A DNA stretch of 64,000 bases from Christensenella timonensis (lineage in GTDB: Bacteria; Bacillota; Clostridia; Christensenellales; Christensenellaceae), in NCBI RefSeq assembly GCF_900087015.1, contig NZ_FLKP01000002.1:62001-126000 (forward strand), given 5' to 3'. A program made the position numbers and the translations under genes. Under the pieces are notes generated by a model. It had not been told where the DNA came from and did not search any database. It saw only the letters and a program-made list of their open reading frames with translations. Positions 1-64,000 of this stretch are shown here, in pieces (the stretch's first letter is position 1; every line of letters starts with the position of its first letter).

Positions 1-681
1 CTTGAGCTTTACGCACAGTGGAACGAAGGACCCATGCCGATCACCCTGTATACGCTTGATTTCGATTCGCAGGGCGGCAGCGCGGTGGATTCGATCCACA
101 ATATCGAGTCGGGTTCCAAAGTCACTGCTCCGGGATCTCCCGCGAGGGCCGGACATACGTTTGACGGCTGGCACCATGTGCCCAACTGCACATGCGACCC
201 GGCAGAGCCTTGCTGGGATTTTGACAGGGACACGATCAACGGCGATAAAACGCTGTATGCGCGCTGGCAGCCTGTAGCCCAGACCCTGTTTACGGTAACC
301 TTCGATTCGCAGGGCGGCAGTGCGGTAGGCCCGGTCACGGACATCGTTCCCGGATCGCGGATCACGGCTCCGGCGCCGCCGGTGCGCGAAGGCTATACCT
401 TCCGCGGCTGGTACCAGGAGAGCGCATGTATCAACTATTGGTTCTTTGACTACTACGACGTGAACGAAAGCCGTACCCTGTATGCGAAGTGGGAACCTGT
501 CACTGGTACGGCAGGTACTACGGATACGACAGGTACTACGGGTACAACGGCGACCTCCTCGTCCGATACGCCGAAAACAGGCGATAACAGCATGGTCCCC
601 ACCATGTGGCTGATTATCGCTGCTGCGGCGGCAGTACTGGCGGTTGCATCGCTCAAGTTCCTGCGCAGGCAGGATAACTAA
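1..681 (+). CDS. Cell-wall-anchored protein with InlB B-type repeats (5' end outside window)
   Basis: This is the C-terminal 226 residues of a surface protein. The reading frame is open from the first base and its first codons (LELYAQW) match the end of the repeat seen later (LYARW, LYAKW), so the gene begins upstream and the ATG at 34 is internal. Two full repeats of about 75 residues follow, each opening with a FDSQGGSAV motif and closing with LYA-K/R-W, as in Listeria-Bacteroides (Flg_new/InlB B) repeats. A Thr/Gly-rich linker leads to TPKTGD, a hydrophobic stretch and an RRQDN tail, which is an LPXTG-type sortase signal. Known members are covalently attached to peptidoglycan and bind host or environmental surfaces. 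The ligand here is unknown. Confidence 0.85.
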   Translation, partial: LELYAQWNEGPMPITLYTLDFDSQGGSAVDSIHNIESGSKVTAPGSPARAGHTFDGWHHVPNCTCDPAEPCWDFDRDTINGDKTLYARWQPVAQTLFTVTFDSQGGSAVGPVTDIVPGSRITAPAPPVREGYTFRGWYQESACINYWFFDYYDVNESRTLYAKWEPVTGTAGTTDTTGTTGTTATSSSDTPKTGDNSMVPTMWLIIAAAAAVLAVASLKFLRRQDN

Positions 682-771
682 AGCCCCCAACCTCATGGAA
701 CGGAGAAGCGCCCCCAATCCGCTTCCTCCGTTCCTATCCTCATAGCCGCCCCTTTTTTGACAAAGGGGCGC

Positions 772-806
772 AAAAAAAGAGCATGGAAACTTCCATGCTC
801 TTTTTT
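772..806. terminator. Bidirectional rho-independent terminator
   Basis: A perfect inverted repeat (GAGCATGGAA and its complement, two-base loop) is flanked by A and T runs, so it can end transcripts from both sides. It lies between the convergent surface-protein gene and the first deacetylase gene. Confidence 0.85.
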
Positions 807-824
807 ATCGTATATATCACCATA

Positions 825-1790
825 TTATTCCGCACTCTCCGAAGGTTTGGCTGCCTCCACTGCCGTCGGTGCGTTTGCGAAACGGTACTGGATATCCTTG
901 CCCCGTATCTCCGCGATCTGCATCATCTGCGTCACGGTAACGAATTTATAGCCCTCGTCCTTTAGCGCCTTGATGATCTTGTCGTAAGCATCCACCGTTG
1001 TTTCGTGGATGTCATGGGAAAGCACAATACCGCCGTCTTTTAGATACCCGCCGTCGTCGCTGCCGTTCACCACGCGGTCGTAAACGCTGTCAGGGTTCTT
1101 ATAACCGCCCTTTGCGTCCCAGTCACGCGGATCCACCGACCATAGTATCTGTTCCCTGCCGATCTGCTCTGCCAGTTCCTCTGTCATAGAACCATACGGC
1201 GGACGGTCGATGAGGGCCCGAAGGCCCGTAGCCGCTTCAATGGCATCGTTTGCCTTGCCGTATTGATCCTGCATGATCTGGTCGAGCGAAATCGTTTTCA
1301 GATCCTTGTGGTTCCAGCTGTGCGTACCGATCTCGTGGCCTTCTTCGTATTCGCGCTTCACGATATCCGGATACTCCGCCACATTCGTGCCGACCACGAA
1401 AAACGTAGCCACCACGTCGTTGTCTTTCAAAATATCCAGCAATTTTTCCGTATGCGGCCCCGGGCCGTCGTCAAAGGTCAGCGCTACGACCTTGTCGTTT
1501 AACGGGTCGATCCCATCGAGGCTTTTCGGCGGCATATATCCTTCCTTGGCCTGCAATTGCTTTAAATTCGTCGATACGACCGCCGTAGGGGAAGGCGTCG
1601 GTTCCGGCGTCGCCGTCGGGGTCGGTTCCGCCGGAGCGGATTCGTCCGGCACTACAGCATCCTGGCTGGAGGTGATCGTCGTCGGGACTGCCGACGGTTC
1701 CCCGCCGCCTGCCAGCCCGCAGCCTGTAATCAGGGCAATGCACATCACGCCTGCCATTACCATGCTGATCCATTTTATTTTTGTGTTCAT
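825..1790 (-). CDS. Polysaccharide deacetylase lipoprotein (NodB domain), paralog 1
   Basis: A 321-residue exported enzyme of carbohydrate esterase family 4, which removes N-acetyl groups from peptidoglycan or other surface glycans. The N-terminus is a lipoprotein signal ending in a LITGC lipobox, followed by a Thr/Pro/Glu-rich spacer to about residue 75. The NodB domain shows all five motifs: TFDDGP, the metal-binding HSWNH, RPPYG, DPRDWD and LSHDIH. It is the first of three tandem paralogs on the same strand, each with its own leader peptide and start. A sigma-A type promoter lies just upstream at 1833-1862. The substrate cannot be read from the sequence. Confidence 0.92.
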   Translation of the reverse strand: MNTKIKWISMVMAGVMCIALITGCGLAGGGEPSAVPTTITSSQDAVVPDESAPAEPTPTATPEPTPSPTAVVSTNLKQLQAKEGYMPPKSLDGIDPLNDKVVALTFDDGPGPHTEKLLDILKDNDVVATFFVVGTNVAEYPDIVKREYEEGHEIGTHSWNHKDLKTISLDQIMQDQYGKANDAIEAATGLRALIDRPPYGSMTEELAEQIGREQILWSVDPRDWDAKGGYKNPDSVYDRVVNGSDDGGYLKDGGIVLSHDIHETTVDAYDKIIKALKDEGYKFVTVTQMMQIAEIRGKDIQYRFANAPTAVEAAKPSESAE

Positions 1791-1832
1791 CCTCGTTTCC
1801 TTTCGGGCAAATATCTGACTACCATTGTATAC

Positions 1833-1862
1833 AGTATAATATAACCCGTTTGGGCTTGTAAA
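1833..1862 (-). promoter_or_regulatory. Sigma-A type promoter of deacetylase paralog 1
   Basis: On the minus strand, TTTACA at 1862-1857 and TATACT at 1838-1833 are separated by 18 bases, about 43 bases upstream of the start codon. Confidence 0.65.
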
Positions 1863-1877
1863 CCCATGGATGCTTTT

Positions 1878-2840
1878 TTATTCGGATTCAGCCGCAGCTT
1901 TTGCGGTGGGCGCGCTGCGGAACAGATAGGTCAGTTCCCCGCCCCTGATCTCCGCGATCTGCATCATCTGCGAAATCGTCACAAATTTATAGCCCTTTTC
2001 CTTGAGCTCCGGGATGATCCTCCCATAAGCGTCCACCGTGGACTGGTAGATCTCGTGCGACAAGACGACCGCTCCATCCTGCACCACGCCGCCGTTCCAT
2101 CCGTTCATGACATGTTCGTACACTGTGTCCGCGTCTTTATATTTCCAGTCCTCCGGGTCGACCGACCAGAGGATCTGCTCCCTGCCGATCTGTTCCGCTT
2201 TTTCTTCCGGCGTATTGCCGCCCGGCGGACGGTCAAAAAGCGTCCTTAAGCCTGTCGCGGCCTCGATCGCATCGTTTGCCTGCGTATACTGCGCGAGCTG
2301 TCCCTCCACCGAAAGGCCCTTCCATTCGGCCGCCTCCGGATGGGTATAGCTGTGCGTGGCAATCTCATTGCCGTCCTCATAGGCGCGCTTGACCACGTCC
2401 GGGAATTGCTCGACCAGGTTTCCTACCACAAAGAACGTAGCCACGACGTCATTTTCTTCCAATATATCGAGCAGCTCCGGTGTTTTCACGGGATTGGGCC
2501 CATCATCGAACGTGAGCGCGATCACCTTGTCGTTTAACGGATCGATTCCCTCAAGGCTTTTGGGCTGCATGAACTTATCGCTTTTGGGCTGCAGCTGTTT
2601 GATCTCCGTGACTGCCTGCTGTGTGGGCTCCGGCGTCGCCGTTGCAGCCGGCTCAGGGGCAGCGCTCTGTTCCGGCGCAGCTGCCTGTGTTTCTTCCGGT
2701 ACGACCTCGTCTTCCCCCGACGTGATCGTCGTCGCGGCCGCCGCCGTTTTCTCTCCTGCGATCATGCCGCAGCCGCAGGCGCATACGACGCAAAGCACAG
2801 CCGCAAGTATGATACAAATCAATTTTCCTGTCCGTTTCAT
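1878..2840 (-). CDS. Polysaccharide deacetylase lipoprotein (NodB domain), paralog 2
   Basis: A 320-residue paralog of the neighbouring deacetylases. It has a lipoprotein signal (CACGCG lipobox region near residue 24), an Ala/Pro/Glu-rich linker to about residue 80, then a NodB domain with TFDDGP, THSYTH, RPPGG, DPEDWK and LSHEIY. The last motif has Glu where the other two copies have Asp (LSHDIH), while its His is kept. Expected role is deacetylation of a cell-surface glycan outside the membrane. It has its own promoter at 2883-2912, so the three genes are probably not a single operon. Confidence 0.92.
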   Translation of the reverse strand: MKRTGKLICIILAAVLCVVCACGCGMIAGEKTAAAATTITSGEDEVVPEETQAAAPEQSAAPEPAATATPEPTQQAVTEIKQLQPKSDKFMQPKSLEGIDPLNDKVIALTFDDGPNPVKTPELLDILEENDVVATFFVVGNLVEQFPDVVKRAYEDGNEIATHSYTHPEAAEWKGLSVEGQLAQYTQANDAIEAATGLRTLFDRPPGGNTPEEKAEQIGREQILWSVDPEDWKYKDADTVYEHVMNGWNGGVVQDGAVVLSHEIYQSTVDAYGRIIPELKEKGYKFVTISQMMQIAEIRGGELTYLFRSAPTAKAAAESE

Positions 2841-2882
2841 TCTATTACCTTTCCATTACAGTATGATTCCCTCTGGTTTCCC

Positions 2883-2912
2883 ATTATAATACGATATGTA
2901 TCCAAGTTGCAA
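2883..2912 (-). promoter_or_regulatory. Sigma-A type promoter of deacetylase paralog 2
   Basis: Minus-strand TTGCAA (2912-2907) and a consensus TATAAT (2888-2883) are spaced by 18 bases, upstream of an AAAGGT-like ribosome site. Confidence 0.65.
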
Positions 2913-2922
2913 ACTTTCCAAT

Positions 2923-2950
2923 AAAAAGCTCCGGGCATGCCGGAGCTTTT
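2923..2950 (-). terminator. Terminator after deacetylase paralog 3
   Basis: A GC-rich stem (AAGCTCCGG paired with CCGGAGCTT) with A/T runs on both sides lies directly after the stop of the gene ending at 2962. Confidence 0.85.
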
Positions 2951-2961
2951 ACCGTTATTAT

Positions 2962-4677
2962 TTATTCCGATCCTTCCCTGGAAGGGCTTGCGGACGCGTC
3001 CGGCCCGGAGGATGCCTGCTGGTCCCCGGCCTTGCCCGTTTCGCTTTCCCCGGCCGTCGGCGCGTCATAAAATTTGTATTTGATCTCGCCGCCGCGGATC
3101 TCCGCGATCTGCATCATTTGCGTGATGGTCACAAATTTATAACCCTGGTTTTTCAGTTCCTTGATGATGCGGTCGTAGGCTTCCACCGTCGTCGCATGGA
3201 TGTCGTGCGAAAGGATCACGCCGCCGTCCGCAACATAGCCTTCCGCTTCCTTGGAATTCGACCCTTCCCCTCCTTCGATCACATTCGCATAGATCGTTTC
3301 CGGGTCGCGGTTGTCCGGTACCCAATCCTTAGGATCCATCGACCAGATGACCTGTTCCCTGCCGAGGGATTTGGCTTCGCTCTCCGTCATCGTTCCTCCC
3401 GGCGGGCGGTCGATCATTGACCGGAGACCCGTCGCCGCTTCAATGGCGTCGTTCGCTTTACGGTATTGCTCCAGCTTATCGCCCACGGACAAATTTTTCC
3501 ACACCTTATTTTCCGGATGGTTCCAACTGTGCGTGCCGATGTCGTTGCCTTCCTCGTAGGCCCGCTTCACCAGTTCCGGATATTTTTCCACGTTGGTTCC
3601 TACGACAAAGAAAGTCGCTGTCACACCATTTTCCTTGAGGATATCTAGCAATTGGGGCGTGAGCGTTTCGTGCGGCCCGTCGTCGAATGTCAGCGCCACC
3701 ACCTTATCATGGAACGGATCGATCCCCTCAAGGCTTCTGGGCGGCATAAAATTCCCCTCGATCTGCAGCTGCGGCAGGCTCGTCTTGAAATCCGCATATT
3801 CCGAGCTCGCCTGCTGCATATCAGAAGAAGACAGCGTGCTTGGAACCATCCCTGCCGGCGCGCCGTCCACGCCGTAGATCAGCTGCTTACTTTCCGGCTT
3901 TAAGAGCGCGTCAAGCTCCGTTAAAGGGATGCTCACTTCCAGTGTACCTGCCTGCGGCGGCGCGATCGTGTTTTTATTGAAAATAAACATGACCTTATCG
4001 TCCGCCACCACAAAATTACTGTAGTTTTCCTCTTTTGCGGCTGTTCCCTGCGCAAACATATCCTCGTCCATGCTCTTGCGCAGTATCTCGTTGCGCAACA
4101 GGTAATCGGCCGCCGTCTTTGAAATCGTACCCAAATAGTTCTGACCGCTGTCAAATACATCGGTAAGCCCCATCCTGGCGCCTGTCGCAAGGTCATAGGT
4201 AAAACCGTCCACATAATTTACCTTGTTGTCTTCGCCGCCAATATCCGTGTCCTGCGTGAATTTTACACTGAATATTCCACCATCTGTCCGGTAGGGCTTG
4301 TAGGTCATGCTCATGGAAAACACCTTGTCCGCGTTTCCCTCCTGTGCGTGCGCCGCTTCCGCCCCTGCACGAAACGCGCTGACCGCATCGTTTACAAACG
4401 CTTCCAGCTCCGCCGTGATAGCGGGCGATGCGTCAAGCGCGGGATAATCTACAGAAACCAATGTGTTTCCTTCTGTTTCCAATATATTTTTTGTCGTTAC
4501 GCCATCCGCCTTTTCGACCTGCCTGCCTTTGGCAGCGGAAGTAAATTCCGTCCGCAGCGTTTCTGCGTCCTTGTATCCTTCCTGCGCACCGCCCCGGTTC
4601 GAGCACGCAAACAAAAACGGCAGCACCAGCGCCGCTGCACACAGAAAAGCAATCGTTTTTCTCGCCGTATTTCTCAT
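2962..4677 (-). CDS. PdaC-like polysaccharide deacetylase lipoprotein with N-terminal DUF4163/DUF3298-type region
   Basis: A 571-residue exported protein. A lipoprotein signal ends at FACS near residue 25. Residues of about 60-270 resemble the DUF4163/DUF3298 region found in RsiV and in the deacetylase PdaC, which binds cell-wall material. Residues of about 300-520 form a NodB deacetylase domain with TFDDGP, HSWNH, RPPGG, DPKDW and LSHDIH. The Ser/Asp-rich tail is probably disordered. PdaC of Bacillus subtilis deacetylates MurNAc and gives lysozyme resistance; by domain layout this is the most likely counterpart here. It is the largest of the three tandem deacetylases. The minus strand just upstream has an extended -10 (TGGTATACT). 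Confidence 0.9.
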   Translation of the reverse strand: MRNTARKTIAFLCAAALVLPFLFACSNRGGAQEGYKDAETLRTEFTSAAKGRQVEKADGVTTKNILETEGNTLVSVDYPALDASPAITAELEAFVNDAVSAFRAGAEAAHAQEGNADKVFSMSMTYKPYRTDGGIFSVKFTQDTDIGGEDNKVNYVDGFTYDLATGARMGLTDVFDSGQNYLGTISKTAADYLLRNEILRKSMDEDMFAQGTAAKEENYSNFVVADDKVMFIFNKNTIAPPQAGTLEVSIPLTELDALLKPESKQLIYGVDGAPAGMVPSTLSSSDMQQASSEYADFKTSLPQLQIEGNFMPPRSLEGIDPFHDKVVALTFDDGPHETLTPQLLDILKENGVTATFFVVGTNVEKYPELVKRAYEEGNDIGTHSWNHPENKVWKNLSVGDKLEQYRKANDAIEAATGLRSMIDRPPGGTMTESEAKSLGREQVIWSMDPKDWVPDNRDPETIYANVIEGGEGSNSKEAEGYVADGGVILSHDIHATTVEAYDRIIKELKNQGYKFVTITQMMQIAEIRGGEIKYKFYDAPTAGESETGKAGDQQASSGPDASASPSREGSE

Positions 4678-4725
4678 ACATATCCTCTTTTCTGCTGCCA
4701 GTATACCATATTTTTGATTTTCACG

Positions 4726-4974
4726 CTACGCCGTCTGGTTCGCCGCCTCCAAAAACCACTTTTGCCCGTCCTCCAGGTACAGGTAGAACATGCGCGTGCC
4801 GATGTAACACGTATAGCGCATACCGAGTCCGCCGCTCTTCAGGCTCGCCGCGGGCACCACACGCGTTACCCGCGAGATCTCGTATTCCGTGCCCCATTCG
4901 GAGATCATCGCCACCGGGCGGATCGTCCCTTCCTTCGTAAATTTTGCCACAACGTCAATATACCGCTTTTTCAT
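4726..4974 (-). CDS. Small uncharacterised protein coupled to the Y-family polymerase
   Basis: An 82-residue basic/aromatic protein (MKKRYIDVVAKFTKEG...). I chose the ATG at 4974 because it overlaps the stop codon of the upstream polymerase gene by four bases (ATGA), a usual sign of translational coupling. Small proteins of this general type are often encoded after dinB-like genes in Firmicutes, but no biochemical function is known to me. The pattern of alternating beta-type residues and a GGLGMRYTC segment suggests a small beta-rich fold. It could be an accessory factor of the polymerase. Confidence 0.8.
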   Translation of the reverse strand: MKKRYIDVVAKFTKEGTIRPVAMISEWGTEYEISRVTRVVPAASLKSGGLGMRYTCYIGTRMFYLYLEDGQKWFLEAANQTA

Positions 4975-6194
4975 AACCTGCTGTTCGGGAAAATGCTCCG
5001 TTTCCCTTCCTCCAATTCTGCCAAATCTCTCTCCCGCAATACGCTTGCGCGCAAAAGCGAATCGTTTCCAAACCGTTCCCTGATCTTCTCCACCGCGCAT
5101 TCCGCGCGTATCCTTTTCTCATCGATGAATAAGTCGAGCTGGCGCTCGCGCATATCGACAAGCCCTGTCGCGCGCACGCCGATGCTGCGCACCGGTACGT
5201 CGAGCGAATAGTTTTTCCGGAACAGCGTACAGGCCGCTGCCGCCAGCTCGTTCGATAAATCCGTCGGATAGGCAAGCGTCTGCTGCCGCGTCATCCTTTC
5301 AAGTTTGTTCGAGCGCACGGCGATCTGCACGCACGTACCCATCACATGATATTTCTTCAGCCGTTTGGCTACATTTTCGCACAGCGTCAAAAGCACCTGC
5401 CGCACGTCCTTTAAGCTCACAAGATCCCGAGGCGTGGTCGTGCTGTTGCCGATGGACTTGATCTCCCGGCGTTCGTCCGCACGGGCAACGGGCGCCGCGT
5501 CGTATCCGTTTGCATAACTCCACAGCATCAGCCCCCATTTGCCCAGCAGCTTTTTCAAATACTGCTTGTCGCTGCGGGCGATGTCGCCGATCGTGCGTAT
5601 GCTGCACCGCTCAAGCTTCTTTTCGGTGCTCCGCCCCACATACAGCAACTCGCGCGCCGAAAGCGGCCATACCCTCTCCCGGAAATTTTCAAAGGTGATG
5701 ACGCTTGTCGTATCCGGGCCGCCCTGGTCGGAGCCCAGCTTGGCAAAAATCTTGTTGTAGCTCACGCCCACCGAGGCCGTGATCCCCAGCTCGCGGCGGA
5801 TCGCCGCGCGGATATCGTCGCCGATCTCTTTCCCGCGGGCCGCGTCCACGTCCCTGCCCGAAACGTCGAGCCATGCTTCGTCCAGCCCAAAAGGCTCCAT
5901 CCGCCCGCTGTAGCGCAAAAAAATCTGCCGCGCCTTTTGGGAAAATTTCACGTAGATATCGTGACGTGCTTTTACGCACACCAGTCCCGGGCATTTCTGC
6001 CGCGCCTGCCAAATAGGCTCCGCCGTCCTGACCCCTGCCTTTTTTGCCCGCTGGTTTTTTGCCAGGATGATGCCGTGCCGCTTTTCCTCATCCCCGCACA
6101 CAGCCACAGCGTGCCCGCGCAGGGCCGGATTTAAGAGGCATTCCACGCTGGCATAAAAATTATTCATATCCACATGCAGGATGACCCGTTCCAT
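4971..6194 (-). CDS. dinB: Y-family DNA polymerase (DinB/Pol IV type)
   Basis: A 407-residue translesion DNA polymerase. The palm motifs are present: HVDMNNFYASVE at the N-terminus with the first catalytic Asp, and GLDEAWLD, which corresponds to the SxDEaxLD motif with the second acidic pair. A helix-hairpin-helix region (residues around 170-200) and a little-finger domain follow. Family members copy past damaged bases with low fidelity. The gene lies 19 bases downstream of an S24-type repressor and overlaps a small coupled gene, so the three form an operon resembling umuDC or the Bacillus UvrX systems. Expression is therefore probably DNA-damage inducible. Confidence 0.93.
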   Translation of the reverse strand: MERVILHVDMNNFYASVECLLNPALRGHAVAVCGDEEKRHGIILAKNQRAKKAGVRTAEPIWQARQKCPGLVCVKARHDIYVKFSQKARQIFLRYSGRMEPFGLDEAWLDVSGRDVDAARGKEIGDDIRAAIRRELGITASVGVSYNKIFAKLGSDQGGPDTTSVITFENFRERVWPLSARELLYVGRSTEKKLERCSIRTIGDIARSDKQYLKKLLGKWGLMLWSYANGYDAAPVARADERREIKSIGNSTTTPRDLVSLKDVRQVLLTLCENVAKRLKKYHVMGTCVQIAVRSNKLERMTRQQTLAYPTDLSNELAAAACTLFRKNYSLDVPVRSIGVRATGLVDMRERQLDLFIDEKRIRAECAVEKIRERFGNDSLLRASVLRERDLAELEEGKRSIFPNSRL

Positions 6195-6213
6195 TTCTAT
6201 TCCTACGGTCTTC

Positions 6214-6822
6214 CTACAGGTCGACGATAGCTTTTTTTACCTTGCCCAATATTTCGAGCTTGGTATTCCTGTCATAGATCTGCGGCTGGTGCGTTGCATC
6301 GGTGCTCATGGGCATCAGCAGGATATGGTCTTTAAAACGGGACAGCTTTTTGACCGTCGCTTCCCCTTCCACCAGGAATACGCCGATCTCGCCATCCGCA
6401 AGCGTCTGCTGCCTGTGCACGATCACCGTACTCCCGTCGGGGATCGCCGCCGCATCCATGGATGTACCGCGTACGCGCAGCGCGAAATAATCCTCCGGCG
6501 AACCGGGCAGCCCGTTCATGTCTACATAGCCGTCGACTTCTTCATAGGCCGCGATGGGCAATCCCGCTGCCGTCGTGCCATAAATGGGGATGCGCGCGCC
6601 CTGCGGCTGTTCCTGCAAATATCCCGCAGCATAAAAAAGATCCTGCAGTCGTACGCCGTTATGCGCATATTCCGCGATGCGCAGCAATACGTCCGCACTC
6701 ACCTTCTGCCCATGCAGCACGCGCGAGAGGTTCCCCGCGTTGATGCCCGCTTCCGCGCAAAAACCGTTGAGCGTCCTTTCCCCTATGGCCCTGCGCAGCA
6801 GCGATGTCAGTTCTTCGTTCAT
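6214..6822 (-). CDS. LexA-like repressor: HTH plus S24 autoprotease domain
   Basis: A 202-residue regulator. An XRE-type helix-turn-helix occupies residues 1-65 (GINAGNLSRVLHGQKVS). The C-terminal half is a LexA/UmuD peptidase S24 domain: GTSMDAAAIPDGS carries the nucleophilic Ser, and GEATVKK carries the Lys of the Ser-Lys dyad. An Ala-Gly pair (TTAAGLP) sits where LexA-type proteins self-cleave. In this family, RecA filaments provoke self-cleavage and release downstream genes. It heads the operon with dinB, and a 14-bp palindrome overlaps the -35 box of its own promoter, which fits autorepression. Confidence 0.9.
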   Translation of the reverse strand: MNEELTSLLRRAIGERTLNGFCAEAGINAGNLSRVLHGQKVSADVLLRIAEYAHNGVRLQDLFYAAGYLQEQPQGARIPIYGTTAAGLPIAAYEEVDGYVDMNGLPGSPEDYFALRVRGTSMDAAAIPDGSTVIVHRQQTLADGEIGVFLVEGEATVKKLSRFKDHILLMPMSTDATHQPQIYDRNTKLEILGKVKKAIVDL

Positions 6823-6857
6823 ATTTTCTCCTTTCCCGGTTCTCCTATCTTGCTTTT

Positions 6858-6886
6858 ATCTTACCTCTTTTATTGCTCCAAAGCAA
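6858..6886 (-). promoter_or_regulatory. Promoter of the S24-dinB operon with overlapping palindrome
   Basis: Minus-strand TTGCTT (6886-6881) and TAAGAT (6863-6858) are 17 bases apart. The palindrome TTGCTCCAAAGCAA at 6873-6886 covers the -35 box and the start of the spacer, a good place for a repressor operator. Confidence 0.6.
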
Positions 6887-6925
6887 CACTTTTAATATTA
6901 AATATTTCTTTTAAGCATTTTTGTT

Positions 6926-6954
6926 TGAAAAGGCCCCCTCGGTATGATAGTATA
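6926..6954 (+). promoter_or_regulatory. Promoter of the DUF3089 hydrolase gene
   Basis: TTGAAA at 6926 and TAGTAT at 6949 are 17 bases apart, just upstream of the start region of the plus-strand gene. Confidence 0.5.
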
Positions 6955-6974
6955 AGCAGGATGATATAAGATTG

Positions 6975-7922
6975 ATGGCAGGGTGTATGGATTATTCGCG
7001 TAAAAGTTTATGGGCGTTCCTGCCCGGGAAAAAGGACGAACAAAAGCCGGTGGATGTATTTTTTGTCTATCCGACCATTTACGCGCATCCTTTCCGGAAA
7101 AAGCGCCACCATATGGGCATGGTCAACCCCATCTATAAGTGGATCGCCAAGGGCATGTGCGCCTGGCAGGGACAGCTTTTTGCCCGGCACTGCAATTTTT
7201 ATGCGCCGTATTACCGCCAGCTCGGCCTGGAAAGTTTCAAAATGCCGCTGGACGAGGTCATGCGCGCAGAGCGTATGCCCTACGCCGACGTATACGACGC
7301 CTTCACCTATTATCTGGAACACTACAACAACGGCAGGCCGTTTATTTTGGCAGGGCACAGCCAGGGCAGCGCCATGCTGCTGCAGCTGATGCGCAAGGAG
7401 TTTACCGATCCTGCCCTGCAGGAAAAACTGGTCGCCGCATACCTGATCGGCTTTTCACTGACGCGGCGCGACTTCAAGCGCTATCCGCACCTGCGGCTTG
7501 CACAGTCCGGCGACGACCTGGGAACGATCGTTTCTTATAATACGACTGCTGCCAACGTCCCGCTCATGCGCTTCCTCCGTCCCGATTCCGTGTGCGTGAA
7601 TCCTTTAAACTGGCGGCACGACGGAGCCTATGCGGGCAAAGAACTCAATGAAGGCGCAGTACTGTTTGATTTCGGCAAACGCTTCCGCTTTGAAGCCCCT
7701 CATTATACGGGCGCTTATATCGACGAGGGGCGCGGCGTACTCGTGATCGACGACGACGCGGCCTACCGCCTGTATAAAGCAAAATGGATCTTCAAAAAAT
7801 TCCTCATGAACCGCGGCTCGCTGCACATGCTGGACATCGCGCTGTTTTACAAGAACCTCGAATCCAGCGTGAAAAACCGCATCGATCATTATTTTGAATC
7901 CATCAAAAAAGCTCCCTTATAA
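6975..7922 (+). CDS. DUF3089 family alpha/beta-hydrolase
   Basis: About 315 residues. The sequence follows the DUF3089 pattern: DYS and W near the N-terminus, VDVFFVYPTIYA, a FYAPYYRQ segment, and GRPFILAGHSQGS with the nucleophile Ser of an alpha/beta-hydrolase elbow. A His-containing C-terminal region (EAPHYTG) may supply the catalytic His. There is no signal peptide, so it is probably cytoplasmic. The substrate is unknown; relatives are annotated as lysophospholipase-like. The start is uncertain: ATG 6975 is used here, but ATG 6987 has an AGGG closer to it and keeps the conserved DYS. Confidence 0.8.
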   Translation: MAGCMDYSRKSLWAFLPGKKDEQKPVDVFFVYPTIYAHPFRKKRHHMGMVNPIYKWIAKGMCAWQGQLFARHCNFYAPYYRQLGLESFKMPLDEVMRAERMPYADVYDAFTYYLEHYNNGRPFILAGHSQGSAMLLQLMRKEFTDPALQEKLVAAYLIGFSLTRRDFKRYPHLRLAQSGDDLGTIVSYNTTAANVPLMRFLRPDSVCVNPLNWRHDGAYAGKELNEGAVLFDFGKRFRFEAPHYTGAYIDEGRGVLVIDDDAAYRLYKAKWIFKKFLMNRGSLHMLDIALFYKNLESSVKNRIDHYFESIKKAPL

Positions 7923-7937
7923 TAAGGGAGCTTTTTT
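7905..7937. terminator. Bidirectional terminator
   Basis: A perfect stem (AAGCTCCCTTAT paired with its complement) between A and T runs. It overlaps the stop codon of the hydrolase gene and faces the convergent nitroreductase gene. Confidence 0.88.
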
Positions 7938-7942
7938 CATTT

Positions 7943-8464
7943 TCATACCTTTATGATATAGCCTTCCTTTCGTTTGGCCGCTTTGGGTTGCTCCCCATCC
8001 GCATATCCAAGCGAGATCGCACCCACGCCGGCAAGCGTTTCGCCAAGGCCCCAGCGCTTCATCAGCGCTTTTCCTTCTTCCGTCTCAAACATTTCCCGTT
8101 CCCGGTTGATCCAGCACGATCCAAGCCCCAGTGCGTGCGCAGCCAGCAGCATGTTCTCCAGCACGCAGCTCGCATCCTGCACATACGTCGGGCGGGCAGT
8201 GTCCGCAAAAACCAGTACAATGGTCGGCGGCGCATAGTAGGGGTCGATATCTTTTCCCAGCACCTGCGCGTTCATACGCGCTAAATCTGCACGCGTCTTT
8301 TCATCCTGTACCGCAACGATCGTCGCCACCTGTTTTCCTTTGCCGCTGGGCGCATATGTTCCCGCTTCCAGAACTGCGTCGAGCTCTTCGTCCCTGATTT
8401 GTTCCGGACGGTATTTGCGGATCGAGCGCCGTGTTTTGATCACATCAAGCATATCGTTTCTCAT
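7943..8464 (-). CDS. Nitroreductase family flavoprotein
   Basis: A 173-residue FMN-dependent oxidoreductase of the small nitroreductase type. The N-terminus TRRSIRKYRPEQI binds the flavin phosphate in this family, and APSGKGKQ and GLGSCWINRERE are further family segments. These enzymes reduce nitro groups, quinones or flavins with NAD(P)H; the natural substrate is not evident. The start codon overlaps the stop of the upstream dehydrogenase gene by four bases (ATGA), so the two are translated together. Confidence 0.9.
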   Translation of the reverse strand: MRNDMLDVIKTRRSIRKYRPEQIRDEELDAVLEAGTYAPSGKGKQVATIVAVQDEKTRADLARMNAQVLGKDIDPYYAPPTIVLVFADTARPTYVQDASCVLENMLLAAHALGLGSCWINREREMFETEEGKALMKRWGLGETLAGVGAISLGYADGEQPKAAKRKEGYIIKV

Positions 8465-9816
8465 GTCTGCCTCTCCTTATTAAGCTGCTTTAAAAATCCC
8501 ATGGCATCTCCTGCCATCCCTTGTGCAATCCCCCCGTCAAACAACAACTGCAGCAGCCCATAACGGTTGCGCAGTTCCTTCGCATATATGATTCCATCCC
8601 TGGCCATCTGTTCGTCGACACCGATCTGGCAGGGCAGATACGGCGCGCCGATCCCGTTTAAGATGTCCGCCATTTCTTCCGCAGAGGGCAGGCTTTTTGC
8701 TACGCGCATAATCTCGTCCCAGTGCGCGGCAACCGCTTTCCGCCTTTCCTCCACCTGTTCCAGCGCGTTTTTGCGCATCTCCCGTTCCAGGCGGATCACT
8801 TCCGGCGCCGCCGGCCCATAGACGCGGCGGATCTCCCCTTCCCACTTTTCCTGCGAAAGAACGCGATCCCCTGGTTTTAAAAAAGCCTCTTTATTATTTT
8901 TAAGCAATTCATACAATTTTAAACTGATTACCGTACCGACCGCTACCTTCAACCCGTGGAGCGCATCCGGCTTGCCCTGCTGCAGGAGCATCATTTCCCA
9001 AAAATGCGAAAGATGGTGCTCGCTGCCCGAGGCCGGACGCGAGTTGCCGACGTAGCTCATGGTGATGCCCGAAAGCACGAGCCCCTCCATTACAGCGGCG
9101 ATCGCCCCTTTTTCGCGCCTGTTCGCGCCGTCCATCGCTTGTTTTACCACGTCCACACATTCCCGCATCATATTTTCCACAAAACCGCAGGCATATTCCC
9201 CTGTGACGATATGCGCCACCCGCCAATCGGCAAGGCACACATATTTTCCCAGCATATCGCCGATCCCGGCGCGTATCATTTCCATCGGCGCCCGGGCAAG
9301 GATATTTACATCCCCTATGATCGCTTTGGGCCGCCCCACTTCGTATGTCGTTTTTGTATCCTTAACGATCAGCGGCGCGACATTGGAGGCGTACCCGTCC
9401 ATCGATGGCGCTGTCGCAACCATGAAATAGTCGATATGGAGCTTGTGGCTCACAAATTTACACAGGTCGCCCAGCGTCCCGGATCCGACGCACACCATCA
9501 GGTCGCAACCGTCCGGAAGCCCTGCCAGCAGCACGCCCAGCGCATGTTCGTCAGGAATCAGTTCCGCCTCCGGGAAAACGGCCTTTGTACACAAGATACC
9601 GCTGCCTGCAAGCAGGGCCTCCGCCTGTTTCCCCGCAGCCGCATACGTGTTGGCATCCGCAACCATACATATGTTCTTATAGCCGCCTTCGCGTATCATT
9701 GCCGGCAATTCCAAAAGGGCGCCTTCGCCGATCACGATCCGGTCGATCCCACACCGGTGCGTCCTGTGGCATTCGCACGCAATGTCCCGGTTCAAATACT
9801 TTTCCCAGTCACGCAT
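8461..9816 (-). CDS. egsA: sn-Glycerol-1-phosphate dehydrogenase (AraM/EgsA family)
   Basis: A 451-residue member of the iron-containing alcohol dehydrogenase superfamily. The NAD(P)-binding GSGTLGDLCKFVS and the segment VATAPSMDGYASNVAP are characteristic of bacterial AraM and archaeal glycerol-1-phosphate dehydrogenases. Metal-ligand candidates are Asp in GIGDMLGK and His in SEHHLSHF and DALHGLKVAVG. The enzyme reduces dihydroxyacetone phosphate to glycerol-1-phosphate; in Bacillus this feeds heptaprenylglyceryl phosphate. A strong promoter and an AGGAGG ribosome site precede it, and the nitroreductase gene is coupled downstream. Confidence 0.88.
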   Translation of the reverse strand: MRDWEKYLNRDIACECHRTHRCGIDRIVIGEGALLELPAMIREGGYKNICMVADANTYAAAGKQAEALLAGSGILCTKAVFPEAELIPDEHALGVLLAGLPDGCDLMVCVGSGTLGDLCKFVSHKLHIDYFMVATAPSMDGYASNVAPLIVKDTKTTYEVGRPKAIIGDVNILARAPMEMIRAGIGDMLGKYVCLADWRVAHIVTGEYACGFVENMMRECVDVVKQAMDGANRREKGAIAAVMEGLVLSGITMSYVGNSRPASGSEHHLSHFWEMMLLQQGKPDALHGLKVAVGTVISLKLYELLKNNKEAFLKPGDRVLSQEKWEGEIRRVYGPAAPEVIRLEREMRKNALEQVEERRKAVAAHWDEIMRVAKSLPSAEEMADILNGIGAPYLPCQIGVDEQMARDGIIYAKELRNRYGLLQLLFDGGIAQGMAGDAMGFLKQLNKERQT

Positions 9817-9847
9817 CCGCTTTTCCTCCTAAATTCTTTCCCTTTGC

Positions 9848-9876
9848 ATTATAGGGGGATTTTAAAAAGATTGCAA
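9848..9876 (-). promoter_or_regulatory. Sigma-A promoter of the egsA-nitroreductase operon
   Basis: Minus-strand TTGCAA (9876-9871), a 17-base spacer and consensus TATAAT (9853-9848), about 32 bases before the start codon. Confidence 0.75.
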
Positions 9877-9878
9877 TC

Positions 9879-9911
9879 AAAAAAGCCGCGCCTGTTACGG
9901 TACGGCTTTCT
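9879..9911 (-). terminator. Terminator after the GGDEF/EAL gene
   Basis: Minus-strand stem AAAGCCG paired with CGGCTTT, with inner CC/GG pairs, followed by a T run, 20 bases after the stop at 9931. Confidence 0.75.
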
Positions 9912-9930
9912 TATCAATTTTCCTGTTTAT

Positions 9931-12900
9931 TTACCCTTCTGCCATGAGCAACTTTTCAAATTCGCTCACCGGCATGGGCCTTGAAAAATAGAACCCCTGC
10001 GCGATCTCACAGCCTACGCCCATCAGGAAATCCGCCTGTTCCTTCGTTTCCACGCCCTCCGGGATCACATGTAGGTCGAGCGTGTTTGCCATGGCCACCG
10101 TGTAACGGATCACCGTCTTTCCCTTTGCCGTAGCGACCGTTTCGTTTAAAAACTCCCGATCCAGCTTGATCGTATTGACCATAGCGTTTTTCAGCATATT
10201 GAGCGAGGAATACCCCGACCCGAAATCATCCATCGAAAAACGAAAGCCTGCCTGCCGCAGCTTGTTCATCTTCTCATAAAGCTCGTCCGGATTTTCGATG
10301 AACGTGCTTTCCGTCAGCTCCAGCTCGACCATCCTTTTGGGGATCCCGTATTTCTCCGTCAGTGCGATGATCTTCTCCTTGAAATTGCGGTTGAAGATAT
10401 GCAGCCGCGATACGTTGACGGATACAGGCACCTCTCGGTAGCCTTTATCCAGCCATGCACGCATGCTTTTAAAGGTCTCCTCCCAGATATATTCGTCCAG
10501 GCGGATCACAAACCCATTCGTCTCAAAAAGGGGGATAAAACGCTCCGGGCCGATCATCCCTTCCTTGGGATGGTTCCAGCGAGCCAGCGCTTCCGCCCCC
10601 ACGATCCGCGACGTACGGATATCGTGCTTGGGCTGTAGGTAAACGACAAATTGTCCTTTTTCAAGCGCCGCTTCCATTTCGTCTTCGATTTTCCGCTCGT
10701 CGATCTGCCGCGCACGCAGCTTGTCGTCATAAAATGCGATATGTGAAAGCGTACTTCCCTTGACCGTTTTCAAGGCCAGCTGCGCCCAGTCGCAGAGTAT
10801 GCTTACCGGCGTATCCCTGTCGTCCACGATGCATATCCCAAAGTAGGGTATGATGCGGTACCCAAGCTTATAGCTTTCAAGCGCCCTTGACAGCTCCTCC
10901 GAAAGCTCCCTGATCTCCCGCCGGTCTTCATAGGCGACGCACATGCAGAAGATATCGCCGCCCAGGCGGCCATATGCGTCCTGTACTCCCATCTTTTCCC
11001 GGAGCATCGCCGCAATGAATTGCAGCAGCTTATCCCCTTCCTCCATACCGTAAAGGTCGTTGATATATTTAAAGCGATGGATATCCATGCGGATGACCGC
11101 GTATTTCTTATCCGCGTTCGCATGCAAAAGCTTGCGGGTACGCGCATAGAATTCCTGGATGTTGTAAATACCTGTGAGCATATCGAATTCTGCACGGTAT
11201 TTGAGCGCTTCCTGTGACTTCGTCACTTCGTCCACATCGTTCAAAGTTCCTAATACGCGTTCAACATTTCCCTGTTCGTCCAGAATATGCGTTTGCGCCA
11301 CCTTGTACCAGCGGTACTCTCCTGCCTTGCTTTTCAGGCGCAGCACCACTTCCAAATACGGACTGCCCTTCCTGATCTCCTGTATGAACTTTTCCAGCGC
11401 CGGGACATCGCCCGGATGGACTACGCCATCCTCCAGCCACGCCAGCAAAACGTCCCGGCTTTTGAGGTCGCCATAATCCCCAGCAAGCGTTTCCGCCAAT
11501 TTGCAAGGAATATAACGTTCTTTTGTCTTTGTGTTCCATTCAAAGACGATCGTCCCCGTCTGCTCTAAGACGATGCGGTAACGCTCATCCGCCAGCTGCT
11601 GTTTGCGCAGCTCCTTATTTTGTTCCAGCACATCGTCCGATCTTTTCTTTTCGTCGATGTCCATAATGAAACAGAGGAATATCTCATCATCCCCTTGGCT
11701 CCGCTTGACCGGCAGTACGGTCAGCGACGCCCAGCGGTATTCCCCATTTTGCAGCAGTTTGCGGAACTCCCCGATCCTGCTTTCCGCCCCGGACGAGAAC
11801 TCCCTGCGCACTTTCTCCAGCTCAAAAAACTGTAAAAACCGCTCCCTGTCTTCCGGATGGATCATATTGCCTGCGACTTCGGCCACGCCCTCCGTCAAAA
11901 CACCGCCCTCCGCCGGGATCACATACTTGCCCGGCGTATGGTAAACAGCTTTGTATGTATTCTTTGTGACATTCATCTCATATAATTCATCGTAAATATT
12001 CCGCAGTGCGGAATCGTATTGCTCAACTATGTTCTTTTTATGCTCATCCTCTTTTTGCTGCGTGATATCGCGCTCCGCAAGAACGGCCACCGGGTGCTCC
12101 CCCTCTTCGACAAACACGCTGAGCTCATACCATTTGGTTTGTTCCTTTTGGTCTTTTATACAGAGCTGGACGGTCTTGAAGCGCCGGTCTCCATGCGCCA
12201 TCCGGCGCAGGGAATCTACCGCGAGCAGGGACTTGATCCGTTCCTTTTCCGCCTCTTCCCCAATATGGCCGAGGTGTGCCTCAAGCATCGTTTTATAGCT
12301 GCCTTTCGGAGGGTCATTGCCCATATCCTTTCCTTTATATACGATATAGGCGCATTCTTCTGTTACAAGGTCGATCTCCGCCACCATATCGCACGACTGC
12401 CGAAACAGGCTGTATGCCCGGTTTTCCTGCTTTTTGCGTTCCTCCTGCTGCCTGCGGGATTTTGTGATGTCCTTGATCAGCACCAGGACTTTATGGTTGT
12501 CCCTGTCCCAGATCCCCGCCGGCAGGATCGTCGCGATGATCCAGTGGTATTCCCCATCTGTCCCCAGCCTCCTGTATTCCCCGATGACTTCCTTTTCCCC
12601 CGCATCAAAACGGCTGGTCAGCACAGCGGCGTCATACAGCCTGTCGTGCAAAAAGGCATCGTCCGGATGCACGGCCTTTTTTGTGTAATCCGCGTTGTCG
12701 TTGCGGTAGCTTCCGCTGCTGTCAAGGATCTTTAAGATATCCTTGTTCTGCAAAATAAGATTCAACGTGTCGTTGATCAGATCCCCTTCATAGATCTCCG
12801 TATAACTTCCATTGAGCAGGTATTCATACGCCGGGTTCAGCGTTTCGCCCTTCCCCCGCAAAGCAGCCTCCCCATCGCCCATTTCTTTGGGTATTTCGTC

Positions 12901-14649
12901 GCTGTGGAGTTTCGTGATGATGCCCGCAAAGAGCTGGGCATTGCCGCTTTCGTCACGCGTCACCTTACCCCTGCAATGCACCCACACCCATTGCCCGTTA
13001 CGGTTTTTGACGCGATAAACAAGGTCGTGGATATCCGTGAGTCCATCCGCTAAGTCCTGCATGTTTTGGAAAAACGCCTCCCGCTGGTCTTTATGGATCA
13101 GCGCTCCCCAGACCGGTACGGTATCGTAGATCACTTCTCCCGGCAAACCGAATTCCTCCACCATCGCCGGCGGAAAACGGAACAGGTTGGTCTGCATGTT
13201 ACACAAATAGATATAATCGTTGGTGCTGTCCGTCAGCGCTTCATACAGATGCTCTTTATCGTAGGCAAAGGAATCGATATCTGCCTTTTTAATCCGTCCG
13301 GTGTGGTAGGCACGTTTTTTCTGGTACATGATCTCGTCCGCGTCCGCGACGATTTCAGGTATCTGCCTTTGGTCGGAGGGCGGAAGTTCCACCAGTCCAT
13401 AACAAAAGCTAAGTTCATAGGGCAGCTGCTCCCGTTTCACGGTCAGGGCCAGCTGTTCCAATATCCTGCGCATCACGCGGTCTGCCGCCCGTTCGTTGCA
13501 ATGCCGGAATAGGACGACAAATTCATCGCCGCTCATACGGAAAGAGAAATTCTCCGGATCGAGCGCATCCTCAACCGCTTTTGAAATACGCACCAGGAGT
13601 TTATCGCCTTCGGTATGGCCATAGGTATCGTTTACCAACTTTAAAAAATTGATATCATACAGGCAGACCGTGATCGTTTCATTTTGCCGGCGTGCCTGTT
13701 CGATTGCCGCCTTCATTACCTCTTTTCCCGCACGCCGGTTCCTGATCCCCGTCAGTTCGTCGATGCTTGCGGCCCTTTTCAATTTTTTGGAATTTGTGAT
13801 ATCGGTCGACTGCTGGAGATGTACGATGCGTCCGTCCATCCACGGCACCAGGCTATCGCAGCATTCAAAGACTTTCCCGGCTGCCGAACTGTCGTCCTCC
13901 CAAACACAGGAAGGATTCGGTTGTTTGCTTGTTTCAAGCTGCGGGATCGGGCAAAATTCGCACCTCTCCTTTTTCCCTTCCTGCAATACCTTCCAGCATA
14001 TTTCACCTTCCGGTTCTTCCAGCCCGTAAGTTTCCCTGATCACATTGTTGGCAAAAAGGATACGATCCGTCTGCGGATCCGTGATCAGAACGCCCATGCG
14101 GACATTGTCCATCAACTGGTTAAAGACCCATGTCTGCTCCGCCTGGCTTTCGTTCTTTTCTTTATTGGAAAAAGCGATCCGCACTGTAAAGGCCAGGGAA
14201 CCCAGTATATCATTGTCTTTTTTTGTCCACAGTCCTGCCTTTTCGGCAATGATGACCCCCATCAGAAAACCATCCGCAAAAACCGGCTTCACCGCCAAAA
14301 AATCCTCGACCGCTTCCCCGAGCACCACGGCTGATTCCCGTTTGAAGCGTTCGATCCCTTCTTCGCTGCCCAGCAAGCCCGGCCAGTCCGGTATTTGAAA
14401 AACCGGGAATTCCCTGTGATCCTTCGATACAAAAACCTTTCCGTCGCGGCAGGCAGCGTATTCCTTGACCTGTCCCTGCCTGTTGAAACGCAAAAGCGCC
14501 ATGCCCCGCAAGGAAATATACCCCTTTACAAACGCCATAAAGTGTTCGATAACTGCATCAAGCGGCTTCTGGTCGCACACATAGGCTTCCAGCATACCCA
14601 AGTTGCCATTCAGTTGTTTGATGTATTCCAGTTCATTCGCTTCCCGCAT
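9931..14649 (-). CDS. Multi-PAS c-di-GMP protein with two GGDEF domains and one EAL domain
   Basis: A 1572-residue soluble signalling protein with no membrane segment. Approximate order: GAF-like region (1-160), PAS (165-280), GGDEF-1 (285-450) with MSGDEF at about 372, a run of PAS/PAC units (455-1140), GGDEF-2 (1145-1305) and EAL (1315-1565). GGDEF-1 keeps SGDEF, a variant found in active cyclases. GGDEF-2 reads GGDIF near 1230, losing the catalytic Glu, so it is probably inactive or regulatory. The EAL domain retains GAEALARW, ELTEST, DDFGSG, KLDREF and PEGVET, consistent with an active phosphodiesterase. It may switch c-di-GMP up or down in response to several ligands or redox cues. Confidence 0.92.
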   Translation of the reverse strand: MREANELEYIKQLNGNLGMLEAYVCDQKPLDAVIEHFMAFVKGYISLRGMALLRFNRQGQVKEYAACRDGKVFVSKDHREFPVFQIPDWPGLLGSEEGIERFKRESAVVLGEAVEDFLAVKPVFADGFLMGVIIAEKAGLWTKKDNDILGSLAFTVRIAFSNKEKNESQAEQTWVFNQLMDNVRMGVLITDPQTDRILFANNVIRETYGLEEPEGEICWKVLQEGKKERCEFCPIPQLETSKQPNPSCVWEDDSSAAGKVFECCDSLVPWMDGRIVHLQQSTDITNSKKLKRAASIDELTGIRNRRAGKEVMKAAIEQARRQNETITVCLYDINFLKLVNDTYGHTEGDKLLVRISKAVEDALDPENFSFRMSGDEFVVLFRHCNERAADRVMRRILEQLALTVKREQLPYELSFCYGLVELPPSDQRQIPEIVADADEIMYQKKRAYHTGRIKKADIDSFAYDKEHLYEALTDSTNDYIYLCNMQTNLFRFPPAMVEEFGLPGEVIYDTVPVWGALIHKDQREAFFQNMQDLADGLTDIHDLVYRVKNRNGQWVWVHCRGKVTRDESGNAQLFAGIITKLHSDEIPKEMGDGEAALRGKGETLNPAYEYLLNGSYTEIYEGDLINDTLNLILQNKDILKILDSSGSYRNDNADYTKKAVHPDDAFLHDRLYDAAVLTSRFDAGEKEVIGEYRRLGTDGEYHWIIATILPAGIWDRDNHKVLVLIKDITKSRRQQEERKKQENRAYSLFRQSCDMVAEIDLVTEECAYIVYKGKDMGNDPPKGSYKTMLEAHLGHIGEEAEKERIKSLLAVDSLRRMAHGDRRFKTVQLCIKDQKEQTKWYELSVFVEEGEHPVAVLAERDITQQKEDEHKKNIVEQYDSALRNIYDELYEMNVTKNTYKAVYHTPGKYVIPAEGGVLTEGVAEVAGNMIHPEDRERFLQFFELEKVRREFSSGAESRIGEFRKLLQNGEYRWASLTVLPVKRSQGDDEIFLCFIMDIDEKKRSDDVLEQNKELRKQQLADERYRIVLEQTGTIVFEWNTKTKERYIPCKLAETLAGDYGDLKSRDVLLAWLEDGVVHPGDVPALEKFIQEIRKGSPYLEVVLRLKSKAGEYRWYKVAQTHILDEQGNVERVLGTLNDVDEVTKSQEALKYRAEFDMLTGIYNIQEFYARTRKLLHANADKKYAVIRMDIHRFKYINDLYGMEEGDKLLQFIAAMLREKMGVQDAYGRLGGDIFCMCVAYEDRREIRELSEELSRALESYKLGYRIIPYFGICIVDDRDTPVSILCDWAQLALKTVKGSTLSHIAFYDDKLRARQIDERKIEDEMEAALEKGQFVVYLQPKHDIRTSRIVGAEALARWNHPKEGMIGPERFIPLFETNGFVIRLDEYIWEETFKSMRAWLDKGYREVPVSVNVSRLHIFNRNFKEKIIALTEKYGIPKRMVELELTESTFIENPDELYEKMNKLRQAGFRFSMDDFGSGYSSLNMLKNAMVNTIKLDREFLNETVATAKGKTVIRYTVAMANTLDLHVIPEGVETKEQADFLMGVGCEIAQGFYFSRPMPVSEFEKLLMAEG

Positions 14650-14714
14650 AATAATATACCTGTCTTAATTAGTATTGTTTTTGCAACAACACGTTATGGC
14701 CATTACTTTTTTCC

Positions 14715-14743
14715 ATTATACCTTTTCACCATGCGCAAAACAA
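14715..14743 (-). promoter_or_regulatory. Promoter of the GGDEF/EAL gene
   Basis: Minus-strand TTGTTT (14743-14738), 17-base spacer and TATAAT (14720-14715). The ribosome site before 14649 is weak (ACAGG). Confidence 0.6.
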
Positions 14744-14772
14744 TCCCCGGAGAATTTTTCTGGTAAAACAGA

Positions 14773-14806
14773 AAACCGGCTTGCTTTCTGTTTGCAATAC
14801 CGGTTT
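14773..14806 (-). terminator. Terminator of the first sugar ABC operon
   Basis: Minus-strand stem AAACCGG...TTGC paired with GCAA...CCGGTTT, followed by a T-rich stretch, downstream of the epimerase gene that ends at 14862. Confidence 0.65.
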
Positions 14807-14861
14807 CCCGCTTGTGGTATTCACGGTAAAAATCGTTTTCCCACTATTTTATTGAGGAAAG

Positions 14862-15809
14862 TTATTTCAGCAGTTCCTCTTCGCGTTCCTGAAAATACAG
14901 CGTATCTGCGACCTGTTTGTCCTTTGCCTGCGCGCTGTGCTGTCCATACATAATGGCGTAGGAATTCCTGCCCGCTCCAAGCGGCTCTCCCGTCACAAAC
15001 CTGCCGTCCCTGTTGTAGCCCATCACATAAAGCGCACGGATGATCGTATCCACATCCATCATGCCGTTGCCGAGCGGCAGGCGGTTGGTATCCTCGATGT
15101 GCAGGTTCACAAGCCGCTCGCCCGCCGCGAGGATCGCTTCAGAGATATGCCGCTCCCCGCACAGCATGTGGAAAATATCGCCGTTGATGTGCTGCACGCC
15201 CGGATGCCCGACATCCGCGATATACTGCTGCGCGCTCTTGATCGTCGAGCACATGGCTACCTCCGCCGAATTGATGGGTTCGATCGCACATTTGACGCCA
15301 TATTCCACAAAGACATCCGCCACCGACCGCAATGTACTTACACTGCGTGCATAATCCGATGTGTCATACGGTTCGCTCCTGCCCACCGTACCGGGTACGA
15401 CAAGCATATATTCCCCGCCAACCTCCTTGCAGAACTTTACTTCCTCGATGATATATTCGCGCGCGGTCTGCCGTACAAAATTGTTATTGGTGGACAGCGT
15501 ATTGGAATCCGAGAAGAAACCGCAGATCCCCGAACATTTGATCCCGTATTTTTCAAGGATCGCCTTTGTCCCGGCAAGGTCTGCCTGGTAGCCGATATCC
15601 TTGCCGCCGTAGTTGCCTCCCAGCTCGATATACGGCACTTGGAAGCGTGCCAGCCGCTCCACCGATTCCTCCAATTCTTCCAGTCCAAATACCCATGTAC
15701 TAAACGAGAGGTTCATCCTCTTTTGCAGGCGTTCCGGATGTTCCGCCTTTAATTTGTCAAAGTCATATTTGATCTTCCGGTTGATCTCTTCCAGTCTTTG
15801 CAGTTTCAT
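14862..15809 (-). CDS. Sugar phosphate isomerase/epimerase (TIM-barrel, AP-endonuclease-2 family)
   Basis: A 315-residue TIM-barrel protein related to IolE and ketose 3-epimerases. Metal ligands typical of the family can be placed: Glu in AIEPINSAE, Asp and His in INGDIFH, His in NLHIEDTN, and Glu in VTGEPLG. The gene is the last of an operon with a ribose-type ABC transporter, 12 bases after the permease, so it probably acts on the imported sugar or polyol (epimerisation, isomerisation or dehydration). The substrate is not known. The ATG at 15809 has an AAGGGGG ribosome site. Confidence 0.85.
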   Translation of the reverse strand: MKLQRLEEINRKIKYDFDKLKAEHPERLQKRMNLSFSTWVFGLEELEESVERLARFQVPYIELGGNYGGKDIGYQADLAGTKAILEKYGIKCSGICGFFSDSNTLSTNNNFVRQTAREYIIEEVKFCKEVGGEYMLVVPGTVGRSEPYDTSDYARSVSTLRSVADVFVEYGVKCAIEPINSAEVAMCSTIKSAQQYIADVGHPGVQHINGDIFHMLCGERHISEAILAAGERLVNLHIEDTNRLPLGNGMMDVDTIIRALYVMGYNRDGRFVTGEPLGAGRNSYAIMYGQHSAQAKDKQVADTLYFQEREEELLK

Positions 15810-15821
15810 AACGAATCCCCC

Positions 15822-16799
15822 TTATTTTGATACCCGCAGGCGCATAGAGCTGATGGCAATGGAAACGATGATCAGTACGCCAAAGGATATCTGCTGCAAA
15901 TATGGGCTTACTTTCAAAAGATTGAGCGCATTGAAGATGATGCCCGTCAAAAGCACGCCGCAGAACGTTCCCAGCATGTTTCCCTTGCCGCCGTTGATGG
16001 GCGCGCCGCCGATGATGACCGCGCCGATCGCCTGCAGCTCCATGCCCGCGCCCGTCGAAGCCTGCGCCGCCCCCAGTCGCGATACCAGCATGATGACCGC
16101 GATACCCGTCATGATACCGCTGGTGATAAAGAACTTGATCTTATTCCAGTTGACCTTGATCCCCGCAAGGTATGCCGCCTGCGTGTTGTTGCCGATCGCG
16201 AACACGCGCCGTCCGAACTGCGTATGCTTTAACAGGAAGTGGATCGCCAGATAACCGATCAGGCTGATGACGAACAGCAGCGGGATCGCGTTAAACAAAT
16301 ACGTCCCCGCAAAATATTCCATGCGGTTGAATATCGTCACGTTGCCTCCGCCCGTGATCGTCAGGCAAAGTCCCGTGTAGATGCTTGTCGTCGCGAGGGT
16401 AATGATGAACGACGGCGCTTTGAACAGTACGGACAGCGCGCCGTTTAAAGCCGAGCAGCCTACCGCAACGCCCAGCCCTACGAGCATAGCCACGCCGTCC
16501 GGCGCGCCCCTGTCGATGGACAGGCACATCATCGTGCTTGCAAAGCCCACGATCGCGCCGATAGAAATATCGAAGTTACCGGATATGATCAATACCGTCA
16601 CGCCTGCCGAGATCAGCCCCAGCGTCGATACCTGGGACAGCACGCCCTTGATATTATCGATCGAAACAAATTTTGGATTGATCACCGTTGTCACGATCCC
16701 GATCGCCAGTATGATCAGGATCAGGTAAAAAGACTGCGAGCTGACCACCTTCCTCAGCGTCGCGTTTTTCTGTAGTAATGCCCTGCTATTGTCTTTCAT
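15822..16799 (-). CDS. Sugar ABC transporter permease (RbsC family)
   Basis: A 325-residue polytopic membrane protein with about ten hydrophobic segments. It carries the family segment AIGAVIIGGAPINGGKG, and the SAGVTVLIISGNFDISIGAI segment found in ribose/xylose/galactose permeases. I place the start at ATG 16799 because AGGAGG lies 9 bases upstream; the longer frame from 16820 would overlap the ATPase gene further. It forms the channel used by the binding protein encoded at 18403-19572. Confidence 0.92.
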   Translation of the reverse strand: MKDNSRALLQKNATLRKVVSSQSFYLILIILAIGIVTTVINPKFVSIDNIKGVLSQVSTLGLISAGVTVLIISGNFDISIGAIVGFASTMMCLSIDRGAPDGVAMLVGLGVAVGCSALNGALSVLFKAPSFIITLATTSIYTGLCLTITGGGNVTIFNRMEYFAGTYLFNAIPLLFVISLIGYLAIHFLLKHTQFGRRVFAIGNNTQAAYLAGIKVNWNKIKFFITSGIMTGIAVIMLVSRLGAAQASTGAGMELQAIGAVIIGGAPINGGKGNMLGTFCGVLLTGIIFNALNLLKVSPYLQQISFGVLIIVSIAISSMRLRVSK

Positions 16800-18297
16800 T
16801 TTGGCTTTCCTCCTGTGCAATCCCCAGATACATCCCCATCAGTTTTTCCTCCGTCAGGTTTTCCGGAGATATGATACTGACCAGTTCCCCTTCGCGCAGA
16901 ATACCGATCCGGTCGCTCATCGAAAGGATCTCCGGCATATCCGACGACACCATCAGGATCGCTTTGCCCTGCCGGGCCAGTTGAACCATCAGTTTATATA
17001 TCTCTTCGCGCGCGCCGATATCCACGCCCTTTGTGGGTTCATCGAAGATGATGATATTACAATCCGACAAGAGCCAGCGCGCCAGAATACTTTTTTGCTG
17101 GTTCCCTCCCGACAGCCGCTCGATATCCTGGTCGATGCCCGTTGTCTTGAGGTTCAGTTTTTTGACCATTTCTTCAGTCGCACGTTTGTCTTCCTTCAAA
17201 TTCAAAAATACCTTGTTTTCATTGCGGACAATACAGATATTCTCCTTGATACTGCGTTGCAAAAACATACCGTCGCCCTTGCGGTCTTCGCCCAGCATGC
17301 AAATGCCGTTTGCGATCGCGTCGCGTGGCGATTTGATGCTGGCTTCCTTTCCGTCGATCAAAATACGCCCCGTCTGCTTTTTAGCCACGCCGTACAAAAG
17401 GTGCATCAGCTCCGTACGTCCCGAACCGACCAGCCCGCCGATGCCGAAAATCTCGCCCCGGCGCACGGAAAAACTGATCTCATGCACCGCGGGCATCCGC
17501 GATATCCTTTCTACCTTTAAGTATTCTTCCCCGATGTCCACGCGTTCGCGCTTAAAAAACAGCGACGCTTCCCTGCCTACCATTGCGGCGATAATTTCTT
17601 CGTTCGTGACCTTGGACGCTTCATAGCAGCCCGTTACATTCCCATCCTTGATGACGGTGATCGTATCGGCCAGCTCAAAGACCTCTTCTAAGTAATGCGA
17701 AATATATATGATACCGATGCCTTCTTTCGCCAGCCGTTTCACCGTCGCAAGCAACATGCCCGATTCCTCCTCCCCCAGCGAGGCCGTCGGTTCGTCCATG
17801 ATAATGACCCGCGCCTTACGCTGGAGCGCTTTGGCAATCTGCAGCATCTGCTTTTGTGCGGGGGAGATGTCCTCTACCAGCGTATCCGCCTTGATGGTCA
17901 TGCGCAGGTCGTCAAGCAATGCCTGCGTGATTTCCTCCTGCTCCTTTTTGTTGACGACGCCGCCCTTCGCGACTTCCCCGCCCAAAAAGATATTGTCCGC
18001 CACGGTCAAGGTATCGATCAGGTCGGAATCCTGGTAAATGGTGGAGATCCCCAGTTCTATGGGTATCTGCGGATTACTGTATTCGCGTTTTTGTCCAAAC
18101 AGGAGGATATCCCCGTAATCCGGCGTGATCGCCCCGGATAATATTTTGATAAAGGTGGATTTCCCCGCGCCGTTTTCGCCGACGATACAATGCACCTCGC
18201 CTTCATGCAGGGCAAAATCCATGTTACGCAGTACGGTAACGCCCGAATAGCTTTTGGTTATGTTTGTCAGTTCTAAAATCTGTTTCCCGTATGTCAT
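16786..18297 (-). CDS. Sugar ABC transporter ATP-binding protein (RbsA type, two ABC domains)
   Basis: A 503-residue protein with two fused nucleotide-binding domains. The first has Walker A GENGAGKST and Walker B MDEPTASL; its signature region reads ISPAQKQ. The second has a degenerate Walker A (GLVGSGRTE), signature LSGGNQQK and Walker B FDEPTKGVD, the usual asymmetry of RbsA/MglA proteins. It powers import of a monosaccharide through the adjacent permease. Its 3' end overlaps the permease start by 14 bases. A strong hairpin separates it from the upstream binding-protein gene. Confidence 0.94.
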   Translation of the reverse strand: MTYGKQILELTNITKSYSGVTVLRNMDFALHEGEVHCIVGENGAGKSTFIKILSGAITPDYGDILLFGQKREYSNPQIPIELGISTIYQDSDLIDTLTVADNIFLGGEVAKGGVVNKKEQEEITQALLDDLRMTIKADTLVEDISPAQKQMLQIAKALQRKARVIIMDEPTASLGEEESGMLLATVKRLAKEGIGIIYISHYLEEVFELADTITVIKDGNVTGCYEASKVTNEEIIAAMVGREASLFFKRERVDIGEEYLKVERISRMPAVHEISFSVRRGEIFGIGGLVGSGRTELMHLLYGVAKKQTGRILIDGKEASIKSPRDAIANGICMLGEDRKGDGMFLQRSIKENICIVRNENKVFLNLKEDKRATEEMVKKLNLKTTGIDQDIERLSGGNQQKSILARWLLSDCNIIIFDEPTKGVDIGAREEIYKLMVQLARQGKAILMVSSDMPEILSMSDRIGILREGELVSIISPENLTEEKLMGMYLGIAQEESQNERQ

Positions 18298-18339
18298 ACC
18301 ACAAAACTCCCGTCTTCAGAGTCCTTTTTACGGGGGATG

Positions 18340-18366
18340 GGCGCATGCCCTTTTGGGGCATGCGCC
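18340..18366 (-). repeat. Intercistronic RNA hairpin between binding protein and ATPase genes
   Basis: An 11-bp perfect stem (GGCGCATGCCC and complement) with a five-base loop and no following T run. Such hairpins protect the upstream message or lower downstream transcription, which would give more binding protein than ATPase. Confidence 0.7.
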
Positions 18367-18402
18367 TCTCTCCCTGTCTCCTGTTACCTTGCTTTTTTTG
18401 GA

Positions 18403-19572
18403 TCAATACCACATCAGTTCCGGGAAAAATTCCGCTGTCAGCTCTTTGAAGATCGGATCCCTGTGCCACGGAATAATGACCTTCGGGTCAATATTTTCCG
18501 TATCCGCCTGCGTCACCGCCGTGATCGGAACCATCTTCTGTTCATTCTTATAATCGATCTTTCCCTGCTGCTGGCTGTAGAGCATACGGAAACAGATATA
18601 GCCTTCCAGCCCAGGCGAGCTTGAGATCGTCATCTGCATATCGCCGCTTTTGATCATCTCGATGCCCATTTCCTGTCCGTTTTGGGAAATGACCTTATAA
18701 GGATTGTTGAGCTTGCCCGCATTTTTAAGTACGCGTACGACCGCCGCCGCCATCTCTTCCTGCATGACGAAGATCGTCTCGAACTCAAGGCCGCCGTTGA
18801 TCAGGTCTTCTGCCGCCGCTGCCGCTTTGTCCGGGTTGTAATCCGCGTCGCGGATATCGATCAGGTTGTTTTTCCCCAGCTCTTTGGAGCGGTCTTCCAT
18901 GCCTTTATTGACATAGATGCACGGATAGTGCTCAAAGTTTCCTGTGATGATGACGTAATCCCCCGTCGTGTTCTCCGCCATCCAGTCTGCGTACATGTGG
19001 CCCATTTCTTCCCAGTCGAAGTCCACGCATGCCGCGAGGTCGGCGCCCTTGTTGAGCGCCTGTCCCACGCTGTCCGGAACGATCAGCGGAATACCCGCTT
19101 CCTGCATCTTCTTGGCCGCCAGCGCCGCGCCGTTTTCGTTAAAGGAGAACATGCACAGGCCGTCCACCTGCTCGGTTACGCACAGGTCGATATTCGCCAC
19201 TTCCTTGTCTACGTCATAATCGGACGGCAGGATCATGACCTCCGCACCGACCTCCTCTGCCGCGTACTTGAAACTGTCCGCGATCTCCACATACCAGTTT
19301 GCATCCAGCCCCGGTACGATAAAGGCAAACGTCAGGCCGCTGCCGTCCGCCTTTGCTTCTCCTTCTGCACTTGCCGGGGCCTCCTGCGAAGCCGTCGGCT
19401 CCGCGGATGCTTTTTCGCCGTCGCTTTCCGATGATGCCGGCGTCACGGATTCCTCCGCCGGCGCCGCACATCCCGCAAAGACAGCAAACACCATTAATAC
19501 CGCGAGCATCAGACCTACAATTTTCTTTTTCATCTTCTTTTTTCGTATGGACTTCCCTAAAAAAGGGTGCAT
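18403..19572 (-). CDS. Sugar ABC transporter substrate-binding lipoprotein
   Basis: A 389-residue binding protein of the ribose/galactose class (Peripla_BP_4). The leader ends in a VFAGC lipobox, followed by an Ala/Glu/Ser-rich linker to about residue 80 and the two-lobed domain starting TFAFIVPGLDANWY. It captures a sugar outside the membrane and delivers it to the permease at 15822-16799. The start at 19572 has AGGAGG 10 bases upstream but gives a 13-residue extension before the basic MKKK; ATG 19533 is the alternative and makes a more usual signal peptide. Confidence 0.92.
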   Translation of the reverse strand: MHPFLGKSIRKKKMKKKIVGLMLAVLMVFAVFAGCAAPAEESVTPASSESDGEKASAEPTASQEAPASAEGEAKADGSGLTFAFIVPGLDANWYVEIADSFKYAAEEVGAEVMILPSDYDVDKEVANIDLCVTEQVDGLCMFSFNENGAALAAKKMQEAGIPLIVPDSVGQALNKGADLAACVDFDWEEMGHMYADWMAENTTGDYVIITGNFEHYPCIYVNKGMEDRSKELGKNNLIDIRDADYNPDKAAAAAEDLINGGLEFETIFVMQEEMAAAVVRVLKNAGKLNNPYKVISQNGQEMGIEMIKSGDMQMTISSSPGLEGYICFRMLYSQQQGKIDYKNEQKMVPITAVTQADTENIDPKVIIPWHRDPIFKELTAEFFPELMWY

Positions 19573-19919
19573 CCATACTATTCCTCCTTTTCTTTTTTAT
19601 TGGAACCGAAAAAATTTTATTTTTATAGTGAATTTTTCTGTTGTTTGTAGTAGGATATATTTAAAGTAGAGTTTCAATCAGTTGTTTATCTTCATGTCGA
19701 TTATTTATGGTGAATTTCATTGACCATCTTTTTATGGTTTCATAATAGCACAAGAAAAAACATAAATCAATCCTAAATTTATTATTTTTGTGTTTTTTTG
19801 TTCTTTTTAATTCTATTATTTTCCAAAAGCTTGAATAATCGCCGCAACAACGCTATACTGTACTTGATTCTTGTATCAAAGAAACAACAACACTCATACT
19901 GTGTGGAAAGCGTATTCTT
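19573..19919. promoter_or_regulatory. AT-rich divergent control region between sugar operon and DeoR gene
   Basis: No gene is visible in this 347-base gap. It carries the start signals of both flanking units. Two direct copies of TTTATGGT (19704-19711 and 19731-19738) with an inverted ACCAT between them, and a TTGAT/ATCAA palindrome at 19864-19879, are candidate regulator sites. The minus-strand promoter for the transporter could not be placed with confidence. Confidence 0.5.
19831..19859 (+). promoter_or_regulatory. Promoter of the DeoR-family regulator
   Basis: TTGAAT (19831), 17-base spacer, TATACT (19854). The palindrome TTGATTCTTGTATCAA at 19864-19879 lies at the expected transcription start, a plausible autoregulatory operator. 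Confidence 0.65.
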
Positions 19920-20681
19920 ATGAATTCATCCGAGCGGCGCTTAAAAATCTATAATATTCTGATGGAAAATGAAACAGTCGATGTCAGCGAACTGTCCCAG
20001 CATTTTGACGTTTCCCCCATGACGATCCGCCGTGACCTCGCCATTTATGAAAAACAGGGAATCCTGACAACTACATACGGCGGTGCATATTTAAACCGCG
20101 ATATTCCATCCGGCACCAGTGTATCACCGGATGTTTCCCAGCTCAACGACAATGCACGCAAGATCGGCATTGCCGCCGGAAAGCTTTTAAAGTCTGGTGA
20201 TTCCGTATTTTTAGACAGCGGCGACATGACAACCGGCATTGTACACGGCATCAAGAACCTGCGCCTGACCGTCATGACAAATTCCCTTGCGGCGGCCAAT
20301 ATCCTGCGTACCTTTTCCAAGGTCGAGCTGATCATGGCCCCCGGCTCCTACCAGGAGGATATTTACGGCTTCGCGAGCAGTTCTACGATCGCTTTTATCC
20401 GCAAATATAATTTTGACGTGGCGCTCATCAACGGTGAAAAGCTGGACACCGCCTACGGATTGACCGTCAAGAACGAGACTGCAGCGCATTTGAAGGCCAC
20501 CGCCCTCGACTGCGCCAAGCGCAATATCGTAATGATCAGGAGCGACGATATCGATGATTCCGCCTTTGCACAAGTCGCGACGCTCCGCAGGATCAACCAC
20601 ATCGTCACAGACCGCGGTCTTTCCGACGATGTCAAAGGCGCGCTCGAACAGCGCGGCCCACAGGTGATCCTAGCCGACTAG
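19920..20681 (+). CDS. DeoR-family transcriptional regulator
   Basis: A 253-residue regulator. Residues 5-60 form the DeoR helix-turn-helix (VDVSELSQHFDVSPMTIRRD), followed by GGAYL and a DeoRC sensor domain with the typical FLDSGDMTTG phosphosugar-binding loop. These proteins usually repress sugar catabolism genes and respond to a phosphorylated intermediate. It is divergent from the sugar ABC operon at 14862-19572, making that operon its likely target. The start ATG 19920 follows a GTGGAAAG ribosome site. Confidence 0.92.
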   Translation: MNSSERRLKIYNILMENETVDVSELSQHFDVSPMTIRRDLAIYEKQGILTTTYGGAYLNRDIPSGTSVSPDVSQLNDNARKIGIAAGKLLKSGDSVFLDSGDMTTGIVHGIKNLRLTVMTNSLAAANILRTFSKVELIMAPGSYQEDIYGFASSSTIAFIRKYNFDVALINGEKLDTAYGLTVKNETAAHLKATALDCAKRNIVMIRSDDIDDSAFAQVATLRRINHIVTDRGLSDDVKGALEQRGPQVILAD

Positions 20682-20715
20682 TGTGCGTTTGTGTGCGATT
20701 CAACATCGAACATCA

Positions 20716-20756
20716 TAAAAAAATGGCTGACTCCAGAAGCGTCAGCCGTTTTTTTA
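20716..20756. terminator. Bidirectional terminator
   Basis: Stem GGCTGAC/GTCAGCC flanked by A7 and T7 runs, between the DeoR gene and the convergent DUF1062 pseudogene. Confidence 0.85.
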
Positions 20757-20760
20757 TATT

Positions 20761-21278
20761 CTATTGCTTTTGTTTTTGGGAGTGCACCGTTTCCAGCAGT
20801 ACGGTCGTTTCTTCCTCCAGCCTGCTCCGACAGACATCCCCGCCGTTTTCCATGCGGATCCTGCCGTTTTGTACCAACCCGTCAAAATCCTTTTTGGAGA
20901 GGGACAGCTTTTCCCGGAGTATCTTCGACACCTTTGGCCTGAACGGTTCCCTGCACACGATCCTGATCTTCATCCCATGCGCCGTTCCTGCCGTTTCTCC
21001 AAAGATCTCATAATCCGGCGGTACGACCTCTGCGCCGCTTTTTTTCAAAAGCCGGACGTCCATAGCGCATGCTCGCGCAAGGCTGCCGTCGTTTTCCATA
21101 AACCGTTTCAGCCGCTCCCTGCCCATGCTTTTGGTACTCACGCGCGAGCAAACGGCCAGGTTCCATTGACCCTGAACCGCCCGGTTGACCGGTGCCTCGT
21201 TTTCCTGCCGCATTTTTTGCAATAGCGTATTGCTTCAGGCGGCGAAAAAACTTTCACCTCCCAAATGATTGTTTTCAT
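20761..21278 (-). pseudogene. Decayed DUF1062 family gene (internal deletion with frameshift)
   Basis: Two frames together resemble DUF1062 proteins. From ATG 21278 (with an AGGAAGG ribosome site) the frame reads MKTIIWEVKVFSPPE..., a first zinc-type pair CKKC and GRFRVN, then runs into a stop. The homologous sequence resumes in another frame at QWNLAVCSRVS and continues intact to the stop at 20761 (ARACAMDVRLLKKSGAE, SKKDFDGLVQNGRIR). The segment that normally lies between, with the second CxxC pair, is missing. The junction is near 21160-21168, where a short CAATGG-like match could have driven slippage. The function of the intact family is unknown. An alternative is a shortened protein from an internal start. 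Confidence 0.7.
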
Positions 21279-21360
21279 ATACCGTATCCTTCCTGTTTGT
21301 ATTTTCAGCAAAAAGGAAGCTGCAAACAGGCGGAGTACAGTCGATCATGATTCTTTTCAT
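21235..21360 (-). CDS. Short ORF of 41 codons ahead of the DUF1062 pseudogene
   Basis: The ATG at 21360 has a very good ribosome site (GGAGGT, six bases away), so translation is likely. The 41-residue product (MKRIMIDCTPPVC...) resembles nothing I recognise. It starts after an attenuator-like terminator and ends inside the first codons of the DUF1062 pseudogene, so it could be a leader peptide that couples or regulates translation of the downstream frame, or a fortuitous product. Confidence 0.4.
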   Translation of the reverse strand: MKRIMIDCTPPVCSFLFAENTNRKDTVYENNHLGGESFFAA

Positions 21361-21374
21361 GAAAAGACCTCCAC

Positions 21375-21413
21375 AACAAAAAAGCGCGGCCAGGTTTAGC
21401 CACCTGCCGCGGC
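21375..21413 (-). terminator. Attenuator-like terminator in the DUF1062 leader
   Basis: On the minus strand a stem CGCGG-CAGGT pairs with ACCTG-G-CCGCG (one bulge) and is followed by CTTTTTTG. It sits about 65-105 bases after the predicted transcription start and before the first well-initiated ORF, so it can act as an attenuator. Confidence 0.6.
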
Positions 21414-21486
21414 GATGATCCTTCGTCACAATAACGGTTAGGCAATTACCATTGGACTGTTCCCCTTTCAAAATCGTATGTTCCCC

Positions 21487-21515
21487 ATTCTAGCATTTCC
21501 GCGGGCCGGTGTCAA
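21487..21515 (-). promoter_or_regulatory. Strong promoter of the DUF1062 leader
   Basis: Minus-strand consensus TTGACA (21515-21510), 17-base spacer and TAGAAT (21492-21487). The -35 overlaps the T tract of the preceding terminator. Confidence 0.7.
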
Positions 21516-21545
21516 AAAAAAGACGCCCGGCAAAACCGGGCGTCC
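21513..21545 (-). terminator. Terminator of the membrane pyrophosphatase gene
   Basis: Perfect stem GACGCCCGG/CCGGGCGTC followed by eight T on the minus strand, 21 bases after the stop at 21566. Confidence 0.9.
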
Positions 21546-21565
21546 TTGATCGTTTGCAATAAAAA

Positions 21566-23638
21566 CTACTGCAAGATCCCGTACTGCATGATGACGGCAG
21601 CGAACACGACCGCTACCATAGACATCAGTTTGATGAGGATATTGAGCGACGGGCCGGACGTATCCTTGAACGGATCGCCTACCGTATCGCCTACCACAGC
21701 AGCTTTATGGGCTTCTGACCCCTTGCCGCCGTGTGCGCCGCCCTCGATATATTTCTTAGCGTTATCCCACGCGCCGCCGGAATTGGACATCATGACAGCG
21801 AGTACAAAGCCGGAGGCCGTAGCGCCCGCGAGCATGCCGACAACGCCGTTCGCGCCTAAGATCAGGCCAACGATGATCGGAGCCACGAAGCCGAGGATCG
21901 CCGGGGCGAGCATCAGGTGCAGCGCGCCCTTCGTGCAGATATCCACGCACGATTCATAATCCGGCTCGCCTTCGCCCGTCATGATCCCTTTGATCTCCTT
22001 AAACTGCCTGCGCACCTCGACAACGATCTTCATCGCCGCTTTGCCCACCGCGCTCATCGTCATGGACGAGAACAGGAACGGCAGCATCGCGCCGATCAGC
22101 AGTCCCATCAATACCGTCGGGTCAAGGATGCTCAATGCCGACATATCAATCTGGCACTGGTCTGCAAATGCAGCGATCAGTGCGAGCGCTGTCAGCGCCG
22201 CGGAGCCGATAGCAAAGCCTTTGCCCGTTGCAGCTGTCGTGTTCCCAAGGGAATCGAGGGCATCTGTACGTTCGCGTACGACCGGATCCTGTCCGCTCAT
22301 TTCCGCAAGGCCGCCCGCATTGTCCGCCACCGGGCCGTATGCGTCTGTCGCAAGTGTGATGCCTAGCGTGGAAAGCATACCGACCGCCGAGATCGCCACG
22401 CCATAAAGGCCTACTTCAAACGTACCGCCGTTAAGCGTGCCGCCCGAAGCAAAGTAGCTGATCAATACGCTGGCAACGACCGTGATGACCGGGATCGCCG
22501 TGGATTTCATGCCCAGCGCGAAACCGCTGATGATCGTGGTCGCAGGACCTGTTACCGTGGAGTCCGCCAGATCCTTTGTGGGTTTGAAGTGGTCGGATGT
22601 AACGTATTCCGTATAGTAGCCAATGACGATACCCGCCACAAGGCCGGAAAGGATCGCCACATATACGCCGACATGATCTGCGCCGAGGATGCCCGTTACC
22701 ACAAAATAACCCGCAACCGCAACGATCGCCGCCGCGATATACACGCCCTTATGCAGCGCGGAAAGCAGGTTCTTCTGGGAAGCGTTTTCCTTTGTTTTTA
22801 CAAAGAAGCTGCCGATCACGCTTGCAACGATACCGACCGCCGCAAGGATCATCGGGAGAGCCAGTCCGCCGCCGCCAAGCCCGGCCGCGATCGCCAGAGC
22901 TCCCGCCGAAATGATGGAACCTACATAGGATTCGTAGAGGTCTGCGCCCATACCGGCAACGTCGCCCACGTTGTCGCCCACGTTGTCAGCGATGGTCGCA
23001 GGGTTTCTCGGATCGTCTTCCGGGATGCCCGCTTCCACTTTACCGACAAGGTCTGCCCCTACGTCGGCAGCCTTCGTGAAAATACCGCCGCCCACGCGTG
23101 CAAACAGCGCCATACACGAAGCGCCCATGCCGAACATCAGCATGTTACTTGCGATCTGTGCGGTATCCCCCGCGTAATACGAGTTGAGGATAAAATACCA
23201 GATCGTGAGGTACAAAAGCCCTAAACCGACTACCGTCATACCCATGACCGCACCCGACGAGAACGAAACGCGCAGAGCAGAATTCAGGCTCTTTGTCGCA
23301 CCGTTTACCGTGCGGGAGTTGGCTGCCGTGGCGATCTTCATACCGATGAAGCCCGCCAGGGCGGAGAACACACCGCCTACGATAAAGGCGATCGGCACGA
23401 AGAAGGACATGAAGCCGGTTGCCGCCAAAATTGCCAATACGACCGTAACGATGACAAAAAAGATAGCGACTGTTTTGTACTGGCGTTTTAGGTAGGCGTT
23501 TGCCCCCTTCCTGATTGCGGCAGCGATTTTTTTCACTTTTTCGCTGCCTTCGCTTTTTTTCATTACGCGTACTGCCGTGACCGCAGCAAAGACGAGCGCA
23601 ATGACGGCCCCGATAAGAGCCCAAAACATAATGTCCAT
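21566..23638 (-). CDS. hppA: Membrane-bound ion-translocating pyrophosphatase
   Basis: A 690-residue protein with about 16 membrane helices that hydrolyses pyrophosphate to pump H+ or Na+. The catalytic segments are intact: DVGADLVGKVE, EDDPRNPATIADNVGDNVGD, and GGAWDNAKKYIE near the C-terminus. The segment GNTTAATGKGFAIGSAALT has Ala where K+-independent enzymes have Lys, so it belongs to the K+-dependent class, which includes both Na+ and H+ pumps. It would recycle biosynthetic PPi and help energise the membrane. It is monocistronic, with its own promoter and terminator and an AGGAGG ribosome site. Confidence 0.95.
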   Translation of the reverse strand: MDIMFWALIGAVIALVFAAVTAVRVMKKSEGSEKVKKIAAAIRKGANAYLKRQYKTVAIFFVIVTVVLAILAATGFMSFFVPIAFIVGGVFSALAGFIGMKIATAANSRTVNGATKSLNSALRVSFSSGAVMGMTVVGLGLLYLTIWYFILNSYYAGDTAQIASNMLMFGMGASCMALFARVGGGIFTKAADVGADLVGKVEAGIPEDDPRNPATIADNVGDNVGDVAGMGADLYESYVGSIISAGALAIAAGLGGGGLALPMILAAVGIVASVIGSFFVKTKENASQKNLLSALHKGVYIAAAIVAVAGYFVVTGILGADHVGVYVAILSGLVAGIVIGYYTEYVTSDHFKPTKDLADSTVTGPATTIISGFALGMKSTAIPVITVVASVLISYFASGGTLNGGTFEVGLYGVAISAVGMLSTLGITLATDAYGPVADNAGGLAEMSGQDPVVRERTDALDSLGNTTAATGKGFAIGSAALTALALIAAFADQCQIDMSALSILDPTVLMGLLIGAMLPFLFSSMTMSAVGKAAMKIVVEVRRQFKEIKGIMTGEGEPDYESCVDICTKGALHLMLAPAILGFVAPIIVGLILGANGVVGMLAGATASGFVLAVMMSNSGGAWDNAKKYIEGGAHGGKGSEAHKAAVVGDTVGDPFKDTSGPSLNILIKLMSMVAVVFAAVIMQYGILQ

Positions 23639-23659
23639 TGGTTCTCTCCTCCTGTAAAG

Positions 23660-23687
23660 ATAATATATATATGTTCATAAAAGTCAA
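23660..23687 (-). promoter_or_regulatory. Promoter of hppA
   Basis: Minus-strand TTGACT (23687-23682), 16-base spacer and TATTAT (23665-23660), just upstream of the AGGAGG site. Confidence 0.6.
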
Positions 23688-23796
23688 CGCGAAAAAATTC
23701 CAGAACTGATCCCAACCAATTTTCATTATAATACGTTCCCCCTGAAAAGCAAAGGAATTTCGTTCATTTTTCCTTTCTTTTTATAAACTTTTTCGC

Positions 23797-23834
23797 TTGA
23801 CAGCGCCCAGTCAATAAAATACAATAAAATTGTA
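23797..23834 (+). promoter_or_regulatory. Promoter of the GntR-family gene with palindrome on the -10 box
   Basis: TTGACA (23797), 17-base spacer and TACAAT (23820). The 15-bp perfect palindrome TACAATAAAATTGTA (23820-23834) begins exactly at the -10 box, a likely autoregulatory operator. Confidence 0.7.
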
Positions 23835-23880
23835 CTAATACGTTTCATACACTAAGCTGCTAAAAGGGGAGGGTTTCGTC

Positions 23881-24249
23881 ATGATCCGGCTGGATAAGGC
23901 ATCCAAACAGGCGATCTACGAACAGATCGTGCAAGGCTTTAAAACGCTCATCATGATGGGCAAGATCCGCCCGCACGAACAGATCCCTTCCGTACGCAAG
24001 CTGGCAAAGCAGCTGGGGATCAATCCCAACACGGTACAAAAATCCTATGCGATCTTAGAAAAGGACGGTTTTTTGTATTCCGTTGCCGGAAAAGGCGATT
24101 TTGTCGCGGACAACGCCGCACAGATCAAGGATATGCGGAAAAACGAAATACGTGAAATGTTCGTCAAGGCCACGAGGGAGGCGCGTGATTCCGGCCTGTG
24201 GATCGACGAGATCTTTGCCATCGTCGACGACGCCTATTCCTCCAACTGA
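23881..24249 (+). CDS. GntR-family regulator, YtrA subfamily
   Basis: A 122-residue regulator with the GntR winged helix (residues 10-75: QAIYEQIVQGFKTLI, PSVRKLAKQLGINPNTVQKSY, GFLYSVAGKGDFV) and only a short C-terminal helix region, the mark of the YtrA subgroup. YtrA proteins usually control an adjacent ABC transporter, but no transporter is adjacent here, so its target is elsewhere or is itself. The gene has a strong promoter with a palindrome at the -10 and an AGGGGAGGG ribosome site. Confidence 0.88.
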   Translation: MIRLDKASKQAIYEQIVQGFKTLIMMGKIRPHEQIPSVRKLAKQLGINPNTVQKSYAILEKDGFLYSVAGKGDFVADNAAQIKDMRKNEIREMFVKATREARDSGLWIDEIFAIVDDAYSSN

Positions 24250-24263
24250 CGCGGTTATAAGCA

Positions 24264-24311
24264 AAAAGCCGTACCTGCTCGTATCCTGTGAGAGGGGCGG
24301 CTTATTTTTTT
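24264..24311 (+). terminator. Probable terminator after the GntR gene
   Basis: AAGCCG and CGGCTT arms separated by a long loop with inner CC/GG pairs, followed by a T run at 24304-24311. It overlaps the 3' end of the convergent gene. Confidence 0.5.
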
Positions 24312-25663
24312 CCCTGGTTTTCCCTTTCACACGCAATACATTCTTCCAGTTCCGCAAGCGCTTTTTGGGGCCTTCTTTTGCGGTTGACGGACGCCATCCT
24401 GTCGCTCAAATAAAGCGTGCGCTCCTTGACCGGGCTTCCCGGTCGTTTCAGCTCGTTTTCAAACATGGATAAAAGCGAACCGGGCGTCATGATGCCGCCA
24501 AATACGCGCGCCTTGGGGATGCTCGTCCCCTCCAGGAAATCTTCCAGCAGAAGCGCGCAGTTGGTATTGAGCATGAAATACGTCCTGTATTTTCCCTTGG
24601 CCACTTTAAAAAGCTGCGCACCCTGCTTTAAAAGCGCGTTCGCATACCCATTTTTACGCGGTTCTTCCGGCTTCCACGGCACGCAATCCTGCAAAAAATC
24701 CGCAATATTGTCTTTCAGGCGCTGCTCATCTTCCAGGGAAAGCGCAAGCTGGTAGCCGATGATCGTTTTCCGTGCGCTGTCCAGCGAAAAACGGATGTAC
24801 TTTTCCCGTTCGCAAATGGCAAATACGCCATCCCAGAAAAGGCCGAACAAATGGATATGATCTTTATCGTGGTCGTAATTCCCGTAGGAAAACACTTGTC
24901 CGTCTATTGCGACGTCCACATGCCCCAGCGCGTTCGTTCCCAGGTCAGACATATGGATCAATATTTCAACGTCCGTTGCGCCTTCTTTGACCCGGCCGCT
25001 CGTTACGACGCTGCCGTCCTCCTCGCCCTTTTCTTCATTTTCCCCGTCAAGCGTAGATTTGATCCATGCAAGCGTCGCCTTTGGCAGGAATACCTCCATC
25101 CAGAACGGCAAGGGAATGGCCTTGCGTTTTTTGTTCTTCTGGTTGACAATCAGCACCAGCCGCAGCAATCCCGCCAGCCCTAAAAGGATGCAATAGGCGG
25201 CAATAAAGGTGGAAAGCATAAATACCCACAGATCCTGCGAGGTCAGGACGACAACGAATCCTGCCATCAGGAGTCCGCCCCACAAAAGCGACAATCCCCA
25301 GCGGCGCTGTGCGTTCAGGTAATAAGAATAGGAAACGAGAAGCTGGACGCCGCCCGTAAAAAACAGCCATACCAGCATCGTGATGCGTACGGCTTGGTCA
25401 ATGATGCCCGGCCATGCCAGCAGCACGACCCCGCAGGCAAGCGAAACGATACCAAGGGCAAGCGTCTGGGCCGTGATATTGGGCCGGTTATCGCGCGTAA
25501 AAATGAAAAAGATGATGCCCAGGCTGCCGAAGGCCGTAAGCAATATCCCTAAAGCACGTGCAAAAATGCCGATGATCTCCACCGGATATACGGCCAGGAA
25601 TATCCCGCCCGCAAGTAATATGGAAGAAGCGATCACAGTAAAAACGATTTTCAGTTTGTTCAT
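24302..25663 (-). CDS. Membrane protein: HdeD/DUF308 region fused to a DUF4105-like domain
   Basis: A 453-residue protein. Residues 1-190 contain about six membrane helices in paired repeats, as in HdeD (DUF308) proteins. A charged linker follows to about residue 225. The C-terminal 220 residues (GHVDVAIDGQVFSYGNYD, then NTNCALLLEDFL) look like the DUF4105/Lnb N-terminal type, a papain-like fold in which a His and an Asn-Cys pair are conserved. I see such a His (GHVD) and Cys (NTNC). The start ATG 25663 has a GGAAAGGGCGG ribosome site; the longer frame from 25786 has none. A role in envelope stress or acyl/peptide hydrolysis is only a guess. Confidence 0.7.
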   Translation of the reverse strand: MNKLKIVFTVIASSILLAGGIFLAVYPVEIIGIFARALGILLTAFGSLGIIFFIFTRDNRPNITAQTLALGIVSLACGVVLLAWPGIIDQAVRITMLVWLFFTGGVQLLVSYSYYLNAQRRWGLSLLWGGLLMAGFVVVLTSQDLWVFMLSTFIAAYCILLGLAGLLRLVLIVNQKNKKRKAIPLPFWMEVFLPKATLAWIKSTLDGENEEKGEEDGSVVTSGRVKEGATDVEILIHMSDLGTNALGHVDVAIDGQVFSYGNYDHDKDHIHLFGLFWDGVFAICEREKYIRFSLDSARKTIIGYQLALSLEDEQRLKDNIADFLQDCVPWKPEEPRKNGYANALLKQGAQLFKVAKGKYRTYFMLNTNCALLLEDFLEGTSIPKARVFGGIMTPGSLLSMFENELKRPGSPVKERTLYLSDRMASVNRKRRPQKALAELEECIACERENQGKK

Positions 25664-25868
25664 CGGCCGCCCTTTCCGCTGGTATATTCTTATTCCCCCA
25701 CACTGGTTTTGAAACCCTTTCCCCTTCCATAATAACAAAACCTTCATGAAAAACAAAGCGTATGGCCAAATATTAAATTTTTGCAAAGCTTGTCCCTATT
25801 TTGTTTATTTTCGCCTTTTCGGTAGTATAATGATGAAAACCATACACAAACAAAAGGATGGATCGACT

Positions 25869-27341
25869 TTGAATAATGTGAAAACCAAAAACGGTACGAT
25901 CGCAGGACTGAAAGAAGGGGATATCCTGTCTTACAGGGGCGTTCCCTATGCAAAGCCGCCCGTCGGCAGCTTGCGCTTCATGCCTGCGCAAAAAGCCGAA
26001 AGCTGGGAGGGCGTCCTCGACGCTTCCTCTTTTGGCGCGGCCTGTCCGCAAACGAAAAAATATAGATCATCTTCGGAAGACTGCCTGACGCTCAATATCT
26101 GGACGCCCGGCACAGACCAAAAAGAACGTCCCGTGTTTTTCTACATCCACGGCGGATCGTTTTGCGCCGGTACCGGGAGCGACCCGGAGTATAACGGCAC
26201 GAACCTCGCAAAAAACGGAGACGTTGTCGTTGTGACCATCAATTACCGCCTGGGCGCGCTCGGTTTTCTGGATTTTTCTTTTTTAGGCGAGGAATTTTCC
26301 CCAAACTGCGGACTTTCGGACATCGTCATGGCGCTTTCGTGGGTGCATGAGAACATTGCCGCCTTTGGCGGCGATCCCCATAACATTACGGTTTTGGGGC
26401 AATCTGCCGGGGCGATCGCGGCTTCCGTGCTGCCCGTTATGCCGGCAGCGCGCAAATATGTTTCCAAGGTCATCATGATGAGCGGCGGGCCGTCGCTGCT
26501 CTACACCAAGGCTCAATACCAGGAGGTTGCGCGCAAATTCCTCAAATTCATGGGCATCAAAAGCGCACGGGAACTAAAGGCCATGGACGTACGCACGCTC
26601 GTTGCCAAGCAGCGCAAATTCGCTTCACACTGCGGCCTCGGGGACGGCACCTTCATGATCGAGGTGGACGGCGGCCTCGTGCCCGAATATCCCATTCCCG
26701 CTGCGGCCCAGGGCGCGGCCAGGGATATCCCCATCCTGATCGGTACGACCAAGGAGGAAATGTCCTTCCTGTGCATCAAAGTTTTATCCAAGGTGCTGGA
26801 TATCAGTAAAATACTCCGGCGCAACATCGATCAGGAAAAAGAAGAGGTCAAGGCCCGCTTAAAGGCCGCTTACCGCCGTTACGGAAAACGCGCGGAATCC
26901 ATGATGCTCACAGACCGCGTGTTCCGCATGGCGAGCGTCTGGTATGCGGAGGTCTACAACCAATACGCCAATACATGGATGTACCGCTTTGATTATGAGA
27001 CCCCTGCCATGAAAGCCGTGGCTCTGCGGGCATGCCATTCGTGCGATATCCCGTTCGTGTTCGGCAATTACCATGCAGGGCACTATAAATGGATGTTCCT
27101 TCTCCCCTCAATCAAGACGACGCGGCGCGTTTCCCGGGAAATACAGCAAGATTTCGTTTCCTTTGCCAAAGGCGAGAAGCTCGGTTGGCAGGAATGCTGC
27201 GGGATCGATACGCCCGCCAAATGCTACGATAAATATTTTTCCGTGATTCCCATGGTTGACCCGGAGATTGAAAAAGAGTACGATAAGAGTGAATTCAAAC
27301 GCCAGAGCCTGCGCGGTTTAAATGCCGTGCATATTGGTTAA
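25869..27341 (+). CDS. Type B carboxylesterase
   Basis: About 490 residues. The alpha/beta-hydrolase features of carboxylesterase/lipase family B are complete: oxyanion HGGSFCAGTG, nucleophile Ser in LGQSAGA, acidic residue in GTTKEEMSF, and His in CHSCDIPFVFGN. No signal peptide is seen. I favour a TTG start at 25869, preceded by AAGGATGGA, because the ATG codons at 25830 and 25833 overlap a TATAAT box (25826-25831). It lies 33 bases upstream of an acyl carrier protein gene and shares its transcript, so the esterase may act on acyl groups held by that carrier. Confidence 0.88.
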   Translation: MNNVKTKNGTIAGLKEGDILSYRGVPYAKPPVGSLRFMPAQKAESWEGVLDASSFGAACPQTKKYRSSSEDCLTLNIWTPGTDQKERPVFFYIHGGSFCAGTGSDPEYNGTNLAKNGDVVVVTINYRLGALGFLDFSFLGEEFSPNCGLSDIVMALSWVHENIAAFGGDPHNITVLGQSAGAIAASVLPVMPAARKYVSKVIMMSGGPSLLYTKAQYQEVARKFLKFMGIKSARELKAMDVRTLVAKQRKFASHCGLGDGTFMIEVDGGLVPEYPIPAAAQGAARDIPILIGTTKEEMSFLCIKVLSKVLDISKILRRNIDQEKEEVKARLKAAYRRYGKRAESMMLTDRVFRMASVWYAEVYNQYANTWMYRFDYETPAMKAVALRACHSCDIPFVFGNYHAGHYKWMFLLPSIKTTRRVSREIQQDFVSFAKGEKLGWQECCGIDTPAKCYDKYFSVIPMVDPEIEKEYDKSEFKRQSLRGLNAVHIG

Positions 27342-27374
27342 TGGTAAAGTTTCCTGAATCAGAAAGGGTCTCTT

Positions 27375-27614
27375 ATGGTCAACTTTGTAACGGTACAAAA
27401 GCTTCTTGCGGAAAACTCCCCCGTCGATGAAGGCGGCATTACGCCGGACAAGCACCTGATCCGCGATTTGGAGCTCGATTCATTCAGCCTGATGGACACC
27501 GTATCCAGTTTTGAAAGGGAATTCGATATCTCCATCCCGGATCGGGATCTCAAGCTTTTCGATACCGTACAGGATGTAGTGGATTACCTGTCCGAAAAGC
27601 AACCGCAAAAATAG
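27375..27614 (+). CDS. Acyl carrier protein
   Basis: A 79-residue acidic four-helix carrier. The phosphopantetheine attachment Ser is in LELDSFSLMD (the DSF/DSL motif). It carries acyl or other thioester-bound groups. It is not in a fatty acid synthesis cluster; its only partner in the transcript is the type B carboxylesterase just upstream. The start ATG follows AGAAAGGG. Confidence 0.9.
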   Translation: MVNFVTVQKLLAENSPVDEGGITPDKHLIRDLELDSFSLMDTVSSFEREFDISIPDRDLKLFDTVQDVVDYLSEKQPQK

Positions 27615-27640
27615 TCGGAAACCAATTGACTATCAGTTAT

Positions 27641-27669
27641 GAAAGCCGTTTTTACAGGCGGCTTTTTTT
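27641..27669 (+). terminator. Terminator of the esterase-ACP operon
   Basis: AAGCCG/CGGCTT stem with a ten-base loop followed by seven T, 30 bases after the ACP stop. Confidence 0.75.
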
Positions 27670-27671
27670 CG

Positions 27672-28529
27672 TTATTTTCTTTTCTTTGACACCACGGCCA
27701 GCGAAAGCGCGAAAAATACCGCTGCCGTTATGATCATGACGGTTATGCATGTCAAAAGCGTTGTCGTATGGTCCCCGAACTGGAAATTGACGCCCAGCTC
27801 CCGGTTGAAATCCTGTACCAAAGAGACCGGCGCCCCGTCAAACGACACAGCGGACGGCTGCTCCATCATGACCGTACGGAAATACGATGCGGAATAGGAA
27901 ACCGGGAACACCTTGATGATACTGCCCACCGCATCCGGCAGCGTCCCGACCGGGATGTAGACGCCCGTCAAAAAGCCGATCAGGGTACCCACTACCGTGC
28001 TTGCCGTTGCGAATGCGTTTTGGCTGTGGAAAAAAGATACGATAAAAAATACGATGGAGCCGGAGGAAAGCACGGAGAGCAGGATGCCGCCTACTGCCCT
28101 TGCCATATTTTCAGCGGAGAGCAGTTCCCCGCCCGACACGACGATATAAACTTCCCCGATCACCAGTGCGGCCATGCTCATGATCACCCCTACGCAGTAA
28201 GAGGAAAGGACATACCCGCCCGCAAGGCTTCCTCGTTTTATGGGCGAGACCGTAAAATCTTTCATGATCTTTTTCGCCCTGTCCTCCACCATCACGCCAA
28301 ACGCGCCCAGCGTGGACGTCACAGAGATCACAGCGAGGATGCCGGAGATGATCCAGCTGTTCATCAAAAAGTCGATCCCTTCGATATCCTCCATGCCGCC
28401 GGTGATCGTATCCCCTAAGAACACCGCATAGAGCGCGATCACGATAATGACCGCGAGCAGGGAATAAAACACCGCGCCCTTATCCCTGAAAAACACCTTT
28501 AAATTCCGTCTCATCATTGCAAGCATCAT
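27672..28529 (-). CDS. ABC-2 type transporter permease
   Basis: A 285-residue membrane protein with six predicted helices, of the ABC-2 class used by drug and lipid exporters (DrrB-like). A periplasmic-side region of about 35 residues (residues 215-250) lies before the last helix. Its ATG overlaps the stop of the ATPase gene by four bases, so the two form a classic half-transporter pair. The exported substrate is unknown. Confidence 0.9.
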   Translation of the reverse strand: MMLAMMRRNLKVFFRDKGAVFYSLLAVIIVIALYAVFLGDTITGGMEDIEGIDFLMNSWIISGILAVISVTSTLGAFGVMVEDRAKKIMKDFTVSPIKRGSLAGGYVLSSYCVGVIMSMAALVIGEVYIVVSGGELLSAENMARAVGGILLSVLSSGSIVFFIVSFFHSQNAFATASTVVGTLIGFLTGVYIPVGTLPDAVGSIIKVFPVSYSASYFRTVMMEQPSAVSFDGAPVSLVQDFNRELGVNFQFGDHTTTLLTCITVMIITAAVFFALSLAVVSKKRK

Positions 28530-29443
28530 ACATCCCTCACTTTATCGCCCGTGATGTTCAAAAAAACATCATCCATTGTCCCCCGCCGCACCTCCAGGCC
28601 GGATATCGATGCGCGGCACCGGTTCACGATGTCCACGGCGTCAATGGTATGCCCTAAGCGCACGATAAAGTCGCCGCCTGTCTTTTCAAAAGCGATCCCG
28701 CTGCCTTGCAGGCATTGCACGAGCGCCTCTTCGTCCTTGGGCGTCATTTTGAGCACATCCTTTGTGTATTGTTCTTTCAGTTCTGCCGGCGTACCCTTCG
28801 CGAGTATCTTCCCATGATCCATGATCGTGATATAATCCGCGCGCGCCGCTTCTTCCATATAATGCGTGGTCAAAAAGATCGTCATGCTGCGTTCCTTTTG
28901 CAGCCTGGAGATCGTATCCCAAACCTTATGCCGCGTCTGCGGGTCGAGCCCGGTCGTCGGTTCGTCCAAAAACAATATCTCCGGCGTATTGACGAGCGCC
29001 CGCGCAATATCCGCCCGCCGCCGCTGGCCGCCGGACAGCTTCCCATAAGGCCTGTCATAAAAGTCCATCACGTCCGCCGTATGCGCCGCGGTAAATACCG
29101 CGTTTTTCAATGTTTCCTTCGGCATGCCGTACAGGCTGCCGCGCAAAAACAGGTTTTCCTTTACCGTCAACAGCGGGTCTAATACGCTGTCCTGAAATAC
29201 GATACCGATCTTCCTGCGGATCTGCTCGTCGTCCTTGCCGAGCGCATATCCGTTCAACACAGCGCTGCCGCCGTCCGGCTTCAACTGCGTGGAAATCATA
29301 TCGATGGTCGTCGATTTTCCCGCACCATTCGGCCCCAGAAAAGCAAATAACGAACCTTTTTCCACATAGAAACCGATCCCATCTACCGCACACAGGTCGC
29401 CAAATGATTTTTTAAGCCCTTTCACCTCAATGATTTTATCCAT
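28526..29443 (-). CDS. ABC transporter ATP-binding protein (DrrA-like)
   Basis: A 305-residue ATPase with Walker A GPNGAGKST, signature LSGGQRRRADIARAL, Walker B LFLDEPTTGLD and the H-loop TTHYMEEA. The C-terminal extension of about 70 residues is common in DrrA/daunorubicin-type exporters. It drives the permease encoded immediately downstream. The promoter at 29482-29510 serves both genes. Confidence 0.93.
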   Translation of the reverse strand: MDKIIEVKGLKKSFGDLCAVDGIGFYVEKGSLFAFLGPNGAGKSTTIDMISTQLKPDGGSAVLNGYALGKDDEQIRRKIGIVFQDSVLDPLLTVKENLFLRGSLYGMPKETLKNAVFTAAHTADVMDFYDRPYGKLSGGQRRRADIARALVNTPEILFLDEPTTGLDPQTRHKVWDTISRLQKERSMTIFLTTHYMEEAARADYITIMDHGKILAKGTPAELKEQYTKDVLKMTPKDEEALVQCLQGSGIAFEKTGGDFIVRLGHTIDAVDIVNRCRASISGLEVRRGTMDDVFLNITGDKVRDV

Positions 29444-29481
29444 ATAATTATATTTTTGCCCTTTCTTTTGATTGCCGTTTT

Positions 29482-29510
29482 AAAATATCATCTGAGAAAA
29501 GCCCTTGCAA
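29482..29510 (-). promoter_or_regulatory. Promoter of the ABC-2 transporter operon
   Basis: Minus-strand TTGCAA (29510-29505), 17-base spacer and TATTTT (29487-29482). Confidence 0.5.
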
Positions 29511-29550
29511 GCGTTTTTCGGCAAGGTGCATTTTTCGTATAGTGAAATGC

Positions 29551-29578
29551 AAAAAGAACGCCCGCCGGGCGTTCTTTT
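29551..29578 (-). terminator. Terminator after the DUF3021 gene
   Basis: Near-perfect palindrome with GAACGCCCG/CGGGCGTTC arms and flanking A and T runs, 30 bases after the stop at 29608. Confidence 0.8.
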
Positions 29579-29607
29579 CCTCCGCGCTCCCATTCTTTTA
29601 TTATTGT

Positions 29608-30015
29608 TTACTTTTCCTTCTTCAACTCGTGGATCTTTTGGTTGATGTCCTCCGCATCCGCCTTGTTTTTAATGACCAGCACAGCGAATGTTGCAAAATA
29701 CACAGCTAAGATCATCGCCAGCACGACCAGCACATAACCCGGCTCCAGGGGAATAAAGCCCATCGGTCCGCCTATACCAAATACAACCGCCATAATGACC
29801 GCAAGGTCTATGACGATCCGAAGCGCGGCGGAATTGACAGGAATCTTATCCGTAAAAAAGATAGCTGCCGCGATACACGTCGTCATCAAAAACAAAATCA
29901 GGATCGCCGCCTCGTTGACGGCCGACATGCCAAAAACGCACAGCACCGTATAAATGAGTACCAGGATTGTAAACGATACGCAATTCATAGTGATATAGAA
30001 TTTCAATTTAGACAT
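29608..30015 (-). CDS. DUF3021-type membrane protein
   Basis: A 135-residue protein with four membrane helices and a charged C-terminal tail (NKADAEDINQKIHELKKEK). It is encoded directly after a LytTR regulator and overlaps it by eight bases. This pairing is typical of DUF3021 proteins, which in relatives restrain the LytTR partner or form a small membrane-linked signalling unit. The start ATG 30015 (MSKLKFY) is preferred over 30033. Confidence 0.78.
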   Translation of the reverse strand: MSKLKFYITMNCVSFTILVLIYTVLCVFGMSAVNEAAILILFLMTTCIAAAIFFTDKIPVNSAALRIVIDLAVIMAVVFGIGGPMGFIPLEPGYVLVVLAMILAVYFATFAVLVIKNKADAEDINQKIHELKKEK

Positions 30016-30466
30016 CCTGCTTACCTCCGGCAAGCCCCAATTTCCGCTTGAGGTCTTCTACATAGTGGCGGTTGATGATCACCTTTTCCCCATTGTCAAG
30101 CTCCGCTTCCATTTTCCCGTTCAGCAGCGCGCGCACGCTTTTTAACACCCTGACGTTTAAAATACACGATTTGCTCACGCGGACAAAATCCGTTTTCGTC
30201 AGCTGCCGTTCCAGCTCATAGAGCTTTAGTTCACATTCATATACTTCGTGCTCCGTATACAAAAAGGTGCGGTTGTCGATGGATTCAAAATAGTAGATAT
30301 CGCTTAGGCCGATGGTATAAATCCGGCCGTCCTTTTTCGCAGCGACAGAAAAAGAATACAGCCTGATCTGTGCGATGAGCGCTTCCAGCGCAGGATCGAT
30401 CATTCCGCATTTAATGGTGATCTCCACCTCTTCATTTTCCGGCGACTGGTCGATCAAAAGCTTCAA
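30008..30466 (-). CDS. LytTR-domain DNA-binding regulator
   Basis: About 152 residues. The C-terminal half is a LytTR domain (YTIGLSDIYYFESIDNRTFLYT, ELERQLTKTDFVRVSKSCILN, GEKVIINRHYVEDLK). The N-terminal region has the short acidic pattern (LLIDQSPENEEVEITIKC) seen in stand-alone LytTR proteins rather than a receiver domain. I place the start at TTG 30466 because GGGAGGGAG lies upstream at a normal distance and the protein then begins like its relatives. It forms a unit with the overlapping DUF3021 gene. Confidence 0.85.
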   Translation of the reverse strand: MKLLIDQSPENEEVEITIKCGMIDPALEALIAQIRLYSFSVAAKKDGRIYTIGLSDIYYFESIDNRTFLYTEHEVYECELKLYELERQLTKTDFVRVSKSCILNVRVLKSVRALLNGKMEAELDNGEKVIINRHYVEDLKRKLGLAGGKQDV

Positions 30467-30540
30467 CGCTTCCACTCCCTCCCGATCATTTCCACATGAA
30501 GCGCAGCATGCCCCGCAAAGCACTGCAAGGCCCTGTTTGC

Positions 30541-30897
30541 TTATTCCACGATCTCCCTTTGCAATTTTTTGGGCAGTGCGGCGATCCCCGCCAGGTAAGA
30601 ACGGTCGAGCATCTCCCTCACCGCCTCGTCCGGCACATTCCCGTCGAGATACAGCGAGCTCCAGTGCATCTTGTTGGAATAATATCCCGGAACGACCTCT
30701 TCATATTGCTGTCTTAACAAGTCGTTGAACGACGGTTCCAGTTTCATCGTGAAAATGGGACGACCTGTTTTGTCGCCGCCCTGCATGGCGAACATTTTCC
30801 CGCCCACAAAATACCGTGTTGCTTCCCACGCGGGCTGGTAGTCTTTCGTTACGCCTTTCTTTTCCAGGCAATAAGCGTCCATCCATTCGTATTTCAT
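30541..30897 (-). CDS. MmcQ/YjbR family DNA-binding protein
   Basis: A 118-residue protein of the MmcQ/YjbR family (CyaY-like fold): MKYEWMDAYCLEKKG, a W-x-A-x-RYFVGGKMFAM segment, LKLEP-like MKLEPSFNDLLR, and HWSSLYLDG near the middle. The family is widespread and described as double-wing DNA-binding, with no clear cellular role. The ATG overlaps the stop of the aminotransferase gene by four bases, showing translational coupling. Confidence 0.85.
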   Translation of the reverse strand: MKYEWMDAYCLEKKGVTKDYQPAWEATRYFVGGKMFAMQGGDKTGRPIFTMKLEPSFNDLLRQQYEEVVPGYYSNKMHWSSLYLDGNVPDEAVREMLDRSYLAGIAALPKKLQREIVE

Positions 30898-32057
30898 TGG
30901 ATGATCCCGCTTTCCTTGATCAGCGCGACGGCTTTTTGCATGGTAGGCACATCCGCCACCAGCGCAAAGCGCACAAACCCCTCGCCCGCCGGGCCAAAGC
31001 TTTCCCCCGGCACGCAAATCACGCCCGTCTTATCCATCAGCTCCAGTACAAAGTCCCACGATTTCGTATAGCCCTTGGGCAGCGGCGCCCATACGAACAT
31101 CGTCCCCGGCGAATCCGGCACGTCCCATCCAATCGCCCTCAGTCCGCCGCACAGCGCATCCCTGCGCTCGCGGTACCCCCTGCGGTTGCGTTCCAATATA
31201 TCCTGCGGGCCGTTTAAGGCAGCGATCGCCGCCTTTTGCACGGGAAAGGAAATCCCATAATCGATCTGCGAACGCAGGCATCGGAAGTTGCGGATGATCT
31301 CATGGTTGCCCATGGCAAACGAAATACGCAGCCCCGTCAGGTTGTAGGACTTGGAAAGCGAATTGAACTCAATGCCCACATCCATCGCCCCGGGCACCGC
31401 CAAAAATGACATGCCCGGCTCCCCGTCCATCACGAGCTCGGAATAGGCGTTGTCGTGTACCACGATCACGTCGTACTTTTTTGCCCACGCGACCAGCCTT
31501 TCATAAAACGCATAATCCGCTTTCACGGTCACCGGGTTGTTGGGGTACGAAACGACGATCATTTTCGCGCGCCGCGCCACGTCCTGCGGAATGCTGTCAA
31601 AGTCCACCAGGAAATTATTTTCTTTTTTGAGCGGCGTATAATAGATTTCCGCCTCCGCCATGCGCGGCCCGAACATGAACACCGGGTAACACGGGTCGGG
31701 CGCGATCACAAGGTCGCCCGGGTTGCAGATCGGCAGCGCCACATGCGCCATGCCCTCCTGCGTACCGTAAACGGACATCACCTGCTCCGCCTGAAGCGCC
31801 ACCCCGTAGCGCCTTTTGTACCACGCGGTCACCGCGTCGATCAGCTCCGGCAGGTCGGCCAGTGAATACTTAAAATTGTCCGCCACGCCCGCCGCCTCTT
31901 TTAACGCCTCGATCACGTGGTCGTCCGGCTTGAAATCCGGCGTACCCACGGAAAGGTTGATAACCTCCCTGCCCGCCTGCATAAGCTCGGCCTTCTTTTC
32001 CTCCAGCTTGGAAAAGATATTCATATCGAAAACCTTCATTTTGTTTGCAAATTTCAT
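30894..32057 (-). CDS. PLP-dependent aminotransferase, class I/II
   Basis: A 387-residue enzyme. The PLP Lys is in NSLSKSYNLTGLR; other landmarks are INLSVGTPDFKP, YGTQEGMAHVAL, SYPNNPVT and VHDNAYSELV. It resembles LL-diaminopimelate aminotransferase and alanine/aspartate aminotransferase-like proteins, but the substrate cannot be fixed by eye and no lysine pathway genes are adjacent. It is followed by a coupled MmcQ/YjbR gene. Confidence 0.9.
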   Translation of the reverse strand: MKFANKMKVFDMNIFSKLEEKKAELMQAGREVINLSVGTPDFKPDDHVIEALKEAAGVADNFKYSLADLPELIDAVTAWYKRRYGVALQAEQVMSVYGTQEGMAHVALPICNPGDLVIAPDPCYPVFMFGPRMAEAEIYYTPLKKENNFLVDFDSIPQDVARRAKMIVVSYPNNPVTVKADYAFYERLVAWAKKYDVIVVHDNAYSELVMDGEPGMSFLAVPGAMDVGIEFNSLSKSYNLTGLRISFAMGNHEIIRNFRCLRSQIDYGISFPVQKAAIAALNGPQDILERNRRGYRERRDALCGGLRAIGWDVPDSPGTMFVWAPLPKGYTKSWDFVLELMDKTGVICVPGESFGPAGEGFVRFALVADVPTMQKAVALIKESGIIQ

Positions 32058-32148
32058 GTTCCGCTCCTGCCTTTGTGTTTAGATATAATATATAGATATC
32101 TTACCGCAAACGGGGTTTGTTTACAACAAACAACTCAGGATTTCAGGG

Positions 32149-32177
32149 TTGACGGATCGTGGATCATCCCTTATACT
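32149..32177 (+). promoter_or_regulatory. Promoter of the M-box/mgtA transcript
   Basis: TTGACG (32149), 17-base spacer and TATACT (32172). Transcription would start near 32184, just before the riboswitch. Confidence 0.75.
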
Positions 32178-32189
32178 GAATCCCGTAAA

Positions 32190-32345
32190 AGAATATTTCG
32201 GTAGGTGAGGTTACCGCAGGGATACGGATTGCTGCCGCAAAGTAGTGGAGACACTATGAGAGGGTCAGCAGTTTATGTCGAAACCAAGGCATAAACTAAT
32301 GCAATTTCATCGCCCTGCGATGCTGAAGCTTGAACGGTAATGCAA
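32190..32345 (+). promoter_or_regulatory. M-box (ykoK) Mg2+ riboswitch aptamer
   Basis: The segment carries the conserved M-box blocks in order: TAGGTGAGGTTACC near 32202, GGGATACGG near 32220, TGCTGCCGCAAAG near 32230, and GGGTCAGCAG near 32262, then a hairpin GTTTATG...CATAAAC and the closing GATGCTGAAGC. In this class, Mg2+ binding compacts the RNA and favours a terminator, so Mg2+ transporter genes are expressed only when Mg2+ is low. The 3' part (CTTGAACGG, 32329-32337) is exactly complementary to CCGTTCAAG (32380-32388) in the terminator, which provides the switching helix. Confidence 0.92.
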
Positions 32346-32377
32346 AATTTATTGCGTGTTTTGTTTTGAGGTATATT

Positions 32378-32406
32378 CCCCGTTCAAGTTTGAATGGGGT
32401 TTTTTA
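32378..32406 (+). terminator. Riboswitch-controlled terminator
   Basis: Stem CCCC-TTCA/TGAA-GGGG followed by six T. Its left arm can instead pair with 32329-32337 in the aptamer, giving an antiterminator. Confidence 0.88.
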
Positions 32407-32450
32407 TTTGGGACTTGCGGGCAACGTCCTGCGCAAGGGAGGTGAGGAAC

Positions 32451-32516
32451 GTGGAAACAGATCGAAGTATGCAGCGTAAACCCGGTGCGGGCTGTTTCCC
32501 GTTTCTCCGGGTCTGA
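32451..32516 (+). CDS. Possible leader peptide (21 codons) between M-box and mgtA
   Basis: A GTG-started ORF preceded by a strong ribosome site (GGGAGGTGAGG) encodes METDRSMQRKPGAGCFPFLRV. Its second half lies in a strong nested hairpin (ACCCGG with CCGGGT, inner CGGG/CCCG, 32480-32513). Its place after a Mg2+ riboswitch and before the Mg2+ pump recalls the proline-containing MgtL leader of Salmonella mgtA, though the sequences are unrelated. It could equally be non-functional. Confidence 0.4.
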   Translation: METDRSMQRKPGAGCFPFLRV

Positions 32517-32557
32517 AACTCTAATGGGGAATATGCTCCAGCAAGGAGGTAAGGCCA

Positions 32558-35245
32558 ATGAACAAGATTTTAAAAAACAACGCTGTTTCAGAAACTGCTG
32601 CAGCATCAAGGGCCAACAGCAGGCTGCTCCAGGCATCCAGGAAAAGCCAGGACAGCGTCCTTGACATTTACCACAACACATACGAAGGTTACGCAGGCAG
32701 CGACGTAAAAAAAATGCGCGACCAGTTTGGTGAGAACCGTATTACCTACGGCAAGGGCGATTCCCTGCCAAAGCGGCTCGTCCGCGCATTTATCAACCCA
32801 TTCACCCTCGTGCTCATCGTGCTTGCCGTGATCTCTTTCCTTACGGATTTCATGTTTGCGGAGCCGGGCGACCAGGACATCCTGTCCGTTGTGATCGTGC
32901 TTTCCATGGTCATCGTCAGCGGTACGCTCCAATTCGTACAGGAAACGCGTTCGGAAAGGTCGGCCGAAAAGCTGTCCGAAATGGTGGAGACCACCACCGC
33001 CGTCATCCGCGGGGGAAAGGAGATGGAGATCCCCTTGGACGAGGTCGTCACCGGCGACGTCATCCGCCTTGCGGCGGGCGACATGATCCCTGCCGACGTG
33101 CGTATCCTGCAGGTCAAAGACCTGTTCGTCAGCCAGTCCTCCCTCACGGGCGAAAGCGAGCCGGTCGAAAAATTCGGCCGCGCGGTCAAAAACGACGACC
33201 CGAGCGTGCTCGATAAAAACAACCTCGCCTTCATGGGCAGCAACGTGGTAAGCGGCAGCGCCACCGCCATTGTGATCGCTGTGGGCGACGATACCCTGTT
33301 CGGCTCCTTAGCGCGCCAGATCACGGAAAAAAAGCCCAAAACCAGCTTTGAAAAAGGAGTGAATTCCGTTTCGTGGATCCTCATCCGCTTTATGCTGGTC
33401 ATGGTTCCCGTCGTACTGTTTTTGAATGGTTTTACCAAAGGCGACTGGATGCAGGCCTTTTTGTTCGCCATTTCCGTGGCGGTGGGACTGACGCCCGAAA
33501 TGCTGCCCATGATCGTCTCCGCCAACCTTGCCAAGGGCGCGGTGGCGATGTCGAAAAAAAAGGTAATCGTTAAGGATTTGCACGCCATCCAGAACTTCGG
33601 CGCCATGGATGTGCTTTGCACGGACAAAACAGGTACGCTCACACAGGATAAGGTCGTACTGGAATATTCGCTGGATATCCACGGCAACGAGGACGAGCGC
33701 GTCCTGCGGCATGCGTTTTTGAACAGCTACCACCAGACCGGCCTTCGCAACCTGATGGATGTCGCCGTCATGGATCATGCGCAGGAACAGGGTATGTCGG
33801 AGCTCATCCAAAACTACCGGAAGGTAGACGAGATCCCCTTTGACTTCAACCGCCGGCGCATGAGCGTGGTCGTAGCGGACAAAAACGGGAAAACACAGCT
33901 CATTACCAAAGGGGCGGTCGAGGAAATGCTCGCCGTGAGCACATATGCGGAATACCAGGGCAAGGTGGAAATCATCACGGACGAAGTCAGGGAGGAAATC
34001 CTAAAGACCGTGGAAACGTACAACGCCAACGGGATGCGCGTCCTTGGCATCGCGCACAAAACCAACCCGTCACCGGCGGGCGCGTTTTCCGTCGCCGACG
34101 AATCAGGCATGGTACTGATCGGTTACCTTGCGTTTCTCGATCCCCCCAAAGAAAGCACGCAAAAGGCGCTCAAAGCCTTGCTGGAATACGGCGTGGACGT
34201 AAAGGTATTGACCGGCGACAATGACGCGGTGACAAAATACATCTGCCGCAAGGTCGGTATTCCTGCAGAGCATATCTTGCTCGGCGCGGATGTGGAAGCG
34301 ATGGACGAGCATGCCCTTCTTAAGGTTGTGGAGGGTACGCATGTGTTCGCGAAGCTTTCTCCCGGCCAAAAGGCGCGTATCGTGTCTGCCCTGCGTACAA
34401 AGGGCCATACCGTGGGTTTTTTAGGCGACGGGATCAACGACGCCGCCGCCATGAAGGAGGCGGACGTAGGCATCTCTGTCGATACGGCAGTGGACATCGC
34501 CAAAGAATCCGCCAACATCATCCTGATGGAAAAAGACCTGATGGTGCTGGAGGAAGGCGTGGTCGAGGGACGCAAGACCTATGCCAACATCATCAAATAC
34601 ATCAAGATGACGGCCAGCTCCAATTTCGGCAACATGTTTTCCGTCCTTGCGGCCAGTGCGTTTCTGCCCTTTTTGCCCATGACGCCCGTGCAAATATTGC
34701 TTTTGAACCTGATTTACGACATCTCTTGCCTTGCCATGCCGTGGGATAATGTGGACGCAGATTACCTCAAAGCGCCGCGCAAATGGGATGCGTCGTCCGT
34801 CAGTAAGTTCATGGTCTGGATCGGGCCGACGAGCTCGGTTTTCGATATTACGACCTACCTGCTGATGTATTTCGTCATCTGCCCGCTCGTCATCGGCGGG
34901 GCATACCATACGCTTGGCGAGGGCGCACAGGAAAGCTTTGTGGCATTATTCCACGCGGGCTGGTTCGTGGAATCCCTGTGGACGCAAACGCTCGTCATCC
35001 ACATGATCCGTACGCCGCATACGCCGTTTTTAAGAAGCCGCGCGTCGTGGCAGGTCTCCCTTTTAACCAGCATCGGCATCGCCTTCGGTACGGTGATCCC
35101 CTATACCATCGTCGGGCGCGAGCTGGGCATGGCAGCGCTTCCCGGCGTTTATTTCCTGATGCTTGCCGTAACCATCGCCGCCTATATGCTTCTGGTCACC
35201 CTGCTCAAAAAGAAGTTCGTACGGCGCTATGGTGAATTGCTCTAA
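32558..35245 (+). CDS. mgtA: Magnesium-transporting P-type ATPase (MgtA/MgtB, P3B)
   Basis: An 895-residue membrane pump that imports Mg2+. The phosphorylation motif DKTGTLTQD, the TGES actuator motif ([10 protein letters not shown]), KGA in the nucleotide domain, the [10 protein letters not shown] hinge and the [15 protein letters not shown] membrane region agree with the MgtA group. The N-terminal cytoplasmic region (1-90) is of usual length. The gene is under an M-box riboswitch and perhaps a leader ORF, and has an AAGGAGG ribosome site. It would be made when internal Mg2+ is low. Confidence 0.95.
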
Positions 35246-35274
35246 ATACGGCGCAATTGTTTACATCCCGTTTC

Positions 35275-35302
35275 TTGTGTTCTAAGTAAAACGCGGTATA
35301 AT
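35275..35302 (+). promoter_or_regulatory. Promoter of the four-Cys/EndoQ-UvrD operon
   Basis: TTGTGT (35275), 16-base spacer and consensus TATAAT (35297), 33 bases before the first start codon. Confidence 0.6.
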
Positions 35303-35334
35303 GGAAGTAAATCAATCAAGGAGCGCACACAAAT

Positions 35335-35541
35335 ATGGGACTGGTCATCAAACAAAATTATATCAATGAGGAAAACGTGCTTTGCTTCAACTGCATCCAC
35401 TACGGCGTGCTGACGTTCGCGCCGGGCATGCCGGAAATGCGTTCGTGCCAAGTTTACGGCGATATCGACCCGGACATGCTCACAGGCGAGAAGCACAAAT
35501 GCGATCATTTTGTTCCGCGGGAAGAAGGGGAACAGGAGTAG
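35335..35541 (+). CDS. Small four-cysteine protein, unknown function
   Basis: A 68-residue protein with Cys residues in CFNCIHYG, RSCQVYG and HKCDHFVP, a pattern that could hold one zinc ion or an Fe-S cluster. I do not recognise a named family. It has a good ribosome site (AAGGAG) and its own promoter. Its stop is only four bases before the EndoQ-UvrD start, whose ribosome site lies inside its last codons, so the two are co-translated and may work together in DNA repair. Confidence 0.75.
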   Translation: MGLVIKQNYINEENVLCFNCIHYGVLTFAPGMPEMRSCQVYGDIDPDMLTGEKHKCDHFVPREEGEQE

Positions 35542-35545
35542 CCTT

Positions 35546-38500
35546 ATGTTCATTGCAGACCTGCATATCCACTCAAAATATTCGCGGGCGACCAGCAAGG
35601 AATGTATGCCCGAATACCTCGATTTGTGGGCGCGCCGCAAGGGGATCGACCTCCTCGGCACGGGCGACTTTACGCACCCTGCCTGGCGCGGGGAGCTCAA
35701 CGAAAAATTGATTCCTGCGGAGGACGGCCTTTATCGCTTAAAGGACGATTTCCGCATTGTGGAGGCAGTGGGCGGCGCCGCCGCGCCCCGTTTTGTCATC
35801 TCCGGCGAGATCAGTTCGATCTATAAAAAGAACGGCAAAGTCCGTAAGGTACATAATGTGATCCTCCTTCCCTCGCTGGAAGCAGGAGAAGCCCTTGCGC
35901 ACCGCTTAGAGCTGGTCGGCAACCTCCATTCGGACGGGCGGCCTATTTTAGGCCTTGACAGCCGCGACCTTCTGGAGATCACGCTCGATACCTGCCCGGA
36001 GGCGGTTTTCATCCCGGCGCACATCTGGACGCCGCATTTTTCGCTGTTCGGCGCTTATTCCGGCTTCGATACGATCGAGGAATGTTTTGAAGATTTGACG
36101 CCGTACATCCACGCGCTGGAAACGGGACTTTCTTCCGACCCGCCCATGAACTGGCGGCTGTCCGCGCTCGACCGCTTCACGATGGTGTCCAATTCCGACG
36201 CACACTCCCCCGCGAACCTCGCGCGCGAAGCAAACCTTTTCAATACGGAGCTTGCTTATCCTGCGGTTGCCCGCGCCCTCGCAGACCCGGGTACGGACGA
36301 ATTTTACGGCACGCTCGAATTTTTTCCCGAAGAAGGAAAATACCATAACGACGGCCACCGCAACTGTAAGGTGTGTTTAACGCCCGAGGAAACGATCGCC
36401 GCAGGGGGAAAATGCCCCGTGTGCGGACGCAGGATCACGGTAGGCGTTTACCACCGTGTCGTCGAGCTGGCCGACCGGGAGGCCGGGTTCCAACCGGAAA
36501 AGGCCCGGCATTTCGAGAGCATCGTTCCTTTGCCCGAGGTCATCGCAGCTTCCATGGGCATGACGACCGCCAGCAAAAAAGTCAAAGCGCAATATATGGA
36601 TATCCTGCACAAGCTCGGCCCGGAATTGTATATCCTGCGCGAAGCGCCGATCGAGGATATTAAAACGGCGTCCGATCCGTTCATCGCCGAAGGGATCCGG
36701 CGGCTTCGGAGCGGCGAAGTGGAGATCCATCCCGGCTATGACGGCGAATACGGCAAAATCCTGGTGATGAATAAAGACGAGCGCAGCTTATTCGCGGGGC
36801 AACTGAGCCTGTTCGGCGCACAGGAAAAGCCTGTCAAGCAGGACGGTTCTTCCGTACCCGCAGCGCTTAAAACGGCTGGCGGCGTACCCGTTGACGGCCG
36901 GATAGATGCAGCTGCGCCTTCCCACCCATATGGTTTGAACGACGAACAGTGGCTGGCGGCTTCCTCCGCAAGGCCTGTGGTCGCCGTGCTTGCAGGCCCG
37001 GGGACAGGAAAAACGCGCACGCTCATATGCCGTATCGCTTACCTCATCGAGGAATGTGGCGTCGATCCATCGGCAATCACTGCCGTGACCTTCACCAACA
37101 AAGCCGCCGCGGAAATGCGCGAGCGCTTGGGCGAATATTTCCACGACAAAAAGATCGTGAAAGCCATGCATATCGGCACCTTCCATTCCATCTGTCTCGA
37201 TATGCTGTCCGCATGGCAGAAAAACGTTACCGTCCTGGGGCAGGAAGAAGCGCAAAGTGTGCTTTCCGACGTCCTGAAGGCATGTAACTGCAGCATGCGC
37301 CCGCGCGAGGCGCTCTTTGGGATTTCGCTGACCAAAAACGGCGGGAACGGCGACGTGCCGCCCGTAGTATACGACGCGTATTGCGCCCGGCTCAAGCAGC
37401 TGAACGTTGTGGATTTCGATGACATTTTATTGGATACGCTCGCTAAATTTGAGGGCGGCGACACGAAAGCGCAGGCTTTCCTGCCCCGCTTTTCCCAGTT
37501 GTTGGTGGACGAATTCCAGGACATTAACCCTGTGCAATACCGCCTGATCCGCGCATGGAACGCCCGGGGGAACCTTTTTGTGATCGGCGATCCCGACCAG
37601 TCCATTTACGGTTTTCGCGGCAGCGACGCGCACTGTTTTTCGCGCCTGCAAGACGATCTTGACCCTGTATGCGAAATCCGTTTAAAGGATAATTACCGCT
37701 CCACGCCCCAAATCGTCGATTGTGCGCTCCACGCTATAGGGCGCAACGAAAAAATTTTAGAGGCAAAGCGGGAAAGCGGCGCTGCCGTGCGGCTGCTCAC
37801 GGCGGACTCCCCTTTTTCCGAGGCGCTGTTCCTCGCAAAAGAGATCAACCGCATGGTAGGCGGGGTGGATATGCTGGCTGCGCATGCCAAATCCAAAAAG
37901 CATACGGACGCGCAATACGGCCTTGGCGATATCGCGGTCTTGTACCGCACGCACCGCCAGTCGGAGATCATCGAGGAATGCCTGAAAAAGGAGGGCGTTC
38001 CCTATGTGGTGGCCGGCAGGGATTTAAGCCTTTCCGACCGCCGGGTGATGGGCGCTTTAGCGTTTTTCCGTTTTTTGTGCAACCCAAAGGATTGCGTTTC
38101 GCTGGCGACATATCTCAAATCGGCAAGCGTCCCGCCCGCATCCATGCAAGCTGTCTTGGAAAAATACGAAGCGGGAAAACAATCCGTTGCCATCCTCGCC
38201 GGTTTACTGCGCGAATTGGGTGAAGCCCAAACGGCGGATGCCATCGAGGCCTTTGCTCCTCTCGTCAAGAAGGAAACGCCAGAAAAATTAGTTTCCATGT
38301 GGATCAGCCAGTATATGCCGGGCGAGCTGCCCCAACCCATGGAGCGGCTGCTGGGTATGGCCGTGCTGCACGAACGCATGGATGAATTCCTTAAAAACCT
38401 CACGCTGGGCAAGGAAGGCGACGTGCGCCGCAGCGGCCATCATGCCTATACGTCAGACGCGGTCACGCTGATGACGCTGCACGCATCCAAAGGGCTTGAA

Positions 38501-38752
38501 TTCCCGGCGGTGTTTTTATGCGGTTTAAACGAGGGCAGCATCCCTTTGCGCACCGAAAAGCATGAAAGTGATTTAGAGGAAGAACGCAGGCTGTTTTACG
38601 TTGGTTTGACGCGTGCCCAGGATGAGCTCATCCTGCTGGCGGATAAACAGGAGCCGTCGCCATTTTTAAACGGACTTCCCAGGCAAAGCATGGTCGAGGC
38701 GCCGGCCTTCGCGCACAAAAAAAACACCGCAAAACAGCTCGGATTTTTCTAA
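35546..38752 (+). CDS. EndoQ-like PHP nuclease fused to a UvrD/Rep-type helicase
   Basis: About 1068 residues. The N-terminal 400 match the EndoQ/COG1379 PHP family: FIADLHIHSKYSRATS, GTGDFTHPAW, AHIWTPHFSLFG, SNSDAHSP, then a four-Cys zinc module (CKVC and CPVCGRR near 273-300). From about residue 465 a complete superfamily 1A helicase follows: Walker A AGPGTGKT (485), DEFQD (654), GDPDQSIYGFRG, DNYRSTPQIV, TLHASKGLEF and YVGLTRAQDE (about 1015). EndoQ nicks DNA 5' to deaminated bases; a 3'-5' helicase could open DNA from that nick. ATG 35546 is chosen for its AGGAG site. Both halves keep their key residues. Confidence 0.88.
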   Translation: MFIADLHIHSKYSRATSKECMPEYLDLWARRKGIDLLGTGDFTHPAWRGELNEKLIPAEDGLYRLKDDFRIVEAVGGAAAPRFVISGEISSIYKKNGKVRKVHNVILLPSLEAGEALAHRLELVGNLHSDGRPILGLDSRDLLEITLDTCPEAVFIPAHIWTPHFSLFGAYSGFDTIEECFEDLTPYIHALETGLSSDPPMNWRLSALDRFTMVSNSDAHSPANLAREANLFNTELAYPAVARALADPGTDEFYGTLEFFPEEGKYHNDGHRNCKVCLTPEETIAAGGKCPVCGRRITVGVYHRVVELADREAGFQPEKARHFESIVPLPEVIAASMGMTTASKKVKAQYMDILHKLGPELYILREAPIEDIKTASDPFIAEGIRRLRSGEVEIHPGYDGEYGKILVMNKDERSLFAGQLSLFGAQEKPVKQDGSSVPAALKTAGGVPVDGRIDAAAPSHPYGLNDEQWLAASSARPVVAVLAGPGTGKTRTLICRIAYLIEECGVDPSAITAVTFTNKAAAEMRERLGEYFHDKKIVKAMHIGTFHSICLDMLSAWQKNVTVLGQEEAQSVLSDVLKACNCSMRPREALFGISLTKNGGNGDVPPVVYDAYCARLKQLNVVDFDDILLDTLAKFEGGDTKAQAFLPRFSQLLVDEFQDINPVQYRLIRAWNARGNLFVIGDPDQSIYGFRGSDAHCFSRLQDDLDPVCEIRLKDNYRSTPQIVDCALHAIGRNEKILEAKRESGAAVRLLTADSPFSEALFLAKEINRMVGGVDMLAAHAKSKKHTDAQYGLGDIAVLYRTHRQSEIIEECLKKEGVPYVVAGRDLSLSDRRVMGALAFFRFLCNPKDCVSLATYLKSASVPPASMQAVLEKYEAGKQSVAILAGLLRELGEAQTADAIEAFAPLVKKETPEKLVSMWISQYMPGELPQPMERLLGMAVLHERMDEFLKNLTLGKEGDVRRSGHHAYTSDAVTLMTLHASKGLEFPAVFLCGLNEGSIPLRTEKHESDLEEERRLFYVGLTRAQDELILLADKQEPSPFLNGLPRQSMVEAPAFAHKKNTAKQLGFF

Positions 38753-38756
38753 AAAA

Positions 38757-38788
38757 TAACCCTGCTTGCCACCACAAACAGGGTTTTA
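38757..38788 (+). terminator. Terminator after the EndoQ-UvrD gene
   Basis: AACCCTG/CAGGGTT stem with a T-rich tail directly after the stop codon; it overlaps the 3' end of the small convergent RHH gene. Confidence 0.65.
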
Positions 38789-38935
38789 TTGACTCGACTT
38801 TCGCTTAAGATAATCCTTTAGTATCGTCTCGATCAAATTCGACAAAGTACGATTTTCCTTTTTTGCGCTAACGCGCAACTCCTCAATCATTTCTTCATCT
38901 AATCGAATACTTAATACTTTCTTTTCGACACCCAT
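38786..38935 (-). CDS. Small ribbon-helix-helix protein (CopG/Arc type)
   Basis: A 49-residue protein with the RHH layout: a beta strand KVLSIRLDE, helix EMIEELRVSAKKEN, turn RTLSN and helix LIETILKDYLKRK. Such proteins bind DNA as dimers and often act as antitoxins or small repressors. It is encoded 14 bases after the XRE-type regulator on the same strand. No toxin-like partner is visible beside it. Confidence 0.75.
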   Translation of the reverse strand: MGVEKKVLSIRLDEEMIEELRVSAKKENRTLSNLIETILKDYLKRKSSQ

Positions 38936-38949
38936 AACCTGCCCTCGTT

Positions 38950-39156
38950 TTATTTATTAAAATCATATTCAAAAAGCTCATTGGGCGTACACTTGAATAT
39001 GACGCACAGCGTTTCGATCATTTCATATCGAATTGATTTCGTCTGGTTGTTTACCATCCTACTAAAATTTTGATAGCTCATTCCCAGTTGTTTGTAAAGC
39101 GCATATTTCGTCATCTGGTTTTGATCAAGCAACTCCAGCACTCTTAATTTCAGCAT
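38950..39156 (-). CDS. Small XRE-family HTH regulator
   Basis: A 68-residue Cro/CI-type protein made of one helix-turn-helix domain (MTKYALYKQLGMSYQNFSRM, then IETLCVIFKCTPNELF). ATG 39156 follows GGAGGAA. A 9-bp inverted repeat with a ten-base gap (39168-39195) overlaps this ribosome site, so the protein probably represses its own operon, which also includes the RHH gene. Confidence 0.85.
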   Translation of the reverse strand: MLKLRVLELLDQNQMTKYALYKQLGMSYQNFSRMVNNQTKSIRYEMIETLCVIFKCTPNELFEYDFNK

Positions 39157-39167
39157 TTCTATTTCCT

Positions 39168-39195
39168 CCAATAAGACTTTGTTATATCTTATTGG
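39168..39195. repeat. Inverted repeat, candidate operator of the HTH/RHH operon
   Basis: CCAATAAGA and TCTTATTGG are perfect 9-bp arms around a ten-base centre. The site lies between the divergent HTH and SLOG genes and touches the ribosome site of the former. Confidence 0.65.
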
Positions 39196-39205
39196 ATAAC
39201 TTATG

Positions 39206-39234
39206 TTTACATATAGACTAATGCATTATATAAT
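39206..39234 (+). promoter_or_regulatory. Promoter of the SLOG protein gene
   Basis: TTTACA (39206), 17-base spacer and consensus TATAAT (39229), 39 bases upstream of the start. Confidence 0.7.
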
Positions 39235-39272
39235 GATCACATGATATTGTTGAGAAATTGTAGGAGATCACT

Positions 39273-39791
39273 ATGAACAAGGAAACTACCTGCTGTTTTA
39301 CCGGCCCCCGTACGCACAAGCTGCCCCTCCTGCAGGACGAGGCTGCATGCACTCGCCTGAAAAGGCACTTCATGCATGAGGTCCTTCAAAAATCCTTGCA
39401 GGATAAATGCGATACCTTCCTATGCGGTATGGCGCTCGGCGCGGACATGCTGTTCGCTTCCCTGTTGCTTGAGATGCGCGAAGTCGTCCAGCTTCCTTTG
39501 CGGCTGGTATGCGTATTACCGCACAAATTCCAGACAAAAGGCTGGTCTTCATCCGCATGCTTGCAATACGAAAAAATTCTTTTCTGTGCCAATCAAAAAA
39601 TCTTGTTACAGGACAATTATACGGACGGCTGTTATCTGAAACGTAACCGCTTCATGGTAGACCATTCCTCTTTCCTGCTTGCTTTGTACGACGGTACATC
39701 CGGCGGCGGAACGGGATATACCGTAAAATATGCCAAAGAGCAAGGGCTGTCCGTCACATGCATTGACCCCGCCTTAGCCTTGCAGGCCTAA
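39273..39791 (+). CDS. SLOG domain protein (DUF1273/YpsA-like)
   Basis: A 172-residue Rossmann-like protein of the YpsA/SLOG superfamily: CCFTGPRTHKL at the N-terminus, FLCGMALGADMLFAS, a middle PLRLVCVLPH strand and a C-terminal GGTGYTVKYAKEQGL. SLOG proteins are proposed to bind nucleotides or nucleotide-derived signals; YpsA affects cell division and stress responses in Firmicutes. ATG 39273 has an AGGAGA site. Divergent from a small HTH/RHH pair. Confidence 0.82.
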   Translation: MNKETTCCFTGPRTHKLPLLQDEAACTRLKRHFMHEVLQKSLQDKCDTFLCGMALGADMLFASLLLEMREVVQLPLRLVCVLPHKFQTKGWSSSACLQYEKILFCANQKILLQDNYTDGCYLKRNRFMVDHSSFLLALYDGTSGGGTGYTVKYAKEQGLSVTCIDPALALQA

Positions 39792-39823
39792 AAGCCCCCG
39801 GCTGTCTGCGGCCGGGGGCTTTT
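39789..39823. terminator. Bidirectional terminator
   Basis: Long GC-rich stem AAAAGCCCCCGGC with its complement and a T tail, between the convergent SLOG and AraC genes. Confidence 0.88.
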
Positions 39824-39834
39824 CCTATCTCCTG

Positions 39835-40731
39835 TTACTTTTTTACCGGGCGCAGAATCTGGTATCCTGCCGTTTCCGGGAGCATCCTCTGGTATGCCTG
39901 GCAATCCCGTTCATTCCACATAAAACCCTTTTGTGCAGGATCGAAGTTCCACGCCAGCTCGTCGACACGGTTTACGACTTCGCCGCAATCCTTCATAAAG
40001 TCGAACGGCGGATGCGAAAACACCAGGTAATAGCTGCCCGGAAAGGATTTTATTTCAAACCCGTCCGGTACTTCCCCGTCGTAATCGTCCTTCACGCCCA
40101 GTCCATAAAAATAGCCCCGCTTGCCGTCCTTTTGGTACCAGCCCGCCGTGTGCGCCGGGCATGCCGGGTGCATCACGTGCGACATGCTCTCGATGATCCC
40201 GCACACCTCGTCGCAATCGTGCTTTTCCCAAAAATCGCAATACTCCTGCACGCTGTCGTCCCAAATCCCAATGTATTTGTGCGGCGGGATATACTCGACG
40301 CTCACGCCCGGTTTCGTTAAAACAGTTTGATTCATTGCCTTTTCTCCTTGTCCTTCGTAATATTCCGGAAAGAGGACTTCTTTTTTGACCGCGATGGGGA
40401 TGGGCCTCGGCGCTCTGCGGTAGGCAGCTGGCGTACATCCATATGCGCATGCAAACGCCCGCGTAAAAGCCTGCTGCGAGGAAAAGCCGTATTCCAGTGC
40501 GATATCAAGGATACGCTTGTCCGTGTCCCTTACGTCAAAGGCCGCACGGCACAGCCTTCTTGCCGCAATATAATTTTTCAGAGTCCTGCCCGTGACCGCG
40601 TGGAACTGGCTGGAGCAATACCCCGGCGAATAGCCGACCTCGCGCGACATCTTCAGCAGCGCCGGCTGCTGCGTCAGGTTTTCTTCCACCCAGTTTATCA
40701 TTTTTTGCACCGCTTCATCCCATTCGTACAT
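39835..40731 (-). CDS. AraC-family regulator with GyrI-like effector-binding domain
   Basis: A 298-residue regulator. Residues 1-105 hold the two AraC helix-turn-helix motifs (LLKMSREVGYSPGYCSSQF and ILDIALEYGFSSQQAF). Residues 130-298 form an effector-binding domain of the GyrI/BmrR type, which binds hydrophobic or aromatic compounds. ATG 40731 is preferred since GGAGGAGG precedes it. No target gene is adjacent: the next upstream gene is convergent. Confidence 0.88.
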   Translation of the reverse strand: MYEWDEAVQKMINWVEENLTQQPALLKMSREVGYSPGYCSSQFHAVTGRTLKNYIAARRLCRAAFDVRDTDKRILDIALEYGFSSQQAFTRAFACAYGCTPAAYRRAPRPIPIAVKKEVLFPEYYEGQGEKAMNQTVLTKPGVSVEYIPPHKYIGIWDDSVQEYCDFWEKHDCDEVCGIIESMSHVMHPACPAHTAGWYQKDGKRGYFYGLGVKDDYDGEVPDGFEIKSFPGSYYLVFSHPPFDFMKDCGEVVNRVDELAWNFDPAQKGFMWNERDCQAYQRMLPETAGYQILRPVKK

Positions 40732-40793
40732 GCTGCCTCCTCCTTCCTGTTTCAGGATACTACAGGAAAGCCGCCCTTGTTTTGATATCACTT

Positions 40794-40831
40794 ACAAAAA
40801 ACAAGCGCCCGGCACATTTTACCGGGCGCTT
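40794..40831 (-). terminator. Terminator of the MacB-like operon
   Basis: AAGCGCCCGG/CCGGGCGCTT stem followed by T6 on the minus strand, 30 bases after the stop at 40861. Confidence 0.88.
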
Positions 40832-40860
40832 AGCCATGCTTCCTTAGGATCTGCCTTCCC

Positions 40861-42210
40861 TTAATTCGAGCTCCTGATCGCTTCCAATGGACTCATCTTT
40901 GTCGCTTTGCGCGCCGGATAAATGCCCGATACGATCCCAACGCCTACAGCGATCGCCACCGCGCCCAGTGCGAGCCACCAGGGGATGGAAAGCTGTACGC
41001 CGTTTTGGAAATACATGCCGAGGAAGCTGATCTCCCCGCCGCCGAAATTGGCGATGGCCCCAAATACATAGCTGATCCCAAGGCCAATGAGGCCGCCCAA
41101 AAGCCCGATCATCGCCGCTTCCACCAAAAACATCAGGTTGATCTTGCTGATACCCAGTCCCAAAACCTTCATCACGCCGATTTCGCGGCTGCGTTCCAGA
41201 ATGCTTGCCAGCATGGTGTTCGCGATACCGATTGCGGAAACGAGCAGCGATATGAGGCCGATGGCGATCAACTGCGACTGCTGGCGCGCCTGTTCTTCCT
41301 GCATCTGCGTGATCCATTCCGTCGGGCTGTACGCCTGGAATCCCATGTCCTTTACGGCCTGCAGCACCTCCGCGACAGAGTCCACATCCACTGCGTTCAC
41401 ATACCCTTGCGTGTACTGTCCCTCTTTTACGCCCTGCTGGTCCATCAGCTTACGGTTCTCACGGATGAGCTTGTTTGCCGCCGGGATGCTCATATAGATA
41501 TTGTAGCTTTCCTGGTTGTCCGCCTGCTCAAGGATTCCGGTGATCTTTGCGCGGTATTCCTTGGGCTTTGGCTGGTCGGGCGTCGTCGGGTCGGGGTTTT
41601 CGATCAAGTAACCGCTGCCCGGGTAATATTTCACACCCGAAGCAAGCCAGTCGATGTCCGGCCCCTGCGGGATTTGCATGTCCATCTCAGAACTGGCCAT
41701 CGCTACGCCGCCGCCCATCATCACCATGCCGCCGTACATCCCGCCCTGGTCGTTCGGGTCGGAAAAATACTGGCACGCGTTCGCGCCGACCACCAGCTCG
41801 ATGTTCGTGTTTTCCCCAAACACGCTTCCTTCCATGAATTTGAAATCCATGCTCTTGGGGTCGACCGCCATCACGCTCGTATCCGCCCGGTACTTGCCGA
41901 TCGCCATATACGACGGGATATACATCACGCCTGTCGCACTTTTCACCCCGGGGATCGCGCGTATCTGGTTTAGCTTCGCATCCGTCAGCTTGGCGTTGTC
42001 AGAAGACCCCATCGGCGATATCTCGATCTGCGTCAGGTCGGTACTCTGCATGATGCTCTCGTTAAATTGTTCCAGATTGCCCAGCCCCAGCGCCACCATA
42101 ATCACGATACATGCCGTACCGATGATCACGCCGAGAACCGTCAATATGGTTCGCATCTTGCGCCGCCACAGGTTGGAGGCCGCAAGCAAGACAATATCAA
42201 AGAACGTCAT
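40861..42210 (-). CDS. MacB-like ABC transporter permease (FtsX domain)
   Basis: A 449-residue protein with the MacB topology: one N-terminal membrane helix (ILTVLGVIIGTACIVIMVAL), a large extracytoplasmic MacB_PCD-type domain (residues 45-310) and three C-terminal helices with SREIGVMKVLGLG and GIYPARKATKMSPLEAIR. The external domain contains a Met/Gly-rich insert (YGGMVMMGGGVAM). ATG 42210 overlaps the upstream gene by 14 bases. It works with the ATPase at 43905 and probably with the exported protein at 42197. Confidence 0.9.
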   Translation of the reverse strand: MTFFDIVLLAASNLWRRKMRTILTVLGVIIGTACIVIMVALGLGNLEQFNESIMQSTDLTQIEISPMGSSDNAKLTDAKLNQIRAIPGVKSATGVMYIPSYMAIGKYRADTSVMAVDPKSMDFKFMEGSVFGENTNIELVVGANACQYFSDPNDQGGMYGGMVMMGGGVAMASSEMDMQIPQGPDIDWLASGVKYYPGSGYLIENPDPTTPDQPKPKEYRAKITGILEQADNQESYNIYMSIPAANKLIRENRKLMDQQGVKEGQYTQGYVNAVDVDSVAEVLQAVKDMGFQAYSPTEWITQMQEEQARQQSQLIAIGLISLLVSAIGIANTMLASILERSREIGVMKVLGLGISKINLMFLVEAAMIGLLGGLIGLGISYVFGAIANFGGGEISFLGMYFQNGVQLSIPWWLALGAVAIAVGVGIVSGIYPARKATKMSPLEAIRSSN

Positions 42211-43903
42211 CGTCGTCCATTTCCTCCTCAAGCTCCCGCGCGCGTTTCTTCTTTTTCTTATTTACGACGACCACGATCACCACCGCAGCCGCACCGCCCG
42301 CAATGGCCAGCCATCCCCACCACGGGAAACCCGCAGACTCTTCCGGCACTTCCTCACCCGGCTCCATGCCGCCGCCATAATCGGGCATGGGCACCAGCTC
42401 CGTCGAGACGGGTACTTTGATCTCATATTCTTCGCCGTATTCGTCCTCATAGGTAACGACGAAATTTCCTTCCACCGGGCCTGCCTGCACCATTCCGGCA
42501 TCGCTGCCGCCTACCTCAGGCGAAAGCCCGCCGCCGATCTGTTCGCCTTCTTCCGATACAACAATATCCGTGGGCGCATCCGCACCGCCGATTACAGCCA
42601 TGCCTTCCGCAGCCACTTTTTCGTCATAGGCCGCAGCGCCGCCGTCTGCCGGGCCTTCCATGGCTCCATCCATCCCGTCCATCCCCGCGCCCGGGTCTGC
42701 CGCAACGGAAGCATAGATATCCGCCGTCTTTGCCGTCCCGGATTCCATATTGCCCAGGAAAGCGCTGGATTCAGGCGTGAGGCCCGGAACGTCGAGCGTC
42801 ACCGTTACATTATATAACGTATTTTTCCCTTTGTTATAAAGGTTCAGGCTCGCGGAGGTCGTATCTCCCATATACACCTGCGACGGGAACTTCGGCGGGT
42901 CATATTCGAGGCGGATCTTCTGGTGCACCTCTACGCTGATCTCATCCGCCGCGGTCAGCTGCGCCGCCTGGTTGTCCTCATAGGCGATCGCGATATCGAT
43001 CTTCTGCGGGCCTGCCTTGGCGTCCGCGCGCGCAGACATGCTGAACGTAAAGTCCGCCGTTTTTTTAGGCGCGATCTTTTCAATATAAGCCGTGTTGGTG
43101 TTGTCTCCCGGCATCAGGTCTGTCGTCTGGCTCTTGAAGGTCACCGTGATATTTTTCACTGTCACCGATTTGCTGGTGTTTTCCAGCGTTACCGTTACAT
43201 TGAACTTTTCTCCTGCGTTCACCGGGTCGGGGCTGATCTGGTAATTGCTGATGATGACTTTGGGCTGCGAGGTCGGGCCTCCCGTGCCGCCGCCTCCGCC
43301 TGTGCCTCCGCCGCCGCCCGGCTCTTCAGGCGCGACAGGCTCCGTCGGCTCGGTCGTCGGCTCGGTGCCCGGGCCGGCAGGATCCTGCCCGTCCGTGATC
43401 TTTACAAACACAGTGAATTCCTGCATCTTGATCGTTCCGTCCGCGATGGGGTATTTCGCGGTAATCACCACCGGATAATTCCCGTTGACGCGGTTTTCCG
43501 TAAGCGGCAGGTTCAGGTTCACCAGATACGATTGCGCCGTATTTGTCGTCCCATCCGCCAACTTGTTGTTTTGCAGCGTAACCTTTTCATTATAGTTGTT
43601 GAACACAAAGGGCGCTTTTTGCGGATCGCCCAGGTTGACCGACACATTGACCGGTTCCCCTGCCTTCACCTGCTGTGAGCCGCTGCTTGCAATAAGGGGC
43701 AGGATGATGTGCGCCTTGTTATCCTCGACCGTCGGGCTGTACCCGCCCTGATAGGTCGAATCCATCCCCATATACTGCGTCTGGTTGTCGATGCGCAGCG
43801 CAGTTCCCCTGTCGCTCTCGGGCACCGCCGCCATCGCCGGCGCGGCCGCGCACCCCAGCGCAAGCATGATCACAACTGCAAATACTACAATCCGTTTCTT
43901 CAT
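42197..43903 (-). CDS. Exported CARDB-like protein with C-terminal membrane anchor, partner of the MacB system
   Basis: A 568-residue surface protein. It has a signal peptide (cleavage after AMA near 25), an N-terminal beta-rich region to about 170, a Pro/Thr/Glu then Gly-rich linker (175-215), two Ig-like repeats of the CARDB/COG1361 kind (PKVIISNYQISPDPVNAGEK and a second starting near 330), a Met/Gly/Ala-rich segment, one membrane helix (WWGWLAIAGGAAAVVIVVVV) and a Lys-rich and acidic tail. It is encoded between the ATPase and permease genes, so it likely acts as an extracellular adaptor or substrate-binding element of the MacB-like system. Confidence 0.78.
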   Translation of the reverse strand: MKKRIVVFAVVIMLALGCAAAPAMAAVPESDRGTALRIDNQTQYMGMDSTYQGGYSPTVEDNKAHIILPLIASSGSQQVKAGEPVNVSVNLGDPQKAPFVFNNYNEKVTLQNNKLADGTTNTAQSYLVNLNLPLTENRVNGNYPVVITAKYPIADGTIKMQEFTVFVKITDGQDPAGPGTEPTTEPTEPVAPEEPGGGGGTGGGGGTGGPTSQPKVIISNYQISPDPVNAGEKFNVTVTLENTSKSVTVKNITVTFKSQTTDLMPGDNTNTAYIEKIAPKKTADFTFSMSARADAKAGPQKIDIAIAYEDNQAAQLTAADEISVEVHQKIRLEYDPPKFPSQVYMGDTTSASLNLYNKGKNTLYNVTVTLDVPGLTPESSAFLGNMESGTAKTADIYASVAADPGAGMDGMDGAMEGPADGGAAAYDEKVAAEGMAVIGGADAPTDIVVSEEGEQIGGGLSPEVGGSDAGMVQAGPVEGNFVVTYEDEYGEEYEIKVPVSTELVPMPDYGGGMEPGEEVPEESAGFPWWGWLAIAGGAAAVVIVVVVNKKKKKRARELEEEMDDDDVL

Positions 43904-43904
43904 C

Positions 43905-44651
43905 TCAATTCTCTCCTTGCGTTCCTAATTCTGCCTCTATGATGGTTTTTGCGTCTATTTGTTCGCTGCGGACTTCCCGCTTCGCCACTTTTCCGTCGAT
44001 GATGTGGATGATCTGGTCCGCATATTCCGCCTTTTCCGGATCGTGCGTCACGAAAAGCAGCGTTGCGCCGCGCTTTTTTGCCGCATCGCACATGATGTCC
44101 ATGATCTGCGTCGCGGTCACGGAGTCGAGGTTGCCTGTCGGCTCATCCGCGAAAATGATCTCCGGTTGTGCGATGATCGCACGCGCGATGGAAACGCGCT
44201 GCTGCTGCCCTCCCGACAACTGGTTGGGCAAATTATTGAGCTGCTGTTTCAGCCCCATTTCGACCAACAGCTTTTTGGCCGCTTTGAGCCTCTTTTGACG
44301 GCTGACGCCGCGGAACATCAGCGGCAGCGCCACATTTTCCGCTGCACTCATGGTGGGCATCAGGTTAAAGGACTGGAAAACAAAGCCGATGTGCTGCAAC
44401 CTGAAGTCCACCAGTTCCTTTTCATTCATTTTATAGGTTGGTTTCTTTTTGATGAATATCTTACCGGAGGTCGGATGCTCCAGCCCCGCGAGCAGCGAAA
44501 GAAGCGTCGATTTGCCGCTTCCCGAAGTACCCACGATCGCACAAATCTCGCCGGGCATGATGTTGATATCCACGCCGTCGAGCGCATGGATCTTTGCATT
44601 TCCCATCCGGTAAATTTTTTTCAGGTTTCTTGCTGCGATGATCGGCTCCAC
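43905..44651 (-). CDS. ABC transporter ATP-binding protein (MacB/LolD family)
   Basis: A 248-residue ATPase with Walker A GTSGSGKST, signature LSGGQQQRVSIARAI, Walker B FADEPTGNLD and H-loop VTHDPE. The family powers mechanotransmission-type transporters rather than classic importers. The start is GTG 44651 with GGAGGTAAG upstream. One base separates its stop from the start of the CARDB-like gene, so all three genes form one operon. Confidence 0.93.
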   Translation of the reverse strand: MEPIIAARNLKKIYRMGNAKIHALDGVDINIMPGEICAIVGTSGSGKSTLLSLLAGLEHPTSGKIFIKKKPTYKMNEKELVDFRLQHIGFVFQSFNLMPTMSAAENVALPLMFRGVSRQKRLKAAKKLLVEMGLKQQLNNLPNQLSGGQQQRVSIARAIIAQPEIIFADEPTGNLDSVTATQIMDIMCDAAKKRGATLLFVTHDPEKAEYADQIIHIIDGKVAKREVRSEQIDAKTIIEAELGTQGEN

Positions 44652-44872
44652 GCCTTACCTCCATACGGATCATATATTCAGATATTTTTGAAGTGGATAA
44701 AAAAAGAGCCCCGAAGATACACGGGAACCCTGTGTTTAAAAAGTTATGGCTATCCCCACATATCATCTTTTTCATTATATCACAAAAGCACCTGCGATAT
44801 GATGAATACTTCATGGAAAATAATATAGGGGGATTGTATCGCAATTGTATCGTACAAAGAAGCGCGGCAAAA
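44652..44872 (-). promoter_or_regulatory. Leader and promoter region of the MacB-like operon
   Basis: No gene is seen here. On the minus strand an extended -10 (TGATATAAT, TATAAT at 44779-44774) lies about 120 bases before the GTG start. Between them is a hairpin (ACAC-GG/CC-GTGT, near 44719-44735) and then GGGGCTC with a T7 run (44706-44700). This could be a leader terminator for the ABC operon, or the end of the upstream regulator transcript. Confidence 0.35.
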
Positions 44873-45241
44873 TTATTTTTTCCCGCCCGCATGCTCCTTG
44901 ATTTTCTGGAAACTCTGCTCGCTGATCACGTGCTCGATCCGGCATGCATCGCTGGCCGCCGTCTGTTCGTCCACGCCCAAATGCACCAGATATTCGGTCA
45001 ACAGGCGGTGGCGCTCGTAAATGCTCTCGGCAATTTTTTTTCCGGCCTCCGTCAGGTGGAGCTGGCCGCCTTTTTCCACCCAGATATAATCCGCGTCCTT
45101 TAAAATGCCCATCGCACGGCTGACACTGGGCTTGGTCACATTAAGATAATTTGCCACATCTATCGAATGTACTACGCCGGTTTTTTGCTGCAGTACCAAA
45201 ATTGCTTCCAGATAATTTTCGCCCGATTCCCTTAAATCCAT
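44873..45241 (-). CDS. DtxR/MntR-family metal-dependent repressor
   Basis: A 122-residue regulator with the winged helix (ENYLEAILVLQQKTGVVHSI, NYLNVTKPSVSRAM) and metal-binding dimerisation domain (ERHRLLTEYLVHLGV, then ACRIEHVIS with Cys, Glu and His ligands). It lacks the SH3-like third domain, as in many clostridial members. It is divergent from the feo operon, whose upstream region has four 18-bp palindromes that fit a DtxR-type dimer. It most likely represses feo when Fe2+ is sufficient. ATG 45241 gives a standard N-terminus (MDLRESGENYLEAIL). Confidence 0.9.
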   Translation of the reverse strand: MDLRESGENYLEAILVLQQKTGVVHSIDVANYLNVTKPSVSRAMGILKDADYIWVEKGGQLHLTEAGKKIAESIYERHRLLTEYLVHLGVDEQTAASDACRIEHVISEQSFQKIKEHAGGKK

Positions 45242-45322
45242 GCCAAACCCTTTCCGTAACCGTTTCGTATATCGAAGGTAAACCCTTTTGCATTGATTAT
45301 AACATAAATTTCCCAAAAGTCA

Positions 45323-45351
45323 TTGACAAATCCAGTTAGCGGTAGTAAACT
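45323..45351 (+). promoter_or_regulatory. Promoter of the feo operon
   Basis: TTGACA (45323), 17-base spacer, TAAACT (45346). A degenerate copy of the iron-box palindrome (45334-45351, AGTTAGC-N4-GTAAACT) covers the spacer and -10. Confidence 0.65.
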
Positions 45352-45365
45352 CAAAAGTGTTATTT

Positions 45366-45383
45366 GGTTAGCTCTCGCTAACC
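45366..45383. promoter_or_regulatory. Iron-box palindrome 2
   Basis: Perfect 18-bp palindrome GGTTAGCTCTCGCTAACC, 32 bases after the degenerate copy in the promoter. Confidence 0.75.
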
Positions 45384-45399
45384 TATATATTTGTACACA

Positions 45400-45417
45400 T
45401 GTTAGCTTTTGCTAACA
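45400..45417. promoter_or_regulatory. Iron-box palindrome 3
   Basis: Perfect 18-bp palindrome TGTTAGCTTTTGCTAACA, just before the feoA ribosome site. Confidence 0.75.
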
Positions 45418-45440
45418 ATAGAAAGGAGTGACTGTTTATT

Positions 45441-45665
45441 ATGCCTCTCACAATGGCACGCACAGGCGTCAAGAGTTTTATCTGCAAGATCAACGGCAAA
45501 GACGACGTCCGCCGCTTTCTTGGCAACCTCGGATTTGTTGAAGGGGAGAACGTAACTGTGATCTCGGAAATGGGCGGCAACATGATCGTCAGCGTGAAGG
45601 ATGCGCGCATTGCCATCAGCAAAAGCATGGCCAATCGGATCATGATCGAGCAGCAGGCATCCTAA
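45441..45665 (+). CDS. feoA: FeoA family protein 1
   Basis: A 74-residue SH3-like protein (MARTGVKSFICKINGKDDVR, NLGFVEGENVTVISEMGGN, VKDARIAISKSMANRI). FeoA proteins assist the FeoB ferrous iron channel at the cytoplasmic face. It is first in a four-gene operon and has an AAAGGAG site. The promoter carries DtxR-type palindromes, so expression should rise under iron limitation. Confidence 0.93.
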   Translation: MPLTMARTGVKSFICKINGKDDVRRFLGNLGFVEGENVTVISEMGGNMIVSVKDARIAISKSMANRIMIEQQAS

Positions 45666-45679
45666 GAAAGGAGTCCGAA

Positions 45680-45916
45680 ATGAACGAAGCGTATGCAAAG
45701 ACATTGCGAAACACCAAATGCGGTGAGACAGTGACTGTCAAAAAGCTCACCGGCGGCGGCGCGGTCAAACGCCGCATCATGGACATGGGCATCACGAAGG
45801 GTACCCCTGTCTTTGTCCGCAAAGTCGCCCCTCTCGGCGACCCTGTAGAAATCACAGTCCGGGGCTACGAGCTTTCCATCCGCAAAGCGGATGCGGAAAC
45901 TATATTCGTAGACTAA
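45680..45916 (+). CDS. feoA: FeoA family protein 2
   Basis: A 78-residue FeoA paralog (CGETVTVKKLTGGGAVKRRI, MDMGITKGTPVFVRKVAPLG, RGYELSIRKADAETI). It follows the first feoA by 14 bases with its own AGAAAGGAG site. Two different FeoA proteins in series with FeoB are common in Clostridia. Confidence 0.94.
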   Translation: MNEAYAKTLRNTKCGETVTVKKLTGGGAVKRRIMDMGITKGTPVFVRKVAPLGDPVEITVRGYELSIRKADAETIFVD

Positions 45917-45920
45917 GCCA

Positions 45921-45955
45921 GCAGGGCAGCGTACATATGCGCCCTGCATATTTTA
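45921..45955 (+). terminator. Hairpin between feoA2 and feoB
   Basis: GCAGGGC/GCCCTGC arms around a 13-base loop, followed by ATATTTTATG. It may act as a weak terminator that lowers feoB relative to feoA. Confidence 0.5.
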
Positions 45956-45963
45956 TGAAAATT

Positions 45964-45981
45964 AGTTAGCTACAACTAACT
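45964..45981. promoter_or_regulatory. Iron-box palindrome 4, before feoB
   Basis: AGTTAGCTACAACTAACT differs from the perfect boxes at one arm position (A for G). It lies seven bases before the feoB ribosome site. Confidence 0.6.
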
Positions 45982-46002
45982 GCTGATCGGAGGAAGCGGA
46001 AA

Positions 46003-48153
46003 ATGGGAATCAAATTTGCTCTCGCAGGCAATCCCAACTGCGGGAAAACCACAATGTTCAACGAACTGACCGGCGCCTCACAATATGTGGGCAACTGGCC
46101 GGGTGTAACAGTGGAAAAGAAGGAAGGAAAACTCAAGGGCCATAAGGATATCATCATAACAGACCTGCCCGGTATTTATTCATTATCTCCTTATACCCTG
46201 GAAGAGGTCGTTGCGCGCAATTATCTGCTCAAGGAACATCCGGACGTCATCGTCGATATCGTAGACGCAACCAACATCGAACGCAACTTATACCTGACCA
46301 CGCAGCTTTTAGAAACGGGCATCCCCGTTGTGATCGCCCTCAACATGATGGACGTCGTCAAAAAAACGGGCGATAAGATCGACATTAAAAAGCTAAGCGA
46401 AAAACTCGGCTGCCCGGTGGTGGAAACTTCCGCCCTCAAGGCGACGGGGCTAAACGAGCTGATCAGGACGGCAGCCAGCGTATCCGGCACGGTAAAAACG
46501 CAGCCTGTCCTGCATAAATTTACTTCGGCAGTCGAGGACGCCCTCTCCTCCATCGGGCATACCATCGAAGGGATGGTCGCGCCTGAAACGCTTCGCTGGT
46601 ACAGCGTAAAGCTGTTCGAGCGGGATGAAAAAGTATGGGAATCTTTTCGCCTGCCCCCGGAAACACGGCAGTACATCGAAGATATCGTCACACAGTGCGA
46701 GAATGAGTTTGACGATGACAGCGAAAGCATCATCACCGGCGAGCGCTATGCGTACATCCAAAAACTGATACGTGAATGTGTCAGGAAGCGTGCAAATACA
46801 TTGACGATCTCCGATAAGATCGACCGCGTGGTCACCAACCGTGTGGCAGCGATCCCGATCTTTATCGGCGTGATGTTCCTTGTTTACTTCATCGCTGTGA
46901 GTACGGTCGGTACACTCGTTACCGACTGGACGAACGATACGCTGTTCGGTACCTACATCACGGACTGGGCTACAAGCGGCCTTACGGCTATCGGTGCTTC
47001 CGACTGGGTCTTGAGCCTTGTCGTGGACGGTATCATCGGCGGCGTGGGAGCCGTCATCGGCTTTGTCCCGCAGATGCTCATACTGTTTTTATTGCTTGCA
47101 CTGCTGGAAGATTGCGGTTACATGGCGCGTGTCGCGTTCATCATGGATCGTATCTTTCGTAAATTCGGCCTTTCGGGTAAATCGTTCATCCCGCTGCTCG
47201 TTGCTTCGGGCTGCGGCGTACCCGGCATCATGGCCAGCCGCACCATCGAAAACGAGAGCGACCGGCGCATGACGATCATGACGACAACGTTCGTCCCTTG
47301 CAGCGCCAAGCTCCCCATCATCGCGCTCATCGCGGGCGCGCTGTTCCCCGAAAATTCGTGGTGGCTCGCGCCCTGCGCCTATTTCCTGGGGATCGGCATG
47401 GTGGTCGTCTCGGGCATTATCTTGAAGAAACTCAAACCGTTCGCAGGCGAACCCGCTCCCTTTGTCATGGAACTTCCGCAATACCGTGTCCCCGCGGCCA
47501 AAGGCGTGCTCATGCACATGTGGGAACGCGCAAAATCGTTTATCATCAAGGCGGGTACCATCATCTTCGTTTCGGCAGTCGTAATCTGGCTGCTGAGCAA
47601 CTTCAACACCAGCTTTGAGATGGTGGATACGGGTGACAGTATGCTTGCCGCCATCGGTACTTTCATCGCCCCGGTCTTCGCACCGCTCGGCTTTGGCGAC
47701 TGGCAGTCCTCGGTGGCTACCATCACCGGACTTGTGGCCAAGGAAAACGTGGTCGGCACGATGGGCGTCCTGCACGGCCTGATGGAGGCGACAGAAGAAA
47801 CCGGGGCGCTCCTTACAAGCGTTGCCGCGACCTTCACCACAGTCAGCGCATTCTCGTTCATGGCGTTCAACCTGCTGTGTGCTCCGTGCTTCGCAGCGAT
47901 CGGTGCGATCAGCCGCGAAATGAACAGCGCAAAATGGACATGGGCAGCGGTCTGCTACCAGACACTGCTCGCCTATGTGATCGCGTTCATCATCTTCCAG
48001 TTGGGAAGCGTCATGTTCCTCGGTACCGCTTTCAACGTCGGCACCATAATAGCGATTGCGCTTATTGCGCTCATCATTTGGCTCATGGCGCGCAAGGGCT
48101 ACCAGCCCAAAATAAAAAATGAGAGGGCGTTCTCTGTAGAAGCCAGAAATTAA
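46003..48153 (+). CDS. feoB: Ferrous iron transporter FeoB
   Basis: A 716-residue protein with an N-terminal GTPase domain (GNPNCGKTT at residues 8-16, the G2/switch region NWPGVTVEKKEG, DLPGIYSL, and NMMD as the G4 motif) and a polytopic membrane core with the two Gate motifs, including the conserved GCGVPGIMASR and a Cys in FVPCSAKLP. It imports Fe2+ in a GTP-dependent way. It is preceded by two feoA genes and followed by a small Cys-rich protein. Confidence 0.96.
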   Translation: MGIKFALAGNPNCGKTTMFNELTGASQYVGNWPGVTVEKKEGKLKGHKDIIITDLPGIYSLSPYTLEEVVARNYLLKEHPDVIVDIVDATNIERNLYLTTQLLETGIPVVIALNMMDVVKKTGDKIDIKKLSEKLGCPVVETSALKATGLNELIRTAASVSGTVKTQPVLHKFTSAVEDALSSIGHTIEGMVAPETLRWYSVKLFERDEKVWESFRLPPETRQYIEDIVTQCENEFDDDSESIITGERYAYIQKLIRECVRKRANTLTISDKIDRVVTNRVAAIPIFIGVMFLVYFIAVSTVGTLVTDWTNDTLFGTYITDWATSGLTAIGASDWVLSLVVDGIIGGVGAVIGFVPQMLILFLLLALLEDCGYMARVAFIMDRIFRKFGLSGKSFIPLLVASGCGVPGIMASRTIENESDRRMTIMTTTFVPCSAKLPIIALIAGALFPENSWWLAPCAYFLGIGMVVVSGIILKKLKPFAGEPAPFVMELPQYRVPAAKGVLMHMWERAKSFIIKAGTIIFVSAVVIWLLSNFNTSFEMVDTGDSMLAAIGTFIAPVFAPLGFGDWQSSVATITGLVAKENVVGTMGVLHGLMEATEETGALLTSVAATFTTVSAFSFMAFNLLCAPCFAAIGAISREMNSAKWTWAAVCYQTLLAYVIAFIIFQLGSVMFLGTAFNVGTIIAIALIALIIWLMARKGYQPKIKNERAFSVEARN

Positions 48154-48166
48154 AGGAAGTGATCTT

Positions 48167-48310
48167 ATGGCAGATATTATCATCGGCGGCCTGATCGCCG
48201 CAGCTATTATTTTCGTAGTTGTACGGGCGTTTTGCAGCCGCAAGCGCGGCGGATGCAGCTTTTGCGGCTCATGCGGCAGCTGTCCCGGCGCGCGCCATTG
48301 CTCCAAATAA
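48167..48310 (+). CDS. FeoB-associated Cys-rich membrane protein
   Basis: A 47-residue protein: one N-terminal membrane helix (DIIIGGLIAAAIIFVVVRAF) and a tail with six Cys in clusters (CSRKRGGCSFCGSCGSC, then HCSK). Small proteins of this kind (attachment p12/FeoC-like position) are regularly encoded after feoB in Clostridia and may hand over iron or sense redox state. ATG 48167 has an AAAGGAAG site. Confidence 0.85.
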   Translation: MADIIIGGLIAAAIIFVVVRAFCSRKRGGCSFCGSCGSCPGARHCSK

Positions 48311-48316
48311 CGCTAA

Positions 48317-48354
48317 GAAAAAAGGCACGGTATTTATTTTACCGGGCCTTTTTT
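48317..48354. terminator. Bidirectional terminator after the feo operon
   Basis: AAAAAAGGC-CGGTA/TACCG-GCCTTTTTT stem; it overlaps the end of the convergent hydrolase gene. Confidence 0.85.
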
Positions 48355-49364
48355 GTTGTCCTTTCAAGAAACGCGACCGCTGCGTCAAAGGTCTGCTGCG
48401 CATGTTTTTCCGACAGGTTGAACTGGTACTCATGCATCAAAATCTTTTCTTTGCGCGGATAAAATGCGCTTTCCACTTCTACGCCCGCGCTGCGCAGTGC
48501 GTTCTCCATGCTCCTCGCGTCCCCCTCAAAGGAGCCCGTGTTTCCATCCGTCAAAAACGTGGGCGGGAAATGCGAAGTGACCTTGTCTGTCAAGGAGTTC
48601 AACCGGCCCGCCTCAGAGTCGTGCCATTTTTTATCATTCATGTAAGAACACGCCGCGCGCCGCAGCATAAAGCCAATGACAGGCGCATCGATGTCCGCCA
48701 GCTTTTGCATATCGTACGGCCCGCAAAACAGGAGCGCCCCGCGTATCGATTCTTTTCTTTCCACCACCTGCGGGATCCCTACCTTTTCGGCATACGGCCC
48801 GCATGTCTCCGCGTTTAAAAACACGGACATGATCTGCGCCCCGGCTGAATCGCCGCCAAAATATACATTGTCCATGTCGATCAGGTAGTCCTGTGCATGC
48901 TTTTCAATATAGCGGTAGGCCTCGCCGATTTGCAGCAGCGGCGCGGGATAGTGCTCCTCCGGGGCCAGGGCATAATTCAGGTTCACCACCACATATCCCC
49001 TGTCTGCCAGACAGATGCAAAAAGGTTCCGTGTCCTTCTTATCGCCGCCCACGTATGCCCCGCCGTGCATCCAAAAGACAACCGGCAGCTTTTCCCGCCT
49101 TGCCTTCGGCCGTATGATATCCAGCTTGCCGCCCAAAAAAGCCGACTCGTAATCGATATCCGTAAAAATTTCCGCATGTTCCACATAACGATCAAAATCC
49201 TTGGGATTGCTGTAACCGCTGTCGGAAAACATCGCCTTAACATACCACGCCGCCCTTTCGGGCGATGCAAAATAATAGTACACAAACAATATCACAAAGC
49301 CTGTGCCCATAAAGATCATTTTACCAAGCCATCTCAGAAATTTCACGGCGCTGTTATGTTCCAT
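48339..49364 (-). CDS. Membrane-anchored alpha/beta-hydrolase (HSL-like)
   Basis: A 341-residue esterase with one N-terminal membrane helix (residues 10-32). The hormone-sensitive-lipase type motifs are present: HGGAYVGG for the oxyanion hole, GGDSAGAQ for the nucleophile, Asp in FEGDA, and His in LMHEYQFN. It probably hydrolyses short-chain esters at the membrane. ATG 49364 (MEHNSAV) follows GGAAAGCGG; the longer frame from 49463 has no clear site. Confidence 0.85.
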   Translation of the reverse strand: MEHNSAVKFLRWLGKMIFMGTGFVILFVYYYFASPERAAWYVKAMFSDSGYSNPKDFDRYVEHAEIFTDIDYESAFLGGKLDIIRPKARREKLPVVFWMHGGAYVGGDKKDTEPFCICLADRGYVVVNLNYALAPEEHYPAPLLQIGEAYRYIEKHAQDYLIDMDNVYFGGDSAGAQIMSVFLNAETCGPYAEKVGIPQVVERKESIRGALLFCGPYDMQKLADIDAPVIGFMLRRAACSYMNDKKWHDSEAGRLNSLTDKVTSHFPPTFLTDGNTGSFEGDARSMENALRSAGVEVESAFYPRKEKILMHEYQFNLSEKHAQQTFDAAVAFLERTTKKAR

Positions 49365-49481
49365 TCTACCGCTTTCCTTCCGCTGTATTACCTCTATCCC
49401 ATCAGGCATTACACACACTGGAATAATTTTCAAATTCTTCAAAATGCCTACAAAGAGCGACAAGATTCGACAGCCCCGGGT

Positions 49482-49489
49482 GCTATAAT
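49482..49489 (+). promoter_or_regulatory. Extended -10 promoter of the ImmA/IrrE-like gene
   Basis: TGCTATAAT (TGnTATAAT, 49481-49489) with no good -35, about 21 bases before the start codon. Confidence 0.5.
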
Positions 49490-49510
49490 CATAGTCGAGG
49501 GGATAAACAT

Positions 49511-49966
49511 ATGCTGAACGATTTATTGGATGAAGAAATCAAGAATATTGGGGTCACATTGAAAACCTGCGCTTTCAAAAACGATTTCAACGCACTCACA
49601 GTGGACGATACCATCATCTTGAGCAATAAACTTAAGGACACCGCAGAAAGGAATTCCGTTAAGGCACATGAGCTGGGACACCAGTACACCTGCCCTGTCA
49701 ACCTTTTGGAGCTGGAACCCGAGCTGCAGCGCCGATTCGAGTACCTTGCCGACCGCTGGGCTACCCTGAAGGTCATGCCTTTGGAAAAGCTCGTCTCCGC
49801 CTTTCGCCGCGGCATCCGCCTGCGGGACGAATTCTGCGACTTCCTGGAAATATCCGAGCCGTTTTTCCGGCGCGGCCTCGACGTCTATTCCAGCATCTAT
49901 GGCCAGCGTACCCAATATAAGAATTATACGCTGTCCTTCGATCCGTTCAATATCGAGGAGCTTTAG
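49511..49966 (+). CDS. ImmA/IrrE family metallopeptidase-like protein
   Basis: A 151-residue protein with the zinc-peptidase helix KAHELGHQYT (HExxH) and a downstream acidic residue in FEYLADRWA, as in ImmA/IrrE proteins that cleave repressors of mobile elements or stress genes. It lacks an adjacent repressor gene, so its target is unknown. Its stop overlaps the end of the convergent phosphatase gene by four bases. Confidence 0.82.
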   Translation: MLNDLLDEEIKNIGVTLKTCAFKNDFNALTVDDTIILSNKLKDTAERNSVKAHELGHQYTCPVNLLELEPELQRRFEYLADRWATLKVMPLEKLVSAFRRGIRLRDEFCDFLEISEPFFRRGLDVYSSIYGQRTQYKNYTLSFDPFNIEEL

Positions 49967-50625
49967 CGCACCTCCGCCGCCAGTTTTAAGATCTCTGCCG
50001 GCTGCGATGCGATGGCCATGGCCCCATTCTCCCGCAGCTCGCCTTCCGTGCGAAAGCCCCACAGCACGCCTACCGTATAAAGCCCCGCCGCGCGTCCCGT
50101 CTTCATGTCCACATCCGTATCACCAACATAAAGACATTCTTCCGGCGCCACGCCAAACTCCCGTACAATGATATCCGCGCCTGCCGGATCCGGCTTTTTG
50201 GGTACGCTGTCCATCTGGCCGCGTACGACATCGAACATCGTATCGCCAAAATACCCGCCGATCACCTCCAGCGTCTGCGCATGCGGTTTATTGGAAAGCA
50301 CCGCCGTCTTGATGTGCCTTTCCCGCAGTCCGGCGAGCAAATCCACGATCCCGTCATACGGTTTTACATCGAAGCTGCACCATTTCTCAAAATATGCCCG
50401 AAACAGCCGCGCGCCTTCTTCAAAATGCGCCAGCTGTTTATCTCCGGCCGCGATCAGCGCCCGTTTGACCAGCGTGATCATCCCATCGCCCACAAAGTAC
50501 CGGTATTGATCGCTTGCCTGCTCCTCGAGCCCGAGGTCGGAAAGCATCTGGTTTCCCGTTTTTACAAGGGAGGCGAGCGTGTCGAGCAACGTGCCGTCCA
50601 AATCAAAAATAACCGCTTTTATCAC
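49963..50625 (-). CDS. HAD-superfamily phosphatase (phosphoglycolate phosphatase-like)
   Basis: A 220-residue hydrolase with the HAD motifs: FDLDGTLLDT (I), SNKPH (II), KKPDP (III) and YVGDTDVDM (IV), and a helical cap between I and II. It removes phosphate from small substrates such as phosphoglycolate or pyrophosphate-related compounds. I place the start at GTG 50625, seven bases after AGGAG; the TTG at 50631 is too close to it. Confidence 0.9.
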   Translation of the reverse strand: MIKAVIFDLDGTLLDTLASLVKTGNQMLSDLGLEEQASDQYRYFVGDGMITLVKRALIAAGDKQLAHFEEGARLFRAYFEKWCSFDVKPYDGIVDLLAGLRERHIKTAVLSNKPHAQTLEVIGGYFGDTMFDVVRGQMDSVPKKPDPAGADIIVREFGVAPEECLYVGDTDVDMKTGRAAGLYTVGVLWGFRTEGELRENGAMAIASQPAEILKLAAEVR

Positions 50626-50663
50626 TGCCAAACTCCTTTTGCCCGTTTCCTTTATTATACCAC

Positions 50664-50698
50664 AAAAAAAGCATCCGGACTCCCGGATGCTTCTTTTC
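50664..50698 (-). terminator. Terminator after the cold-shock gene
   Basis: AAGCATCCGG/CCGGATGCTT stem with a T-rich tail on the minus strand. Confidence 0.82.
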
Positions 50699-50720
50699 GT
50701 TTCATGTCAGATCAGGTCGG

Positions 50721-50933
50721 TTACATAGGGCAAACGTTGACTGCTCTCATCTTGCTGCTGTCACGCGTATCCTGCTCCATGTCGAAAGTAACCTTCTGGC
50801 CTTCCTGCAAGGACTTATAGCCATCTGCCTGAATCGCAGAGAAATGTACGAATACATCTTCGCCGCTCTCGTCATTCGTGATAAATCCAAACCCTTTTTC
50901 TGCATTGAACCATTTTACTGTACCATTATTCAT
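50721..50933 (-). CDS. Cold-shock protein (CspA family)
   Basis: A 70-residue OB-fold RNA chaperone with RNP1 (KGFGFI) and RNP2 (VFVHF) motifs. It melts secondary structure in mRNA at low temperature or in stress. The ATG 50933 has a GGGAGGT site. A promoter about 140 bases upstream implies a long 5' untranslated region, as usual in cold-shock genes, where the leader controls stability and translation. Confidence 0.95.
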
Positions 50934-51068
50934 TCCGGTACCTCCCAAAAAAATAAAAATATGTGTAACAGAGATCTCAGAATGAAAAAATACATACCTG
51001 ATGATCATTTAAAGGAACAAATGATTCTCAAATATGTAAAATCAATTCGTGCTCTAAATTACCTTTTT

Positions 51069-51097
51069 ATTTTAACATGTTTAAAATCGCTTGTCCA
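51069..51097 (-). promoter_or_regulatory. Promoter of the cold-shock gene (long leader)
   Basis: Minus-strand TGGACA (51097-51092), 17-base spacer and TAAAAT (51074-51069). The transcript would have a leader of about 130 bases. Confidence 0.6.
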
Positions 51098-51141
51098 GTG
51101 CTAGATATAGATAAAATCGTACCAAATTCCGCCTGTTTTTT

Positions 51142-51702
51142 CTAGCGGTGGTGTTCGGTTACGATCTCGCTAAAATCCTTCCTGTCTTTTTTACGCGGCG
51201 GCTTGCCTTCTTCCGCCGGATATCCGATCGCGACGACCAACCGTACCGTGCTCTCCTGCGGCGCCCCAACCAGCCTTGCCACCTCACTGTCCTGGAACAT
51301 ACCGATCAGGCAGGCGCCGAGACCCAGGTCGGCAGCAGCGAGCGTCAAGTACGCGGCCGCCTGCCCTACGTCCATTTGCGCAAAATGCTGCGAGCCGTAT
51401 TTCTTTTCCGGCATGGGAAAAAGCTTGGCCTTTTCCTCGCTGATCACAATGAACGCCCGGGCTGATTTGACAAAGGTGTTCAGCTTTGACGTCCCGTCTT
51501 CCGCGCCGTTGATGACCATATCGCGCAGCGCATCCATTTCCTGCGGCTCATCCAGCACCGTAAAATGCCACGGCTGGCTGTTGCATCCGCTGGGCGCAAG
51601 CCTTGCCGCCTCCAATATTTTTGTGATCTTCTCCCGCTCCACCGCCTTGTCTGCATACTTGCGGCAGCTTTCCCTTACCTTTATGAGTTCAAAAAATTCC
51701 AT
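51142..51702 (-). CDS. Nitroreductase family protein
   Basis: A 186-residue FMN oxidoreductase: KVRESCRKYADKAVE at the N-terminus, LAPSGCNSQPWHFTV, and GLGACLIGMF near the middle. It differs clearly from the nitroreductase at 7943. ATG 51702 follows GGAAAGGA. It reduces nitro or quinone compounds in this family. Confidence 0.92.
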   Translation of the reverse strand: MEFFELIKVRESCRKYADKAVEREKITKILEAARLAPSGCNSQPWHFTVLDEPQEMDALRDMVINGAEDGTSKLNTFVKSARAFIVISEEKAKLFPMPEKKYGSQHFAQMDVGQAAAYLTLAAADLGLGACLIGMFQDSEVARLVGAPQESTVRLVVAIGYPAEEGKPPRKKDRKDFSEIVTEHHR

Positions 51703-51736
51703 ATCCGTGTCCTTTCCAAAATAATTTTTCTTCTTA

Positions 51737-51764
51737 ATTATACCAAATCCTATGTTTTTTGAAA
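51737..51764 (-). promoter_or_regulatory. Promoter of the nitroreductase gene
   Basis: Minus-strand TTTCAA (51764-51759), 16-base spacer, and TGGTATAAT extended -10 (TATAAT 51742-51737). Confidence 0.6.
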
Positions 51765-51779
51765 CGGAATCCTCCCGCT

Positions 51780-52859
51780 TCACCTTCCCGCCAGCGCCGC
51801 CACCTCTTCATTATGGGCAAAGAGCGTACAGCCTCCATTGTGTCCCACGCGGGCCGTAAGGTCCCGCAGTTCCATAAAAAATCCTGAACGCAGCGCGTCT
51901 TCCAGGCGACCTTCTTTCAAATCGATCAGCGAATAGGGCGCAAACGGGCACGGCTCCGCTCCGCCCGCGGCGTTGATATGGAAAAAGCCGTGTCCGGATG
52001 CAAGGCATCCGCCCGTCTCCTCTTCATCGCCCGGAAACGATACCACGACCATATCCGCAAACTGTCCCCGCAGTGTCCGGGTCATCTCCTGCATTTTTTT
52101 GACATCTCCCTCATCCAGCATCAGGCGCTCTGTTCCCGGCTGTACCGGCACGTATTCCACATAAAAAAGCACGCCGCACCCTCTGTTGCGCAAACCTTCC
52201 ACAAAGCTATCCTGCGTCACCTTTTCCATATTTTCCTTCGTCACTGTGACGGAGGTGCCAAATAGCATTTTCCTTTTCTGCAAATGACGCATAACGCCTG
52301 CCACCGTCCTGTAAGCGCCCGGCCCCCGCCTTTGATCCGTTGCCTTTTCGTCCCCTTCGATACTGAATACAGGGATCAAGTTGCGATGGCGCTCAAAAAG
52401 CGCAAGGTACGTTTCGTCGATGAGCATACCATTGGTAAAGACCGGAAACACCATATTTGGAAAACCCGCGGCCGCCCGTATCACGTCCCTGCGCATCAGC
52501 GGCTCTCCCCCCGCGAGTATGATGAACGATACGCCCAGCTCCGACGCCTGCATAAAAAGGTTTTCCCATTCCTGTCCGCTCAAATCGACATTGCCGTTTA
52601 CCGCATCCGTACACGCGCCGGACGCGCGGGAATAACAGCCCGTACAGTGCAGGTTACACTGCGAAGTCACGCTCGCGATCAAAAACGGCGGGACGTGCAG
52701 TCCTGCCCGTTCCTTCCTTTCGCGCTGTTTTGCACTCCGTTTGATCTCCGGAGCGGTTTTCATCAAAAAGGCAAGGCCTTTGGGGTTGTTGAGATAAAAC
52801 CTGCCTGCCGTTTTGACAAGCTGGGAGATGCCTTCGTTCATATATTGGTTTAAATTCAT
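51780..52859 (-). CDS. Radical SAM protein with SPASM-like C-terminal region
   Basis: A 359-residue protein. The cluster motif CNLHCTGC binds the [4Fe-4S] cluster that cleaves S-adenosylmethionine, followed by the SAM-binding LAGGEPLMR. The C-terminal part (GGCLASGHGFFHINAAGGAEPCPF) has a partial SPASM-type Cys set. Such proteins modify peptides or small molecules. It is coupled to the TetR gene by a four-base ATGA overlap and is probably induced by that regulator's ligand. Confidence 0.88.
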   Translation of the reverse strand: MNLNQYMNEGISQLVKTAGRFYLNNPKGLAFLMKTAPEIKRSAKQRERKERAGLHVPPFLIASVTSQCNLHCTGCYSRASGACTDAVNGNVDLSGQEWENLFMQASELGVSFIILAGGEPLMRRDVIRAAAGFPNMVFPVFTNGMLIDETYLALFERHRNLIPVFSIEGDEKATDQRRGPGAYRTVAGVMRHLQKRKMLFGTSVTVTKENMEKVTQDSFVEGLRNRGCGVLFYVEYVPVQPGTERLMLDEGDVKKMQEMTRTLRGQFADMVVVSFPGDEEETGGCLASGHGFFHINAAGGAEPCPFAPYSLIDLKEGRLEDALRSGFFMELRDLTARVGHNGGCTLFAHNEEVAALAGR

Positions 52860-53494
52860 ATATTCTCTCCGTGTGAAATATGGTAGTGTGAGGCGAATTC
52901 TTCTATGTGGCAGTCAAGCAGCCGCAATGCCTCGTCATGCTTTTCCGGCTTGGAATCGTACATCAACAAAAGCAGCAAGATCGGCCCATAAAACTGTGTT
53001 GCCGTGGCGACCGGGTCTGCTTTACGGAAGTAACCTTCCTCCATCAACCGTTCAAACAAGGACGACTGGAAGGTTATCGCCCCACTGATGAGCCATTCCT
53101 CGAACAGCTTTGCCGCTTCGTTGTTCTTATACTGCTCGATCATCAGGAGGTGGATGAATTTCTTTGCATACGCGTCATCCATAAAAAACAGGAACATTGC
53201 CTCTACCGCCTTTTTCAGCCATACCAGGTTGTTCTCCCCATACTGCTGATAGACCTGCTCGATCTCTCCCTGCGGCAATTGATAGAAGGCCACCGTTTCT
53301 TCAAAGCGCTGGTTCATACCGTCGAGAAGCGTTTTGAATATCTCCTGCTTGCTCTTATAGTGTTTGTAGAGCGAGCTGTCCTTGATCCCTACGGCATTGG
53401 CAATGTCCCTGACCGACACGCCGTCGTATCCGTTGACCGAAAATAAATTAAGGGCTTCTTCCAAAATGGCTTGTTTTGTATTCCGTTTTTCCAT
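52856..53494 (-). CDS. TetR/AcrR-family repressor
   Basis: A 212-residue regulator with a TetR helix-turn-helix (AILEEALNLFSVNGYDGVSV, ANAVGIKDSSLYKHYKSKQ) and a long ligand-binding helical domain. ATG 53494 follows GGAGGG. A 16-bp palindrome is located exactly in the spacer of its promoter, with a second copy downstream of the -10, so it strongly looks autoregulated, together with the coupled radical SAM gene. Confidence 0.92.
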   Translation of the reverse strand: MEKRNTKQAILEEALNLFSVNGYDGVSVRDIANAVGIKDSSLYKHYKSKQEIFKTLLDGMNQRFEETVAFYQLPQGEIEQVYQQYGENNLVWLKKAVEAMFLFFMDDAYAKKFIHLLMIEQYKNNEAAKLFEEWLISGAITFQSSLFERLMEEGYFRKADPVATATQFYGPILLLLLMYDSKPEKHDEALRLLDCHIEEFASHYHISHGENI

Positions 53495-53506
53495 TTTCCC
53501 TCCGAA

Positions 53507-53554
53507 GCTAGCGTTCACTAGCTTTAGTATAGCTAGCGAACGCTAGCCTGTCAA
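53507..53554 (-). promoter_or_regulatory. TetR promoter with two operators
   Basis: Minus-strand TTGACA (53554-53549), 17-base spacer, TATACT (53531-53526). The palindrome GCTAGCGAACGCTAGC (53532-53547) fills the spacer and a near copy GCTAGCGTTCACTAGC lies at 53507-53522, 25 bases away. Confidence 0.85.
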
Positions 53555-53565
53555 GCCAAACCAAT

Positions 53566-53607
53566 AAAAAGATCCTTGAAAGAATAAACCCTTTCAAGGA
53601 TCTTTTG
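53566..53607. terminator. Terminator of the protease-pseudokinase gene
   Basis: A 16-bp perfect stem (AAAAGATCCTTGAAAG and complement) with a T run on each strand. Confidence 0.9.
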
Positions 53608-53619
53608 AAAAAACAACAT

Positions 53620-56217
53620 TTAATCCAGTTCCAACTCGTAGGTTTCTCCTGATTCATTATTTTTCAATACAAGCTCATATTGCGTGAGTTTCCACACTTC
53701 ATAAGCAATGACCAGCTCGTTATTACTACTCATGAACCGCAGCTTCCCATCCTTTATTTCTATATAGGAAGCATCTGATCCCTGCGGCAGATTTGTCGTC
53801 CATCCGTCCTCTGTCGAATTATAATAATATGTATCGTTGTTCCAATTTCCCAACATCAGCGGAAACAAATAATCTTCGGAGTTAATCATCCGTAGCATAT
53901 CTTTAGCTTCATCGATCCCTTGCTCGGTCAATTGTTGAAGGATCGGTCTCATTTCGCCAAATTCGCCCTTTTTAAAAAGTTCCAAAACCATTGCGCTTTC
54001 CGAAAATCCCGCATATTCTTCATCATCCGACAGCAAAGCATATAATTCAGATGCACGTGCATAATCCAAGTTGTCCATTGCATAAGCGGCTTCGCTCAGC
54101 ACAACTTTATCGATAGCGGTAATCACGTATTTTTCTTCCTGGAAAGGCATATGCTGCAATATCCCTATCGTTTTCTCGTAATCTCCCGCCTGCGTATACC
54201 AAGTGTCCGTCCATTCCTCTACCCAATTCTTGCCTCTGTCCCTGGCTATTTGGGTGTCAGGCACCCGCTTAAGCCATGCATAGCCTTCCTCATCCCTATC
54301 ATTTTCAAATTGCCATCCTGCTTCTCCATATGTTAAATAAGCAATCTCTTCGTCAACATCTTCATCACCCGCATAGGGCGTTAAGATATCGATCGCTTCT
54401 TCCGTTTTTTCGTCCAAATATAATTCATCGCTGTATGCGATCACAATATCTTTTTTCAGCTTATCCGCCTGCTCGCCTTGCGCTGCTGTCTCCATGTATT
54501 CCAGCGCTTTTTCGTATTCCTCGTTTTGGAATGCCGCTCCGGCCTGCCCCAGTGTATAATTTGCCTGATCCGCTTCGGAAAGGAAGTATGCCGTATCATA
54601 TTTCTGCGTCGCCTGCGCATAGCGCTCCTGTTCCAGCAATTTTTCAGCAGCCTTGATCACGTTCGCATTTTGGGTAAACAGGACACCGCATAGGATCGCC
54701 ACGGCAGCGACTGCCCCTACGGGGATCAGCCACAAAAGTTTTTTTCCGCCCTTTTTGGGTTTTTCCGCCCCGGCAGCCGCTTCCTGCCCTGCCGCTGCCG
54801 GCTGTTGGGCGACCGGCGGCGCAATCGACAACGCGTTGATCATTTCCCCCATGTTCTGGAACCGTTCGCGCGGGTCTGGATTCAAACTCTTTATAAACGC
54901 CTGTTTGTATTGGTCATAGACCGGCAGCGAATTGATATTATTGACCACCGTTTGGTCATTTTGCATACGGGAAAATATTTCCGGCGGGTCTGCACGGAAC
55001 AAAAGACGGTACAACACGGCAGCAAAGCCGAAGACATCGGTATATCCGCCATCCGTTATATCGCTGCGATATTTTTCCAGCGGTGAATAGCCCGGGCTGA
55101 TTACGACATTGCTACTGCCGGAGGAGGCAGCGGGCAATTCTTTCAGTTGTGTCGATCCGGTACCCGGGTCGATCAAAATATTTTCAGGCGAAACGCTCCC
55201 ATACCATTGCATTTGGGCATGCGACTGGGCCAACTGATAAGCCACCGGAGCCAATAAGCGCATTGCGTGATCAAAGTCAAACGGCGTATACGCCGTCTCC
55301 AGATAGCTCTTTAAAGTCAATTCATTTCCCTTACCCTTTTTCTTCATTGTCCCCATACCCCTCTTTTTCCTCTTTATCCATAAAAATACAACCACGATCA
55401 ATGCCGCCGCTGCAACAACCATTACAACGGGGATCCAGACAGGAAAAGCTTCGTCATGAAAATATCCAATTTCCTGATCATCCAGAAAATATTTCAACTC
55501 CAAGCTACTGATCGCCCCATTGATATTTTCGGCAGCCATCAGGATCTTTGCTTCCAGTCCTATCCCAAACGAAGTGATACCGATCACCTCTCCGTTGGCG
55601 TTCAAAAGAGGGCCGCCGGAATTGCCGCCGCTGATCGGAACATCGATTTGATAAGTTTGTACGCTTTTGGACGAATCCGTGATCCATGAAACCGGCTTGA
55701 CGGAACTGACAATGCCCGAGGTAATGCTGACCTGCTCACTGAACGTATCCGCTTCGTCAAAGACATAATCCGCGGCTGCCGGAAAACCAAGCGCATACAC
55801 TTCCGTACCAATATTGTTTTCCATATCGCCCGTGTAAAGACGAAGCGGCTTCATTTCATCGATCGGCCGCTCCAATTGCAAAATCGCCAAATCAGAGGAA
55901 GGGCGCGTCGCGTATACAGTAGCCTTTGTTTTCAAATTACTGTCCGTTACGACAGTGATCTCGTAAGGTTCCCCTTCCACAACATGATAGTTCGTCACGA
56001 TAAAATCAACATAATCGCTGTCTCCCACCGCAAACCCGGAACCAACGGCCACGCCGCCATCATCGCCCAGATATTCGCAAACGACCTTGGCTACGCCTGT
56101 CCTTGCATCCAAAACCTCCTGCGGGGCTCCTGCGGCAAAAGCCGTTGACGCTATGGCCAAAACGACAAGGAAACAGACAAAACCACATATTTTTCTGTAC
56201 ATACGTTTTTGCTTCAT
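53620..56217 (-). CDS. Trypsin-like protease, pseudokinase and repeat-domain transmembrane protein
   Basis: An 865-residue protein. Order: signal peptide (1-29); trypsin/DegP-like protease (30-260) with His78 (TNYHVV), Asp109 (SSDLAIL) and Ser200 (SGGNSGG); membrane helix (262-281); a kinase-like C-lobe (295-465); a second membrane helix (495-515); and a TPR-like repeat plus C-terminal beta region outside. The kinase part has YGSVSPENILI in place of the catalytic HGDISPEN loop (Asp replaced by Ser341), no N-lobe Gly loop, no DFG, but keeps SPGYSPLEKY and a TDVFGFAAVLYRLL helix, so it should not phosphorylate. It is monocistronic. No known protein of this layout comes to mind. Confidence 0.85.
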   Translation of the reverse strand: MKQKRMYRKICGFVCFLVVLAIASTAFAAGAPQEVLDARTGVAKVVCEYLGDDGGVAVGSGFAVGDSDYVDFIVTNYHVVEGEPYEITVVTDSNLKTKATVYATRPSSDLAILQLERPIDEMKPLRLYTGDMENNIGTEVYALGFPAAADYVFDEADTFSEQVSITSGIVSSVKPVSWITDSSKSVQTYQIDVPISGGNSGGPLLNANGEVIGITSFGIGLEAKILMAAENINGAISSLELKYFLDDQEIGYFHDEAFPVWIPVVMVVAAAALIVVVFLWIKRKKRGMGTMKKKGKGNELTLKSYLETAYTPFDFDHAMRLLAPVAYQLAQSHAQMQWYGSVSPENILIDPGTGSTQLKELPAASSGSSNVVISPGYSPLEKYRSDITDGGYTDVFGFAAVLYRLLFRADPPEIFSRMQNDQTVVNNINSLPVYDQYKQAFIKSLNPDPRERFQNMGEMINALSIAPPVAQQPAAAGQEAAAGAEKPKKGGKKLLWLIPVGAVAAVAILCGVLFTQNANVIKAAEKLLEQERYAQATQKYDTAYFLSEADQANYTLGQAGAAFQNEEYEKALEYMETAAQGEQADKLKKDIVIAYSDELYLDEKTEEAIDILTPYAGDEDVDEEIAYLTYGEAGWQFENDRDEEGYAWLKRVPDTQIARDRGKNWVEEWTDTWYTQAGDYEKTIGILQHMPFQEEKYVITAIDKVVLSEAAYAMDNLDYARASELYALLSDDEEYAGFSESAMVLELFKKGEFGEMRPILQQLTEQGIDEAKDMLRMINSEDYLFPLMLGNWNNDTYYYNSTEDGWTTNLPQGSDASYIEIKDGKLRFMSSNNELVIAYEVWKLTQYELVLKNNESGETYELELD

Positions 56218-56324
56218 AAGGATACCTCGAGGATATATAATACATAACGAAAAAGGATTTATCTTGTTATAAATATGGTAGCATATGGAAATTCACTTTG
56301 CAAGCGGATAGGCAAAAAGAACCG

Positions 56325-56369
56325 CAAAGAAAAGAACAAGGAGGAGGCCAACCTTGTTCTTTTCTTTGG
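56325..56369. terminator. Terminator of the second sugar operon
   Basis: A 16-bp stem (AAAGAAAAGAACAAGG and complement) with a ten-base loop, directly downstream of the stop at 56394 on the minus strand. Confidence 0.75.
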
Positions 56370-56393
56370 TATGATTGACCGTGCCGTTCCTGG

Positions 56394-58145
56394 TTAACGA
56401 TATCGCGGCCCAAAATTCCGGCATGCCCGGAAATCCGCGCCTTCCGGGTCATTCATGCCGAAAAACGCCCATGCGCTCGGCCTCTGCAGCCTGCGTTCAT
56501 CCACATTATGCATATTGACAGGGATACGCAGCATGGAAGCCAGCGTAATGAGCTCCGCACCGATATGTCCATAAACGATCGCGCCGTGATTGGCTCCCCA
56601 GTTCGCCATCACGTCGTACACGCTCTTGCATGCATATTGGTCTGCAACAATGGGAGCAAACCAGGTCGTCGGCCAGGTCGGGCAGGTCCGCTGGTCCAGG
56701 ATCCGGTGCACATCCGGTTCCAGCTCGCACGAATACCCCTCCACAAACTGCAACACAGGCCCCAGCCCCGCTACGCGGTTTAAGCGTATCATGGTAAGGG
56801 GCATGCCGCCGCGTGAAACAAAGTGGGAAGAAAATCCTCCCCCGCGGAAAAATCCCAGCATGTCGGCGTGCCAGGTCGTAGCATCAAGGCATTTCTGCGC
56901 TTCTTCTTCCGTAATTTCCCAAAACGGCTTCATTGCCGGCTTCCCATCCTTTTGTTGCTCCCCTGTAGCATCCAGTGCGGTCGTGCCTGAGTTGATCAGG
57001 TGGATCAAGCCGTTTGCCGCGTGCCCGGTCAGCTCCTTGCCCGTTACCCGTTTGACAGATTCCGGGCTCCAATAAGTCCGCACATCGCTGAACATGGGAG
57101 CCGTCTGTGACAGCAGATGCCCGAAGAGCATCGCCGTCCCATTCATGCAATCCCCTTCCGTCGCCACTACATACGGATGGCGGATACCGTTCCAGTCAAA
57201 GCTCCCATTTAAGATCGTTTCCATAAAATTTGCGCTTGTGCGAAAATCCGTCCATTGCCGCTGCCCCTGGAAAGAAGCCATGATCGCGTTGTTTCCCAGC
57301 CCTTCTTCATTGAAACCGTTTTGCCTTAAGTATTCGCTCCCCTCCATCATATCCCGCAGGATCATCGACATTTTGATCCCATCAAGCCAATTTTCATCCT
57401 TTTGCCCGGATGTACGCGGGTGTTCGTTGACATCCTCGCCTTCCCGGCAATTTTTCTTGACCCATTCAAAGGCCCGGGCACATTCTCCTGTGTCCAGCAC
57501 ATCATGTTCGATACGGCGGATCACTTCCGACATATCCTTATATTCACAGTGCATCCCGAGAAACTTTTCAAAAAAATCCTCATCTGCCACACTGCCCGCC
57601 GTCCCCATACTCACAGTGCCGACCGATAAATACGCCTTGCCCTTCATTTGCGCCACGGCACAGGCGCACCGTGCAAAGCGGATCAGTTTTTCCTGTACAT
57701 CCGCAGGGATCGCACGGTCTGCCATGTCCTGGATATGATGCCCGTAAATATTGAAGATCGGATCCCCTTTTTGCATATGTCCGCCGCATAACGCCGCGGC
57801 ATATGCGGCTCCCGGGCCTTCGCTTCCGTTAAAGCCCCATACGGCTTTGGGGATATCCCTTTGCAGATCCATCGTTTCCCCCGGATAGCACCAGCACGGA
57901 GCGACCGTGATCGAGGCTTCCACTCCTGCCAGTTCAAATTTTTTGCGGCAAGCGGCCGCTTCCGCAAACCCGCCGATCGTCCAGTCGGCGATCACACATT
58001 CCACAGCCTTGCCATGCCGGTCTTTCACCTGTGAGGACAGCAGCTTCGCAACCGCTTGCGCCATTTCCATCGCCTGTTGATCCGTACTTTCCCTTACGCC
58101 CTGTTCACGGCCGTCATTTACCGGCCTGATTCCAATTTTCACCAT
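56394..58145 (-). CDS. fucI: L-fucose isomerase
   Basis: A 583-residue isomerase that converts L-fucose (and often D-arabinose) to the ketose. The sequence is collinear with E. coli Fuc[44 protein letters not shown], the metal-site [18 protein letters not shown]-like [13 protein letters not shown], and [16 protein letters not shown] with the third ligand His. ATG 58145 follows GAGGTGAG; the frame from 58247 is 34 residues longer without support. It is the last gene of an operon with a glycyl radical enzyme and a ribose-type transporter. Confidence 0.95.
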
Positions 58146-58165
58146 TTTCTCACCTCTTGTTTCCG

Positions 58166-59083
58166 TTATTCCATTCCTATGATCTCCGCCTCGATCCCGC
58201 AGCCCCGAAAATCCTTCCTGATTTCTGCGAGCATTTCTTCGCTGCAATAAGGTATGCTCTCAAGCGGCGCGATGTGCTCAAGCAGCCCCATCCCCCGGTA
58301 TTCCGCTATTCCCAGCCTGTGGTAAGGGAATACCCGCAGCTTTTTAAGGCCGAGCCTATTCATAAAACAGGCCATCGCTTCCCTGTTCGCCTGTTCGTCA
58401 TTCATCCCTGGTATACATGGGTAACCGATCCATATATCTTTTTCCATATCCTTGATTTTCCCAAGGTTTTCGAGCACGAGCCGGTTGGGGCTCCCCGTCA
58501 GTCTTTCGTGGATATCGCTGTCCATGTGCTTGATATCCACCATCAGCAGGCCGGCCATTCCCACCGCCGGTTTTATCTTCTCCCAGCTTAAGTTCGCGGT
58601 CGTTTCAATAGCTGTATGCACCCCGTTTTCCCCCAGGATCTCCAGCAATGCACACACAAACTGCGGATGCATAAGCGGTTCCCCGCCCGATACCGTGATC
58701 CCGCCGCCTGTTTCTTCATAAAACATCTGGTCTTTCAATAGCTGCCCCGCGGCCTCTTCTGCCGTCATGATCTTCCCTGTTTTTTCCACCGCGGCCTGCC
58801 GGCATACCTTCACACACGCCCAGCACCGCTCACACTTTTTGCGGTCGTATCGGGCGCCGTCGCCTTGTATGGTAAGGGCGCCCGTCCGGCAGGTATCTGC
58901 ACAGGCGCCGCACCGGATGCACTTCGCCGTATGGATCAATATTTCCGGATCCCTTTGCCAAGTCGCCGGGCTGGAACACCATTTGCACCGCATGAAGCAC
59001 CCTTTCAGATGGATCACGCTCCTGGCTCCCGGCCCGTCATAAGTGGAAAACCGCCGTATTTCCCTGACATATACCTGTTCCAT
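58166..59083 (-). CDS. Glycyl radical enzyme activase (radical SAM)
   Basis: A 305-residue radical SAM protein with CFMRCKWC as the SAM cluster and two ferredoxin-type clusters ([14 protein letters not shown] and [13 protein letters not shown]) inserted after it, the layout of activases for PFL, CutC, HypD and diol dehydratases. It uses SAM to make the glycyl radical on its partner. The partner gene lies 20 bases upstream on the transcript. Confidence 0.95.
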
Positions 59084-59103
59084 GCGCGCTTCCCTCCGGC
59101 CGG

Positions 59104-61503
59104 TCAGGAAAAAACGTGTTCGTTGCGTTTGATGATCTCTTCCTGTACTTCGTGTGAAAGATCCACGAAGAAAGCGCTGTAGCCTGTCACCCGCACGGCG
59201 AGGCCCCGGTATTTATCCGGTTGCTCCTGCGCCTTGCGCAGTACCTGGCTGCTGACGATATTGAATTGTATCTGCATGCATTTCATTCTGACAAACGTCC
59301 GGATCAGGCCCTCGAAAGCCGCGATCCGTTCCTTTTGGATGGCATACGGATCGATACGCATATTGAAGATCAGGCCGTTTCCCATCTCGATATTGTTCAA
59401 TTTCCCCACCGATTTGATGGCTGCCGTAGGCCCCTCCAGGTCTGTCCCCGGCTGTGACCCCACAGAATCCGAAAGCGACGCGTACGCCTGCCTGCCGTCT
59501 GCCGTGGCCCCCACATCTTTTCCCATAGGCAAAACAGAGGACATCGGGATGCAGGACAAAAGATAGGGGCCGCCGCGTTCATTTTTTACGGTACGCAAAG
59601 CGTCGGCTACCACATTGAGCGCGTCGCTCGTCAGTTCGTCCACATAATCTTCGTCGTTACACCATTTCGGCGCGGCTAAAAGCTCTTTGCGCAGCGCTTC
59701 ATAGCCCTTAAAGTTTTCTTTCATGGCCTTCAGCAGTTCCGGCAGTGTAACCGTGTGTTTTTCATAGACCGCCTGTTTGATGGCAGCCAGCGAATTCCCG
59801 GTAGTCCCGATCCCCACGACATTGGGCCCGGTAAAATTGAATTCACATCCTCCGTCCGTGATATCCTTCGCTGTCTTAAGCACATCCATAGTCGCCGAAA
59901 GGAAAGGCACGGGCATGAGTTCTGCATGGCCGGCGTCCGCCACATTCTGCATAATGGCATTCTGGTGTACAAAATATTGCACCTGCTTTGTATAGGCCTC
60001 CATAATGTCCGCAAAGCCTGTCGTTTCCGTCATCTCTCCGGTCTGCGGGCCCATCTGCATGCCTGTGATCATACATTTCCCATCGTTGAGTGCGAGCTCC
60101 AGGCATTTGGTTTGGTTGATAAACCCGCCAAAGCCCCTGCCGTGCAGCTTGCCGGGAAGGCCGGGCTCATTGCACCCCTCAATGCAGTACTCCCGCGCCA
60201 CTTCAAGCGGAACGCCCCGTTCCATAAGCGACGGGATATAGACTTCGTCATTGTCGAGCTGCGGCATCGTATTTGCGTCGCGTATCGTCCGTGCCACGGC
60301 ACGCAGGAATTTTGGCGGCGTAGCCGAATGGATGCGCACACCGAAATTTGGCTGCGGCAGGCGCAGGTGGAGCTGTGCATCCAGCATCATGTAAGAAAGC
60401 TCGTTGGTCACATCCCGTCCATATTTGTTGACGCCGCCCGCTACCATGTTCTGCCCCATGGGGAACGACGCATTCGTCGCCGCAGTATGCTTATCGTAAA
60501 GCTTGACCATTTCCGTAAACTTCAGCCAGAAGGCTTCCAGTACCTCCTGCAGGTTTCCATCCAGCCCATTATCCCGCGAACATAAGTAATAAGGATAGAC
60601 ATACTGGTCCAGCCTGCCCGGGGAAATGGACACGCCCTCCGTCTCGATCTGTGTGATCAGCTGTACAAACCAGATCGCCTGGAGCGCTTCCCAGAAGGTT
60701 TCAGCCGGATGCTGCGGTACCTTACGGCATATTTCCGAAATACGCAGCAATTCCTTCCTGCGTTTCGGATCCTGTTCCCTGCCCGCCATACGGAAGGCTT
60801 CGTCCGCGTAACGGTGTGCAAACAAGACCGCCGCATCACACGATATTATCACAGATTCCATGAACAGCCTTTTTTTATTCGCGCCCGGCTGTGCAAGATC
60901 CATACTGCCTAGCACATCCTGCGCCTCTTCCTTGATCCCGCTAAAACCGATGCGGAGGACTTTTGCAAAATCCTGCGCAATATGCCCCAGGCCATTGTAC
61001 AAATGGTATCTTCCGTTCAATACCGAATGCGGCATATAGTTCAGGTTCAGCGTTTCCTTGGGCACGCGTTTCAGCATGTAATCATATAATGTTTTTCCGC
61101 GCCAATACCCAAAGATCCCCTGCAAGTCTTTTTTCACCGGATCCGGCACGATGAATTTATCCTGCGCCCTCGTTTCAAATTCATCCATTTCCTCTTCCAG
61201 CCAGAATATTCCCATTTCAGGAAAAACCTGCGCGCTGCGTAAATGCTCTGCCATCTGCCCCACGATCAGCTCGTCATCCGCGATCCATACATGGAGGTTC
61301 TCCAATATCCGTTTGAGTGTTTTTGCCCGCTTGATACAGATCGGCTCGCTCTCGAATTCCTGGTAAGCCTGCGTTACGATCAATGCGCGCTGTGCGCTGA
61401 CATACGGCGTGACGGAAGCAATTTTTTCCCGCATCCTTCCGATCCTGTCCGTGCATCCATATTCCCGTTCCAGCGCTACTTCCTTTTCATCCAACGTTTT
61501 CAT
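59104..61503 (-). CDS. Glycyl radical enzyme of the dehydratase/lyase class
   Basis: A 799-residue radical enzyme. The glycyl loop is RVTGYSA with Gly774, and the active-site Cys is in EYCIEGCNEP at about 444, followed two residues later by Glu446, as in CutC and diol dehydratases (C-x-E), unlike PFL, which has two adjacent Cys. The N-terminus has no microcompartment-targeting extension. The operon context (L-fucose isomerase, monosaccharide ABC transporter, no microcompartment genes in view) suggests a sugar, sugar acid or propanediol-type substrate. Substrate not determined. GCNEPGLPGK is an unusual version of the active-site loop. Confidence 0.92.
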   Translation of the reverse strand: MKTLDEKEVALEREYGCTDRIGRMREKIASVTPYVSAQRALIVTQAYQEFESEPICIKRAKTLKRILENLHVWIADDELIVGQMAEHLRSAQVFPEMGIFWLEEEMDEFETRAQDKFIVPDPVKKDLQGIFGYWRGKTLYDYMLKRVPKETLNLNYMPHSVLNGRYHLYNGLGHIAQDFAKVLRIGFSGIKEEAQDVLGSMDLAQPGANKKRLFMESVIISCDAAVLFAHRYADEAFRMAGREQDPKRRKELLRISEICRKVPQHPAETFWEALQAIWFVQLITQIETEGVSISPGRLDQYVYPYYLCSRDNGLDGNLQEVLEAFWLKFTEMVKLYDKHTAATNASFPMGQNMVAGGVNKYGRDVTNELSYMMLDAQLHLRLPQPNFGVRIHSATPPKFLRAVARTIRDANTMPQLDNDEVYIPSLMERGVPLEVAREYCIEGCNEPGLPGKLHGRGFGGFINQTKCLELALNDGKCMITGMQMGPQTGEMTETTGFADIMEAYTKQVQYFVHQNAIMQNVADAGHAELMPVPFLSATMDVLKTAKDITDGGCEFNFTGPNVVGIGTTGNSLAAIKQAVYEKHTVTLPELLKAMKENFKGYEALRKELLAAPKWCNDEDYVDELTSDALNVVADALRTVKNERGGPYLLSCIPMSSVLPMGKDVGATADGRQAYASLSDSVGSQPGTDLEGPTAAIKSVGKLNNIEMGNGLIFNMRIDPYAIQKERIAAFEGLIRTFVRMKCMQIQFNIVSSQVLRKAQEQPDKYRGLAVRVTGYSAFFVDLSHEVQEEIIKRNEHVFS

Positions 61504-61549
61504 ATCATTACCTCAAACCGGTGTTTTACCAAATCGTTCTATGCCCCAG

Positions 61550-61603
61550 GCCGGCGCATGTACGCCGGCTGTTTTTTTGGCGGGCCGGGATACCCCGGCC
61601 CGC
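61550..61603 (-). repeat. Tandem intercistronic hairpins between binding protein and GRE genes
   Basis: Two GC-rich palindromes: GCCGGCGCATGTACGCCGGC (61550-61569) and a 24-base hairpin with GCGGGCCGGG/CCCGGCCCGC arms (61580-61603). The T run between them favours plus-strand termination, but on the minus transcript they are stable stems without a T tail and may protect or stop part of the transcripts. Confidence 0.6.
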
Positions 61604-61618
61604 GCCACCCTGCTTTGT

Positions 61619-62686
61619 TTAGCCCTCTGCCGCCTTTGCGTATTCATCCAGATAAGGCTGCATATTTTCCGGCGTTACCACGCTGACGCCCGTATCTACA
61701 TATGCCGGCAGCGGGCTTGCCCCGCTCTCCTGCCAGCCGGGGGTCGGATTGAGCGGTGCGTTATCCGCCATATACAGGAACTGGAATGCCCAAAAACCCA
61801 TGTTCCAACTGCTCTGTGCGATCAGCCCGTTGATCGAGCCCTCTTCCATCAGGTCGAGCAGCGATTGATCCACGTCAAAGCTGATCAGCTTGATGTCGCC
61901 CGCTTTGCCGCTTTCCTTGATCGCCGTCGCGGCGCCTACGCCCATGTTTGCATTCGCAGTATAGATCCCGTTTACATTCGGGTTGGACTGGATCAGGGAG
62001 GCCGTGACCTGTGCCGCTACCTCTTCCTGTGTTTCCCCGTCCACTTCCTGTACGATCTTGATATCAGGATATTTGGATTCGATTGTTTCGCGGAACCCGT
62101 TCGCACGTTCTTCGATATTGAGCTGTCCTACCGTCGCGACAATGGCGACCTCGCCCTTTCCACCCAACAGTTCCGCCATATATTCCGCTGCCGCTACGCC
62201 GCCTTCATAATTCTTGGTCGATAAATTGGTGTAGCGCCCGCTGTCGGGTGCGTCCGAATCAAATGTGACGACGGGGATACCTGCCTCGATCGCCTTGTTG
62301 ATCGGTTCGATATAGGCGTCGGGGTTCATACAGGTAACTGCGATCCCGGCCGGCTTTTTGGCAATGACCTGCTCTAAAACAGTGATCGCTTTATTGATAT
62401 CATATTCCGGCGCGCCGTCATATACCGTTGTCGCGCCGTAAAGCGCGGCCCCGTCTTCAAACCCCGCATAACACTGTTTCCAGAAATCGATGCCCGAAAC
62501 GAACGTGACCATATAATATTCCTTTTGCGGGTCGGCCTGCAGCACGCTCCCGCCTGCGTCCCCTCCTGCCGCACTTCCTTCCGCACCCGCTGCCGCGGGC
62601 GTGCTCTGGCAGCCGGCCAGCAGCATACATGCGCACAGGCATACCGTAAGTACAACACCCAACATCTTCATCCAATTCTTTTTCAT
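61619..62686 (-). CDS. Sugar ABC transporter substrate-binding lipoprotein
   Basis: A 355-residue Peripla_BP_4 protein. The signal ends in a LLAGC lipobox. The binding domain begins EYYMVTFVSGIDFWKQCY and has QVIAKKPAGIAVTCMNPDAY and GIPVVTFDSDAPDSGR, the pattern of ribose/xylose/autoinducer-2-type receptors. It is separated from the glycyl radical enzyme gene by two hairpins and follows the permease by 44 bases. A strong AAGGAGGAAG site precedes the ATG. Confidence 0.93.
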   Translation of the reverse strand: MKKNWMKMLGVVLTVCLCACMLLAGCQSTPAAAGAEGSAAGGDAGGSVLQADPQKEYYMVTFVSGIDFWKQCYAGFEDGAALYGATTVYDGAPEYDINKAITVLEQVIAKKPAGIAVTCMNPDAYIEPINKAIEAGIPVVTFDSDAPDSGRYTNLSTKNYEGGVAAAEYMAELLGGKGEVAIVATVGQLNIEERANGFRETIESKYPDIKIVQEVDGETQEEVAAQVTASLIQSNPNVNGIYTANANMGVGAATAIKESGKAGDIKLISFDVDQSLLDLMEEGSINGLIAQSSWNMGFWAFQFLYMADNAPLNPTPGWQESGASPLPAYVDTGVSVVTPENMQPYLDEYAKAAEG

Positions 62687-62730
62687 AACTTCCTCCTTCT
62701 TTTCCAGGGCATAGAAAACTTCAAATTCTC

Positions 62731-63729
62731 TTATTCCGCCACCACCAGGTGGCTCGCTTTCCGTTTATGGTTGATGAAATCTATCGTCACTGCCAGCAGC
62801 AGGATCAGCCCGCTGATCAGCTCCTGCCAATAGACCGAGATTTTGAGAAGTACCAACGCGTTGCTGATGATATTCAGCAATATGATGCCCAGTACAGCGC
62901 CAAAGACCGATCCTTCCCCACCGTTCAAGCTGGTTCCGCCGATGATCGCTGCCGAAATCACGCGCATCTCCGTGCCATCCCCCGAGGTCGGTGTCGCGAC
63001 CCCAAACCGTGCCAGCGAAAGAACGCCGGCAAACGCTGCTAAAAGTGCGCTGGAAAAGTATACGAGCACCTTTACCCTTTTTGTATTGATGCCGGAGAGG
63101 ATCGCCGCCTTTTCATTGCTTCCGGTATAAAAGACTTTACGGAGCGGGGAAGATTTGCGAAGCAGGATATCCCCTACCACAACAAAGGCAATAAAAATAA
63201 TGACCATGACCGGGATCCCGAGCACTTCCCCGCGTCCCAGCGAAAGAAAGCTTTCCGAGGCGTTTTTTAATGAGATCGGGGAACCCGAGGTGATCACATA
63301 GGCGCATCCGCGCGCGATGCTCATCATGGCCAGTGTGATAATAAAAGGGTTGATCCCCACTTTTCCGATAAACAGTCCGCTGACAAGCCCCAGCGCCCCG
63401 CAGATAACGATGGCTACAATGACTCCCATCCAAATATTGATGCCCGAAACAAACATTGCCGCCACAATAGCGCCCGAAAGCCCGACCATGGAGCCGACCG
63501 ATAAATCGAATCCGCCTGATATCAGGGCGATCGTCATGCCGATGACAATGATGCCGTCCGCCGATAACCCAATAGCGGTTGTGCGCAGGTTGTCTGCCGT
63601 TAAGAAAAACGGACTGGCCAGGGAGAGCAGTACCGATATGATGATGATGATCAATAATACCATCGTTTCCCTGATGTCCAGCAGCCTTAAAAACCAGTTC
63701 CTCTTTTTTCCTTTTGCTACCTCTTTCAT
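62731..63729 (-). CDS. Sugar ABC transporter permease (RbsC family)
   Basis: A 332-residue membrane protein with about ten helices, including [18 protein letters not shown] and [20 protein letters not shown], typical for RbsC/AraH/XylH. It overlaps the upstream ATPase gene by four bases (ATGA). Together with that ATPase and the following binding protein it imports a monosaccharide, possibly L-fucose given the downstream isomerase. Confidence 0.94.
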
Positions 63730-64000
63730 CTTTCTACCACCTCTGCTTTTTGCTGTGTTTGTTCATTGGAAGCCAGCATAATAATATCTTTTTCATTGAT
63801 GCTCTTTTCGGTGACTTCCCCGGTGATGACGCCTTCCTTCATCACCAGCACCCTGTCGCACATCCCTACGATCTCCGGCAGCTCCGACGATATCACCACC
63901 ACAGCTACCCCTTGGCTTGCAAGGTTGCGCAGGATCCCATGGATCTCCGACTTGGCCCCCACATCGACGCCGCGGGTCGGCTCATCCATGAAAATAACCT
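63726..64000 (-). CDS. Sugar ABC transporter ATP-binding protein (partial; 5' end outside window)
   Basis: Only the last 90 or so residues lie in the window. The frame is open to the edge and includes the Walker B of the second ABC domain ([16 protein letters not shown]) and the H-loop-type ending of RbsA proteins ([20 protein letters not shown]). It is the first visible gene of the fucI operon; the promoter is upstream of the window. Confidence 0.92.

Follow-up and report, generated by a model that had tools for sequence, protein, structure and literature searches.

A membrane protein of Christensenella timonensis that joins a trypsin-like protease to a kinase C-lobe and an external TPR-like arm

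The locus, the layout of the protein and its protease half

The window analysed here is a stretch of 64,000 nucleotides from Christensenella timonensis. On its minus strand, positions 53620..56217 hold a gene for a protein of 865 amino acids that is laid out as protease, membrane helix, kinase C-lobe, membrane helix, TPR-like repeats and beta domain. A first-pass annotation, made from the letters of the DNA, had placed a single protein there without naming the strand, and the frame is indeed uninterrupted at exactly these positions. An assembly artefact or a frameshift join is ruled out, because the same order recurs in seven genomes (on a single contig in G003 and G049) and the frame has no internal stop.

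All features of the protein lie on the minus strand. It opens with a signal peptide (residues 1-28, 56134..56217), seen as a hydrophobic segment at residues 10-28 with cleavage placed by eye after AFA. A protease domain of the trypsin/HtrA type follows (residues ~36-252, 55462..56112), and then a first membrane helix (residues 260-281, 55375..55440), a hydrophobic segment with nine Lys/Arg on its C-terminal side and none on the other. About 20 residues separate this helix from the first helix of a kinase C-lobe devoid of N-lobe (residues 298-466, 54820..55326), which is delimited by alignment, profiles, structural model and fold matches. A linker of Ala, Pro and Lys (residues 467-492, 54742..54819), modelled with low confidence (pLDDT <50 at 464-499), leads to a second membrane helix (residues 493-515, 54673..54741) recognised by hydrophobicity and Lys/Arg counts. 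The remainder is predicted to be a TPR-like helical solenoid outside the cell (residues 516-788, 53854..54672), made of modelled helical hairpins mostly at pLDDT 72-94, and a small C-terminal beta domain (residues 789-865, 53623..53853) with eight modelled strands at pLDDT 82-93. Directly 3′ of the stop codon, a terminator-like hairpin (53567..53606) combines an 18-pair stem with a T-rich tail; a scan of the region gave five terminator-like sites against 4.0 expected in shuffles, which is not significant overall.

The proposed signal peptide and two helices around a cytoplasmic middle are well supported. In all seven full fusions, Lys/Arg flank the inner sides of both membrane helices, so that the protease and the arm are predicted to lie outside and the middle segment in the cytoplasm. 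The proposal of extracellular TPR-like repeats stands in part: the model gives an external helical solenoid, but all Pfam TPR matches are sub-threshold (TPR_16 at 0.0092 is below the cut-off), and the beta domain had not been told apart from the repeats. This beta domain can be aligned in P0010, P0012, P0013, P0014, L112, L090 and L116, and P0002-P0004 have the TPR arm without it.

The genes around the fusion were named by eye, among them tRNA synthetases, ApbE, a Gx transporter and fucose isomerase. A TetR-type regulator, likewise assigned by eye, occupies 52856-53554 with a promoter-like site at 53554-53526 (11/12 matches), around which GCTAGC-like half-sites are repeated, perhaps as the regulator's own operator. 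On one strand at 56394-62686 lie genes for a fucose isomerase, for a glycyl-radical enzyme together with its activase, and for a sugar-binding protein, all named by eye, which may form a fucose/diol pathway.

The protease looks active, as the first-pass annotation had stated. Pfam finds Trypsin_2 at residues 59-214 (E=1.6e-24), and the alignment shows the triad H78, D109 and S200 complete in all seven full fusions, which by sequence makes it a trypsin-like (S1) serine protease with a His-Asp-Ser triad in a trypsin fold. The full-length model, of low confidence at protease residues ~147-200, matches DegQ, DegP and HtrA1 at Z ~24. Protease rows predominate among the fold matches listed for it, which include 7sjy, the structure of RsgI9; this Clostridium thermocellum protein takes part in signalling at the membrane, and its outer domain has a trypsin fold. 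Despite its likeness in fold to the HtrA/Deg proteases, the fusion differs from them in having a second membrane helix and a C-lobe in place of PDZ: Pfam matches no PDZ domain in the window protein at E 1, which leaves it outside the HtrA/Deg definition, and TIGR02037, with a cut-off of 416 bits, scores 82. Pfam likewise finds no FHA domain in it.

In a protease tree, the fusion proteases group with proteases of the trypsin-TM-FHA type (30 rows, 99/98) apart from eight other trypsin-like proteases, seven of which have PDZ-like tails by eye. Rows were sorted by their tails, also by eye, into 14 with FHA-like tails and eight without, and one candidate, L069, is absent from the tree. The protease-TM half of the fusion is thus, by its sequence, of the trypsin-TM-FHA type.

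The kinase segment

Residues 298-466 align with the kinase C-lobe from the hinge and helix alpha-D onward, in relatives as in complete kinases. The N-lobe with its Gly-rich loop and ATP-binding Lys is absent, the alignment beginning at the hinge. At the HRD position the protein reads YGS (339-341), with S341 in place of the catalytic Asp, and at the DFG position it reads ELP (360-362). The APE Glu (E381), the alpha-F Asp (D394) and an Arg (R452) are kept. Judged from alignments and the predicted fold, the middle segment corresponds to a zinc-ribbon kinase C-lobe that has neither an N-lobe nor catalytic residues, and with the residues present it is incapable of canonical phosphorylation. An active kinase is ruled out by the missing N-lobe and by the YGS and ELP readings. 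The segment has the C-lobe fold of a Hanks-type Ser/Thr kinase without its HRD, DFG or N-lobe, and can be called a pseudokinase, a kinase fold that has lost its catalytic motifs, for the C-lobe half only.

Profile comparisons place this C-lobe in one branch of the kinases. Against a profile of 15 zinc-ribbon kinases it scores 91.3 bits, where 180 shuffled copies reach 5.0 at most, and against a profile of six PrkC sequences of the genus it scores 1.3 bits, so an origin from PrkC is rejected. Profile-profile comparison with the 15 complete kinases gives E=1.1e-39, a negative control with a TPR alignment 0.3% probability; these kinases were chosen by their HRD-SP motif, so that the conservation of HRD among them is by construction, unlike that of DFG. 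Kinase matches were also returned for PADLOC PD-T4-6 (314-487, E=3.6e-8) and NCBIfam MAD6 (300-478, E=4.2e-6), while the Pfam Pkinase profile has no match in the window protein at E 1. A defence system was considered and set aside: the PADLOC profiles matched are those of proteases and kinases in general, and the surrounding genes of the window seem to be metabolic.

Structure prediction points the same way. The C-lobe model, built from an alignment that included the 15 complete kinases, reaches pLDDT 87.8 and pTM 0.86, and its best PDB match is PpkA (5x1r, Z 19.6, rmsd 3.2 over 170 residues); PknB is also matched, and no EssB/YukC chain is among the PDB matches listed. A full-length model that drew on nine members of the fusion family alone gives the same order of helices, at pLDDT 62-85 over the block and 46 at 361-370. 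The first-pass claim of a pseudokinase reduced to its C-lobe, with Ser341 for Asp and neither Gly-rich loop nor DFG, is thus confirmed by alignment, profiles and model, and the kinase fold that it anticipated in this segment is predicted.

Within the C-lobe, E381, G390 and R452 are invariant in nine of nine members of the family, and E381 and R452 presumably form the structural salt bridge that holds kinase C-lobes together. The alpha-F Asp is retained in eight of the nine and lost in P0010. HRD is kept in none; the catalytic Asp itself occurs only in P0013 and P0014, both of which also lack DFG. Between the window protein and the six other fusions, identity is 25-34% in the C-lobe against 13-19% in the outer arm. 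Erosion is strong in P0012, which scores 34.5 bits against the kinase profile, and P0010 scores 40 bits. In a kinase tree, the fusions separate from complete kinases (99/99) on long branches that join. As their C-lobes nest with no single kinase and long branches meet, the tree cannot give the parent kinase, nor the number or date of fusions.

Distribution of the fusion and the split operon

Full fusions occur in at least seven of 396 genomes of the order, in four families (G000, the window genome, with G001, G002, G003, G082, G049 and G064), so that the domain order does recur in relatives; the count is a lower bound, obtained at an E threshold of 1e-20 with no more than two candidates scored in any genome. 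In class and phylum searches at E 1e-35, no full fusion was found outside Christensenella, the 15 of 391 and three of 398 genomes that matched doing so otherwise through protease, kinase or TPR parts alone. A search for related loci with the window protein as query returned no relative.

To judge from sequence comparison, the layout is a mosaic, with relatives that lack the kinase part, lack the protease or consist of TM-TPR-beta only. P0014 (G085) has a mere remnant of the protease and P0013 (G120) none, their start codons having been assigned mechanically; both retain the C-lobe. An Oscillospiraceae MAG encodes a protein (L090:5959-7992, plus strand) that combines the protease with both helices, the TPR arm and the beta domain, and in which ~50 residues replace the kinase part. 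In G017, of a sister genus, TM-TPR-beta stands alone (L112:4984-6219, plus strand) at the locus that holds the fusion in G001-G003. No fused-but-still-active intermediate was found among the members of the family.

The fusion genes of G001-G003 lie at a common locus, next to a gene for a Gx-type transporter, and the window copy lies elsewhere. Its protease is equally distant (37-42%) from those of all six other full fusions, and the gene has a G+C content of 47.8% against 52.9% for the window, with a GC3 of 52 against 61-69 in five neighbours. Different locus, equidistance and low G+C do not support vertical orthology with the G001-G003 gene; they could be accounted for by transfer or by an old paralogue.

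The same parts are also encoded separately. In G001 and G004, genes for a PP2C phosphatase, a protease-TM-FHA protein, a 107-aa ORF and a complete zinc-ribbon kinase follow one another on one strand, and G003 has the same order. Pfam supports PP2C in G001 and G004, FHA in G003 and G004 and the kinase in G004; FHA is confirmed in three split-system proteases. The protease-TM half and kinase C-lobe of this split operon are homologous to those of the fusion, from which it differs in its separate genes, its FHA domain and its complete kinase with catalytic motifs. G001 and G003 have fusion and split operon, G004 the split operon only and G005 neither. The fusion did not simply replace the split operon, because G001 and G003 keep both. 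The first-pass annotation had counted pieces found as separate genes in close relatives as evidence against a genuine fusion. Neighbouring separate genes do exist in G001, G003 and G004, but G001 and G003 also have the fused form, as do three other families.

Variations on the split system were observed as well. In family f48 (L074-L078; another order, Clostridia-type), a zinc-ribbon kinase, a PP2C, a trypsin-TM-FHA protease, a second PP2C and a zinc-ribbon-like FHA protein stand in a row with a ~500-aa membrane protein; in G624, Pfam confirms the PP2C, protease-FHA and FHA genes, and the kinase was called by motifs. In G003, a 569-aa zinc-ribbon kinase paralogue without C-lobe (P0008, L034:6363-8069, minus strand) is a mirror image of the fusion: its zinc ribbon and degenerate N-lobe (54% over 142 aa) run directly into a membrane helix and an outer domain. 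The outer domain of the six operon-type kinases of Christensenella is different from the TPR arm of the fusion. Linkage of a zinc-ribbon kinase with PP2C and vWA genes is mentioned in the accessible part of an earlier paper (PMC7159879).

The fusion genomes themselves differ in their kinases. In the window genome, the one full Pkinase match is PrkC with PASTA domains, and there is one FHA protein, 157 aa long. A PrkC-type kinase is the only full Pkinase match in four of the seven full-fusion genomes (G000, G002 besides the fusion itself, G082 and G049), the type being called by motif in G002, G082 and G049 and PASTA being Pfam-confirmed in G000 only. G064 has PrkC and two further kinases without zinc ribbon.

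Possible origin and role of the fusion

The best explanation, which we hold tentatively and which falls somewhat short of probable, is that the protein corresponds, in a single chain and with a dead kinase, to the split PP2C / trypsin-TM-FHA / zinc-ribbon kinase module, and that in it the C-lobe serves as a docking platform. In the split system, the protease would be tied to the kinase through FHA and phosphothreonine, a contact that PP2C could undo. In the fusion, covalent linkage would make this phospho-dependent contact permanent, and the reader (FHA), the writer (N-lobe, HRD and DFG) and the eraser (PP2C) would thereby become superfluous. The retained C-lobe may then act as a cytoplasmic platform for docking or dimerisation, as in EssB/YukC, while the outer TPR arm would catch a client or partner in the envelope, with the protease as output.

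A fuller version, which is rather doubtful, holds that a complex under the control of phosphorylation, made up of writer kinase, PP2C eraser and a membrane protease with FHA as reader, collapsed into one polypeptide with the half-kinase as permanent dock, and that half-kinases (a C-lobe here, an N-lobe in the G003 paralogue) are working bacterial modules. The best explanation itself draws on the union of fusion and trypsin-TM-FHA proteases at 99/98, on the C-lobe scores (91.3 bits for the zinc-ribbon kinase profile against 1.3 for PrkC), on the operon order of G001, G004 and G003 and on the four of seven genomes in which the fusion manages without the split partners, a PrkC-type kinase being the only one. 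The predicted C-lobe fold, the invariance of E381 and R452 where HRD and DFG are gone, and a C-lobe better conserved than the arm are consistent with it. By analogy, the YukC pseudokinase of B. subtilis copurifies with the FHA region of YukB, according to the accessible text of PMC9600267. Against it, binding of FHA to the kinase is an assumption, no fused-but-active intermediate turned up among the members found, and the long-branched C-lobes of the fusions nest with no one kinase. G001 and G003 have fusion and split operon side by side, the outer domain of the operon-type kinases is unlike the TPR arm, and both L090, devoid of kinase part, and the eroded P0012 (34.5 bits) suit a dispensable part.

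These last two cases lead to a serious rival, itself doubtful, in which the protease and the outer arm, on their two membrane helices, do the work, and the C-lobe has become a passive relic or spacer that is being lost. L090 keeps the same layout with a ~50-residue linker in place of the C-lobe, the low scores of P0012 and P0010 and the missing alpha-F Asp of the latter suggest decay, and the sister-genus G017 has TM-TPR-beta only at the fusion locus. Lobes are also readily lost here, since the zinc-ribbon kinase paralogue of G003 has lost its C-lobe. A relic is harder to reconcile with E381 and R452 being invariant in nine of nine members, with the high-confidence fold (pLDDT 87.8) and with a C-lobe kept in four families, even where the protease is lost (P0013 and P0014).

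The first-pass annotation had read the protein as a sensor whose outer parts perceive envelope damage and whose pseudokinase relays the signal to a cytoplasmic partner, which we consider unlikely. The predicted topology fits, and kinase-type receptors do have outer sensor domains. Nevertheless, the inside carries no catalytic output domain, canonical phosphorylation is impossible for the kinase part, and L090 manages without it; the gene stands alone, with no conserved partner gene, and its context in the window differs from that in G001-G003. More unlikely still is a decoy or adaptor for PrkC that would place the protease or the TPR arm beside the PASTA kinase. PrkC is the one full Pkinase match in G000, a PrkC-type kinase is alone in four of seven full-fusion genomes, PknB pairs front to front via alpha-G, and the alpha-G Arg and Asp (R417, D421) are kept in a four-row alignment, but a C-lobe scoring 1.3 bits is not PrkC-like. 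That an EssB/YukC protein of type VII secretion gained a protease is very improbable and such a component is not supported: the order pseudokinase, membrane helix, helical domain is common to EssB/YukC and TraF in the accessible texts (PMC9600267, PMC13037476), but YukC has no match in any of six Christensenella genomes, PF10140 has none in the window protein at E 1, and the C-lobe, with no N-lobe, is close to the zinc-ribbon kinases.

EssB/YukC and TraF are nonetheless the closest mechanical analogues. EssB/YukC of the type VIIb system resembles the fusion as an interaction hub with cytoplasmic pseudokinase, membrane helix and external all-helical domain (PMC9600267, accessible part); it differs in having both lobes, one membrane helix and no protease. 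TraF, of the pIP501 type IV secretion system, likewise joins a pseudokinase through a membrane helix to a TPR-like helical domain (PMC13037476, accessible part), but is two-lobed, has no protease and belongs to a conjugation machine. A precedent for joining a pseudokinase to a trypsin-like protease is SltB of Aspergillus nidulans, although in the accessible text (PMC4557415) this fungal protein has the pseudokinase first, a protease of the Ssy5 family and no such membrane layout. The PASTA kinases PrkC and PknB share the C-lobe fold and the passage from cytoplasmic kinase part through a membrane helix to an outer domain; they are active, have an N-lobe and carry PASTA rather than TPR, and the C-lobe of the fusion is of another branch. 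A review of bacterial pseudokinase families, in its accessible part, mentions no association with trypsin, peptidase or TPR (PMC12599244), and no account of this protein came up in open-licence papers searched for fusions of protease and pseudokinase, for pseudokinases lacking a lobe, or for the split operon.

The architecture is real, recurring and unusual, and the mechanism is inferred from it. Should the C-lobe have a function, half a kinase fold devoid of any nucleotide site can persist as a bacterial scaffold, and docking would be separated from catalysis more cleanly than in two-lobed pseudokinases. The fusion also points to a possible physical link between the membrane FHA-protease and the zinc-ribbon kinase of the split operons, a pair that occurs in several families of the order.
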